Assembly (NCBI GenBank): GCA_958450365.1
Contig: CAUEEP010000759.1
Coordinates: 3,205,880 to 3,269,879 of the forward strand
Length of the DNA: 64,000 nucleotides
Source: Mesorhabditis belari
Lineage: Eukaryota; Nematoda; Chromadorea; Rhabditida; Rhabditidae
Reading direction: 5' to 3'
Shown: piece by piece, positions 1 to 64,000 of the stretch
How the letters are laid out: each line of letters begins with the position of its first letter
How positions within the stretch are numbered: the stretch's first letter is position 1
Made by a program: the position numbers and the translations under genes
Notes under the pieces: model-generated
Seen by the model: the letters and a program-made list of their open reading frames with translations, nothing else
The model's database searches: none
What the model was told of the DNA's origin: nothing

Positions 1-470
1 CCGAATTGAATCCTGGATCCGAATTGAATCCTAGATCCGAATTGAATCCTGGATCCGAATTGAATCCTGGATCCGAATTGAATCCTGGATCCGAATTGAA
101 TCCTGGATCCGAATTGAATCCTGGATCCGAATCGAACCGGATCCAAATTGGGCTCTGGATCCGGATTGAACCCTGGATCGGGATTGAACCCTGGATCCAA
201 ATTGAATCCTGGGTCCGAATTGAATCCTGGATCCGGATTGAACCCTGGATCGGGTTTGAACCGGATCCGAATTGAACCCTGGATCTGAATCGAACCGGAT
301 CCAAATTGAGCTCTGGATCCGGATTGAATCCTGGATCGGGATTGAACCGGATCCGAATTGAATCCTGGATCTGTATTAAATCATGGATCCGAATTGAGCT
401 CTGGATCCGGTTCGATTCGGATCCATTGAACCCTGAATCCGAATTGAACCCTGGATCGGGATTGAACCGA
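1..470. repeat. 18-bp minisatellite (GGATCC-rich)
   Basis: An imperfect array of an 18-bp unit (GAATTGAATCCTGGATCC) runs from the window edge to about 470, with drift between copies. The unit length is a multiple of three and mostly lacks stops, so long repetitive ORFs appear on it. I see no protein in it. Confidence 0.9.
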
Positions 471-942
471 AACCGTATTGGTTTGCAAGCCATTTCTGCA
501 AAAGAAACGTTTCTGCGTTTGTGCACGAGAAAGGGTGTGTTTGCGAGCACTCGAAGAACAAAGAAGAAAATGCACTCAAAGAAGAAATGCCTACAAATGC
601 CAATTTGCTTACAATCATGCAAATCTCCTCCCCTCATCAACTCCATGACCATTCCCGGTTGTCCGAGGTTCTGCCGGCGATGCGGGTGCCTAGAAAAGTG
701 CATGCTTAAATCAAGCAATCAATCAGTTTCAGCTTTTCAGTCTCAGCTAAGCAATTCCCGTAAACTCACAATATCATTCCGTAAACGTGAACCATATTCG
801 GATGAAATTGCCCAATCCTTGCCAACATTCGGAATTCTTTTTTCAACAACTCATCATCCGCCAAACGAAACGAGAATTTCACGGCCACATCGCTGAAATT
901 TGGCTCAAATTGCTTTGCTTTGCTGAATTGCTTTCATTTGTC
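471..942. other. Unassigned sequence between two arrays
   Basis: The sequence is unique and of mixed composition. A frame running from about 521 to 709 is open and not low-complexity, but it has no clear splice context and resembles nothing I recognise. It could be a stray exon or chance. Confidence 0.3.
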
Positions 943-1530
943 GCCAAATTGGGTCCATTTGACTCAAATTGGTTCCATTTGACTCAAATTGGGTCCATTT
1001 GACTCAAATTGGGTCCATTTGACCCAAATTGGTTCCATTTGACTCAAATTGGTTCGATTTGACGCCAAATTGGATCCATTTGACTCAAATTGGTTCCATT
1101 TGACTCAAATTGGGTCCATTTGACTCAAATTGGTTCCATTTGACTCAAATTGGTTCCATTTGACCCAAATTGGTTCCATTTGACCCAAATTGGGTCCATT
1201 TGACGCCAAATTGGTTCCATTTGACTCAAACTGAGTCCATTTGACTCAAATTGCTTTCATTTGTCCCAAATTGGTTCCATTTGACTCAAATTGGTTCCAT
1301 TTGACCCAAATTGGTTCCATTTGACCCAAATTGGGTCCATTTGACTCAAATTGGTTCCATTTGACTCAAACTGAGTCCATTTGACTCAAATTGCTTTCAT
1401 TTGACTCAAATTGGTTCCATTTGACTCAAATTGGTTCCATTTGGCGCCAAATTGGATCCATTTGACGCCAAATTGGTTCCATTTGACTCAAATTGGGTCC
1501 ATTTGACGCCAAATTTATCATTTATCGCCA
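943..1530. repeat. 20-bp minisatellite
   Basis: About 29 imperfect copies of a 20-bp unit (TTCCATTTGACTCAAATTGG), with variants such as GACGCCAAATT. No coding signal is seen. Confidence 0.9.
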
Positions 1531-1965
1531 AATTAAGTCAGCTTTTCACTTTTGAAATGAGATTTGAAAAATCTTTAGAAAAATTGACTCTAGCAAATTT
1601 CCGGACGGTGGAAAGGGAAAGGGAAAGCTCATGCCGTCTTCAGCGTTGATGTCCTAAGGCTCAGGCTCTGTTCTAAGCCTTGAGGAAAAGGTTAACTCCT
1701 CCAGGTTTAACTCAAATAACCCCCTCCAGGGTTAACATTTTTCAAATCTCATCTCAGCTTTATTCATTTAACAGATTTGCGTATGTGCTAGTGGAAATTT
1801 AAGGAAATTTAGTGCAATATAAAACCGAAAAATTCACCCCAACAGTTTGTGCATTGCCGGAACGACCATCCCGAAAGATCCATCGTTTATCCGAGTCCCA
1901 GTCCATTCAAACTATTTTTGAAATGCAAAATGGAATATGCAAAAGGGGTTTAAAAGGTTAAAAGC
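1531..1965. other. Spacer with no recognised gene
   Basis: AT-rich sequence between arrays. A short frame near 1850-1915 is open but has no supporting splice pair. I see nothing else in it. Confidence 0.4.
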
Positions 1966-3265
1966 ATTGAATTGACATTAAATTAGCATTAAATTGCCAT
2001 TAATTAGCATTAAATTAGCATTAAATTAGCATTAATTAGCATTAAATCAGCATTAAATCAGCATTAATTAGCATTAATTAGCATTAAATTGACATGAATT
2101 AGCATTAATTAGCATTAATTAGCATTAAATCAGCATTAATTAGCATTAAATCAGCTTTAATTAGCATTAAATTAGCATTAATTAGCATTAAATCAGCTTT
2201 AATTAGCATTAATTAGCATTAATTAGCATTAAATTGACATGAATTAGCATTAATTAGCATTAAATTAGCATTAATTAGCATTAATTAGCATTAATTAGCA
2301 TTAATTAGCATTAATTAGCATTAATTAGCATTAATTAGCATTAAATTAGCATTAATTAGCATTAAATTAGCATTAAATTGACATGAATTAGCATTAATTA
2401 GCATTAATTAGCATTAATTAGCATTAATTAGCATTAAATTGGCATTAAATCAGCTTTAATTAGCATTAGCATTAAATCAGCTTTAATTAGCATTAAATTA
2501 GCATTAAATTAGCATTAAATTAGCATTAAATCAGCATTAAATTAGCATTAATTAGCATTAAATTAGCATTAATTAGCATTAATTAGCATTAATTAGCATT
2601 AAATTGACATGAATTAGCATTAATTAGCATTAATTAGCATTAATTAGCATTAAATTAGCATTAATTAGCATTAATTAGCATTAATTAGCATTAATTAGCA
2701 TTATTGCTGATTGCATTTTAGCATAATTGACGTTAGCATTTTGGCATATGCATTAATTGCATAATTGGCATTTTAATTAATCAGCTTTAATTAGCATTAG
2801 CATTAAATCAGCTTTAATTAGCATTAAATTAGCATTAATTAGCATTAAATTAGCATTAAATCAGCTTTAATTAGCATTAATTAGCATTAAATTAGCATTA
2901 ATTAGCATTAATTAGCATTAATTAGCATTAAATTAGCATTAAATCAGCTTTAATTAGCATTAATTAGCATTAATTAGCATTAATTAGCATTAATTAGCAT
3001 TAATTAGCATTAAATCAGCTTTAATTAGCATTAGCATTAAATCAGCTTTAATTAGCATTAAATTAGCATTAAATTAGCATTAAATTAGCATTAAATCAGC
3101 TTTAATTAGCATTAATTAGCATTAAATCAGCATTAATTAGCATTAATTAGCATTAAATTAACTAAATTAACTAAATTAACCAAATTAGCATTAAATTAGC
3201 ATTAAATTAACTAAATTAACATTAAATTAGCATTAAATTAACTAGACTAGCATTAAATTGCCATT
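1966..3265. repeat. AT-rich 10/11-bp satellite block (TTAATTAGCA)
   Basis: About 1.3 kb of TTAATTAGCA and TTAAATTAGCA units with interspersed CAGCTTTAATTAGC variants. A non-repeat interruption lies near 2700-2770. The recurring mixed unit pattern suggests higher-order repeat structure. Confidence 0.9.
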
Positions 3266-3290
3266 AAACATCTTTAAACTCATTTCTCAC

Positions 3291-3356
3291 ATCTTCAAAG
3301 ATGAGATCGAAGTTGAAATCGTCGAACTGGGTCAACTCATCGGCTTCGCGTTGCTG
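3291..3356 (-). CDS. Possible internal exon of an unidentified gene
   Basis: On the - strand a 66-bp stretch is bounded by an acceptor-like CTTCCAG and a donor-like GTGAGA. It reads as 22 residues rich in acidic and aromatic amino acids (QQREADELTQFDD then FNFDLIFED). The composition looks like protein and the length is a multiple of three. I could not find partner exons, so gene and function are unknown; it may be a relic. Confidence 0.3.
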
Positions 3357-3889
3357 CTGGAAGTGGATTGAATTGGAAAAAGTGTTGCTAGGGTTTTTGG
3401 GTTTAGAAAAGATCATAGATCCGTGTTTTTTCACTATTTAGACCGATTTAGACTCGATTTAGACTATTTAGACCAGCTAAAAAAGAAATCAGAGTTAAAG
3501 TGGCCGCCAAACGCGTTTTATGGCTTTACAAGGACTCAGCTGAAAGATACGACAAAACGAATCCCGCCAATCGATTCCTCGACCTCGAAAACCCCCCACG
3601 CACAAGTTTTTGCTTTAGATCTTGACTGTGGAACATTCACAAACCAAGAAACCCTAATGTAAATGTTCCTTGGCGAGATGTTCTTTGTGCAGCGACGTAA
3701 TCGCTATCGATCTGGCACAAGCCGCCAATAGATAGGTGTCCCCTTTTGCCATCTTTGAAGTGGAGGGAACGTTGAGAAACTGAGGCGGCGCTATGCTCAA
3801 ATTTTCGGGATCACCCCCCGAAGCCCCGAATGAAAGGCCCCGAATCGGCCCGAATGACAATATTCTAATTCTTTCTCAAAGGCTCATTG
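3357..3889. other. Spacer with no supported gene
   Basis: Short frames occur on both strands (about 3423-3662 + and 3654-3860 -). None shows splice sites or recognisable similarity. Confidence 0.4.
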
Positions 3890-4570
3890 AGTGCGTCATA
3901 ATTGTCGCAACAAGCTATCACGCGGGTTCAATGCCAAAAACTTGTTGATTTAAGCCTCATTCCTGATTTGTTTGTGTTTTTATTATATTTGGAAGATATT
4001 GCAACGTTTTTCATATAAATGTTTTGTTTTTTAGAATGACTGGAAAATCCTCCATCGACAATCGATCATCGAATTGCAATTGCAATTACTCCTTCAATTG
4101 CACAAGGAGTCTCGGCGCTGGAGATTCATAAGCGTCTTAAAGTCAACAGAAGTTTCATTTTCCGCACTATTCAGCGCTATGAAGCTACTGGAAGAATTGC
4201 TGATGCACTACGAGCTGCGGGAACAATTGCTGATGCACCAAGAGCTACTGGAAGAATTGCTGATGCACCAAGAGCTACTGGAACAATTGCTGATGCACCA
4301 AGAGCTACTGGAAGAATTGCTGATGCACCAAGAGCTACTGGAACAATTGCTGATGCACCAAGAGCTACTGGAAGGATTGCTGATGCACCAAGAGCTACGG
4401 GAACAATTACTGATGCACCAAAAGCTACTGGAAGAATTGCTGATGCACCAAGAGCTACAGGAACAATTGCTGATGCACCAAGAGCTACGGGCACAATTGC
4501 TAATGCACCAAGGGCTACAGGAACAATTAGTCTTTTTGAGAACACTTTTATACATTTCAGACTACATTAT
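3890..4570 (+). mobile_element. Tc1-like transposon relic (N-terminal HTH part)
   Basis: The left end near 3891 (GTGCGTCATAATTGTCGCAAC) matches the terminal repeat of the element at 21449-22125. From 4036 the + frame has no ATG but reads as a Tc1-type helix-turn-helix: GVSALEIHKRLKVNRSFIF, then RTIQRYEATGRIAD. In this family such a segment binds the terminal repeats. The linker after the HTH has become a tandem array. The frame stops near 4570 and no DDE catalytic domain follows. The right terminal repeat was not found. The element is dead and truncated. Confidence 0.75.
4187..4531 (+). repeat. 30-bp array inside the Tc1-like HTH linker
   Basis: About 11 copies of a 30-bp unit encode the decapeptide ATG(R/T)IADAPR in the transposase frame. 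The unit equals one stretch of the normal HTH-to-linker sequence, and copies alternate AGAATT and ACAATT. All units keep frame. The other frames are also open (for example LLMHQELLEQ), but those are shadows. Confidence 0.9.
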
Positions 4571-5040
4571 TGATTTACTAAACAATCAAATCAAAGAGAA
4601 TCTGACTGGAAAAGAATGGGTTTGCCTTAAATTTGCCTGCTCAAATCAAGACAATTAAGGTGAAGCTGAAATTGACAATTAAGGCTGAAATTGACCTAAA
4701 AAGTGGATTGATCCCGATCAGTGAACAGATAAAACAAGGATTTCAGATTTCGAAATTGAGAAAAATACCAGTGTCCAATTTTAGAACAGAAAAAAGAAGG
4801 AACAAATTTTAAAGCGATTTGATTTGATTTGATTCCCATTTGATTTACCTTTTCTTTTTTAAGTTTCAATTTTCGAACGCCGGCTTGCGCCATTTCTTCG
4901 TCATGTGTTGAGAAAAAGGAAGAACTGATGGGGAAAACTTGATCTGCAATAGACGTTGAAAACTTGATCTGCAATAGTAAGTAACAATCTTTGAAGTGAC
5001 AATTGTAAGAAGCAATGAAAATGGAGATTTATCCGGAATA

Positions 5041-5095
5041 AGCTTCCTATTGCATTGGAATCTACCACAAATAGATTCCAATGCAATAGGAAGCT
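5041..5095. repeat. Perfect 24-bp inverted repeat (hairpin)
   Basis: Arms 5041-5064 and 5072-5095 are perfect reverse complements with a 7-nt loop. A third, diverged copy of one arm follows at about 5110-5140. It could be a small foldback element, or a source of hairpin RNA if transcribed. No gene is seen in the flanks. Confidence 0.8.
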
Positions 5096-5239
5096 CTAAT
5101 GCACAAGTACCACAAGTAGATTCCAATTCAATAGGAAGTTTAAATTGCTTAGCCTGTTTCCTAGAAATTGGGTAACTAAACCAGGGCTATAGCTTGAGAA
5201 CCAGGTTGAGAATGAAGGCCAGAAGAAGGCTTACAAGAG

Positions 5240-5360
5240 TGAACTAGAAGAAGGCTTACAAAGAACCCAAAGAACGCAAAGAACCCAAAGAACACAGCAC
5301 CCAAAGAACCCAAAGAACCCAAAGAACCCAAAGAACACAGAACACAAAGAACACAAGAAG
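5240..5360. repeat. Short tandem repeat (AAAGAACCC/AAAGAACAC)
   Basis: A 9-bp unit is repeated with C/A variation. It gives a spurious Leu/Gly-rich ORF on the - strand. Confidence 0.8.
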
Positions 5361-6216
5361 ATCCAAAAATCAATCAATATCAAAATTTAGGATTTAGGGA
5401 ATAAATTTCCCAATTCAAGGGGTCTGTAAGAAAGGAAATTTCCGAGAGTTCACGTGTTTGTATTCTTTTCGAAAAAAAAGAGAGAACTGTGCAAAGGAAT
5501 GTCCCCCCCTTTCAATCGAAGAAACGATCGGCCCCAAAATTTCCCCAGCAATAGCTGATAAGAAAATTTCTCCTCCATTTTCTTGAGTTGAATAGAATTA
5601 AACGGGGGAAATTTGAGAGAAATTGATGTGTCATTTTTGAGAATTCTCTTGGAGATGATTCATTTTTCACAGCCGATTCACAGCTGATCACAGCACAGCT
5701 GATTCGGAAAAGCGTTAGGTTGGGAAAATGAGGAAATCGTTAGGAAATTGAACCGGAAAACTTGAGATTTGACTTGTAAAACTCAAATTTCAAAAATTGT
5801 CGGCTCTTTCTGTTGGCGTCGGTCTGTCGGCGTCGGTCTGTCGGCGGCGACGGCGACGGCGACAGAGATTTCTTTTCGGTAGAGATTTGGTTCCTTTTCT
5901 CTACAGATTTGGTTCCTTATCTCTCTAAATTTGGTTCATGATTCCAACAAATCTGGTTCCTAATCTCTCTAAATTTGGTTCCTTTTCTCTACAGATTTGG
6001 TTCCTTTTCGGTACAGATTTAATCGTCGGTCTGTCGGCGGCGACGGCGGTGGCGACGGCGGCGGCGACAGAGATTTCTTTTCGGTAGAGATTTGGTTCCT
6101 TTTCGGTACAGATTTGGTTCCTTTTTGGTACAGATTTGGTTCCTTTTTGGTACAGATTTAATCGCCTTGTTCACAAGTCGCGTAGAAGCTCCAAATTTGA
6201 GAAATTGCACGTGTCA
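5361..6216. other. Spacer with duplicated GGCGACGG / GATTTGGTTCC blocks
   Basis: A GC-rich GGCGACGGCGAC microsatellite next to TTTGGTTCCTTTTC repeats occurs twice (about 5820-6010 and 6025-6165). Similar TTTGGTTCC sequence sits inside the mariner relic at 59.05-59.11 kb, so this may be another transposon remnant. No gene is supported. Confidence 0.45.
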
Positions 6217-6352
6217 AAAGCTCGATTCAATGCTATGATCGCCTATGCAACGCTATGATCGTCTATGCAATGCTATGATCGCCTATGCAATGCTATGATC
6301 GCCTATGCAACGCTATGATCGTCTATGCAATGCTATGATCGTCGATCCAAGT
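6217..6352. repeat. 20-bp tandem repeat
   Basis: About 6 copies of TGCTATGATCGCCTATGCAA with GTC/GCC variation. Confidence 0.85.
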
Positions 6353-6567
6353 CCACTGTCCAATGAACAAAGTGCAATGAACACTCGACTAGACCATCTC
6401 TAAAAAACACTAGATAATCAAGAAATTATATCAAATAAGAGTAAAATAACAAATAAGTAAACTAAAAAAACCAAAAGATATAAAATAACATTACAGCTAA
6501 ATAACAACATTACAGATAAAGCTGACATCCTCAGGCCCATACAATAACATTACAGATAAATAGCACC

Positions 6568-6601
6568 TTCTAGGGCACACCCATAAGGGTGTGCCCTAGA
6601 A
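6568..6601. repeat. Perfect 15-bp stem hairpin, 4-nt loop
   Basis: Arms TTCTAGGGCACACCC (6568-6582) and its exact complement (6587-6601) flank the loop ATAA. No gene end lies beside it, so I do not call it a terminator. Confidence 0.85.
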
Positions 6602-7271
6602 ACTAGCAAGAATTTGATTTGAATATGTAACGGGGCTCTTTAAACGGTTCCAATGAGCAGCTTTGATTCTTTTTGAAACTGTTTCAATGAGCAGCTTTGA
6701 TTCTTTTCCATAAACTTTTCAAGTGTCAATAAATCCTTGTCTTTCTTTTTTCTTTCCACCCACGAGCATTCAAAAGAGAGATCTCATCATTTTTCTTTAG
6801 CCGGAGAACTCCTTTTGAACTCTTTTGAACTCTCAATTTCCCCTTTGATTCTTGCAAGATACAGAAAAATGATAAGAAATCTGAAAAAAAGAGGCCATAA
6901 CTTTTGTCTTGGAAAGTTTTCTTTTATAAAATTTAGAAAACAATAACCCAATATCAATAAGCCAATATTTCCCAATTCCAGAGTCCACAAATCTACAGTA
7001 TTCCAGTACAAAGTACAGTACAAAGTACAGTACAATCTACAATATTCAAGAGTCCACAAATCTAACAAAAACCTGGTTCTAGCAATCAAAGTATCAAAGA
7101 TCAAAGTATCAAAGATCAAAGATCAGTTCTAGGGTTAGTAGTTTGCCAATACTACAGGGTATCATGCCAGCCAGTACTACGGAGTATTTTAGGCATCAGG
7201 GTACGGCAGTCTATAGTGCTCTTCCAGTACTACAGGGTTACAGGGCTACAGTCTGTCAGTAGGGTATTGTA

Positions 7272-7562
7272 ATGTCCTCTGAAACCAGTATCGTACTATC
7301 ATACCAGTATCGTACTATCGTACCAGTATCGTATTATCGTACCAGTATTATACTATCGTACCAGTATCGTACTATCGTACCAGTATTGTACTATCGTACC
7401 AGTATCGTATTATCGTACCAGTATCGTATTATCGTACCAGTATTGTACTATCATACCAGTATTGTACTATTGTACCAGTATTGTACTATCATACCAGTAT
7501 CGTACTATTGTACCAGTATTGTACTATAATACCAGTATCGTACTATTGTACCAGTATTGTAC
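7272..7562. repeat. 19/20-bp minisatellite ending at a mariner
   Basis: About 15 copies of a unit like ACCAGTATCGTACTATCGT, with T/C drift. The array ends about 12 bp before the mariner terminal repeat at 7575. Confidence 0.85.
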
Positions 7563-8689
7563 TACGAGATATTATTAGGTACTTTGGAAAATAACTGTTT
7601 TTTGATATCAATTATTTCGTGCCTTGTTTCTGGGTTTTTTCAGAACGGATTCCTTTAGAATCTTTTAACAAAAGATTGTTTATAGCTTTCTTTGTAATGC
7701 TGTAAATATTCTATCGAAATATTGATTAATTTTAGGTGCTCGGAGAATGGACAAACGACAAATTCAGACGACTTTTTTGTATGAGTTCAAGCTTGGACAG
7801 AGCGCAACGGTTGTGACGAGCGCAACGGTTGTGACCGAAAACATCAATCGTACATTTGGGCATAAGGCAAATTCTATTGACCGCTCAAGTTTGGTTCAAA
7901 TGATTCCGGGAAAGAGACGAGGATCTTGATGACAAGGAGGCTCGCGGCCACTCAAGACTTATTGAGGATGATTTAAGACAAGTTTTCAAAGCCAATCCAC
8001 TGACTACTGAGCTAGAGCTAGCAAAACACTTTAATATAGGAATTTCGACCATAAGTGATCGCTTGAAGGATGTCAGCAAGATTAAAAAATTAGAAAAGTG
8101 GATACCTCAACAATTGGACGACCGCCAGAAGTTTGCACGCTTTCTTGCTGCTCTTCGTTGAAATCTCGAAACAATAGAGATCCTTTTTGGACCGATTGAT
8201 CACGTGCGATGAAAAGTGAATGTTATATGACAATCGAAAACGAAATTCGGAGTGGTTAGACAAGGGAGAAGCACCTTATTCGCCCCCAAAGCCCGATCTT
8301 CATCAAAAGAGAGTGATGCTCTCTATTTGGTAATATAAAAAGGCCGTCATTCCTTATACTTTGCTCAAAACGGGAGAAAGTATAAATTCAGACATTTGTA
8401 TTAAGCAAATCGAAGAAATGCATTCAAAATTGAGAAATTTGAGCCCATGTTTGGTTAATCGAAAGGATCCCATTCTGCTGCAGGGCAATGCTCGCCCACA
8501 CGTGTCTCCAAAGACCCTCAATTGCTGGTAAAGCTTGGAGATCGAAGTTCTTCCTTATTCGCCGTAGTCAACTGATCTTTCTCTAAAAGATTATCACTTC
8601 TTTATTTCGACCGTTACGTTATAGATAGACGTCAAAGATAGACGTCATAGACTTTCAAGAACGAAACAAAGATGAAAAGTCTATCGAAG

Positions 8690-8960
8690 ACTTCATCCTA
8701 AGCCTAGATCTAAGCCTAGATCTAAGCCTAAATCTAAGCCTAGATCTAAGCCTAAGCCTAAGCCTAAGCCTAAGCCGAGCCTAAGCCTAAGCCTAAGCCT
8801 AAGCCTAAGCCGAGCCTGAGCCTAAGCCTAAGCCTAAGCCTAAGCCTAAGCCGAGCCTGAGCCTAAGCCTAAGCCTAAGCCTAAGCCTAAGCCGAGCCTA
8901 AGCCTAAGCCTAAGCCTAAGCCGAGCCTGAGCCTAAGCCTAAGCCTAAGCCTAAGCCTAA
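8690..8960. repeat. Interstitial telomere-like array (GCCTAA)n, block 1
   Basis: Most units are GCCTAA, the complement of the nematode telomere unit TTAGGC, with degenerate CTAGATCTAAGC at the left edge and GAGCCTAAG interruptions. It sits inside a mariner transposase pseudogene. Confidence 0.9.
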
Positions 8961-9130
8961 AAAAAATCCCAAAATCGACATGTCAGATCTCAAATTCCAG
9001 ACATGAGATCGACCTGAAAATTTGTCAGGATGCTCCTATGAGGGGCGGATGCAGAACCCCAAACGGGTGTGCCTTAGCTCCCAGAACTCGCTGAGATCCA
9101 AAAAATGGGGGTTCAGCCCAAACCCAAATA

Positions 9131-9171
9131 GACTTAGTGCTAGGCGCTAGCGCTAGCCTACGCACTAAGTC
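9131..9171. repeat. Hairpin between the telomere-like blocks
   Basis: A 10-bp stem (GACTTAGTGC) closes around a CGCTAGCG palindrome. Together with about 8960-9130 it forms the non-repetitive spacer between the two GCCTAA arrays. Confidence 0.6.
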
Positions 9172-9269
9172 CAAGCCTAAGCCTAAGCCTAAGCCTAAGC
9201 CTAAGCCTAAGCCTAAGCCTAAGCCTAAGCCTAAGCCTAAGCCTAAGCCTAAGCCTAAGCCTAAGCCTC
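9170..9269. repeat. Interstitial telomere-like array (GCCTAA)n, block 2
   Basis: About 16 near-perfect GCCTAA units in the same orientation as block 1, ending at the mariner C-terminal sequence. Confidence 0.9.
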
Positions 9270-9412
9270 AAGGATCGAAAAACTGCCTACATTTGTCAAA
9301 AGTGTATTGATTCTAACGGTTGTTATTTTGATTAATTTTTGTTCTTTAATATAAAATTTTGCAATTAAAAATCATGAAAAAAAAACGCAGTTATGTTTCG
9401 GAGTACCGAATA

Positions 9413-10790
9413 GATCTAGTAAAATATGCGCAATGAGCCGGACCAGATGTTGAACTCTATTTCATGCAGGACTCAAGCCTAGTTCAAATTGTTTTGTGAA
9501 CTCGAGATGAATGATGAGCAAGAAGTCAACATTTCCCTAAATTCCCCTTCAACTCTTCATCGAAATGTGGTGAATTAGCAATGAGTCGATCCCCTCGTTT
9601 CCCCTCCTTTTCCCTTTTTCTTTTCCCTTCTCTTTCTTTTCATCAATCCACACAGCCTGGCGCGATCATTTGACTTGCTAATCAAGAAAATATCGGGACT
9701 TTTTCCCCATCCATCCACCCATTCACATACAATAAAAGTTTTGCGTTTATTTGTACGAATTTTGGCATTGTTTTACTTGTGCTTTGTTTTATTTACCTCT
9801 TAAAAACCAAATTTTTTCAAATCGATAGTCAATTGAGACAAATCAGCGCCGTAAACGATTTATAGAAATCGATTTTTGCAAAAACGGATAGCAGATTCGG
9901 AATCAGCGTAAAATTCTGCGTCAAATCGTCTATGACTCATCTCATTTGGCCACATCCTACTGTTGCCTTTCCATTCTTGGTTCCAGTGGCCAAGTACCAT
10001 TCTTGGTTCCAGTGGCCAAGTAGTAGCAGTACCAATGTCTAAAAATGTTAGGCTAAAAAAAGGCTAGTACTGTAGTGGAACTAGTGCTATGACATTATCG
10101 TACAAAGCGCTGCCAATATTATGTCAAGCTACAAGGTTAATTCTAGTAGTATTAGTACCAATATCTTGTTAGGCTAGTACCAGTATTGCAAGTGCAATGC
10201 AAGTACTAACCCCTATCAGGGCATTAGTATTACCCTGAGCCTTAGTATTACCCTAGTATTACCCTGAGCCTTAGTATTACCCTAGTATTACCCTGAGCCT
10301 ACGGTAGCTTTCTTCAAAGAAACTATCAAAATGCTAGGAACTATCAAAATGCTAGCCTGGCTATGAGCTACCAGTCCTATTTCTGAAACCAGTATCGTAG
10401 CGCTTTAAGTCTTACGTCGCATCCCTTTTTGCGATTTCACAAAAACTTTTTTAACTAGCGTTCTAGTTTCTTTTTTAGTAGAAAGAGTGTAGCCGAAAAC
10501 CCTAAACAAACACTTTATAAGGTCTACGGTAGCTTTCAAAAAGTTTAAAAATAAAACGAATAAATAACCGCTATTTTTGGGCAGTATTTTGCTGAATTAA
10601 AAAAACTATTGGCAACATGAATTAACAGCAAAAACATTAAAAGCAAAAAAAATAGTAATCTGTTACTCCACCTGAGCGATTAATTACTTGAAAAATACGA
10701 TTCTTTATCGAGGTTTCGAAGTGCAGAAGCATCGAGGTTATTCCAGGTCATTTGAATCGCTGCTTTGAGAGCAGAAACGTTGAAATATTG
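9413..10790. other. Intergenic stretch with small duplications
   Basis: Short direct repeats are visible near 9980-10020 (TTCTTGGTTCCAGTGGCCAA) and 10200-10300 (TAGTATTACCC). No supported coding exon is seen. Confidence 0.5.
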
Positions 10791-10794
10791 CCTG

Positions 10795-11288
10795 TTGTGC
10801 TTGTAGCCTTGTGCTGGTTGTGCTTATAGTCTTGTGCTGGTTGTGCTTGTAGCCTTGTGCTGGTTGTGCCTCCAGCCTTCTGCCGGTTGTGCTTGTAGCC
10901 TTGTGCCGGTTGTGCCTCTAGCCTTCTGCTGGTTGTGCTTGTAGCCTTCTGCCGGTTGTGCTTGTAGCCTTGTGCCGGTTGTGCTTGTAGCCTTGTGCCG
11001 GTTGTGCCTCTAGCCTTCTGCTGGTTGTGCTTGTAGCCTTCTGCCGGTTGTGCTTGTAGCCTTGTGCCGGTTGTGCCTCTAGCCTTCTGCCGGTTGTGCT
11101 TGTAGCCTTCTGCCGGTTGTGCTTGTAGCCTTGTGCCGGTTGTGCTTGTAGCCTTGTGCCGGTCGTGCTTGTAGCCTTGTGCCGGTTGTGCTTGTAGCCT
11201 TGTGCTGGTTGTGCCTCTAGCCTTCTGCCGGTTGTGCTTGTAGCCTTGTGCCGGTTGTGCTTGTAGCCTTCTGCCGGTTGTGCTTGGA
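10795..11288. repeat. 23-bp minisatellite open in a rotating frame
   Basis: About 21 copies of a 23-bp unit (GTGCTTGTAGCCTTGTGCCG plus GTT). Because 23 is not a multiple of three, a - strand ORF (11343-10918) cycles through all frames and encodes a 23-residue period (for example YKHNRHKATSTTG). I regard the ORF as a by-product. Confidence 0.9.
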
Positions 11289-11435
11289 CAATGATGACAA
11301 TACGCCCAATTCCTCTAATCGATTTCTTATGTTGCAAGTGCATGTCGATTTGTCCTTTTTCTCTGTCAGCTGGTTAGCTGGAGTCATTGTATCTAAATGA
11401 TATCATCATAAACCAATCAATAACTTCTTCTTGCG

Positions 11436-11525
11436 ATAATTGAAAGGATCCTTCAAGAAATTTGCGACAACTTGGTGCGAGCGCTTTATTTTCTTTGCGA
11501 TCTTCCGATTTGACAACTTCATATC
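11436..11525 (-). mobile_element. Tc3-like transposase relic (HTH fragment)
   Basis: On the - strand this reads KLSNRKIAKKIKRSHQVV then ANFLKDPFNY. It is a near duplicate of the fragment at 13340-13430 and has the form of a Tc3-type first helix-turn-helix. Confidence 0.7.
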
Positions 11526-11789
11526 ATAAACCAATCAATAAATTATTATAAGTAAATATAAACAAAAAAACAAAAACAGTAACAAAACCAATCTAAAATG
11601 ATAAAAACTGTTTGAAAGCAAGATGCCAAGACTTGAAACGGTTAAAATTTATCAATTTATTATTAAAATTTATTCGTTTTATTTTTGGAAACTGATCGTA
11701 GCCCTATGGAGCGTTTTTAGGGTTTTCGGCTACGCTCTTTCTAATAAAAAAGAAACCAAAACGCTAGTTAAAACAGTTTTTGTAGAAAG

Positions 11790-11900
11790 GGAGCAAAAAG
11801 GGGGTGCAAAAAAAACGGAGCAAAAAGGGGATGCAAAAAAACGGCGCAAAAAGGGGATGCAAAAAAACGGCGCAAAAAGGGGATGCAAAAAAAAACAGCG
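11790..11900. repeat. 24-bp tandem repeat
   Basis: About four copies of GCAAAAAGGGGATGCAAAAA-type units. Nearby sequence (11720-11790) resembles 10440-10500 in reverse, as if an inverted pair. Confidence 0.75.
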
Positions 11901-12394
11901 CGCTGTTTTTTTTTTAAATAAAGCTGCAGCGCAAAAGGGGGCGCGGCGCAAGACTTAAAACGCACTGTACTATGCTATATTTTAGCTATAAAGCTATCAA
12001 TATTTAGCTATCAAATTTACCTATCAAATTTACCTATCAATATTTAGCTCTAAACTCTTAACTGAACTCTCTCAAAGTCCGCAAGAATCTCTGGGTCTCT
12101 CAGTCTTCACGTATCTCTTCTCTTTACAAAATCGATAATGACTGCGAGGGGGTGATGGGGAAAAGGGGAAAGATGAACAAAACAGAGAAATATAAAGGGA
12201 ATTCGAGAGACTGAGAAAGGGAAGATTTAGAGTGGATAGGGGAGCCATATGGAGACTCTTTTCTCGTCTCTCGACGCCTTCCTCACCCACTGGGCGACAC
12301 ACGGACACCCTGCTCCTTTTCTACGCCTATTCACCCCTAACTATAGGAGAAACTGTATGATTTCTATAGTTTATCTTATTTTTGCACCTTTGTC

Positions 12395-12488
12395 AAGTTC
12401 TGGATTCTGGATCTGGATCTGGATCTGGATCTGGATCTGGATCTGGATCTGGATCTGGATCTGGATTCTGGATCTGGATCTGGATTCC
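12395..12488. repeat. (GGATCT)n microsatellite
   Basis: About 13 units of the hexamer GGATCT, with two TTCTGGATCT interruptions. Confidence 0.9.
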
Positions 12489-13268
12489 GTTAAAGAGCAT
12501 CTGTTTTGCATAGCTTATCTATTAGCTTGGTGAACAAGTTCACTTTTTTTTTGCTTAGAAATGACTAAGTCACCAATTGACGGTTTCCTTTAAATCACCT
12601 ACGGTTTCCTTTAAATAGAAAATGTTTAGCATTCACTTTCTATCATTTTGGCACCAAAATAGGTTTCTGCGAACCAAAATGCCTAAATCGCATCGTCGGG
12701 TTTTCGCCTTTTTTGATCACTCGACTTCGTACCCCCATAAAAAATCATTTTAGAACATTTTACAACAACAAAAACCACAGAACAGAACCACAGAACATTT
12801 TAGTAATATTTCAACAATTTTTTGTCGAAAAACAATTGACCTTTATAAAGCAAACCATAGGTGAATAGATTATTTCTAAACCGAAGTACAGAAAAAGTGG
12901 GCAAGCCCAATTCACCAAGATCTAACAATAAGCTGACCTTCATACTTCATAGCAACTTTGCTTGGAGCTTGGATCTTTTATAGCATTAACTGTATGATTT
13001 CTATAATTTTATAATTATTCTTTAGCCATTTTATACCAGCTACAGTTGTTGCTCTGATCTCTTTGAACCTTGCTTCACAAGTCCTTTTATTTCTGTTTTA
13101 TGTACGTGAATCTTGTATCGTTTTGCTCTTTTGCTTTGCAATCAACTTTTGAGGCATATAACAACCTTCCGAAATCCTTTTGTCAAGTAAAAAAGTAAAC
13201 GTACTTTTGTCTTGTGTCAAGCCGGATGCATCTGCGCCTTGTGCATCTGTTTTATAAGTCCTGTAGCA
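12489..13268. other. Spacer with no supported gene
   Basis: AT-rich sequence with no splice-bounded open frame and no repeat array. Confidence 0.45.
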
Positions 13269-13500
13269 TCACCAAATTTGACAACAGAGGTCCAATATGC
13301 CGTTCAGCGCGGACCGTGAGCTTCTGAAGACTTTTTCCTGCCATAATTGAAAGGATCCTTCAAGAAATTTGCAACAACTTGGTGCGAGCGCTTCATTTTC
13401 CTTGCGATCTCCCGATTCGACAACTTTTTTCCTTTCAAAATTGCAATTTTCATCTGTTCGATCCGCGAAAGCGATTTTCCACGCCATCTTCCTAAAAAAT
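13269..13500 (-). mobile_element. Tc3-like transposase relic
   Basis: The - strand reads SLSRIEQMKIAILKGKKLSN, then REIARKMKRSHQVVANFLKD, then PFNYGRKKSS. This is the N-terminal helix-turn-helix layout of Tc3 transposases. A stop follows and no DDE domain is seen. Confidence 0.75.
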
Positions 13501-13539
13501 AAAAATTAAAGAAATAGAACAAGCAAAAAATGGTTATTA

Positions 13540-13960
13540 CAGGTATCAAATGAAAAAGAAACGTGATGGTTTTATCATTTTGCAAAATAAAGAAATGATT
13601 AAAAACGACGACGCGGCGCTCCCATCAACTACCTCCAAATGGCGGCGATGTCAATTGGAATGCGACGTTGTGCGAAAATTAAAATTTTCGACAGAAATTC
13701 AGAGCCGATTTCATTTTTGCCGACAATTTTACATCTTGCACAACACATAAAAGCATACGTTCCACAATTCATGGCCTCGCGTAAAACAATACTTTCAATT
13801 AATCTGACAAAAAACAAATGCACGGATGCAACAAAAATAAATGCAATGATTTGAAAACGAAAAAGAAGCGATGAAGCGGTGCTCCCATCGACTACCTCCA
13901 AATGGCGGCGACATCAATTGGAATGCGACGTTGCGCAAAAATTAACATTTAACAATAAAA
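13540..13960. repeat. Dispersed repeat, copies 1 and 2
   Basis: Two copies of a block containing ACCTCCAAATGGCGGCGA lie in direct orientation (about 13540-13690 and 13725-13950). Near-identical copies occur at 19950-20160 and 20513-20640. The - strand frame that opens [13 protein letters not shown] in these copies is a repeat ORF of unknown meaning. The family is unidentified. Confidence 0.8.
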
Positions 13961-14314
13961 TACAAATAACATTTAAAATTTGCGACAGAAATTCAAATTT
14001 AACATGAAAACGTCTCGAAAAGCACATTTTTTTCTCTCTGAAGGTAAAAATTTGTGGCTTTTATAGTAAATGATTTCGTAAACGATATTATATTAAACGA
14101 TATGTGCGTACTTTAGTATATAAAATTAGAATTTAAGCCTCGTTTTGCATTTTTAGTTATTTAAAGTTATTTAAAGTTTGCGTTAGTTATTTAAAGTCAA
14201 AAATCGAGGATGATTAGGGTACTGTGCAATGAGAATTCTATTGTTTTATAATATCTTTATATTTCTTTGTCCTTACATTGTTCTGGTCACGTCATCCAAC
14301 GGCATTGTCCTAGC

Positions 14315-14375
14315 ATTGTAATCTTTCAACTTTCAACTTTCAACTTTAAACTTTCAACTTTCAACTTTTTCAACT
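14315..14375. repeat. CTTTCAA short tandem repeat
   Basis: Seven-base CTTTCAA units upstream of the aha-1 start; promoter-proximal but with no known regulatory role. Confidence 0.75.
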
Positions 14376-14492
14376 CTCAACCTTTTGTTCTCAACGTGCA
14401 ATTTGAGAAATTTCCTTTAAAAATTCGATTTCAGTGCCACGATTTCAGTGCCAAGATAAGCAGCAGAAAAAAAGTCGATTTTCACCTTTTCA

Positions 14493-17400
14493 ATGGGCGA
14501 GCCGTTTCTTGACCCATGGCAAGTCGCCGCCGCTGCTTCGTCGGGGTTTGTTTTGCATTCAAATTTGCATATTCAAAGTAATCTCAAGTTGGCTTGTAAC
14601 AAAGTATTTGAATTTCTGGGATTGTGCTGGGTAAATGGGTAAATGGTGGGTAAATGAATGCTGGTAAATGCTGGTAAATGATGGTAAATGATGGTAAATG
14701 CTTGGGTAAATGAATTCCTAGTTGGGTAAATGTACCAAAATGAATCAATGCGAGAGGAGGCACAGAAACAACACAGCTATACTTGTTCTTTAGAGTGTAC
14801 TTTGTACTTAGTAAACAGGTGTACTTTGTACATCTGGTTCACTCAATCTTTCCTTTTCTGTCATTTTTTCTCGGCTCTTCATTTTCTGTCATTTTTCACC
14901 CATTGCTGAGAAGATGAGGAACCCATTTCTCTTGTCATTTTTCTCCCAACTCTTACATCTTTACTTTCACTTTCCCTACATCGACCCCTTTTCTACCCCT
15001 TTTCTATAAGTGTTCTCAATTTCCCCTTCTCTTTTTCTTTTCTCAATCTTTGGAGTAAACATTTGCCCAGCGGGCAGTCTCGATCGGCTCGATCGGCTCG
15101 ATTTCCCTCTCTTTTCCCCACTCTCCATTTCATCTCTAGCAGACTTTCACCTTTCACTCCCAGGTACTTGTTTGGATGAGAAAAGGGAAATGAATCAGCT
15201 GGACATTGGCTAGAAAAAGTTTGCAATATTTTGAAAAAATTAACAAGTGTAGCAAACTTGCTACTTTCTTTATCAAACTTAGCAAGTCAAGTCACTGTTT
15301 GAAATCACGAAAGTAGTATTTTTTGCCAAACGAAGAAGCCAAACGAAGAAGCTAAACGAAGAAGCTAAACGAAGAAGCCAAACGAAGAATACCCCCCATA
15401 GTGACACGAGTAGCTTTATTGGCATTGCTGAGAAGATGAGGAACCCATTTCCCTTGTTGGCTGCTGAAGAAGCTGTCGACTGCTGAAGACCAAAAAACAA
15501 GATGCTTTCCATTTTCAAAACTTTTCAAACCAAACACTTGTATAGATTTCTTTAACGTCAGCTTTTTAGATTGAGCTACGGAGATGATGATGAGTTGGGC
15601 GTTTCGGCTGGGAAGTACGCGAGAATGGATGGATTGGATGGGGATAATCACGAGAAAGAGAGATTCGCAAGGGAAAATCATTCGGAGGTGAGCAAGGATT
15701 GACTAACAAAGGTCTTCTAATTGTAAGGATCTTCCAACCAGATCCTAGGATCAAGCTAAGCAGGGCAGATCTTTAGTAAAGCTAGGCTAGACCTTGCCCG
15801 ACCTGGCTAGACCTTGCCCGACCTGGCTAGACCTTGCCCGACCTGGCTAGACCTTGCCCGACCTGGCTAGACCTTGCCCGACCTGGCTAGACCTTGCCCG
15901 ACCTGGCTAGACCTTGCCCGACCTGGCTAGACCTTGCCCGACCTGGCTAGACCTTGCCCGACCTGGCTAGACCTTGCCCGACCTGCCGAGATCTAGCCCG
16001 ACCTGGCTAAACCTTACCCGACCTGCGTAGACCTTGCCCGACCTGCTTAAACCTTGCCCGACCTGGCCAATGTCTTTGGAACAATAAGCCTGATAGCAAC
16101 AACAGTAAACCTAATCAAAAGCCAAACTTGAACCAGTCTTCTAACATTAAAATCTTCAACAAATCCTCATTCAGATCGAGAGACGTCGCCGCAACAAAAT
16201 GACACATTACATCAACGAGTTAGCCGAGATGGTACCACAATGTGCCGCATTGGGGAGAAAGCCCGACAAGTTGACGATTCTGCGAATGGCCGTTTCACAC
16301 ATGAAAGCGATTAGAGGAAATGCACCACAGGTTAGAGATTTGAGTGGAAAAGGGTAGAAAACTAATGGCAATCTTGTAAGATCAAGACTGACTAGGGAAA
16401 GACTGACAAGACTGACACGACAAGACTGACTAAACCTTGAGTTCGTGCCTTTCCCTGGTGAGCTCCATTTTAATACCAAATTCCAGGACGAAGCCTCCTA
16501 TAAACCGTCGTTTCTCACCGATCAAGAGCTGAAACATTTGATTCTTGAAGCGGCAAACGGTTTTCTTTTTGTTACGTGTTGCCACACGGGGAGAGTGCTT
16601 TACGTATCGGATAGTATCACACCGGTGTTGAACTTGAAACAGGTTTGTTGGCAAGTAGACTGATCAAGTAGTAGCAAGTAGACATACGAATTTTCAGGAA
16701 GAGTGGCTGAATCGAAATCTTCACGAGTTGATCCATCCGGATGATCAGGACAAAATTCGGGATCAACTTTGTGGGAGTGAAGCGGCACTGAATCGAGTAT
16801 TGGATTTGAAGAATGGAGGAGTGAAGAGAGAGGTGAGAATTGAAAGGATTTGGTACTGTAGCTCTATTCTACGGATACTCAGCTGTACTTATTGGATAGC
16901 GTAGTTCTGCAGAGGCTACAGATTACAGGCTACAGTACTCCTTAGTATACTGTAACTCTAGGGTACTGTAGCTTGGTGAAATGCTATTGCTCTGTGACAA
17001 ATCTTACTGTAGTCTTGCTACAGTAAGATTTGCTACAGTAAGCTACAGAGCTACAGAGCTACCAGCTACGGTAGCCCTGTAGCTCTTTAGGATACTGTAG
17101 CTCTTCAGGATACGGTAGCTCGTTAGGATACGGTAGCTCTTTAGGATACGGGAGCTCGTTAGGATACTGTAGCTCTTCAGGATACGGTAGCTCTTTAGGA
17201 TACGGGAGCTCTGTAGCTCTTTAGGATACTGTAGCTCTTCAGGATACTGTAACTCTTTAGGATACGGTAGCTCTTTAGGATACGGTAGCTTTTAAGGATA
17301 CTGTAGCTCTTCAGGATACTGTAGCTCTTCAGGATACTGTAGCTCTTCAGGATACTGTAGCTCTTTAGGATACTGTAGCTCTTTAGGATACTGTAGCTCT

Positions 17401-20400
17401 TCAGGAAACGGTAGCTCTTTAGGATACTGTAGCTCTTCAGGATACTGTAACTCTTCAGGATACTGTAGCTCTTTGATACATATCTCTTTGTATACTGCAC
17501 CTCTGGCGCTACCGTAGCTGGGTAAAGTACTGTAACTTTGTTGCAAGTACTCTCTGAGGTAGCTCTGAGGTGGAGTACTCACATTCTAGTTCAAGATCTA
17601 AAAATCTATCTAAACTCTATTTTCTCTTCCAGGGTGCCAATTCCCGTGTGCACATGTCATGTCGTCGTGGCTTCATTTGTCGAATGAGAGTCGGCCCATT
17701 GGAGGCTTTGCATCGACTCCGAAATCGTCGACCCCTTTTTACGCATGGCGGACATACATATGTGGTCATGCATTGCACTGGGTGAGTTCTATTGTCTTTA
17801 TTTGGATTCGGCTTCTTCTTCACCGTCTCGAAATGTTGATCTTAGCAGCCAAGCGGTTGCTTTGTTAAGGTAAAATGAGATTAAAACCATTGCTCTGCAG
17901 CAGGAAAATGCGTAAGATGTCATTTTCATGAGTACTGTAGCTACCTAGCGGTACTAAGGGCATGTAGCACAAATCTGATTACAGATTTGGATTCCTCATC
18001 CCCGAAAACCTCAGAGTACAAATTTTCAGCTTACTATTAGGTTGGCAAAAAAGAAATGCGCGTTTTCGTTAAAAGTTTATTTTATTATAAAAACAAGATA
18101 ACAATACATTAATCCAAAAGGTATTCGCCATCTGCATCAATGACTTGTCGCCAACGTTCACGCAGAGAATGGATGCCCTTCTTGAAGAACTCGACCGGCT
18201 GCGACTCGAAGAAGTTGGACACCGAAATTTGGACCTCGTCACGGTTCTTGAACTTTTTCTCGGCCAAGAAGTGGTGCATTGATCGGAACAGATGGTAGTT
18301 GGAAGGCGCCAAATCTGGGCTGTATGGCGGATGAGGCAGAACTTCCCAGCCCATTTCTTCAATTTTCCGCTGGGTGATTTTTGCGACATGCGGCCGAGCG
18401 TTGTCGTGGAGGAATTTTGTCGACGGCTTGACGCCTTGACGCCTTGACGCCGCAGCGCCTGGTCCACGCGGTCAAATTGGCCTTGGTAGAGGTTCGCCGT
18501 AACTGTTTGACCCGAATCCAGAACCTCAAAGTACACCAGGCCTTTACTGTTCCACCAAACACAAAGCATCACCTTTTTTCCGTGGATGTCCGGTTTTGGA
18601 GCTTCACCGGGGTCCAACCACTGCCGCTTTCTTGCTGTGTTGGCGTATTGGATCCACTTCTCATCCGACATAACAATGGAGTCGAAAAACCCACTGTTCT
18701 TGGCGCGGTGAGTGAGAATTCCGGCGATTGCGATGCGTGTCGCCTTGTTTGCCTCGGATAGCTTATGCGGTACCCATTTTCCGCATCTATTCGTCTTGCC
18801 CATGCCATGCAGATGGTTCTCAATGGTGACATGAGTGCAGTCGAACTGTTCTGCCAGGTCGCGAGTGGTTTGGCGTGGATCCGACTCAATGGCTTCCTTC
18901 AATGCGTCGTGGTCGATAATTTGAGGTCGACTCCCGTGTTTTTGGTCTTCCAAGCTTTCGTCGCCGTCTGGAACCATCGTTTACACTGACTTTCGGATAG
19001 AACATCTTCGTCAAACACTTGAGATAGAGCGCCACGAGCTTCAGCAGCCGATTTGCCTTGCTTAAATTCATGCCACAAGCAGGCCCGCAAACGAAATTTT
19101 TGGTCCGACATTTTCTAAACACTCTTTCTTGCAAAAAAACAAAGTAAACATAGACAAATTATATATCAAACGATGCGCAAGAACACGCTCTTTCCAATAG
19201 AATAAACTATTTTAAAAAATCTTTTACTGTGAATAAAATACAAATCAACAAACACGACGCTCATTTCTTTTTTGCCAATCTAATAGTTCAATTTGTTGTA
19301 ATTTTACGTTAACGCAATTTGTATTATCGCGTAGGTGTGACGGAGGGACAGACATACAGATGGACGCTGTAGTGGATAAGAGTAGTGGATAAGAGTAGTG
19401 GATAAGAGATGTAGTGGATAAGAGATGTAGTGGATAAGAGATGTAGTGGATAAGAGATGTAGTGGATAAGAGATGTAGTGGATAAGAGTCTTGTTTCCGA
19501 GACAAGCTGTCAAGTTTTTGCTCGGGTTCGATCCTTTCCTTTTGTTTTCATTTTATTTTCATGTTTAGCCGCCCGAATTTGCTCTATTTTAACTTTACAA
19601 TAAGTACAGTCGAACTTCGATATAACGAACTTCGACACAACGAATTTGAAATTCTAAAAGGTGCCCAAAATTTCTGCGTAACTGCCCCAGCCAAATGCAA
19701 TCAGTGGCCGTCCAGGGCAGCTATGCAAAAAATTTGAGGCACGTTTCAGGTTCGTGATATCGACGTTTTCGGTTCCGATCGATTCGTTATATCGAAGTTC
19801 GACTGTACTTATTGTAAAGTTAAAATAGAACAAATTCGAGCGATTAAACATGAAAATAAAATGAAAACAAAAGGAAAACATCTTTTAATTGATAATAAAC
19901 AAAATAGCACAAAATTAACAGCAATCTATAAAGTGAAAAACATAATTTAACGTTACATCTTGCACAACACATAAAAGCATACGTTCCACAAGTCATGGCC
20001 TCGCGTAAAACAATACTTTCAATTAATCTGACAAAAAACAAATGCACGGATGCAACAAAAATAAATGCAATGATTTGAAAACGAAAAAGAAGCGATGAAG
20101 CGGTGCTCCCATCGACTACCTCCAAATGGCGGCGACATCAATTGGAATGCGACGTTGCGCAAATGAGATTGCAAATGGAACCAAATGATATCTTTATGAG
20201 AACCAAATATGAACCAAATAGGAACCAAATAGGAACCAAATAGGAACCAAATAGGAACCAAATAGCAACCAAATATGAACCAAAATAGGAACCAAATAGG
20301 CTATGAACCAAATATGAACCAAATAGGAACCAAAATATGAACCAAATATGAACCAAAATAGGAACCAAATATGAACCAAATATGAACCAAAATAAGAACC

Positions 20401-23324
20401 AAAATAAGAACCAAAATAAGAACGAAATATGAACCAAATAGGAACCAAATATGAACCAAAATAGGAACCAAATAGGAACCAAATAACAACCGCGAAAATT
20501 CACATTTAACAATAATGCAACAAAAATAAATGCAATGATTTGAAAACGAAAAAGAAGCGACGACGCGGCGCTCCCATCGACTGCCTCCAAATGGCGGCGA
20601 TGTCAATCGGAATGCGACGTTGCGCGAAAATTAACATTTAAAATTTCGGACAGAAATTCAAATTGATCATCAACTTTAAAAAAACTTGAAAATCGTCAAA
20701 GTTCAAATGGCTCATGTCATTTGACCTTTCCTTGTGCGTATTTAGCGAATTTTAACCTTTCCCTCTCTTTAGATACATCAAAAACGCTCCTCCAGCCGGA
20801 ATCGAGGCCCCAGCTACATCATGCTTGGTGGCAATCGCTCGATTACAGGTAACAAAGCGAAAATTGCTCAAAATGAGCTAATGGATCGTAAAGCCAATAG
20901 CCAACAATTGTAAATGGATCGTTTTCGCAAACGTACATGACTTCCGTCTGTTTGAAAAATTTACCTAAAAAGCGCTTTGAATCTCGTTCTTTGTTCAGAA
21001 CAAAGCTGGATAATTGAGTGTGATAGAAAACTTGCGTTTATCAAAGCACAAAGTTCAGGTGGCTTCGATGCCGATTTGCGCGGATCCGACCACATCAACG
21101 CAATTCTCGGTGAGGGTGGCCGAGGATGGAAAGATGACATTCGTCGATCAACGAGCCACCGCTTTACTCAATCTCTCAATTGATCAGGTAGCAGGAAATG
21201 TACTTTGTGCTTAAAAATACACCCTTCTTGTAGTAGTAGTAAAGCAAACTCCAGTAATTTTTAGCTCCTCGGTCGATATTGGTGGCAAATTGTGCACCCG
21301 GGCGATGAGCAGCTGTTGCACGACGCTTTTCTCGCGTTGATTGCGAATCAAGTAAGTGAAATGATGGCTAGAGATGGATTTAGATGTTTTAGATATGTTT
21401 TAGATCTGTTTTAGATATGTTTTAGATACTTAGATACTTAGATACATACAGGGCGCGTCATAATTATTGCAACAAGATACTCAAGGCATTGCACACCAAG
21501 AAGTTTCACTGGAAGAAGATTTTTAAACAGAAATACCTTTATTTAACAGTAACAAATAAGGAAACAAGAGATCATTCGATATGACCGCCTTTTGCCTTGA
21601 TAACAGCCCTTAATCGGTTCGGATATGCCTCCACTGCGGCCCGAATGTCATCTTGAGGAGTCGCCTTCCATTCTTTGGCCAAAGACTTCTTCGTCAAAGA
21701 CTTCTTCAAGGTCAAAGACTTCTTCAAGGTCAAAGACTTCTTCAAGGTCAAAGACTTCTTCAAAGAATCCAAACTTGTGTGTTTTCGAGAGCAGACATTA
21801 GCCTCTAAGATTGCCCAAATGGAAAAGTCCATCACATTGAAATCCGGTGAGTTTGGAGGCCATTCATCCTTGGTGATCACTGAGGGAAAGTTGGCCACAC
21901 ACCAGTCCTGAACCGTCTTCTTCGTGTGAGCGGGAGCTCCATCTTGCATGAAGATCCAATTTTGCTTGTTATTGGCTTTACACGCTCATGACATCACATT
22001 CTTAACATGATATTCTTGACATCACATTCTTGACATCACATTCTTGACATCACATTCTTGACATCATATTCTTGACATCACAAGCGGTCTTTGAACTCTT
22101 GTTGCAATAATTATGACGCACCCTGTATACATATATAAATCTATCCATTTCCTCGATTTCAGCCCCTCCGTGTCACCTGTCGAGTGCGGACAGCGACTGA
22201 TTATGTGAACTGTTGCATATCGGCCTATAAATTTTTGAATCCGTACAGGTGGATTGATTTTTCATATTATTGATTTTTTTTCATATTAGATATACTGTAA
22301 CTTTACTTTATAGTATTCATTAGTATAGTATTCATAGTATAGTATTCATTTGCAGTGACGCTTTCGAATACGTCGTCGCCACACATCAAACGATTCCCGC
22401 CGACGATCCGACTTGGCAACCACCGCACGACGCTTTCCCGGTGAGACTTTGAGCAAAATTTGGCTAGTTCTGATTTTTTTAAAGTCTTGAGCTCACTCTT
22501 AGACTCTATTTTAGAGGATTTTGGTTATATTTTACTGAAGTTTATCAAAGTTCATCAAATAAACTGATCGGACTTGTGAACTTTTGCTGACTGACTCGGG
22601 TAGCTAAAGTGTGGACTACTAGAACTGTAGCTAGAACTGTAGCTTTTCCCCAATTACTGTAGCTTTTCCCCAACTACTGTAGCTTTTCTCCAATTACTGT
22701 AGCTTTTCTCCAACTACTATAGCTTTTGCTCTAAGATATTTCAAAGATTGTTTGGGTTTTTCAAAGAAAAAGTCTCTTAGACAAGGCAGGACTTGGTCTA
22801 GCTTGGTCTGGATTTACCGTAGGTTCAACCCTAGATCCTGGTCCAACCCTAGATCCATCAGGTTTAGACCTGGATTCTGTCCGGATTCTGGCTGGGCTCT
22901 GGCTTAGTTACAGACCCTAAGGCTCTGATCTAGCGTCCGGAATCTGCATATTTATTACCCTAATCCTTATCGATTTACCGTATCAATTACTTTGCTCAAT
23001 CAATTGCTTTTGGCTTTTAGCTGAATATAGATTTTGGTGGTTGGATCACTCTTTAACACGCCCGTGAATGATCTGAGAACTTTGAACTTTGATTTTGCAA
23101 TTATAGTACACAACTTTCCAATAACAATATTCCAGCTGCAGAATTGATTATTTAGCCTTAAATCTAAACAAAGCCTATTCCAGACAGCCCCAGGCCAGGG
23201 TGATTACGGTGCAGCGGCAGCGGCTGCAGTGGCCGCGAGCACCGATTGGCAACAAGCTGAGCGGATGGCGCAATGGCCTTGGGAACACCCGAATGCCGCA
23301 TTGCATCACTCATTCCGACAATAA
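14493..23324 (+). CDS. aha-1: AHA-1 / ARNT-type bHLH-PAS transcription factor
   Basis: Twelve exons keep frame across every junction: 14493-14545, 15570-15687, 16175-16330, 16487-16642, 16698-16832, 17633-17781, 20773-20848, 21059-21187, 21265-21351, 22163-22248, 22356-22440, 23184-23324. They total 456 aa, close to the length I recall for C. elegans AHA-1 (about 453). The start at 14493 gives [10 protein letters not shown], and exon 2 carries the GKYARM segment expected in the family. The basic region and helix-loop-helix span about residues 44-109 ([12 protein letters not shown]), PAS-A about 110-281 and PAS-B about 282-400. The C terminus is short, with an Ala run ([11 protein letters not shown]). 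ARNT proteins are nuclear partners of class I bHLH-PAS factors; worm AHA-1 is known to pair with AHR-1, HIF-1 and CKY-1. Intron 6 (about 3 kb) holds a mariner, a foldback and arrays. Confidence 0.95.
14630..14715. repeat. GGTAAATGAT/GCT tandem repeat in aha-1 intron 1
   Basis: A 10-bp GGTAAATG-type unit repeated about seven times just downstream of exon 1. Confidence 0.75.
15279..15520 (-). mobile_element. Mariner fragment with 12-bp array, aha-1 intron 1
   Basis: The - strand reads [20 protein letters not shown], closely like the mariner at 18037 ([17 protein letters not shown]), followed by a diverged [14 protein letters not shown]. Between them lie about five copies of a 12-bp unit (GAAGCTAAACGA) at 15325-15383. 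Part of the fragment (CATTGCTGAGAAGATGAGGA) is duplicated at about 14903. Confidence 0.7.
15786..16070. repeat. 20-bp minisatellite in aha-1 intron 2
   Basis: About 14 copies of GCTAGACCTTGCCCGACCTG, very homogeneous until about 15990 and diverged after. The homogeneity suggests recent expansion. Confidence 0.95.
17085..17475. repeat. 18-bp minisatellite in aha-1 intron 5
   Basis: About 21 copies of GTAGCTCTTCAGGATACT with TTTAGG variants. Being 18 bp, it yields open hexapeptide-repeat frames on the - strand (ILKSYS), which I do not call a gene. Confidence 0.9.
18037..19283 (-). mobile_element. Near-complete mariner transposon in aha-1 intron 6
   Basis: The left end is TTAGGTTGGCAAAAAAGAAA, and the right end on the - strand is TTAGATTGGCAAAAAAGAAA. 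TA duplications lie at 18035-18036 and 19284-19285. Its 1247 bp is the classic mariner length. It lies antisense to aha-1. High identity between the ends suggests a fairly young copy, but the transposase frame is broken twice. Confidence 0.95.
18112..19111 (-). pseudogene. Mariner transposase, two frameshifts
   Basis: Starts at 19111 with [20 protein letters not shown] (HTH). A first frameshift falls near 18965-18975, after CKRWFQ. The next frame gives [20 protein letters not shown], then SDEKW (first catalytic Asp) and [16 protein letters not shown] second frameshift at 18427-18450 comes from three copies of the 8-mer CTTGACGC. After it the correct frame has HDNARPHVA (second Asp), [18 protein letters not shown] (third Asp, D34D type) and ends DADGEYLLD. 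All three catalytic residues survive, so the gene is dead only through small indels. Confidence 0.95.
19368..19495. repeat. 16-bp tandem repeat
   Basis: About eight copies of GTAGTGGATAAGAGAT with shortened variants, in aha-1 intron 6. Confidence 0.9.
19533..19882. repeat. Foldback with ~100-bp arms around a pogo-like TIR
   Basis: Arms 19533-19632 and 19782-19882 are almost perfect inverted repeats. Their inner parts contain TACAGTCGAACTTCGATATA, resembling pogo/Tigger-type terminal repeats. A unique centre of about 150 bp lies between. It could be a MITE, or a MITE whose flank became inverted. Confidence 0.85.
19950..20640. repeat. Dispersed repeat copies 3 and 4 flanking a GAACCAAATA array
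   Basis: Copy 3 (about 19950-20160) and copy 4 (about 20513-20640) match the blocks at 13540-13960. Between them, 20165-20492 is a 10-bp GAACCAAATA array of about 30 units. All of it lies in aha-1 intron 6. Confidence 0.85.
21449..22125 (-). mobile_element. Internally deleted Tc1-like element in aha-1 intron 9
   Basis: The ends CAGGGCGCGTCATAATTATT and (reverse complement) CAGGGTGCGTCATAATTATT differ by one base, with TA duplications at 21447-21448 and 22126-22127. At 677 bp it is roughly half the usual length and keeps only the C-terminal transposase part. It holds two internal arrays, 21683-21765 (18 bp) and about 21990-22082 (14 bp). Confidence 0.92.
21572..21955 (-). pseudogene. Tc1-like transposase C-terminal fragment
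   Basis: The frame contains [15 protein letters not shown] (second DDE Asp) and [20 protein letters not shown] (third acidic region), then [20 protein letters not shown] and a KAKGGHIE end. An 18-bp array coding a repeated SLTLKK is inserted in frame between [11 protein letters not shown] and AKEWKA. The N-terminal half, including the HTH and the first catalytic Asp, is missing. Confidence 0.9.
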
Positions 23325-23500
23325 TATCGAAATTTACCTATTTTAATAACTCCAGTCAAAATTGCTTTCTTTTTGGTTTGTTTTTGTTTGTTTCTTCGAA
23401 ATCTCATATCGTTTTTGGTGTTTTTTTTCAGGCAAGTTTTCTCTCTTGAAAATTGTGATTTCACTTCATTCTGTGCAACGATTTTGTGGATAAACGTTTG

Positions 23501-23576
23501 AAATGGTTATGCCAGATGATGAGTGTTTACGGGAGAGAATGGCGGAAGAGAAAGAAGTAATCAAACTGAAGTACAG
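23501..23576 (+). CDS. Short open frame cut by the Tigger-like insertion
   Basis: From ATG 23501 the frame MVMPDDECLRERMAEEKE, then VIKLK, has protein-like acidic/basic composition and ends where the pogo-like terminal repeat (CAGTCGAACTTCTCTACAAC) begins. It may be part of the transposon or an exon fragment of a host gene. No partner exon is found. Confidence 0.2.
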
Positions 23577-24803
23577 TCGAACTTCTCTACAACGATCTTC
23601 TACATAACGATAACTTCTATATAACAATGGCTTCTTTGTGTCCCGGCAAAACTTTTAATAAAGTGTTAACAAACAAGCTTCTATATAACGATATTTTTTG
23701 GGAAAATAGTTTTAATTTGCATTTCACTATAACGTTTTTTCTTGAATCGGTTTGTTTTCTAAACAATGTCCTAAAACAAAAGCTTACTTTATCAAACATT
23801 CGACTGAAATTCTTTCTCCCAAATGTCACAGTTGCTATCCAACCGATGGATATGGGAATTATAAAGAATTTGACGAGCCCTGAGAACGACGCATCGAGCC
23901 CTTGAAAGGAACCTCCTCGGGTACAATAGGAAGACGCAGCTCGACCAAGACCTAAGAAGTACGGATATGCGCCAGCTCTCGGGACTCAGAGATCCAGTGG
24001 AAGTGATTGAGAGAAAAAGACTCAGATGGGCCGGCCACGTAGCCAGAAGAACAGACGACAGATGGACGATACGGATCACAGAGTGGCTACCACGAGACCA
24101 GAAGAGGCCCATCGGAAGACCAGCAACGAGCTGGAGCACAAGAGTGGCAGAGACGGTCAGAAAAAGGATGGCTAGAGTGCAACCACGACCAGCACAAGCA
24201 AGTCGAAGACTTCGAACCAGGAACAATCAAGATAGGAAACACTGGATGACAATAGCAAGGGATCGAGAAATGTGGAAGCAGGTTGTGATCTGCGCAAATG
24301 CACAATGCGATGACAGATAAAAAAAAAAAAGAATTTGAAGATAAAATATCGATGTTTACTGATGAAGCGACGAATATTGATCAAAATATAATCGATCTGT
24401 TCTGTCCGATCTGTTGAATGCGATTCATATGTTTGAACGGGCCTGGACTGAAGTGAAAGCGCAGACATTGTCAAATTCTTTTCGAAAAGCTGGTTTTAGA
24501 TTAGACGATGACACTGGAGTTCAAATTCGTGATGGCGACCGACCGTGACGGCGGCAGTATCATAGCTGAAGTCTTAACTCCTAGCTGAGATCAATTGGCC
24601 GCGGACAATTGATCGCCGACAATGCCGATTTTCTTACAATAACTTTGGAATTCGTCTGTATTGATGAAAATGTTGTAACTACAGGAATTCAAAGGTTGCA
24701 AGTGATAGCCGATCCAGCACAAGGCATCGAAACATTCGATATTTCTTTCAAAAGTGATGAAGAAAGACTTCAAGAAGAACAAAAACATCCAATATCTAAA
24801 TAG
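23577..24803 (+). mobile_element. pogo/Tigger-family transposon relic
   Basis: The left end has a pogo-like repeat (CAGTCGAACTTCTCTACAAC). A transposase fragment reads FFLPNVTVAIQPMDMGIIKN, matching the QP-D-GII-N block around the third catalytic Asp of the DDE_1 (Tigger/jerky) family. After the LINE insertion it continues with NAIHMFERAWTEVKAQTLSN then SFRKAGF, the conserved segment that follows in this family. A further frame at 24609-24803 (FVCIDENVV) resembles the C-terminal tail. The first half is missing, and no right terminal repeat was found. Confidence 0.8.
23874..24327 (+). mobile_element. 5'-truncated LINE with poly(A) and target-site duplication
   Basis: The insert is flanked by an exact 11-bp duplication AAAGAATTTGA (23863-23873 and 24328-24338) and ends in a run of A. 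The frame 23967-24320 reads RLRWAGHVARRTDDRWTIRI and later RPIGRPATSWSTRVAETV, the C-terminal region of endonuclease/reverse transcriptase proteins of RTE-like non-LTR elements. The 5' truncation is typical of target-primed insertion. It interrupts the Tigger relic and is therefore younger. Confidence 0.92.
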
Positions 24804-24824
24804 AAGAAAATAGAAGAACTAATA

Positions 24825-24858
24825 GAACTAATAGTAGCACCAGTGCTACTATTAGTTC
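24825..24858. repeat. 16-bp inverted repeat with minimal loop
   Basis: GAACTAATAGTAGCAC and its exact complement are separated by 2 nt. They lie just past the Tigger-like C-terminal frame. Confidence 0.8.
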
Positions 24859-25175
24859 TTTTACTAATTTTTATTCCTAAAACAAACAGAACAACCCCAA
24901 CCTGGAAGTTTTCAAGATAATTCACCAGAATTTTTTCAGCTTTGAATTTCAGAATTATTGAATTGAATTCAGATTTATTCATCTTTAACAAACAAGATAA
25001 CAAAATTAAACATAAAAACAGATTTAGATGTATCAATCAAAGCAATTAAAATCAAAGCAATCAATTATCAAAGCAAATTGATGCATCTAAATCAACAAAT
25101 TCGTCATTTTCTTCTTTCTGATCATTAACTTCTCGGAATTCTCAAATTTCTGTTGATTGAAGCGGCACCAGAAAA

Positions 25176-25640
25176 TCATTCATTTCTTTCTCCATTCATC
25201 CATTCATCCGGGCGTCTTTTAGCAGCTGTAGCCCATTGGGCGCGGTCGGCCTTGAAACACTGAATCATATTGTCCTCATCATTGTTTGCTGCAATTTCGA
25301 TGCATCCTTTGAAAGACTTTTGAATCATCTCCTTAGAAAGCTTATCCCAAGCCTGAACGATCCATGTCAAATGCGTGTCCATTGAAGGTGGTTGTGGTCG
25401 CCGCTCTCAATGTGAATTAATGCCGCTTTAGCAACGATTCCATCCAAACGTGACTTCTTTTGAAGGGAATCTCTGCGTCAGCAAATCGATTAGCCGTTTC
25501 GTTTCAGATCATTTGATGAATTACTCACTTTTTTCGCTCCTTTTTTTAAGAATCCATATCGCCAAAACTTCAATATTTTTTGACGTCAAAGCGCGTTCGC
25601 CAACATCGAGCCGCTTCCTTTTTTTCTTGCATTTTGCTTA
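25176..25640 (-). mobile_element. Second pogo/Tigger-like transposase relic
   Basis: The - strand frame 25382-25176 reads WIVQAWDKLSKEMIQKSFKG, then CIEIAANNDEDNMIQCFK, the conserved C-terminal motif of DDE_1 transposases. Upstream on the same strand (25640-25440) disrupted frames such as DVGERALTSKNIEVLAIWIL may be its continuation. Confidence 0.6.
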
Positions 25641-25741
25641 GCTCATTTGTTTGTTGACGTATCGTTGGACACAAGTCAATTTTGTGGAAGCTGGCAACAG
25701 CATGAACGGAGACTTCGCGAGCAATTCTTGCAGCATCGAGT

Positions 25742-25936
25742 TTAGTCTTCGCATCTATTGCTTTTTTTCTTTCGCTTTGGCTTGTTCGTTCCCTCGTTTG
25801 CTTCTTTGTCCGATTCCTCGTGCAACTCTTCGTTCAATTCACGTTGATGTTCTTGTCCTTCTTCAAAGAATCCATTTAGTTCGTGCTCACGTCGTTCGCG
25901 AAACGCTTCAAAGTCATCCCAGCTTTTGCGATCGCT
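25742..25936 (-). CDS. Hypothetical charged protein, possible trans-splice start
   Basis: From ATG 25936 the frame MSDRKSWDDFEAFRERREHE continues 65 aa, strongly charged (EEGQEHQRELNEELHEE), to a Lys-rich end (KPKRKKKS). A strong TTTTTTTAG lies 6 nt before the ATG, as at a spliced-leader acceptor. After the stop another frame (KLDAARIAREVSVHAVASFH) is open, hinting at a frameshift. It may be a TE-derived or broken gene. Confidence 0.35.
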   Translation of the reverse strand, partial: SDRKSWDDFEAFRERREHELNGFFEEGQEHQRELNEELHEESDKEANEGTNKPKRKKKSNRCED

Positions 25937-26666
25937 CATCGAACCTAAAAAAATAAAATCATCCAAGAAAACGAATAAGAAACGCTAGAAAAGCAGTAAA
26001 AAGGTGAAGAATTAATTGAATGAAAATGCTGTAGTTATTTGATGTAAGCTAAAAAGCAAAAAGCTGAATATCTTGAGATTTCTCGCAGACATTAAAATAT
26101 TCACTTAAAGAGCGCTACTATGATTGTATAGCTATTGAGGGATTTATAGTTGTTGATTAAATCAGTGAAGTCTACAAAGCGCCCAAAATCTTAGAATTTC
26201 CGAAAACGAGTAGAACTTTAACAATAGCACTGTGCCTTACAAGGAACCATTAACTTCAACTCTGTACCTTCAACTGTACTATATGAAATGTACATGCACG
26301 GTGAGTCGATCATCGACAAAAAGTTCCTCCATCACAATTGCAACTCTTTCTCTTTTCATACTTTTTCTGTGTCTGTGGGGGAGAAAGCATGACGGTTCTC
26401 ACAAATATTTGCATAACTTCTTTTCCATTTCGGTGTGCCCCTCATTCCCATCCCCGGGTATGTCCCTTTTCCATCCAATAGGGACGTTATTCTCGGAACG
26501 GTGACGATATTGTGAAATGTTTTGGCTTCGCGCGAGAAAATACATAACATTTACCCATTTTATGTGGGTGAAATGTTTTAGGAAAGGTGTGGGCGAAAGG
26601 TTTACAAAATTTGATATGTTTAGAAAGCTAAAAAGAAGTTTGCCGTAAGTTTTGACAATTTACGGG

Positions 26667-27035
26667 GGTGGGACAAATGCGACCTTTTTTTGCGCACCTG
26701 GACATTTGCGCACCTTTTTTTGGCTGGAAAAGGCCTTAGGCAAGGCCGTAAAGCTTCAAAAATGTTTTCATAGAAGGGAATCGTATGCGTAGATTCCGAA
26801 TTTCGACAAATCAGACCGCGCTGACACGTCAAATTTGAGCTAAAAGGCAAAAACTACGCAACTTAACGCTTTTCCGCAGTTTTTGCCTTTTAGCCCAAAT
26901 TTGACGTCTCAGCGAGGTCTGATTTGTCGAAATTCGGAATCTACGCATACGATTCCCTTATGTGGAAATATTTTCGAAGCTCTACGGCCTTGCCTAAGGC
27001 CTTTTCCAGCAAAAAAAGGTCGCATTTGTCCCACC
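26667..27035. repeat. Large foldback MITE
   Basis: Almost the whole 369 bp is palindromic. The ends GGTGGGACAAATGCGACCTT and complement are exact, and the arms are about 175 bp around a centre near 26872. There is no coding content; the frames on each arm mirror each other. Confidence 0.9.
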
Positions 27036-27220
27036 TTTTACATCTTTTCGAATCAAATTTTCATTTTATTAGTCTAGCTAAGAAATATTCAGTTAAACTC
27101 GCGACATGCTCAGGCATCGCGACAAAAATTTCATTTCATTTGCCTGTTCTTAACTCTTCTTTTACGAATGACCGTCTATTGATAACGGTCTATTGTTAAC
27201 AGTCTATTGTTATTTTGGGG

Positions 27221-27445
27221 TAGGCTAATTTCCGCCATTTTATTTTTCCAGTAGGATCATTTGCAAATCTACGTCTTTTACGCAACTCACCATAACTTTC
27301 TTCTAATTCAGTCAATCTTTCTGCTCTTTATGTCATTTTGTAGATTTCAATAATTGCAACAAAATGACACCAAAAACATAAAGATTAGCTGATTTAGAAG
27401 AAAGTTATGGTGAGTTGTGCAAATAAAATGACGGAAATTAGCCTA
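27221..27445. repeat. Palindromic MITE, family A
   Basis: The ends TAGGCTAATTTCCG and complement enclose inverted CTCACCATAACTTTCTTCT. A related copy lies at 38838-39060, where the inner inverted core is shared. Confidence 0.85.
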
Positions 27446-29242
27446 CCGCGATATTTTTTCTCATTCATATTTTTATTTTTATATTTTTGTATATGTTTAG
27501 AGATTTCCCTCTTTACCCATTAGTTGTACGCACAAATTTGCGATTCTTATGCGCAAATCGAGGCGACAGACGAAAATATTGTTGAAAAGCTGTGGCCAAT
27601 GGCTCTCCTTCTCTTTGTGCTCCCTTTCACCCTCCTTTCTCTGCGTTTTTTCGCGGTTCTTTTCACGAAACGCGCCCATGCACGTATGTCAAAGAGTGTT
27701 CGAAGTAATCCTGGGGTTCCCATCACAAATTAATGCATTTGAGCGCTAGTTCTTGCGTTTTTTCCACCGCGATCCTTTGTCTTTTGAAGTCGAAAGTTTA
27801 TTGTTGAAATTATTATGAAACAATCAGAAATTGTTGTTGTTGTAATTTATGCTATTGTTGCCCGATAAGTTGTTGTAAGTTATGCTAACGAAATGACACT
27901 GAGTCATTTATTTCGATGAATCAGTTTCAGAGTTTTTTATGTGCAGAAATTTCTAGCGACTGCATTGGGCGCGAAAACTTTGAAGGAGCACAGCTGCGCG
28001 TGTTTTCAACCCCCTTTCTCCCAAATGAATGAGTCTTCGCTCCTTTGTTTCAACTCTTTGATTTGATTGATTCCTTTTTTCGATAACAACAAAGGATTAT
28101 TTTTAGAATTGTCGTTACTTGAATTTTGTGGATTAGCGATGCGCCAGAACCTTCAATATTTCGTAAGACCCCTGCGCATAGGTGAGAGTCGATTTTCCCA
28201 TTACCGGTAATCGATTATGCGTCTCTTCTTTTAACGAAGAAAAATTCAAAAGACGAACTTTCTTTTCTTTTTGCCTGAGTCAGCGGGGATTGCTCCCCTG
28301 GCTGTCCGCCAACCGGTCAACTAGCGCGCGTCTTTTCTTCATTGCACCCCCTCGGGGCGGCTCTTTTCTCCCCTCCTATTCGCCCGTAACAGTCTCGCGA
28401 GGCGATTGTGACTCCTTTCGGGTCTTCTTGTTGTTGATGGTGAAAAGGAAAAGGGGTTGGTGGGGAGGGCTGAACGGTTTCCCCAATCGATTCCCGTCAA
28501 GAACACGCAGACCCGCGCGGCTCCCCCTTCTCACAGCATAAGTCTTGAGGCTCGCTTCTTGTCTCTTCTCGATCTCTTTATCCTTTCTCCTAGGTACCAT
28601 TCGAGGGCGTTTTCTTTCCCGCCTCGCCCAACTCGAAACTTTTTCTTGCTTTGTACTTCTCTGGGCGTTTTTTCACCACTCCCCTAATCGATTAGTTGTC
28701 GAAAATCGTAAACATTGTTAAATTGGCTTTATTTATCCAGACACTCCGTTTTTTTATGTTCTAACCGTTCTGTTCTAACTGATGGGTCTAACAACCAGTT
28801 CAAGCTCTCATCATCCATTAATCCTCATGGAAAGCCATTTATCAAGCTTTTTTTTATCCGTGCAACTTGAAACAGCGGTTGTGTCTCCTTTCTTTTTCTT
28901 TACCTTAATCTTTTGACCGGATCTATTTTAGTTAACATTTTCAATTGGTATTTTAGGCAGTCGAGTTTTGTTTGGGAAAAATAATCCGTTGCAAATTGCC
29001 AGCGGCGGTTTTCTCGCTGCTTTTTAGTTCATGCCGACCACTGTTGATTGCTATTGGGTAAACACATTCCATTCCTCATTCCCCTCTCACTCACACATAT
29101 CGATGTTTCACTATTTGCACTATGTTTATTGCTTTTCTCATGATTCTACTTTTTCAGCTCTTCTGCTTTAACTCTTATTAATGTTTTGATTTAGGTTGAA
29201 ACACTCGGAAGATCAACGAGGAACATTTTTCAAACTTCAACG
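27446..29242. other. Upstream region of erm-1
   Basis: About 1.8 kb without arrays or transposons, unusual in this window. Short frames (for example 27524-27733 and 28182-28541) lack splice support. It probably holds the promoter and 5' UTR of erm-1, but I recognise no specific site. Confidence 0.45.
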
Positions 29243-34478
<5,236 letters not shown>

Positions 34479-35377
34479 ATGGCCTCAACAAATGACCGCT
34501 ATCTTACACATCAACATTAAACATTTCTTTGACCTGTGCCGCCCCTGTGATAGCTCGTATGGTTTTCTTGCGTGTTTTTTTTGTAACCATTCATTTGTTT
34601 GCCTTTTTTTTGTATGGAACGCACACATCACCGGCTGACCTCGTTTTGTCAAGTAACGGTGTTCTCTTTTCACCCATCATCACCCCACAACTTATTTGTT
34701 CTTATTTCATCGCGTGTCGGCCATATGTTGTAGTCTCAACTTGATTTAAGACTATCTTTTTTTGGCAAGCCTTTGTCTATTATGGCTCAACATGTTTTTT
34801 TTTCTTCACTGTCCCATTCATGGCCTCGTTTTGTGTTCATGTATTTATTTCTTTTGGTTCACCGGCAAGAATTTTTTTCTGCATTGCTTTCCATTGGCGA
34901 TGAAATTTTTTATAAAATGGTGGGAATCGTTTGTTTTTGCTAGTGGATGTCTAATTACCTAGGTTTGAGTTCTTTACAAAATAACCACTACCGTATTTTC
35001 TCGAAGGGAATCAAATTGCTGTTGGTGGACGGCGATGTTTTAAGTAAAAAGCCATTTAACGTTACAGTTCCACATGCCAACTTTTCGAAATCGAGCAAAT
35101 ACGGTAATTGGCGAAACGAGCATTTCCTCGAGAATTTTTCCTTTATCCTTATTGAAATGGCAATGTTCACTCGAGCGCTCCTCGATTCTTTTAAGAAAGA
35201 ATTTTGTGGATCAGTAAGATTGACTCGATCGATCGATCTTGTCCTTTTCTTCATCACATCAAACAGATTAGAATTGATCCCTGGTGACTTCTTATATATT
35301 GATCAACGCAGTGCACTCCAAACCATGATTATTACGTGTTATATCGGCTAAATTTTTATCCTGTAGGCAAATGCGAA

Positions 35378-35393
35378 AATAAAGTTTTTTATT
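35378..35393. terminator. Facing poly(A) signals of two convergent genes
   Basis: AATAAA at 35378-35383 (+) suits erm-1. TTTATT at 35388-35393, which is AATAAA on the - strand, suits the H2C2 gene ending at 35564. They are 4 bp apart, so the two transcripts probably overlap at their 3' ends. Confidence 0.6.
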
Positions 35394-35563
35394 TTTGTAC
35401 AAGCAGAGAGAAATTTGCACGTGAAATGTACGAAACGATTCTTGTGTGAAAGATCGTTTCTCTAGATCTTTCGCAATTTCATCTCAATAACCAGCTCGAG
35501 GGTTTTATCCTGAAAATGGTTTTACAATTTTTGAGAAATTTGATTTGTTGATTCTAGTAAACC

Positions 35564-38500
35564 TTAAAGCGAATTTAAACCCACTTTAATTTCGTTCTCG
35601 GTTCGATAACCGACACAGTAATACCCGTCCGGAATCGCCACTTCTCCGACAATTGTCTCCATTGGTCTAAAAAGATTTAACAATTTGTTTAACGATTTGC
35701 ATTTAACTGTCCTTTTTTTCCTTATTTAGCTGAAACTCACGTTCCGTCAAGATTTGCCGTCTTTTGAGCCGCTGCGAAATCGGTAATCTCTTTTGCGGTG
35801 GCTTTGATGAAAGAAAAGGATAGGCGCTTCACGCATGTGGTGTCCTGAAGAGGATTTTTTTGGTATGGATAACAGTTGATTTTTAAGTCTTAGACTTTGG
35901 TGTTAGCTGGGCACCAGTTGGCTTTGTTAGCTTTGGACTTTGTTCGCTAGATAGCTGTAACCACCATCTTTTCTCACCTCTTCTTTTGTTTCCCATGTCG
36001 ATTTTGCTTGAATTGGCACAATTGGTTTGTAGCCGATCGGGCAGAGAATATTCCCGAAAGTCGTGCGCAGAGTGCAACGCGGCTCACTAAACAGTTGAGT
36101 TTAGTGAAGAAAAAATGAATACTTACGCATTTGTAGAGTCACTAGCGGATTGTTGAAAGCTTTGGATTTCCTAAAATTGGAAATAATTACCGTAAATACT
36201 CTAATGGAAGCCATAGGCGCGTCGTGTAGTCTGATTTTCTCTTAAACAAAAGCTCAAATCTTGGCACTAGTACGTTTGTTTCTATCGCTCATATCTCGAC
36301 ACTAGTACGTTTGTTTCTAAGTGTTTAGATATCAAATTAAAGTAGAAAAATAGGGGAATTTTTTGAGCTATAACACAAATCTTAAGCATTAACCAGTGCT
36401 TAGAAAAAAATGATGGAAAAGTGACAAAAGAAGCCGATTTTTTATCATTTTTCAATCACGTTTTTCTAAGCACTGGTTAATGCTAAAGATTTGTTTTATA
36501 GCTCAAAAAATTCCCCTATCTTTCTACTTTAATTTGATATCTAAACACTTAGAAACAAATGTACTAGTGTCGAGAATATGAGCGATAGAAACAAACGTAC
36601 TAGTGCCAAGATTTGCGCTTTTGTTTAAGAGAAAATCAGAATACTCGACGTTCCTATGGCTTCTATTAGAGTATTTACGGTACGCTAAAGACGCTAAAGA
36701 CGGTACGCTAGTTGCAATAGACAAACCTCTTCCGATAGGGAAGAGCGATAGCCAAAAGAAAAGCTATAGGGACCCATCGAGCGCTTGTTTGGCTCGGTTT
36801 TCAGTGGATCGTTGAAGCTTTCGTGAGCGATTTGGTGGGGCGCAGATTTTGACGAGGTTTCGGTCGAGTTTTGAACTCTAAATTGATCGTACGATTCATG
36901 TGACGTAAATACATAAATATAAATATCTTATGTATTGCCAATTTCAATCAAGACTCACCCATTTTGCTCGGAAATTTGCTTTCGAGGCGATTTCCTTTTC
37001 AACGGTGGCTCATTGGAAATCGATTGGGATTGGACGGGCTTCTGAAATTAAAAAAATGAGCTTTTATGTGGAAATTTTATGAATAACAGTTTTTGCTTCT
37101 TTACTCATTTCAAAATAACAAACTTTTGGCGATGATCGTTTAGCGTTGGCTTGTTGATTCCGCTTATTGTGATTGATTGAGGAGACTGATTGATTGATTG
37201 CGTTTATCGAGGTCTTGTTTTCTTCAAAAATTGCCTCTTTCAGCTTTTTTGGCGACTTCTTGAGCAGGATTTCTAAAAATATTGAATATAAATTTGTTTT
37301 ATAAAGTTTCTTACCAGACTTTTCCGGAGATGAGCTTGGAATCAAAGGATTTTCGTCCTTTATTTTGTTGTTTGTCAGTGAACAAGTTGGAATCTAAAAT
37401 AAGGATATGTAATATGTTTTCAGCTATCAATTTACGATCAAATCGGCGGCCAGTCGGTCAAGAACTTCTCGCGATATGTTACCTGAATGTTTTCGATTAA
37501 AAAAACCAAACTTTCTTAGCTTAAAAACACTAACAAACATTAAAAACCAAAGGTTCTTAGCTTAAAAACACTGAAAAACATTAAGAAACCAAACTTTCTT
37601 AGCTTAAAAACACTAACAAACATTAAGAAAACTAACTTTCTAGCTTAAAAACATTAAAAACCAAACGTTCTTAGCTTAAAAACATTAAAAACCAAACTTT
37701 CTTAGCCTAAAAACACTGAAAAACCTTAAAAACACAACTCTCTAGCTTAAAAACATTAAGAAACCAAACTTTCTTAGCTTAAAAGCAATAAAAACATTAA
37801 AAACCTAACTTTCTAGCTTAAAAGCATTAAAAACCAAACTCTCTTAGCTTAAAAACACTGAAAAACGTTAAGAAAACCAACTCTCTAGCTTAAAAACATT
37901 AAAAACATTAAGAAACCAAACTCTCTAGCTTAAAAACACTAACAAACATTAAGAAACCCAACTCCTTAGCTTAAAAACACTAACAAAGGTTAAAAACCAA
38001 AGTTTCTAGCCTAAAAGCACTAAAAAACATTAAAAACCCAACTCTCTAGCTTAAAAGCATGGAAAAACATTAAAAACCAAACTTTCTTAGCTTAAAGGCA
38101 TCAAAAACATTAAGAAAACCAACTTTCTAGCTTAAAAGCATTAAAAACAAAACACATACCATAATCAAGGTCAAACTTGCGACGATTGTTAGGCAGAAAA
38201 GTAATGCTGATCCCGAATTCGGCGTCTAGAAAAGAAACAATTGAATTGAATAAGCTCAAAACGTACTTTTAAAGTCACTCTCAATCGGAACGGGTCTTCT
38301 CTGCTTGTTCCCAGTTGTGCCACAAGTTGAACATTGTTGAGCGACTGTTCGCAGCGATCGACTCATCCCTCGCCAGAAAACCGTCTTCGAGAGGATCTTC
38401 GAGCTAAATGACGGCAAAATTGAAGCAACAAACAAATGATCTTTTACATATATTGATCGGGAATGTGTTCAAGCATGTGATGGGCGGCGCGAGCGATCTC

Positions 38501-41500
38501 GAAAGTCTCTTCGGAACAAATCTAAAAGAATTTATAAAGCTTCAAATTCGAGAATTTATAAAGCTTCCGAGAACTAACCAGAATTGGATGCCCGGGAAAC
38601 AGTCTCCAAACAAGAACACGTGAATCCGCCTGATCAACGAGATACGCTCGAGCGTGCGATTCGAGAATCGTTCGCTCGCCTCGGCTACTGAATTTGAGTA
38701 CTTTCTTTAGGTCGATTAGCACTAGCACTAGATTAGCACGATTAGCACTGTTTTTCCTCGCGAGTAATGCGTTTTCTAAAACGCAAACTTGCCAAAAAAT
38801 TATCGTAGTTTTCATGAAAATTTGCCATTTTCGCCAAAAAATGAGGGGGTGGCTAGTTTGCGTAAAATTTTTTGCTCAACTCACCATAACTTTCTTCTTA
38901 GTCAGTCAATCGTTATGATTTTGGTGTCATTTTGTTGAACTTATTGAGATCTACAAAATGACATCAAGAGCAGAAATATTGGCCCATTTAGAAGAAAGTT
39001 ATGGTGAGTTGCGCAAAAGACGTTGTGCAAATGATCTAGTTGCGCAAAAAATTTGGCGCAAAGTGACAAAAAACCACCAAAAAATGACAAACGACGATTT
39101 CTACAGGGTACGCCAAAATTTCTGTCACCTCACTCACTGGGTTTATAGATTTTAAGGCAAATTTCAATCAACTTTCGATTTTTTTTGAGCTTGTTGGTTT
39201 TCGGTACAGTTTACCCCCGACAATTGGGTGTTTTTGGGTGGTTCAAGTGGTTTTTTTGGGGGAATTTTGTGCGTAGAATCCGAATTTCAACATCCCAGGT
39301 GCGGATTAAGCGTTTTTCACAAAAAAATTGATGACAGAAGGCAAATCCATCGTGGAAACGGTGGTTTTTGTTTATGTGTGTAGCCTTTGCACCGTCTGTT
39401 CAAGGCCTTTGCACTGTCTGTTCAAGGCCTTTGCAAATGTTCAAGCGCTCAAAGATGCCATTACCCGCGAGTGGAATGCCATTCCAAGAAGCACGATCAA
39501 GAAGCACCATCAAGAAGCACGATCAAGAAGCACCTTCAAGAAGCACCATCAAGAAGCTAGTTGACAGCATGCTGAGTCGAATATTTGACGTGATCAGTCG
39601 TCAGGAACAGACAACAAAATATTAAACTGTTATTGTTATAAATAAACCTTGTTATCATAAAAATTGAACAAAAATGCAACAACGACACCAAAATTTGGGC
39701 GAGTGGCGTATGGTTTTGCACCGCACTATATAGGTATCGCGTTTAAAAACGTAGATGCAAAGGTAGTTGGGGGAAATCTTCTAAGACTTCTAGACTTCTA
39801 GACTTCTAGCTCATGCTAGAAGTCTTGGATTGTCTTTGAAGCTAGAGCAGCTTGTTTCTTGCTTCAGACTTCAGACTTCAGATTTTCACAGTTTTAAACA
39901 CTCACTAAGAATTCGGGAATTCTCCATCAATCTTGTATCGGAGTAGAGACACGTGTCGAATTCTCGGCACCGAGTATTCGAAGATCTTTTCGGGACCAAT
40001 GCGCTAAAAGAATTGTTTTATGGAAACCTATTATCAGAAAAATGGAAATATAAAGTTTCTTTGAAATATAAAGTATAAAACAAACAGCCGCCAGCTTGGA
40101 TACACGTTTATTGTGACCGTCCATCGAAGGAGTTCCGTTTAAACGAACGCGGATTCGATCGCCTGGAACACCCGAGCCGACTTCGACCATAACGATCACT
40201 TCTAAAATGATACTAGATTGCTGTATCACTGTCCTAGTTTTTAATTTATCCAGTTTTCTTCCTCTTTCTCAAACCCACTTTCCCAATCGAGTCCTTCCGC
40301 AACGGCGCTCTTTCGTCCAAGTCGTTGGCATTCCTAGAAAACGTATTCATTGATAAACAATTATATTTTAAAATAAATCTATTAAATAGAGCTATTAAAT
40401 CTATTAAGTAGAGCTATTACACCTATTAAATAGAGCTATTAAATCTATTAAATAGACCTATTACATCTATTAAATCTATTAAATCTATTAAACCTATTAA
40501 ACCTATTAAACCTATTAAATCTATTACATCTATTAAATCTATTAAATCTATTAAACCTATTAAATCTATTAAACCTATTAAACCTATTAAACCTATTAAA
40601 TCTATTAAATCTCTTAAAATAGTTAGATTCATTACGTACAAAGCAATTCGATCGAACAGTTGTCGCGTCGACCCAAAGAGAACCACCATTAGGTCCATAT
40701 GTGAACATTTTGGAAAGAAGATCGAAACTAGAATTGTTGAATATTTTGATGGAAATTCGGAAATTCTTACTTAAAATAGATAGATAGATAAATAGATCTA
40801 AATCTAATACTTAAAAGTCTTAATCTTAACACATTGACGACCGCGTATCTTTTGCGAAACGGTCGATTTAGTCAAGGGGATCAAAATGAAAAATCAAAAG
40901 CCAGAGCTTAAGCTTAGCTTAGCTTAAAAGCTCTAAAATTCGAATCCAGCCTTAAATTTACGCCAAAAAGCTCCATCTAATTTATTTTCACAATTTTAAG
41001 TCAATATAATGATTTAGGTAAACTGCAATCGGTAATTGGTGGCAAGCGGAATTGAGCCCGCGAGCAAAAGTTGACATTGGTTTCGGAGTCTAGCCCAATA
41101 TCTCCTAGGCTGCTGTTGTTTTTTCCTTTCGGCGTGGTGCTCTCTTATAGGTAGCGGTTTGCCAAAAATTGCTGAAACTTTGCCGTTTTTCTCGAAAACC
41201 AGGGCTAATGAGGAAAAAATAGAAAATAGAGGTTTCTTAGAATTCTATTGTAGCATTTTGTAGCTAGATCCGGTTTCGAAAATCGGTGGTAAGTTGAAAC
41301 TGTGTGGTAACAGTGGTAGATTTTCTAGTTTCTAGACCACTGGGCCATGGAATCCGAGATAACAGCCGGTTTTTCCGCTTTTTACGAAAAATCACCAAAC
41401 TTCCTAACAAAACTAACGTCGGATTCGGAAAGAGGACCCAAAATTACATGCTCTTGCAAATTTTGAGCTCATTTGGTTCCAGCCATTCACGAGAAACAGC

Positions 41501-42999
41501 CGTCACGTGGTCCGAAAGGGGAATCGAACCAACAATTGGAGCCTGAGATATTCCCTATTGGAGCCTGAGATTGACCTCGCGCTTCTTAAACCACTTAGCT
41601 ATGAAAGCCGAGGGAAAAGCCGGGAAGTGTTTCTCGTCTATATGAGATCTAAATCCATTTTCTTAAAACAAAACGAACAGCGGTTTTCTCAATGAGTGCC
41701 CACATTGGAGATGACATTGTTGCCATAACATTTCAACTTCGCCTTCAACAAGCACATATCTGAAATGATTAGTACTAGATAAATCTAACGCTTAAATAGT
41801 ATTTAAATTCAATTTCTATTGGGTTGTCCAGTTATGGATGCGTGTTTTTTTACTATTTTGTAAATTTCTCATAATACCGAAATCAAGAAAAAGATATATA
41901 TGAGTATTATTCGAAAGCTGAAGATCTCCTCTATATTTTGATCTAAAAAGTTTTTGAATTTGTTCAGCTTTTGGGCAAATTGACTGCACAGAAGAAGGGG
42001 TGGCCAAAAAAAAATGGAAGGGTGCCTTTGGATCAAGTTTTGGCTCCGCTCAAATTGAGTTAACCGTTTGATGTTTGACCAATAGATATATCAATACAAC
42101 TTTTTTTTAAATGTAAGAATTTCAGAGCATCTTTACTTTTCTTTTCTGGGCGGTTATTTTACAGCATAAAACTTGAGGAATAGCTAAGCTGAAATGGGTT
42201 TTTTCGAAAACGACTTCTCCCTTTGTGCAGTCAATTTCCCAAAAAGTTGAATGAATTCAAAAACTTTTTATTCCAAAATGTAGAGGAGATCTTCAGCTTT
42301 CGAAATGATATATAACACTCATATACATCTGTTCGATATCTTGAGAAATTTACAAAATAGTAAAAACGCGCATTCATAATTGGACAACCCAATATAACGG
42401 AATATTTCTAGCCTTTTTGTACCTCTCTTCCCCGTTTCTCCGCACTGACAGAAGCCCATTCCGATAGAAATAATCTGTCCTAAAGAAATTTTCAATTAAA
42501 TTTTAATAGATTTAGATATTTCATAAGTACTTACTTGGTTTTTGACGAATTCCTCCCGAAATTGCGTACGATTTTCTCATAGTTCTCCACTCGCATTCCT
42601 CCATAAGGAGCGCCTTTCTAAAAATAGATAGGTAAAATGTAAATTGAATGTCAAATAGATGTCAAAATTGAAAAATTTCGACAAGTTACAATACTTCTAT
42701 TTGATTTAAAGTATTATAATGTTAAGAATTTAGATCCTGCATGCCAAAATAAACTAAAAAAATAAATAATTCACCTCTGTTAGCTGATTGATCCCATTCT
42801 CGTCTTCAGATTCATCCGATTCATCCGCACGATCCCAAGAAAATGTCGGAGACAAAAGAGAAATTGAGGCATCTAAAGGTAAAGATTGAATCTAGATTAT
42901 CATCGTCTAAAATATATTTTTCAATCACCAACCATCATTTCCTTTTACTTTACAAGGAGTCTTTATTATCGTTTCATCCTTGATGCTCACAGAGTCCAT
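35564..42999 (-). CDS. Integrase-type H2C2 zinc-finger protein (unnamed)
   Basis: Twenty-one exons on the - strand: 42933-42999, 42775-42872, 42535-42617, 42423-42479, 40640-40727, 40279-40333, 40086-40201, 39906-40003, 38579-38687, 38448-38521, 38267-38403, 38160-38225, 37436-37482, 37315-37393, 37124-37272, 36959-37041, 36727-36877, 36127-36170, 35978-36086, 35741-35844, 35564-35666. They sum to 1917 bp (638 aa) with all phases matching. Residues 272-309 give H-x3-H-x29-C-x2-C with KILSKTVFWRGMSRSL between, the HHCC zinc-binding module found N-terminal to gypsy/retroviral integrase cores. No D,D-35-E core follows. Instead comes a Ser/Lys-rich tail with PPLKRKSPRKQ (possible nuclear signal) and a C-terminal segment (VGEVAIPDGYYCVGYRTENE). 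The N terminus is acidic (DESDESEDE). This suggests a domesticated integrase finger; the function is unknown. Confidence 0.8.
36188..36682. repeat. Foldback MITE with ACCGTAAATACT ends
   Basis: 495 bp with arms of about 200 bp. The ends TACCGTAAATACTCTAAT and complement are exact. It sits in the intron between exons 17 and 18 of the H2C2 gene. The same end motif bounds the mariner relic at 58627-59401. Confidence 0.9.
37498..38155. repeat. 30-40-bp imperfect tandem repeat in an intron
   Basis: About 20 units of TTAGCTTAAAAACATTAAAA plus ACCAAACTTTC with variable length fill the intron between exons 12 and 13 of the H2C2 gene. Confidence 0.9.
38838..39060. repeat. Palindromic MITE, family A second copy
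   Basis: Shares the inverted core CTCACCATAACTTTCTTCT with 27221-27445. The outer ends differ. Confidence 0.7.
39325..39625 (+). mobile_element. Tc1-like transposase C-terminal relic with internal array
   Basis: The + frame reads NVQALKDAITREWNAIPRST, then (after a repeat) KLVDSMLSRIFDVISRQEQT and TKY, the usual end of Tc1-like transposases. Between them lie about four copies of a CAAGAAGCACNAT-type unit (39485-39560). A second small duplication (CTGTCTGTTCAAGGCCTTTG, 39390-39437) lies just upstream. It sits antisense in an intron of the H2C2 gene. Confidence 0.75.
40375..40620. repeat. CTATTAAAT/C tandem repeat
   Basis: Nine-base CTATTAAAT units and longer composites fill most of the intron between exons 5 and 6 of the H2C2 gene. 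Confidence 0.9.
41045..41110 (-). pseudogene. Possible tRNA-like fragment
   Basis: The - strand has GGCTCAATTCC, a diverged B-box, and an AGCCTAGGAGAT-like A-box region. It resembles the better tRNA-like copy at 41515. Low certainty. Confidence 0.25.
41515..41607 (-). pseudogene. tRNA-like sequence with internal duplication
   Basis: On the - strand, A-box TAGCTAAGTGG (41591-41601) and an exact B-box GGTTCGATTCC (41520-41530) are in tRNA order. Between them ATCTCAGGCTCCAAT is duplicated (unit about 25 bp), so the sequence cannot fold as a normal tRNA. It is either a tRNA pseudogene or the head of a SINE. Confidence 0.5.
41819..42392. repeat. 574-bp foldback MITE with TTGGGTTGTCC ends
   Basis: The ends TTGGGTTGTCCAGTTATG and (complement) TTGGGTTGTCCAATTATG are flanked by TA at 41817-41818 and 42393-42394. 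Long inverted arms repeat AGGAGATCTTCAGCTTTCGA. Mariner-type ends, no coding sequence, in intron 4 of the H2C2 gene. Confidence 0.9.
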
Positions 43000-43309
43000 A
43001 AGAGGAAAAGATCAATAATCAGCAATTAGCAATAAGTAAGATCAATAATAGCAATTGAATTTAAATATTAATTGCTTAGAGACTAAAATTATTGCCTTGC
43101 TGAAGAACAAAGCGTTACCCAAGAGAAAACGAGACAAAACAAATGACACCCGAGAAGGCTTGGAAAGGGAAAGGCTTTAGGCAGAAGGATTTGAGCGAAG
43201 AGTTATTCTAAAGGCACTTTTCCATCCCAGACAAGGCAAGGACATGACTTAGTTTTACTACAGGATGATGCATAACTACGGTAACACGCTTTTTTTGTAA
43301 ATATCTCGG

Positions 43310-44675
43310 CAATTCTTCGAGCGATTCTCGGGACCTAGGCAAAATAGCGTCGCCAAAACAGCGCCGTTTAAAACAACGTCATTCAAAACAGCGCCATTTA
43401 AAACAACGTCATTCAAAACAACGCCATTTAAAACAACGCCAAAGCGCCAAAACAGCGCCATTTAAAACAACGCCATTTAAAACAACGCCATTCAAAACAA
43501 CGCCATTTAAAACAACGCCATTCAAAACAACGTCATTCAAAACAACGTCATTCAAAACAACGCCAAAGCGCCAAAACAGCGCTATTTAAAACAGCGCCAT
43601 TTAAAACAACGTCATTCAAAACAACGCCAAAGCGCCAAAACAGCGCTATTTAAAACAGCGCCATTTAAAACAACGTCATTCAAAACAACGCCAAAGCGCC
43701 AAAAAGACTGCGATTAGATTTTTCAACTCCAATGTTTTTATACTTCTCATAGCAACTTGTAACTTTTGTTATTTTAAAAACATTTTGGTACTATAGTAGT
43801 TGGGATGGGCAGTTTGTAAACATCGGTTTTTCCAATTTGCCACTAGTTTTAAAAAGTTTTTCTGGGATAATTACTTGCACTGAATCCATTAGAAGCATTT
43901 ACAAACCATTCTGAACAACTTTTATGCCAGTTTGAGCAACATTTCCGAGCCTTCCACTGGGTTTAGAGGTGCGCGACCGAATGAAGAGGCTTAAAACCGA
44001 AGTAACTGCCTGAAATAGCAAGAAAACAGCCACTAAAGCTTAACTTAATACTAAATTATGAATCTACGGCATTAAAAAGCCCCAAAAGCAAAAATTGGTA
44101 CGCTCTGGCTCAATAGAGAATGTACACTGTCCCCCCAACTACTATAGCACCGCATTTTAAATAAACAATGCAGCACATTTTGTTTTTCATCGTTTTTTTT
44201 TTGGTTTTACTGTTCTTGGCACTAAATTTTGTGTTTTTCAGAAAGAACGTTTCAAAAAGAACTAAAAAATATAAAGTAAAAGGGTCGCTGCACTTGCAAC
44301 GACCCTTTTACTCTTCAACGACAATGAAGAACAAAATGTGTCACATTCTTTATTTAAAATAGGCGATAAAACATGATTCTGATGATGAAATAATCCGTCG
44401 GTTTGTCAAAACACGCGCAAGATGCTTAAAAATGTTTTTAAAATAGCAAAAGTTACAAGTTGTTATGAGAAGTATAAAAACATTGAAGTTGAAAAATCTA
44501 ATCGCAGTCTTTTTCAATTTGACGCTGTTTTGAATGACTTTATTTTGAATGACGTTGTTTTAAACGGCGCTTTTTTAAAAGGCGCTGTTTTAAACGCCGC
44601 TGTTTTAAATAGCGTTGTTTCAAACGGCGCTGTTTTAAATAGCGCTGTTTTGGTCGCGCTATTTTAACTAGGTCA
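43310..44675. repeat. Composite foldback with mirrored minisatellite arms
   Basis: The left arm (about 43340-43790) is an array of AACAACGCCATTTAA/GTCATTCAA units plus a 90-bp unique piece. The right arm (44425-44670) is the inverse of the same unique piece and a shorter array. Inside, a second inverted pair (ACTATAGTAGTTGGG at 43791 and its complement near 44133) suggests a nested MITE. Confidence 0.85.
44276..44311. repeat. Perfect 12-bp stem hairpin
   Basis: GTAAAAGGGTCG and its exact complement flank a 12-nt loop, in the centre of the composite foldback. Confidence 0.85.
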
Positions 44676-45114
44676 TGTTAAAACGTTGTTTTTCCTATCG
44701 GATAAAGAACTAACAGACGAAAAATTACCGGGAAACGAGTTAGGCTCTATGGAATCCCAAAAAAAGCTGACCTCATTCTGGGTGTTTCATTTTTTTCGTT
44801 CTTTTCTTCAATTCTTCTTTCTTCACTTCTTTCTCTAAACCATAACAATTAACAATTAACAATGACAGGTTCGCCGAGCTTTTTCGCAATTTTTTTGTTT
44901 TCTTCTTGCCTTATCTAACTTATCAAAACTAATTTGCTTTTTATTATAAATTACTAGTGTGCTTTTTCTTGAATTCACGTGGCTAGACCTTTGCTTTTGC
45001 TTGAATGAATTGTAAAACCAAGTTTATTCAATCCACGTGGGGTAAAGCATTTGAAAATGTATAATGAAGCTCAAAGAAACTCAGAAAGAGCTGTTGAACT
45101 GTCAGAAGAGAACG

Positions 45115-45405
45115 TGTTTCCAAGTCCCTTGTAGCGTTTAGCGTTTAGTGTTCCAAGCTCCTTGTAGCATTTAGCGTTTAGTGTTCCAAGCTCCTTGTAG
45201 CGTTTAGCGTTTAGTGTTCCAAGCTCCTTGTAGCGTTTAGCGTTTAGTGTTCCAAGCTCCTTGTAGCGTTTAACGTTTAGTGTTCCAAGCTCCTCATAGC
45301 GTTTAGCGTTTAGTGTTCCAAGCTCCTCATAGCGTTTAGTGTTCCAAGCTCCTCGTAGCGTTTAGCGTTTAGTGTTCTAAGCTTCCTTGTAGCGTTTTGC
45401 ATCAT
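45115..45405. repeat. 33-bp minisatellite
   Basis: About nine copies of CTCCTTGTAGCGTTTAGCGT plus TTAGTGTTCCAAG, with CTCAT variants. It lies between the channel and H2C2 genes. Confidence 0.92.
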
Positions 45406-45624
45406 AGACCGTGCTTTGCTTGTAGTCGTTTGAACAATGTTAACTGGCTTGATCCCACATTTGAACATCTCGATCGATCCTTATCTTTTCCATTAGCAAA
45501 CGGCAAACCCTAAAAACCAGAATTGATTCTTTTTCAAAACAAAAATACATTAGAAAATATGATTGAAAGAGTTTATATTCAAAATTGGCTAAATTTTGGG
45601 TTGTTTTGGTTTTTTTTTGGCTTT

Positions 45625-46003
45625 TTTGTGTTGCTGTTGTTGCTGTTGTTGTTGTTGTTGTTGTTGTTGCTGTTGTCGTTGTTGTTGTTGTGTGTGTTGT
45701 TTGTTGTTGTTGCTGTTGTTGCTGTTGTGTTGTTGGTGTTTTGCGTGTTGTTGTTGTTGCTGTTGCTTTGTTGCTGTTGGGTTGTTGCTGTTGTTGTTGT
45801 TGTTTTTGCTGTTTTGCTGTTGTGGTTGTGGTGTTTGTTGTTGTTGCTGTTGTTGTGTTGTTGTTTGTTGCTGGTTGTTGTTGTTGTTGTTGTTGTTGTT
45901 GCTGTTGTTGCTGTTGTTGCTGTTGTTGCTGTTGTTGTTGTTGCTGTTGTTGTTGTTGCTGTTGTTGTTGTTGCTGTTGTTGTTGTTGCTGTTGTTGTTG
46001 TTG
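45625..46003. repeat. (TGTTGC/TGTTGT)n microsatellite
   Basis: About 380 bp of TTG triplets with GCTGTTGTTGTT supra-units, downstream of the channel gene. It gives poly-Leu, poly-Cys and poly-Val ORFs, which are artefacts. Confidence 0.92.
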
Positions 46004-46106
46004 CTCTATTTCAATTTTGACTAAAATTTATTACGCCAACATCGATAAAAAGAAATTGGGTGAACAAATGAACGAAAAAAATGAAAGAATGAACAAAATT
46101 GTATGC

Positions 46107-49100
46107 TTATTTTGGTTCCTGAACGGCTGGCGGAACGACGGGATCGTTGGCGTCGTGGGTGTACATTGGATTATCGTGGGTTCCTGGAAATCATTTATTT
46201 AAGAAAAGAAAGTTAATCATTTCTTTTATTAGAATGGTTTAAAATAAAGGATTTTGCTGATTTTGCTGATTTAATCGTTAAATTTGTCATTCAATTTCAA
46301 TTTCAATTAATTTAACACTTCTCTCACCATCAATCATTCCAATTGCGGCCATTTTTCGTTTGCGGCGATGCTCTTGCATCAAACGAGTATTTTCCTAGAG
46401 TTAAAATTGAGTATGCGATTAAAAATTGAGTAAATTAGTAAGATTTCATTAAGAAGCACTAGATTAACATAAATAAACACTAACAATAACATAAATAAAC
46501 ACTACATTAACATTAATAAACACTACAATAACATAAATAAACACTTTCCAAACCTTTTGCTTTGCCATTTCCCTCTCAATATTCTCGATTTCGGTTTTTC
46601 GTTGCTTATGCGTTGTGCAATAACAGAAAATCAAAAGAAGAAGAGTCAAAAATTCAATCACTAAAAGGAAATCATTAGATATTGAAATCATAAGCATAAA
46701 TCAATTTATCTATTCATTTTAGTTATCTAATAGATGAAGATCTAATAGATGAAGATCTAATAGATGAAGATCTATAATTGATGAAGATCTAATAGATGAA
46801 GATCTAATAGATGAAGATCTAATAGATGAGACTAATAGATGAAGACAATTGATGAAGACTAATAGATGAAGACTAATAGATGAAGGCAATAGATGAAGAC
46901 AATAGAGAAGACTAATTGATGAAGACTAATAGATGAAGGCTAATAGATGAAGACTAATAGATGAAGACAATTGATGAAGATCTAATAGATGAAGGTCTAA
47001 TAGATGAAGATCAATAGATGAAGATCAATTGATGAAGATCTAATAGATGAAGATCTAATAGATGAAGACTAATTGAGAGACTATAGATGAAGTCTAATAG
47101 ATGAGATCTAATGATGACTGGAAGACTAATAGATGAAGATCTAATAGATGAAGGTCTAATAGATGAAGATCTAATAGATGAAGATCTAATTGATGAAGAT
47201 CTAATAGATGAAGATCTAATAGATGAAGATCTAATAGATGAAGATCTAATAGATAAATATGCTTAAAGTGTGTTTCTCGTGATTAAAGAATTAAGTGAAT
47301 AGATTTGCGTATAATAGAAAATGTTTTTCAATGATTAAAAGTCACCCGTATTCTCTCTAATAGTTGGCTGAGTCGAGTTGATGACTATTTTACAGTTTCC
47401 AAGCTTTTACAGAAGCTCATCACTCTAATCCCCCACTAGATCTCATCGTCAGCTACATTTTCCGACCCCACATCGATAGGTTCTGATAAGCGCTTCTCGA
47501 GATTTCGAGGAATTTAGGCGACGCTCATAGTGCACTAGACAAAGCTCATAGTGCTCATAGTGCACTACGGTAATCAAGTTTTGTCTTACAAGGGATGTGA
47601 TGACCAAATGAACTAAATGTGATGACCAAATGACATGTACCATTGGTTATTTGACGCAGAATTTCACGCTGATTTCGAATCTGCTTCCCATTTTTCCTAT
47701 AGAGCACTCTATCAAAAGCTATAAGCGTTTTTCCTATAGAGCACTCTATCTAAGCCTTCAAAATTTTGTATAGGATTCAAAAATCACCGTTTATATGCAG
47801 ATTTTCCAGAGAGCTATCATTAAAATCCATTGCGTCTTGATCACTCTGGGAAATCTGCTTGTAAACTGTGATTTTTGAATCCTATACACTTTGCACGCTT
47901 ATAACTTTTGACAGAGTGCTCCAGAAATGGAAAGCTATTTTGTTGTTTTCTGTTTACTGCGCTGTTTACTGCGCTGTTTGCTAAGCTGTTTGCTAAGCTG
48001 TTTGCTGTGCTGTTTGCTGTGCTGTTTGCTACGCTGTTTACTGCGTTGTTTTCTGCGCTGTTTGCTACGCTATTTGCTGTGCTGTTTGCTACGCTGTTTT
48101 CTGCGCTGTTTGCTACGCTGTTTGCTGCGCTGCTTGTTGCGCTGTTTGCTAAGCTGTTTACTGCGCGGCTTGTTGCGCTGTTTGCTAAGCTGTTTGCTGC
48201 GCTGCTTTCTGCGTTGTTTGCTAAGCTGTTTGCTGCGCTGCTTTCGGCGTTGTTTACTGGGTTGTTTGCTACGCTGTTTGCTACGCTATTTGCTACGCTA
48301 TTTGCTGCGCTGTTTGCTGTGCTGTTTTGTTCAGTTCCCAGAAAATATGCGGGATACTTCGAAAAAAACAGGCAAATGATGAATTAGCATAAAACAAATT
48401 AGTTTAAATTAGCATAAAACAAATTTACAGAACTACGATAGCTTTTTTTAAAGCGCATGCTTTAGAAAGCACACAAGGAATATTGCTATTTGCTAGATCT
48501 AGATTGCTATTTGCTAGATCTAGATTTGCTTATTGTAACGCAAAGTCCACCGATCACTCACCCGAAATGATACTCATTCCCAAGAAAAGACCCACTTGAC
48601 CGCCGATATCAGAGATCAAATTGACAAACTAAAAGAGATCAGAAATCAGATCAGAGACCACATAAAATCTTTTATAAGCAAACCGAATAAGCTGGACTTT
48701 CCGTCAACACTTGGTAGTTCATTCGCTCGTAGTAGATCTGAAACAAGTCTGATTAGCTTTCAACCCGAGCATGAAGTCAGGGAAGCGCATTGTAAGCGCC
48801 CGGCCAAGCGAAACTAGTCTAGCGTTTTTCTTGACACTGGTTTAAGCTACAATGCGCGCTTTGGTATCAAAAAATAGCTGAGATTCAGGGCTATTTTTTG
48901 ATATTAAAAAGGAATTTTTTGAAAGTACGGGCGTTGAAAAAAATGAAATACTAAAAAACGTAACTGTACGAGGGCTGTAGGGGTACTTTTATAGTATTTA
49001 CGGTAGATTATTCTTATTGTTACTTTTATTTACGGTAGATTAATTGTTATTTTACAAAAGAAAGTACGAAAAGACTTTCTGGAAAGTCTAAATTTATCCG

Positions 49101-52100
49101 TTTTCCTCACAAACCTCAATGAGAGCCGTATTTTGTCCATACCATGCCACACACTCCATATTCTCAGCTGCCCAAGGCTGGGTGGTTGCATTCTCAGGCT
49201 CGTTGCATTCAGATGGCTAAAATACTTTGTTTTCTATGTTTTGCAAAGTGTCTGGGTCTAGTTCTAGTCTTCTAGGGTGTCCCACAATTATCGTGACAAA
49301 ATATCAACAAAAGTCTATCGACGGAGACAATTGATTTGTGGGCTTTAGTAAATGCCTTGCGTTCAAGAATCGACCATATTGAGTAATCTAAGGGATTGAG
49401 ATTGGGCGAGTTTGATGGCCATTCGTCTGGGCTTTGTTGACTGATGTCCACGGTGATGCAATCTGGGAAGTTGTTGCTGTTGCTGTTGTTGCTGTTGCTG
49501 TTGCTGTTGCTGTTGTTGCAGTTACTGTTGCTGTTGTTGCTGTTGCTGTTGCTGTTGTTGCTGTTGCTGTTGCTGTTGTTGCAGCATATCGACGTAAACT
49601 TTCTTTCAAGCATATTGATGTAAATTTTCTTGTCAATTTTGACTCCAGCGAGAATGAAGATCATCGTCTTTCATCGACACTGCAACTATGATTTGTTGAG
49701 GTTTTTGTTGTCTTGAAACAATTCTGTCGTCTAACGGAAAAGGTTTGTTGGACCTATTCCGTTCAATCGGTCGTTCCATCGGTCGTTCAATCGGTCGTTC
49801 AATCGGTCGTTCAATCGGTCGTTCAATCGGTCGTTCAATCGGTCGTTCAATCGATCCTTCAATCGGTCGTTCAATCGATCCTTCAATCGGTCGTTCAATC
49901 GATCCTTCAATCGGTCGTTCAATCGATCCTTCAATCGGTCGTTCAATCGATCCTTCAATCGGTCCTTCAATCGGTCGTTCGATCGTTTAATCGTTCTAAA
50001 AGCAGTTCAACGTAGTGCGCGTCACCATAATTGTGATACACCCTGTATATGACTTGTTATCTATAGCGCTTTCCAGCTATCTTTACTGACAGTGTATTGG
50101 TTCGATGGCCAGGCGGCTGTTGACACGGTGACACTGTACGACTCGACACTAAAATGTAAATTGAAATCATTGAAATCAAAGTCATATTCAGCTTACATGC
50201 ATGGTTGTGGACAATCACATTGAGTGATCAAATTGAAATCGTTTGGACCGGTGCCCGGATTTGTGAAAGCATTGATGCATTCGATCGCCTTGTCTGGAAA
50301 AGGATTTGATTTGGTATTGAATTGAATTGAATTGAATTGAATCCTTTATCGTTTCTTTATAGTTCCTTTATAGTTCCTATTTAGTTCCTTTAAAGCTCCT
50401 TTAAAGCTCCTTTCCAGCTCCTTTAAAGCTCCTTTCCAGCTCCATTAAATCTCCTTTAAATCTCCTTTCCAGCTCCATTAAATCTCCTTTAAATCTCCTT
50501 TAAATCTCCTTTAAAGCTCCGTACTTGTAAATGCGGCTGTTGTATTGTCAACGGGATTCTTGTAACAACTCTCAACTTGTAGAGCTTCAAAAGCGTACGC
50601 TGGATCGTAGCAACCACACTTGTTGACAATGTTTTCTTGAAGGCACGCACGAAGGCAAGCTTCTGTCTAAACAAAAAGTGTGATTTGAAGGACTCGTTTG
50701 CAGCCATGTTAGCATGATCTTTTTATGTCTTCTAAAAAGCAAACCGCGTAAGTTCCATTGTAATATGTGCTCGCGACTTCGGTCTCCGTTGTACAATCTC
50801 CATAAGGAGTTGGCAAACGAGTTGTGGACACAAAACGGACTCCTAAATATATAAATTTAAATCTCCACACAAATCTCGATACCAAAAGTCTCGATTGCAA
50901 AAAAACCTCGTTAAAAAGCAGACTTTAAAAAAACAGAAAAAAGACTTCAGCTTTTAAACTTACAGTAATCCAAAGTTCACTACAGTTCCTAGAGATTTAC
51001 TGTAGCTAGGACTTGAATTTACGGAATTAAAACCAGAAACCAGAAATCACCAGTGTATAATCATAAATCTAAGCCTGATATATAGCCTGATATTTAAACA
51101 AACCCATAGATGAAGCGGTTCCCGGTGGTGCATAATATCCAGTGACATCAGGAAACGGGTGTTCAGTCTAGAATTTTGATTATTATTGTTTATTATTGAT
51201 TATTATTGATTATTATTGATTATTATTGATTATTATTGATTATTATTGTTTATTATTGATTATTATTGATTATTATTGTTTATTATTGATTATTATTGGT
51301 TATTATTGTTTATTATTGATTATTATTGTTTATTATTGATTATTATTGTTTATTATTGTTTATTATTGGTTATTATTGGTTATTATTGATTATTATTGGT
51401 TATTATTGATTATTATTGGTTATTATTGGTTATTATTGTTTATTATTGTTTATTATTGGTTATTATTGGTTATTATTGATTATTATTGTTTATTATTGAT
51501 TATTATTGTTTATTATTGATTATTATTGGTTATTATTGATTATTATTGATTATTATTGTTTATTATTGATTATTATTGGTTATTATTGGTTATTATTGAT
51601 TATTATTGTTTATTATTGATTATTATTGTTTATTATTGATTATTATTGTTTATTATTGTTTATTATTGATTATTATTGGTTATTATTGATTATTATTGAT
51701 TATTATTGTTTATTATTGATTATTATTGATTATTATTGATTATTATTGTTTATTATTGATTATTATTGTTTATTATTGTTTATTATTGATTATTATTGAT
51801 TATTATTGTTTATTATTGATTATTATTGTTTATTATTGATTATTATTGGTTATTATTGATCTATTAGGTTGTTCGGATATAAACAAGCGTTGCTAAATTT
51901 ATTGTTGTGAGAGAAGTTTTTAAAACATGTCTTTCTTTATTTAAAAGTACGTTGTAGATTTGGAATATTTTTAAACGGATAATTTCTTATTTTTAAGATC
52001 TTTTTTCTTGCTTTAGATGACCGACTTCAAATACTTCAACTTCAAGTTTGCGTCTGCCTACTTTACGACTTCAAACTGGGCAAAATAGTCGCAGAATCAC

Positions 52101-55100
52101 ATCGAGATTTGGTCAAAGCATTTGGGAATGATGTATTGTTCGAAAGTTGATGCCGAGCCTAGGTTCCAGACGAGCCTAGGTTCCAGACGAGCCTAGGTTC
52201 CAGACGAGCCTAGGTTCCAGACGAGCCTAGGTTCCAGACGAGCCTAGGTTCCAGACGAGCCTAGGTTCCAGACGAGCCTAGGTTCCAGACGAGCCTAGGT
52301 TCCAGACGAGCCTAGGTTCCAGACGAGCCTAGGTTCCAGACGAGCCTAGGTTCCAGACGAGCCTAGGTTCCAGACGAGCCGAGCCTTTCGGAATGGTGAT
52401 GAAAGTCTCGAGGATGATGAACACTCTCGTCAAGAATATCGTTGTCTACCTCAAGCGGTAGACAAGGATATTTTGAGGGCTGCAATCGAATCGGATCCAT
52501 GTCAAACGACGCATGAACCTGCTCAACAGTTTCTATGTTAAAATTCTATTATTGATGAGCATCTCCACCCCATTGGAAAGGCGATCAGATGCGGGAAATG
52601 GCTTCCTCATGAGTTAAGCAGTGCAAACGCTCGTTTATATCCGAAAAACCTAATAGATAAGCTCACAAGTAAAGCCTAATTATAAATAACCTGGTCCTAG
52701 CCTGGTCCTAGCCTGGTCCTAGCCTATAATTATTATCTAGAATTATTATCCAAATGTCTCTGAGATTGAATTCTAGCATTCTGAATTCTCTGAATTCTAA
52801 TATTCTGAATTCTCTGTATTCTAGTATTCTGAATTCTCTTTCTTTTGAAGTATTGCTTTAGTAAATTTCGAAAAACCATTCCATGAATGACGCAAAAACC
52901 CGAAAAACCAGTGAACCAGTGAACTAACCATTCCATGAATGACGACAACCATCCCCGAAGCCTCAGTCCACGGCAGGTATTGCTGTTGATTTGTTCTGAG
53001 CTTTGATTTTAGAAAATAAAACGATCTTTCTATTATCTAGACAACTAGATCTTTCCATTATCTAGACATTAAATAATCGATCGAAATTTCCTCACTTAAA
53101 CACCATTCGTAAACCGTAAAGCGGCCCAGCTCGAGACGAGGTTTTTGGGGGTTCCGGCAGATTATTAAAATTAAATTGCTGACAATTTCCATAGTTTGGA
53201 TCGAAAACGGTGTCAAAATCGCTGAAAAGTCATTTTTCTATATTATCCGATTTCTTCTTACGATGCATTGCATGTTTGAGCGTTGTACGTGCAAGAAATC
53301 ACCAAATCGTCATAAGTGTACGCGTGGCCTTCACCCTGGAAAAGATTAGAGATTCTATCTCAGTTCGGTAGTGATCCAGATGATTCGGATGATGATAATT
53401 AGCACAAAGTGATAATTATCCAATGAAAATCAAGAATATCAATCAAAGATATCAATTAAGATATCAATTAAGATATCAATTAAGATATCAATTAAGATAT
53501 CAATTAAGATATCAATTAAGATATCAATTAAGATATCAATTAAGATATCAATTAAGATATCAATTAAGATATCAATTAAGATATCAATTAAGATATCAAT
53601 TAAGATATCAATTAAGATATCAATTAAGATATCAATTAAGATATCAATCAAAACTTACAACTGGGTCATTGATAATCGTTTCGCTCATCATCGTCGTATA
53701 GGTGACGGCTCGTTGCTGACGATCGCCTGTAAGTTGGGTAATTGAACCAGATCTAGGAATTAAACTAGTAATCTAGTAATTAAACTAGTAATCTAGTAAT
53801 TGAGCCAGTAGATCTAGTAATTAAACTAGTAGATCTAGTAATTGAGCCAGTAGATCTAGTAATTAAACCGGATTTGCAAGATTGAAATCATCTTATCATC
53901 TTACAATCAATCTACAACCAACCAATTCTACAACCAATCAATCTACAACGAATCAATCTACAACGAATCAATCTACAACCAACCAATTCTACAACCAATC
54001 AATCTACAACCAATCAATCTTACAATCAATTTTACAATCGATCTACAATCAATCTACAACCAACCAACCAATCTTTCAATCAATTTCTCCACTCACCAGT
54101 GAGCCCAGCCGAGAATTCGTAGTTGCTACTTGCCGAGTATCCATCGTAAGAATTACCATATGCCGTGATCTATAATTTTAAATTAATTAAATTATGAGAG
54201 GGAACGTTTTTAGAGAAAGAAAAATGCGTAAAAACTCATCAGACCGTAAAGCTTTACTGTCTGATGTCTGCACCCACTTTACTGTCTAGAGTCAAAATAG
54301 AATTTGAAACACAACTTGAATCGAATTATCCTTTCAAATTTTCATTTTCCACCACACTCGATGGCCTTTACTTTGATTTTTACATTGTATTGCATTTTTT
54401 TTATATTGTATTACATAATTTCCTTTTCATTTACTAATGTTTTTCTTTAGGAATGCGAGTGGTCTATCTCGTGCATCTGTCAATCTAAATGTGTGGCTCC
54501 GAATCTTTAGCTGAACGAATTGAGAGAGTTCAACTTTATTCTGACGAATTGAGGGAGTTCGGCTTTATTCCCGCGAACGGCAAATTGAAATTTGATCAAT
54601 GTGGTAGCAATTTCGAATTATGTTCTGACGCTTCTCGCCAAGATTCCATTAGTCACTAATGTCACTGATGGAATGTTTTTCTTTAGGGATGCGCGTGGTC
54701 GATCTCGTGCGTCGGTCAATCCGAATGTGTGGCTTTGAATGTGTGGCTGTGTGGCTTTGAATGTGTGGCTCTGAATGTGTGACTCCGAATGTGTGACTCC
54801 GAATGTGTGGCTTTGAATGTGTGGCTCCGAATGTGTGGCTCCGAATGTGTGGCTCCGAATGTGGGGCTCCGAATGTGTGGCTCCGAATGTGTGGCTTCGA
54901 ATGTGTGGCTTCGAATGTGTGGCTCCGAATGTGTGGCTTCGAATGTGTGGCTTCGAATGTGTGGCTTCGAATGTGTGGCTCCGAATGTGTGGCTTCGAAT
55001 GTGTGGCTTCGAATGTGTGGCTCCGAATGTGTGGCTCCGAATGTGTGGCTCCGAATGTGTGGCTCCGAATGTGTGGCTCCGAATGTGTGGCTCCGAATGT

Positions 55101-56689
55101 GTGGCTCCGAATGTGTGGCTCCGAATGTGTGGCTCTGAATGTGTGGCTCCAGATGTGTGGCTCCGAATTTGTGGCTCCGAATGTGTGGCTCCGAATGTGT
55201 GGCTCTGAATGTGTGGCTCCGAATGTGTGGCTCAACGAATTGAGTTGAGAGAGTTCAGCTTTATTCCGACGAATTGAAATGTGATCAATGTGGTGGCAAT
55301 TTCGAATTATGTTCTGACGCTTCTCGCAAGATGGTTACCGATGGAAATGCTAAGGATATCGACTAGTTCATTTTTGTTATTTGATTTGAGTTTATAGTTA
55401 AATATTTATTGCTTTAAAATCGTTTATTGTTTATTTTAAAATCACTAAAACGAAACTGATGTTTTTTTGTGCATTCTGGCTGACATTCTGGCATTCTGGC
55501 TAACGTAAAAACCACGTTTCATTGGAAATCTCGATCAGACCGAATTTTGCCGAATTTGATGATATAGTTAAGATAATTTAGATAAGATAATTCAACTATA
55601 TCTTTAGATCTAATATTCTAATCTAATATTCTAATCTAATATTCTATCAATCATTTCCTTAACAACAAACCAAATCCGAAATATCCACGAGCGTTCCCTT
55701 GGATCCCATTTGTTTCCACGGATTCAAGTGACAGATCGTGACAGTTGGGAAAACTCGCTCCGAGAATTGCAACTGAAGTTTAGAAACTGCTAATTTGCAA
55801 ATCGAATACTCACAGCTGTTTCCGTGTTCACTTGATACGCGAAATACTTTCTCAACAATGTCTCGAGTTGAAAGAGAAAACCGCAAAAGCAAGCGACGAC
55901 AACAAAGATCCAGAAGAATCTGAAGGAAAGTTGAGTTTGGTTGGGAGTAAGCCAAGCTAGGGTTACTATAGGATACTGTAGATCTAAGCTAGGCTGAGCT
56001 GGCTTCTGGTAAGTCTGGGTAATCCTAGATAAGCCTAGGTCAGTCTAGGTAAGCCTAGGTCAGTCTAGGTAAGCCTAGGTGGCCTAGGTGGCCTAGGTGG
56101 GCTAGGTGACCTAGGTAAGCCTAGGTAAGCCTAGGTGGCCTAGATAAGCTTAGATAAGCTTAGATAGGCCTAGGTAAGCCTAGGTAATTCTAGGTGGCCT
56201 AGGTAAGCCTAGGTAATTCTAGGTGGCCTAGGTGGCCCAGATAAGCCTAGGTAAGCCTAGGAAAGCTTAGGTGGCCTAGGTGGCCCAGATAAGCCTAGGT
56301 AAGCCTAGGTAAGCCTAGGTGGCCTAGATAAGCCTAGGTAAGCCTAAGTGGCTTAGATAAGCCTATGTAAGCCTAGCCTAGGCCAAAAGCCTAGCCTAGG
56401 CCAAAAGCCTAGCCTAGGCCAAAAGCCTAGCCTAGGCCAAAAGCCTAGCCTAGGCCAAAAGCCTAGCCTAGGCCAAAAGCCTAGCCTAGGCCAAAAGCCT
56501 ATATAAGCCTAGCCTAGGCTAAAAGCCTCTTCCGCCTTTTTCCGAAGAGGCCCTCTTCCGCCAAGACAAGCTCGATTTTTACCTCAACCATTGCGAGTTC
56601 GCCATCCCAATATGCGGTATTCCATGAGTGGATGTCCAACAGGAGAAATCCCTGCACAGAAAAGCCAATCCTTTGCCAAAGACGCCCAT
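46107..56689 (-). CDS. DEG/ENaC-family sodium channel subunit
   Basis: Nineteen exons on the - strand: 56583-56689, 55814-55919, 55671-55772, 54097-54169, 53659-53726, 53262-53335, 53104-53221, 52929-53000, 51104-51167, 50745-50842, 50525-50666, 50197-50293, 50091-50148, 49115-49216, 48684-48737, 48562-48628, 46554-46660, 46328-46394, 46107-46183. Phases all match; 550 aa. Features in order: His-Gly gating motif (THGIPHIGMA, about 21-30), TM1 (RFFWIFVVVACFCGFLF, from 36), FPTVTICHLNP, VFDPNYGNCQQFNF, YLPWTEASGMVVVIHG and the Cys-rich ACLRACLQENIVNKCGCYDP. Then come CDCPQPC with YSVTVSTAAWPS, and TM2 with the G-x-S filter (GLFLGMSIIS, about 458-467). A cytoplasmic tail ends AVQEPK. Such subunits form trimeric amiloride-sensitive or proton/mechanically gated channels. 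Several introns are filled by arrays or transposons. I cannot assign a named ortholog. The exon 13 donor (GTCAGT) is weak. Confidence 0.95.
46725..47256. repeat. 15-bp minisatellite (GATCTAATAGATGAA)
   Basis: About 35 imperfect units with deletions, in the channel gene intron before the last TM2 exon. Confidence 0.92.
47690..47935. repeat. Foldback MITE in channel intron
   Basis: TATAGGATTCAAAAATCAC and its complement form an inverted core, with AGAGCACTCTATCAAAAG mirrored by CTTTTGACAGAGTGCTC outside. There is no coding content. A minisatellite starts a few bases beyond its right end. Confidence 0.8.
47938..48332. repeat. 12-bp minisatellite (GCTGTTTGCTAC)
   Basis: About 32 copies of a GCTGTTTGCTAC-like unit. 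It is open in two + frames as Leu/Ala/Phe repeats, which are artefacts. Confidence 0.92.
49458..49586. repeat. (TTGCTG)n array inside transposase
   Basis: About 21 hexamers, on the - strand coding alternating Asn-Ser in the transposase frame (SNSNNSNSN), just before its FPDCITVDISQQ segment. Confidence 0.9.
49768..49986. repeat. 12-bp array (TTCAATCGGTCG)
   Basis: About 18 copies with a regular alternation of GGTCG and GATCC in the second half, implying a 24-bp higher-order unit. Confidence 0.92.
50335..50520. repeat. CTCCTTTAAA/CTCCTTTCCAG tandem repeat
   Basis: An 11-bp unit repeated about 15 times within the channel intron between exons 11 and 12. Confidence 0.85.
51178..51860. repeat. 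10-bp AT satellite (TATTATTGAT)
   Basis: About 68 tandem units with A/G/T at the ninth base, ending directly at the terminal repeat of the mariner element at 51864. Confidence 0.95.
51864..52653 (-). mobile_element. Short mariner element with internal array
   Basis: The ends TTAGGTTGTTCGGATATAAA and (complement) TTAGGTTTTTCGGATATAAA lie between TA dinucleotides at 51862-51863 and 52654-52655. The + frame retains only the transposase N-terminal domain: VCLLYDFKLGKIVAESHRDL, then after an array FRNGDESLEDDEHSRQEYRC and GKWLPHELSSANA. The catalytic half is deleted, so it is a non-autonomous 790-bp derivative in the channel intron between exons 8 and 9. Confidence 0.92.
52150..52385. repeat. 17-bp minisatellite inside the mariner element
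   Basis: About 13.5 nearly identical copies of GAGCCTAGGTTCCAGAC, placed where the transposase should read WFxRF before RNGDESLED. High identity points to recent growth. Confidence 0.95.
53443..53650. repeat. 12-bp satellite (ATCAATTAAGAT)
   Basis: Seventeen near-perfect units between channel exons 5 and 6, ending about 10 bp from the exon 5 donor. All frames are open (for example DILI repeats). Confidence 0.95.
53740..54080. repeat. Two short arrays (CTAGTAATTAAAC; CAATCTACAAC)
   Basis: 53745-53870 repeats AGTAATTAAACTAGTAGATC-type units and 53905-54075 repeats CAATCTACAACGAAT units. Together they fill the intron between channel exons 4 and 5. Confidence 0.8.
54447..55340 (+). pseudogene. 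Duplicated exon-like segment with a CxxC motif
   Basis: Two direct copies (54447-54676, 54679-55340) each start after TTTTCTTTAG and encode, with shifts, RASVNPNVWL, then NELREFGFIPANGKLKF, DQCGSNFELCSDASR. The second copy carries a 14-bp array in the middle of NVWL. The protein is not recognised; it might be a transposon-borne zinc-finger fragment. It lies antisense in a channel intron. Confidence 0.5.
54735..55230. repeat. 14-bp minisatellite (GAATGTGTGGCTCC)
   Basis: About 35 copies. Since 14 is not a multiple of three, all three + frames and one - frame are open throughout (PNVWLRMCGSECVA cycle). These long ORFs are repeat artefacts. Confidence 0.95.
55985..56515. repeat. CCTAGGTAAG arrays and an 18-bp CCTAGGCCAAAAGCCTAG array
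   Basis: 55985-56380 holds CCTAGGTAAG/CCTAGGTGG units; 56385-56515 holds seven exact copies of an 18-bp AAAAGCCTAGCCTAGGCC unit. Both are in channel intron 1. Confidence 0.9.
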
Positions 56690-56712
56690 CGTTGAAAGAG
56701 TTACCCTGTAAA
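56690..56712 (-). promoter_or_regulatory. Probable spliced-leader acceptor of the channel gene
   Basis: On the - strand CACTTTACAG precedes GGTAACTCTTTCAACG and the ATG at 56689. A strong acceptor 16 nt before the first plausible ATG is typical of nematode trans-splicing. It might instead be a cis acceptor of an upstream exon that I did not find. Confidence 0.45.
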
Positions 56713-57308
56713 GTGGCAGAGATTAGTAAAGAACGGATACAATAATGAAATTCAACGCTCTAGTTTCCGTTTGTTCAAACAATTTCCCAACTTTCCGCAA
56801 AATTTTCCCCTTTTTGTTGCTACGGTCTTTTTTTTGTCAATGAATTCTTTATCTTTCACTGTTTTTTTGACATGACAACGAGCCGCTGAACAAAAGATTT
56901 GAATTCTGAGTTCTGAATTCGAAATTCGAGACTTTTCGAGTCTTTTCGAGACTTTTTGACGCGTTCGATGCAAGATGACAAGAAAAATAACTTAAAGAAT
57001 ACTTTAAATGTACCTAAAGAATACTTTAAATGTACCTAAAGAACAAAAGAGACTTAATAAAGAGACTTTTGCTCATTCTTTTGATAAAAAAATGAACTAT
57101 TCAAGAAATGAAGAACAGAATTGTTATCGAAATTCGAAATTATCGAAATTCTTATCTTTATCTAAAAATCTAAAATTGCTCAAAATTGGCCTGTGTCCTG
57201 TGGCCATGTTGGACTCAAAATTAGACTCAAAATTGGACTCAATATTGTCATTTTCTCTATAGCAAAAGACCCTCACACTTTTTTGTCTTTTTTTTTGTCT
57301 TTTCCAGG

Positions 57309-57423
57309 CTATTTTCCCTTGATTTATCCAAATCCCCAAGTCGAATTAGTTGAGAAGACAAAAATAGGAAAAACGAGGAATTTTTCGGTTTTACCAGATT
57401 TTCAGATTTTCAGATTCACGTAA
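57309..57423 (+). CDS. Possible last exon of an unidentified gene
   Basis: After the acceptor TTTTCCAG the frame reads YFPLIYPNPQVELVEKTKIG, then KTRNFSVLPDF and a stop at 57421-57423. AATAAA follows at 57483-57488. Upstream exons were not identified. Protein unknown. Confidence 0.35.
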
Positions 57424-57542
57424 ACAGTCCTCGATATTTTATTCATTTTCTTTTTTTAAATAATTGCTATTCTTATATGTTGAATAAAGATATTTAAGTT
57501 AACTTTTCGAGATCGGTTGCATATTTGGTTTGATTTATTTGG

Positions 57543-57610
57543 TTAAAAGCCAGGCTGCGGTAATTCTTCTTTCACCCTGTAGACTATTTCCTGCACCTGC
57601 CTGTTCTTTC
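57543..57610 (-). CDS. Possible last exon of an unidentified gene
   Basis: On the - strand, after AAAAACAG, the frame KNRQVQEIVYRVKEELPQPG ends F-stop at 57543. The composition is protein-like. Upstream exons would lie beyond the 57.8-58.4 kb array and were not found. Confidence 0.3.
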
Positions 57611-57844
57611 CTGTTTTTGCAATAAAAAAATCGAGTAACACATAAAAAGTTGACCTTTTGAGAAAGCTATTAAACCAAGAAACGACAAAAATTGCAAAAT
57701 TTTGATGGCTGAAGTCGAAGTCGAAAATAAATGTTTATAATTATTTCACGTTTGTTATGCAACCACTTCGTTCACTGCTGTTATGCTAGATTTATGTTAT
57801 AAAATAAATATATTTAATTTCTATCTTTGTTATATGCTATCCGT

Positions 57845-58450
57845 ATTAGATCAATAAAAGGACCGTATTGGAACCGTATTGGAACCGTATTAGATCAAAA
57901 AAGAACCGTATTGGAACCGTATTGGAACTGTATTAGATCAAAAAAAGAACCGTATTGGAACCGTATTGGAACCGGATTGGAGTAGGATTGGAACCGGATT
58001 GGAGTAGGATTGGAACCGTATTAGAACGGTATTAGATCAAAAAAAGAACCGTATTGGAACCGTGTTGGAACCGGATTGGAGTAGGATTGGAACCGTATTG
58101 GAACCGTATTAGATCAAAAAAAGAACCGTATTGGAACTGTATTAGATCAAAAAAAGAACCGTATTGGAACCGTATTGGAACCGGATTGGAGTAGGATTGG
58201 AACCGTATTGAAACCGTATTAGATCAAAAAAAGAACCGTATTGGAACCGCATTGGAACCGTATTAGATCAAAAAAAGAACCGTATTGGAACCGTGTTGGA
58301 ACCGGATTGGAGTAGGATTGGAACCGTATTGGAACCGTATTAGATCAATAAAAGAACCGTATTGGAACCGTATTAGATCAATAAAAGGACCGTATTGGAA
58401 CCGTATTAGATCAAAAAGAGAACCGTATTGGAACCGTATTGGAAGCTATT
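57845..58450. repeat. Composite minisatellite (GGAACCGTATT)
   Basis: GGAACCGTATT units are grouped with AGATCAAAAAAAGAACC spacers and GGAGTAGGATT variants, giving a higher-order repeat of about 60-120 bp. Confidence 0.92.
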
Positions 58451-58626
58451 AGATCAGAGGATGAACCCTATACCATAAGCGGGTGCGTTGTTTCTGACTT
58501 TCTTACAGCAATTCTAACTTCCTTTGAGATTATTTTTCTTGCCGTTAATTTAATAAAGATTTAGATAGCTTAGAACGGCAGCTTTCAGAAACTATTTGTT
58601 TTATCAAAAGTTGTTAACAAAAACCT

Positions 58627-59401
58627 ACCGTAAATACTGTAATAGTGACGTCCATTTAAATAAGGGTTTTTTTGAAAGAAAACCGACTTAATGCCAAAAT
58701 AAAAGATATGCATAAAATATGAATTTTATATTGTAAAACAAATTTCAGCTCATTTCGTTTAGAAGAAATTTTTTATATAAGTCCAAAGTTAGGACCTAAA
58801 AATTTCTTAAAATCGCTATAAAAAATTTCCCACTAAACCAAAAAAGCTGTGAAATGGCTCATTTTGTTGCAAATTTTACGTAGAAAATTTTACGAACCGT
58901 GCCTCGAACCGTGCCTCGAACCGTGCTCGTAATCTTCCAAAGCCTCGTCCCCCTCTCGGAATCGTTGAAACCAAGTCTAACACTGCCTGAGAGACAAACT
59001 GCCAGAGACAAACATCTCCGAAAGCAGCACTGAGAGAACGATGCGATTCGGCAGCAGACTTGGTTCCTTTTTTCTACGAATTTGGTCCTCTTTTCTCTTT
59101 TGGTTCCTTGCGTGACAACGATGCGATTCGGCAGCAGACTTTCCAATTTTGAAGTTAAACAGTAATGCTGCTCGTAGCACAAACTTTTGCTCGACCATGA
59201 TCTAAATAAAAAATATAAGCATTTATAAATAAAATAAACAACAACCAAAAAATTCAAATGTCGAAATAAATAGCAAACAAATATGCGAACAAAACAATAA
59301 AAAAAAAATAATGCCGTTAACATCGCTTGTTTTTGATAAATGAGAGCTGATACCCATCGGCAGCTTCTTTTGCACCACCCTAATATTACAGTATTTACGG
59401 T
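58627..59401 (-). mobile_element. Mariner relic bounded by ACCGTAAATACTGTAATA repeats
   Basis: Exact 18-bp inverted ends lie at 58627-58644 and 59384-59401 next to TA. Inside, the - strand frame from 59198 reads MVEQKFVLRAALLFNFKIGK then SAAESHR, a mariner HTH. It is interrupted by a duplication, then gives diverged RFREGDEALED-like sequence and CGTGCCTCGAAC copies (58897-58925). A second, mariner-like motif TTAGGGTGGTGC lies just inside the right end. Confidence 0.75.
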
Positions 59402-59829
59402 AAACAAATTAAATCAACTGAAAAACTCTAGGAAACTGAACGTGATTGCCTTTCAATTGCTTATTAGCTTGCTTATTAGCTTATTAATTGAATAGCTTTA
59501 ACAGCTTTAAATTACTCAGAGAGTTAACTGAATATCGTAAAATATCAGTCAGTTCAAAGTATTCTGTTTCTTTTTCTTTTTCTTTTTTCTTCTCCAATTC
59601 ATTGCAATGAATTTTTGAGACAGCATAAAAAAGCGTTGATCTATAAAATAGATCTTTTTTTCTCGCCATTTATCTCAAAAATGAATAGATTCTATAGAAA
59701 TAACAGGAAAAAGCCTCTTTTTTCATCTTTGAAACCAAATCCATCAAAAAAAGCGCTTGACTAGAGTCTAATCATTGACTTATTAGTCTACTTTTTGCTA
59801 ATCCTGTAATGTCCTTCATTTTTTTTGTT

Positions 59830-60365
59830 TCCTTTTAGCTTTTGGCTCTTTAGCTCTAGCTTTTGGCTTTTTAGCTCTAGCTTTTGGCTTTTTAGCTCTT
59901 TAGCTTTTTAACTTGTTTCCTTTTAACTTTTAGCTGTTCAACTTGTTTCCTTTTAGCTTTTTAACTTGTTTCCTTTTAGCTTGTTTGCTTTTAGCTTTTA
60001 GCTCTTTAACTTGTTTCCTTTTAACTTTTAGTTCTTTAATTTGTTTCCTTTTAACTTTTAGCTTGTTTGCTTTTGGCTTTTAAACTTGTTTCCTTTTAGT
60101 TTTTAGCTCTTTAACTTGTTTCCTTTTAGCTTGTTTGCTTTTAGCTTTCAAACTTGTTTCCTTTTAGCTTTTAGCTCTTTAACTTGTTTCCTTTTAGCTT
60201 TTTAACTGGTTTGCTTCAACTTTTTAGCTTGTTTCCTTTTAACTTTTAGCTTGTTTCCTTTTAGCTTTTAAGCTTTTTTCCTTTTAGCCTTTAGCTCTTT
60301 AACTTGTTTCCTTTTAACTTTTAGCTTGTTTGCTTTTTACTTTTAGCTTTTAAACTTGTTTGCTT
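59830..60365. repeat. TTTTAGCTT/AACTTGTTTCC tandem repeat
   Basis: About 536 bp of imperfect units of 28-40 bp with the core AACTTGTTTCCTTTTAGC. Confidence 0.88.
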
Positions 60366-60379
60366 CTTACTACTAACTG

Positions 60380-60646
60380 TTGTGTAATTGAACCGGAAGC
60401 TCAGTGTGCATTGAAGTTTGATTTAGTGCTTTGAATAAGTATGAAACGTTTCCTTTACCCAATTCGCGTATTTTCTCATTTGCGTGCATTAAAACGATGA
60501 ACAAGCGGCTCAATTAGCGTTTCCTTCTTTTTTCTGCTATGAGTCAGGAAAAAAAGCACAGTTTTATGATTTTCATCTCAAAAAGTATAGTGATTTAGTT
60601 TAAAGCAGTTCTTTAACCCTAGCTTTGTCTCGGTTCAATTACCCAA
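60380..60646. repeat. Possible MITE with GTAATTGAACC ends
   Basis: TGTGTAATTGAACCGG at the left and CGGTTCAATTACCCAA at the right are inverted. Similar ends occur at 53736, 60664, 61163 and about 62190. Confidence 0.5.
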
Positions 60647-60764
60647 CTCCACCTTTGCGTTTGGTTTAATTACCCAATCCTCTAGAACGGCTGTAGTTGA
60701 CAGGTTCTCTCAAAGCTGGACCTAATAGTGAATGCTTTTTGAAACATATTTTCTTTTTCTTTTC

Positions 60765-60885
60765 TTCTTTTTCTTTTCTTCTTTTCCTTCTTCTCCTTCT
60801 TTTCCTTCTTTTCCTTCTTTTCCTTCTTTTCCTTCTTTTCCTTCTTCTCCTTCTTTTCCTTCTTCTCCTTCTTTTCTTTTCCAGC
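60765..60885. repeat. Polypyrimidine TTTTCCTTC repeat
   Basis: TTTTCCTTCTTC units give Lys/Glu-rich (- strand) and Phe/Leu/Ser-rich (+ strand) ORFs, which I do not call genes. Confidence 0.9.
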
Positions 60886-61162
60886 TAGTGCACGATTATT
60901 TAAAGCTGAACCTTTTAAGACAGATTTCACGGCTTTATCCTCTTTTTTTCTTAGAATCGTCTCTTGGATAACATTTTTCACGAGAATTCACTCCCCTTCC
61001 CGTCCCAACCATTCCCGGAAATGAAAAAAGGGAAAAGGCAAGAGAATTCTTGAATACCTTATGATTTTCGCCTTTTTATTACTACTTTTATGTCTAGCCT
61101 TATGAAACTGAAAGTTGATGGCGATTGTTGATGCCGAAATTTGTTTCGATCAAAAGTTGCTT

Positions 61163-62205
61163 GGGTAATTAAACCAGAAAGCAATTTTTTCGATTATGGA
61201 ACATTTTTTTACACGCTTTGCCCCTTTGCTTGTCCGTTTTTCTTGCCCCGCCCCTTTTCCCATTAGCAATCTAACTTTGAGCTCAATTTCTTGGTAATGG
61301 ACTGTTCAATTTAAATGTTCTTCGTATCGTTAGATGCGACAAGGCTTTGTTACCTTGTCATGTGTTTATTCTCTGCTCTATTTTCTTTTTTCAGTTATGG
61401 ATGATCAAGAGAATCAAGAGGAGGAAGTCTCGTCTGCTCTCAAAGCTTGCCATCTCGAAGCTCACGGAGAAGATTGCCGCCAAGCTAGCCAAATCGAAGG
61501 CGACCGTTTTTTCCTTCAAGAAGAGCCTTGCAATCCAATACAAATTCAACTCTGGCGACCGAATGAAGCCTGGCTGCCGTCTCAAAAGTCCTCAAAAGCC
61601 TGGTTGCTCGCTACCGATGCCAGCCCGAAAGCTTTCGAGATTGCCGAGAAGGTGAAGATGTTTGCACAAGCTGGTGGTGACTCAACCGTGGGAAATGGTG
61701 GCGCAGTTCATGCAGGAAGAATTGAGGAATCGATCGATTGTAGGACATGTGATACGCACTTTGCCCTGTCATTGGCAATCTAACTTTGAGCTCAAATTTC
61801 TCGGTGTTGAGTTGTTCGATTTCAATATTCTTGATATCATTAAATGCGTCAATTTTTTTCTCTATCGATCGGTATAAAAACTACCGAAATTGAACAGCTC
61901 AACACTAAGAAATTTGAGCCCAAAGTTTGACTGTCAAAAAGGGCGTATAAAAGATCTTTGTGGCTCCGCCGCCTTTTGCGAACCTAAAGTTGAGCTCAAA
62001 TTTCTTAGTGTTGAGCTGTCCAATTTCATTAGTTTTTATACCAATCGACAGAGAAAGGCTTGACGCATTTAATGATAGAAGAATATTGAAATTGAACAGC
62101 TCAACACCGAGAAATTTCAGCTCAACGCCACCAGTTTTGTAATTTCACTTAAACGCTCGCTTTCTGGCGCACCGCTTGTCATTTTAGGTTCAGTTACCCA
62201 TTCTA
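61163..62205. mobile_element. Candidate element with GGGTAATTRAACC ends and internal foldbacks
   Basis: TTGGGTAATTAAACCAGAAA at 61163 and, inverted, TGGGTAACTGAACC near 62205 could be terminal repeats. Between them are three related stretches with TTGAGCTCAAATTTC (61275, 61785-61925 palindromic, 61990-62130 palindromic) and an open region at 61395-61783. Confidence 0.4.
61395..61783 (+). CDS. Unidentified open frames after a splice-like acceptor
   Basis: After TTTTTTCAG the frame MDDQENQEEEVSSALKACHL runs to 61783. An overlapping frame (KLTEKIAAKLAKSKATVFSF, then KKSLAIQYKFNSGDRMKPGC) looks more like ordinary protein up to about 61590, after which the first frame (FEIAEKVKMFAQAGG) looks better. 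This suggests one frameshifted gene or captured fragment. I do not recognise it. Confidence 0.35.
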
Positions 62206-62639
62206 AATCCGTTCACAGAAGTTTTCAAGTGTTTCTGAAGGCTTTGGGTAACTCAACGAAATTCTATAGAACAGGGAGCGCGCCAAAAAGTAGACGTTTA
62301 CCTATGAGCAAAAAGCACACTGTTTTTTTCACAAAACCTAAACATTTTCCTTTCTTTTCACCCAAATTCCCTCAAAAATCGTTCCCCTCAAAGTTTCCCC
62401 TTTTCCGGAAAGGAAAATTAATCTAATAAATCTAATAAATAGGATTTCTGACGTGTTTCTAGAGGAATTGATGGAAAGGGGCTTATTTTTTTTGGTTTCA
62501 CTCAAAAGATTTTCAGGCTTCTTGGTCCAGAAATGTCAAGAGATTCATTTTGTAAATGTTTTTGTCAAATACAAATCTCAAAAATCTGTTTTCTTTGATC
62601 TTTAAGAATCTTGTGAAACGTCAATCTTCAATGTTTCAT
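62206..62639. other. Spacer with no supported gene
   Basis: A short frame (62229-62426) has no splice support. AT-rich, no arrays. Confidence 0.4.
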
Positions 62640-62990
62640 TAGAAATTGAGGGATTTTTGAAGATTTTTGAGGATTTTAGGGGATTTTTGATGATTTTTAA
62701 GGATTTTTGATGATTTTAAGGATTTTCGGGGATTTTAAGTGTTTTGGTCAAATATTTTACTTGATCCACAAAAAGTGATGGGTATTTTTTAGACAAAATT
62801 CCTTTTTTTGAATGTTTTAATCATTATTTCAATGTTTTAAATTGTTTTAAATCATTATTTTAATGTTTTAATCATGATTTCAATGTTTCAAATCATTATT
62901 TTAATGTTTTAAATCATTATTTCAATGTTTTAATCATTATTTTAATGTTTTAAATCATTTTTTCAATGTTTTAAATGAACTTTTTCCAAG
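62640..62990. repeat. GATTTTTGA and ATGTTTTAAATCATTATTT repeats
   Basis: 62645-62740 repeats GGATTTTTGATGATTTT-type units; 62815-62980 repeats a unit of about 20 bp, ATGTTTTAAATCATTATTT. Confidence 0.85.
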
Positions 62991-63518
62991 AAATTGCGAT
63001 CTTCTTTGGGTTTGCCTCTCAAAAAAACGTTTTTTCGATCGTCATTTGACGAAAAGCTCCAAAAAAATGCAAATCCGTTCCCTTTGAAACTTGAAAAGTC
63101 GCAAGGATTAATTCCAATTGAGTTTCTTTAGTTTCTAATAAATTTCGCTTTTCTTTTTGATAATTGCAATTTTCTTCTAATAAATCTCGATTTCCTCAAT
63201 TAACTTTCCTTTCCAATCTCTCAATGATCTCTCAATGATCCAATCCAAAGTTAATCCGGGGAAAATCTTTCGTCAAACCGACCACAAATCTTTTATTTCT
63301 AAGTCTTTTTGCTAATTTCTGATTAAATTGAGGCAATTTCATAGTTTTGATCCCGAAAATGTCTACTCGGAACTCAATTTTGTGTCATTTATATTTATAT
63401 ATTATAATTTTGTGTCACTTGTATCCAGAAGTTTATAGCTTCTATCTTTATAACTTTACCGGCCGAGAAACCCGCCTAACGATGGGTTTTTCTGGATCTT
63501 TTGGGGTGGACGGCTTTT

Positions 63519-63590
63519 GTCGCTGTGGAGCAGTGGATAGCGCGCCGGTCTATCGCCCAGACTATCTGGGTTCGACCTCCCCCTTGCGAC
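63519..63590 (+). tRNA. tRNA-like sequence (pseudogene or SINE head)
   Basis: It is 72 nt with matching acceptor ends GTCGC/GCGAC, an A-box-like TGGAGCAGTGG and a B-box GGTTCGACCTC. A five-pair anticodon stem (one G-T) holds the loop ATCGCCC, which would give anticodon CGC. The T-stem pairs poorly, so I doubt it is functional. Confidence 0.4.
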
Positions 63591-63699
63591 TCGAATTGTG
63601 CTTTTCAAAAAAATCCAAAACCACGTTGCACAACTACATGTATTTCCCAATCCAATGGCGCAAAAATCATTACAAACGGTCCTCTGGGGGCTGAGGAGT

Positions 63700-63825
63700 A
63701 GCGCGCACAGACAGACGGACAGACAGGCGAACAGACAGACGGACGGACAGGCGGACAGACAGACGGACAGACAAACGGATAGACGGACAGACGGGCAGAC
63801 AGGCGGACGGACAGACGGACAGAGA
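63700..63825. repeat. (GACAGACG)-type microsatellite
   Basis: About 30 CAGA/CGGA tetramer steps just after the tRNA-like block, which would fit a SINE tail or its expansion. Confidence 0.88.
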
Positions 63826-64000
63826 GCCGTCTTAGTCCCTTATTAGATGACTTATAATTATAACCTACCCTGTGCTTTGTGCTCTGCTTAAAAGCCAATC
63901 ATCTAGCACACCTAATTAGTTTCCCTAAAACCTAAACTTAAAAATCGCCTAATTAGTCGGCTTTGTTACCCAATAAGAGAGTGATTTAAGCCATAAACTT

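Follow-up and report, generated by a model that had tools for sequence, protein, structure and literature searches.

An integrase-type HHCC zinc-binding module, probably one of a tandem pair, in an intron-rich gene of the nematode Mesorhabditis belari

In a 64,000-nucleotide stretch of the genome of the soil nematode Mesorhabditis belari (the window), a gene of 23 exons on the minus strand (42999-35462) encodes a protein of 674 amino acids in which a zinc-binding module of the integrase HHCC type is followed by a Ser/Lys-rich tail. The reading that we favour, with somewhat better than even confidence, is that this is a host gene in which the N-terminal unit of an integrase was captured and probably duplicated, within a nuclear, non-catalytic protein that would bind DNA or oligomerise.

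Joining the 23 exons from the window sequence, all flanked by GT-AG introns, gives a spliced translation identical to a deposited M. belari protein (P0001), whose record is titled 'unnamed protein product, partial' and which UniRef lists under a name beginning 'Integrase zinc-binding domain' (Table 1). A 22-exon model made by hand also has GT-AG introns and keeps the frame throughout, with a different donor for exon 1. The suggestion in a preliminary description of this DNA that the reading frames join into one multi-exon gene is thus borne out by both, and the exact match to P0001 indicates a genuine gene that ends later, and has two exons more, than had been proposed: the 21 exons, 638 amino acids and end at 35564 given there become 23 exons, 674 amino acids and a stop codon ending at 35462, and the module once placed across exons 10 and 11 proves to straddle the junction of exons 11 and 12.

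Table 1. Features of the HHCC gene, with positions in the window
Feature	Position	Strand	Remarks
Exon 1	42933..42999	-	aa 1-22; 23-exon translation identical to P0001
Exon 1, alternative donor	exon ends 42954	-	from the 22-exon model
Exon 2	42775..42872	-	acidic, aa 23-55
Exon 3	42535..42617	-	aa 56-82
Exon 4	42423..42479	-	aa 83-101; predicted beta-hairpin, module 1 begins
Exon 5	41679..41759	-	module 1, H118 and H123
Exon 6	40640..40727	-	module 1 as far as C157
Exon 7	40279..40333	-	module 1, C160
Exon 8	40086..40201	-	inter-module linker; no listed Pfam match
Exon 9	39906..40003	-	linker
Exon 10	38579..38687	-	module 2, N-terminal extension (helix and strands in model)
Exon 11	38448..38521	-	module 2, H298/H299 and H303
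Exon 12	38267..38403	-	module 2, FWRGM, C333, C336
Exon 13	38160..38225	-	spliced translation
Exon 14	37436..37482	-	spliced translation
Exon 15	37315..37393	-	spliced translation
Exon 16	37124..37272	-	Ser/Lys-rich tail; SPKK at aa 425 and 466
Exon 17	36959..37041	-	tail; SPRK at aa 486
Exon 18	36727..36877	-	spliced translation
Exon 19	36127..36170	-	spliced translation
Exon 20	35978..36086	-	C-terminal alpha/beta region begins (low-confidence model)
Exon 21	35741..35844	-	spliced translation
Exon 22	35585..35666	-	retention of the last intron gives a stop at 35564, the end first proposed
Exon 23 and stop codon	35462..35509	-	spliced translation
AATAAA polyadenylation-type signal	35388..35393	-	first base lies 69 bases beyond the final base of the stop codon

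The clearer of the two putative zinc-binding units, module 2 (exons 10-12), carries the ligands H299-x3-H303-x29-C333-x2-C336 together with FWRGM, as the preliminary description had noted in calling the pattern perfect; aligned with eight further HHCC domains, the module places the adjacent H298 in the first ligand column (H-x4-H), so that the sequence can be read in two ways, of which the 'perfect' H-x3-H is one. With either histidine the module fits the ligand pattern HX3-7H X23-32 CX2C given in an extract of PMC5384227. The integrase_H2C2 profile (PF17921), suggested earlier as a check, does match the whole protein (E 7.3e-4), at 20.0 bits, below the 25.5-bit cut-off; the excised module rises to 25.0 bits (E 2.1e-5), still just under that value, and module 2 is therefore called a divergent relative, not a curated member, of the family. 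An HHCC profile built from the nematode's own genome scores 21.6 bits on module 2, as high as none of 5000 shuffles and none of 5000 shuffles in which the ligands were held fixed. At the profile level, module 2 is a real HHCC module. A zinc site that arose by chance or convergence, with no integrase ancestry, would suit the sub-threshold Pfam score and an alignment in which the invariant columns are four only, and we regard such an origin as most improbable. The gene is absent from the 44 PF17921 matches listed in a six-frame search of the genome, which reads each exon separately and so meets the module in two pieces.

The best structural alignments of the modelled module 2 domain are with foamy-virus and lentivirus integrases, two of them laying model residues 257-345 on residues 10-107 of foamy-virus integrase. 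In a Foldseek comparison no viral model matched at E<=0.001, and foamy-virus Pol fragments rank 18, 39 and 41 (E 0.12-0.31) among the best 50 of its 545 rows. Alignment-free structure prediction was unusable (pLDDT 34.7), its secondary structure reading helix, strands, helices in both modules. Sequence searches of the PDB returned nothing at E<=10 for the entire 22-exon model, and unrelated matches (E>=1.2) for each module singly.

Upstream of module 2 lies a second, divergent HHCC-like module (about residues 80-162, exons 4-7), H118-x4-H123-x33-C157-x2-C160, which comes after a predicted hairpin and whose x33 spacing is one residue beyond the X23-32 range. The preliminary description had not noticed it, although the probable pairing of modules is the unusual feature of the protein. 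A profile of the short core gives it 2.9 bits, a score reached by 71 of 5000 free shuffles and 434 of 5000 with the ligands fixed, whereas a longer profile of 11 rows that includes the N-terminal extension gives 9.5 bits, a score that no free shuffle out of 5000 reaches and that 15 of 5000 with the ligands fixed do. Near-duplicate rows are present in both profiles, and as the longer one was built after the weak result of the shorter, the test being made once the pattern had been seen, these counts are optimistic. Among 57 sliding windows along the protein, the module 1 region scores highest with the longer profile after those that overlap module 2. When module 1 was compared with the 11 representatives singly, the shuffles as good numbered, per 1000, 1 for L006, 11 for L021, 39 for L023 and 43 for L001, and 150 to 700 for the remaining seven. 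Finally, intron 5 in module 1 and intron 11 in module 2 each split a codon six residues past the second histidine, in phase 2. Random placement yields a shared offset in 3.6% of trials (chance about 0.036), and the modules have no further intron position in common.

These results bear on the main rival to our reading, in which a single HHCC module serves for dimerisation or protein docking without contact to DNA and the upstream HxxxxH...CxxC is a product of chance. That view, which we think doubtful while giving it some weight, draws on the weak short-core score, on a direct comparison of the two modules that was not significant (BLASTP E 1.2; single-sequence hhalign P-values 0.5 and 0.37) and on the stabilisation of multimers by integrase HHCC domains (PMC5384227, in extract); the longer profile and the shared intron position argue against it. 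On this sequence evidence, module 1 is probably a second HHCC module that forms a tandem pair with module 2.

As the preliminary description stated, no integrase core was detected after the HHCC module, and a Ser/Lys-rich tail comes next. No match to the core profile rve was listed in the protein at a maximum E of 10, a setting despite which the HMMER filters drop most Pfam matches above E of about 0.1, and none of the 62 rve matches listed in the genome (108 candidates scored) lies on contig C569. An integrase zinc-binding domain without the domain that cuts makes the protein look non-catalytic, with a role in DNA binding or as a scaffold. Four pieces of the protein (linker, tail, C-terminal part and N-terminus) likewise gave no listed Pfam match at the same maximum E. 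The basic tail holds three SP[KR][KR] motifs, at residues 425, 466 and 486, a count equalled in 1 of 20000 shuffles. SPKK motifs prefer the minor grooves of AT-rich DNA, and they fit the cyclin-dependent kinase consensus S/T-P-x-K/R. SPK(K/R) motifs are described, in an extract of PMC9903204, as a mark of sperm histone tails. Beyond the tail, the C-terminal region (35978-35462, minus strand) is predicted with low confidence to comprise three strands, a helix and three further strands; it is without a Pfam match, and its search against the PDB gave a single unrelated match (E 1.2).

The surroundings of the gene are rich in repeats. Intron 4 contains a MITE-like element of 584 bases, its ends inverted (41814-42397), of which at least 39 further near full-length copies exist at 94-96% identity (40 of 941 candidates were scored, the element among them), indicating a large family. 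Intron 18 holds a near-perfect 495-base palindrome (36188-36682) with arms 93-94% complementary, perhaps another MITE-like insertion, and intron 9 an inverted repeat (38857-39031) with 85-base arms, 78% complementary, around a 5-base gap. Dense, unrelated minisatellites run through the window (1-64000), where 92 merged tandem arrays, 26 of them at least 200 bp long, occupy 15636 bases, a density that comes from this one window alone; none of the 92 overlaps an exon of the HHCC gene. Transposase pieces lie at 18072-18980 and 21575-21985 on the minus strand (PF01359, E 4.1e-22; DDE_3, E 7.9e-6, just under its cut-off). ARAGORN and Rfam gave no matches in the 64,000 nucleotides. Elsewhere in the genome, a group of HHCC domains, L021, L023 and L026 (KREDLYELLRQKH..LGHAGIG...QCEECQ), occurs in open frames of just 115-190 amino acids; these domains may form a further HHCC family whose frame includes no core.

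Searched with the protein, the whole genome yielded no detectable paralog: 19 of 23 matches are the gene's own exons and the other four have E>=0.249. Three of these are tied weak matches on C642, C179 and C702 (residues 17-97, E 0.249, two TGA). A match on C704 (E 0.553) was considered as a paralog and rejected, having no H-x3-7-H pair and covering 66 residues without a Pfam match; its translation, we presume, resembles the end of a carnitine acyltransferase. In a collection of 5.8 billion proteins, queries with the whole protein (7998 candidates scored, chosen for the most shared words) and with residues 60-380 and 540-674 each returned only P0001; because this search needs shared 5-residue words, distant orthologs may exist.

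A recent retroelement would be multicopy with a long intronless frame; here only the gene's own exons match at significant E, and 22 introns interrupt them. One might still see in the locus the decaying, functionless relic of a retroelement integrase that has been annotated as a gene, given the want of a relative in the protein collection, the repeat-rich neighbourhood with its transposase pieces and an intron that holds one copy of a MITE-like family with many members. We hold this to be very unlikely: 675 codons (stop included) stay open over 22 GT-AG introns, no integrase core was detected, and the gene is unlike the element copies of the genome, where 28 of the 44 listed PF17921 matches sit in open frames of at least 400 amino acids. 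The proposal of a host gene that is rich in introns, does not move and carries an HHCC domain of the integrase type is supported by the profile and the absence of core matches and, more tentatively, by the modelled fold, and domestication, as first suggested, is the likeliest origin of the module. Its use in DNA or protein binding, also suggested then, we infer from known HHCC domains and the SPKK motifs.

In the captured-unit reading that we prefer, an N-terminal extension and an HHCC zinc domain would form one unit, probably present twice in tandem, and would be followed by the basic tail and then by a C-terminal domain without an assigned fold. Each HHCC unit would fold round one zinc ion, and the units might bind DNA, pair with each other as in integrase multimers, or both. 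The SPKK tail could grip AT-rich DNA in the minor groove and take the protein to the nucleus, and cyclin-dependent kinases may switch it; the protein as a whole would then serve as a scaffold on chromatin or regulate transcription. We suggest tentatively, as a possibility short of our favoured view, that the two tandem units and the SPKK tail together hold DNA and that the core has been wholly lost, leaving in a single chain what amounts to the half of an intasome that grasps DNA. Mesorhabditis is a genus with reported programmed DNA elimination (PMC13370393, in extract), so that a part in marking chromatin or in eliminating DNA is worth considering, and nothing here points specifically there. 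If the captured-unit reading is right, the non-catalytic half of an integrase would be reusable as a DNA-binding or oligomerising module, here in a free-living rhabditid of a genus kept in laboratory culture, with a probable tandem pair and a histone-type SPKK tail. Single-worm RNA-seq of M. belari, M. monhystera, M. spiculigera and M. longespiculosa is mentioned in PMC10456839.

Several host proteins invite comparison. GIN1 and NYNRIN of vertebrates are host genes with an integrase HHCC domain that, unlike the nematode protein, keep integrase core sequence. Both are named in the extract of PMC5384227. Among the literature matches listed on nematodes and domestication (20 of 3,131), none named an integrase zinc-binding domain; a search for Integrase_H2C2 with nematode found nothing, and one for tandem integrase fingers within host genes brought up Imagin alone. 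Cases of an integrase zinc finger captured without its core are, to our knowledge, few; ZBTB11 is one that, so far as we know, has none. This vertebrate transcription repressor is likewise a nuclear host protein, and its N-terminal integrase-like domain, HX6H(X29)CX2C, has the same x29 and Cx2C spacing as nematode module 2 (PMC5384227). It differs in having BTB and zinc finger domains, for which the nematode protein gives no Pfam match, and a single HHCC domain, where the nematode protein probably has two, together with SPKK motifs. In yeast Spt10 there is an acetyltransferase-like domain, again without such a Pfam match in the nematode protein. The likeness lies in its stand-alone integrase-type finger, which serves DNA binding and is homologous to foamy-virus integrase (via PMC5384227), the fold to which module 2 also appears akin. 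Imagin of malacostracan crustaceans is, as the nematode gene appears to be, a single-copy, multi-exon gene derived from an integrase-like element; by the passages of PMC12863088 on amphipods, the DDE domain has been lost there and the C-terminus replaced with a disordered region. Points of difference are the degenerated HHCC of the amphipods, the defunct core that Imagin retains elsewhere and, for Imagin, an established descent from Ginger1 and identified orthologs (PMC12863088). With ZBTB11, Spt10 and amphipod Imagin as precedents, the reuse of an HHCC domain without its core is in principle already known; what is probably new is the tandem HHCC arrangement with SPKK motifs in a nematode.
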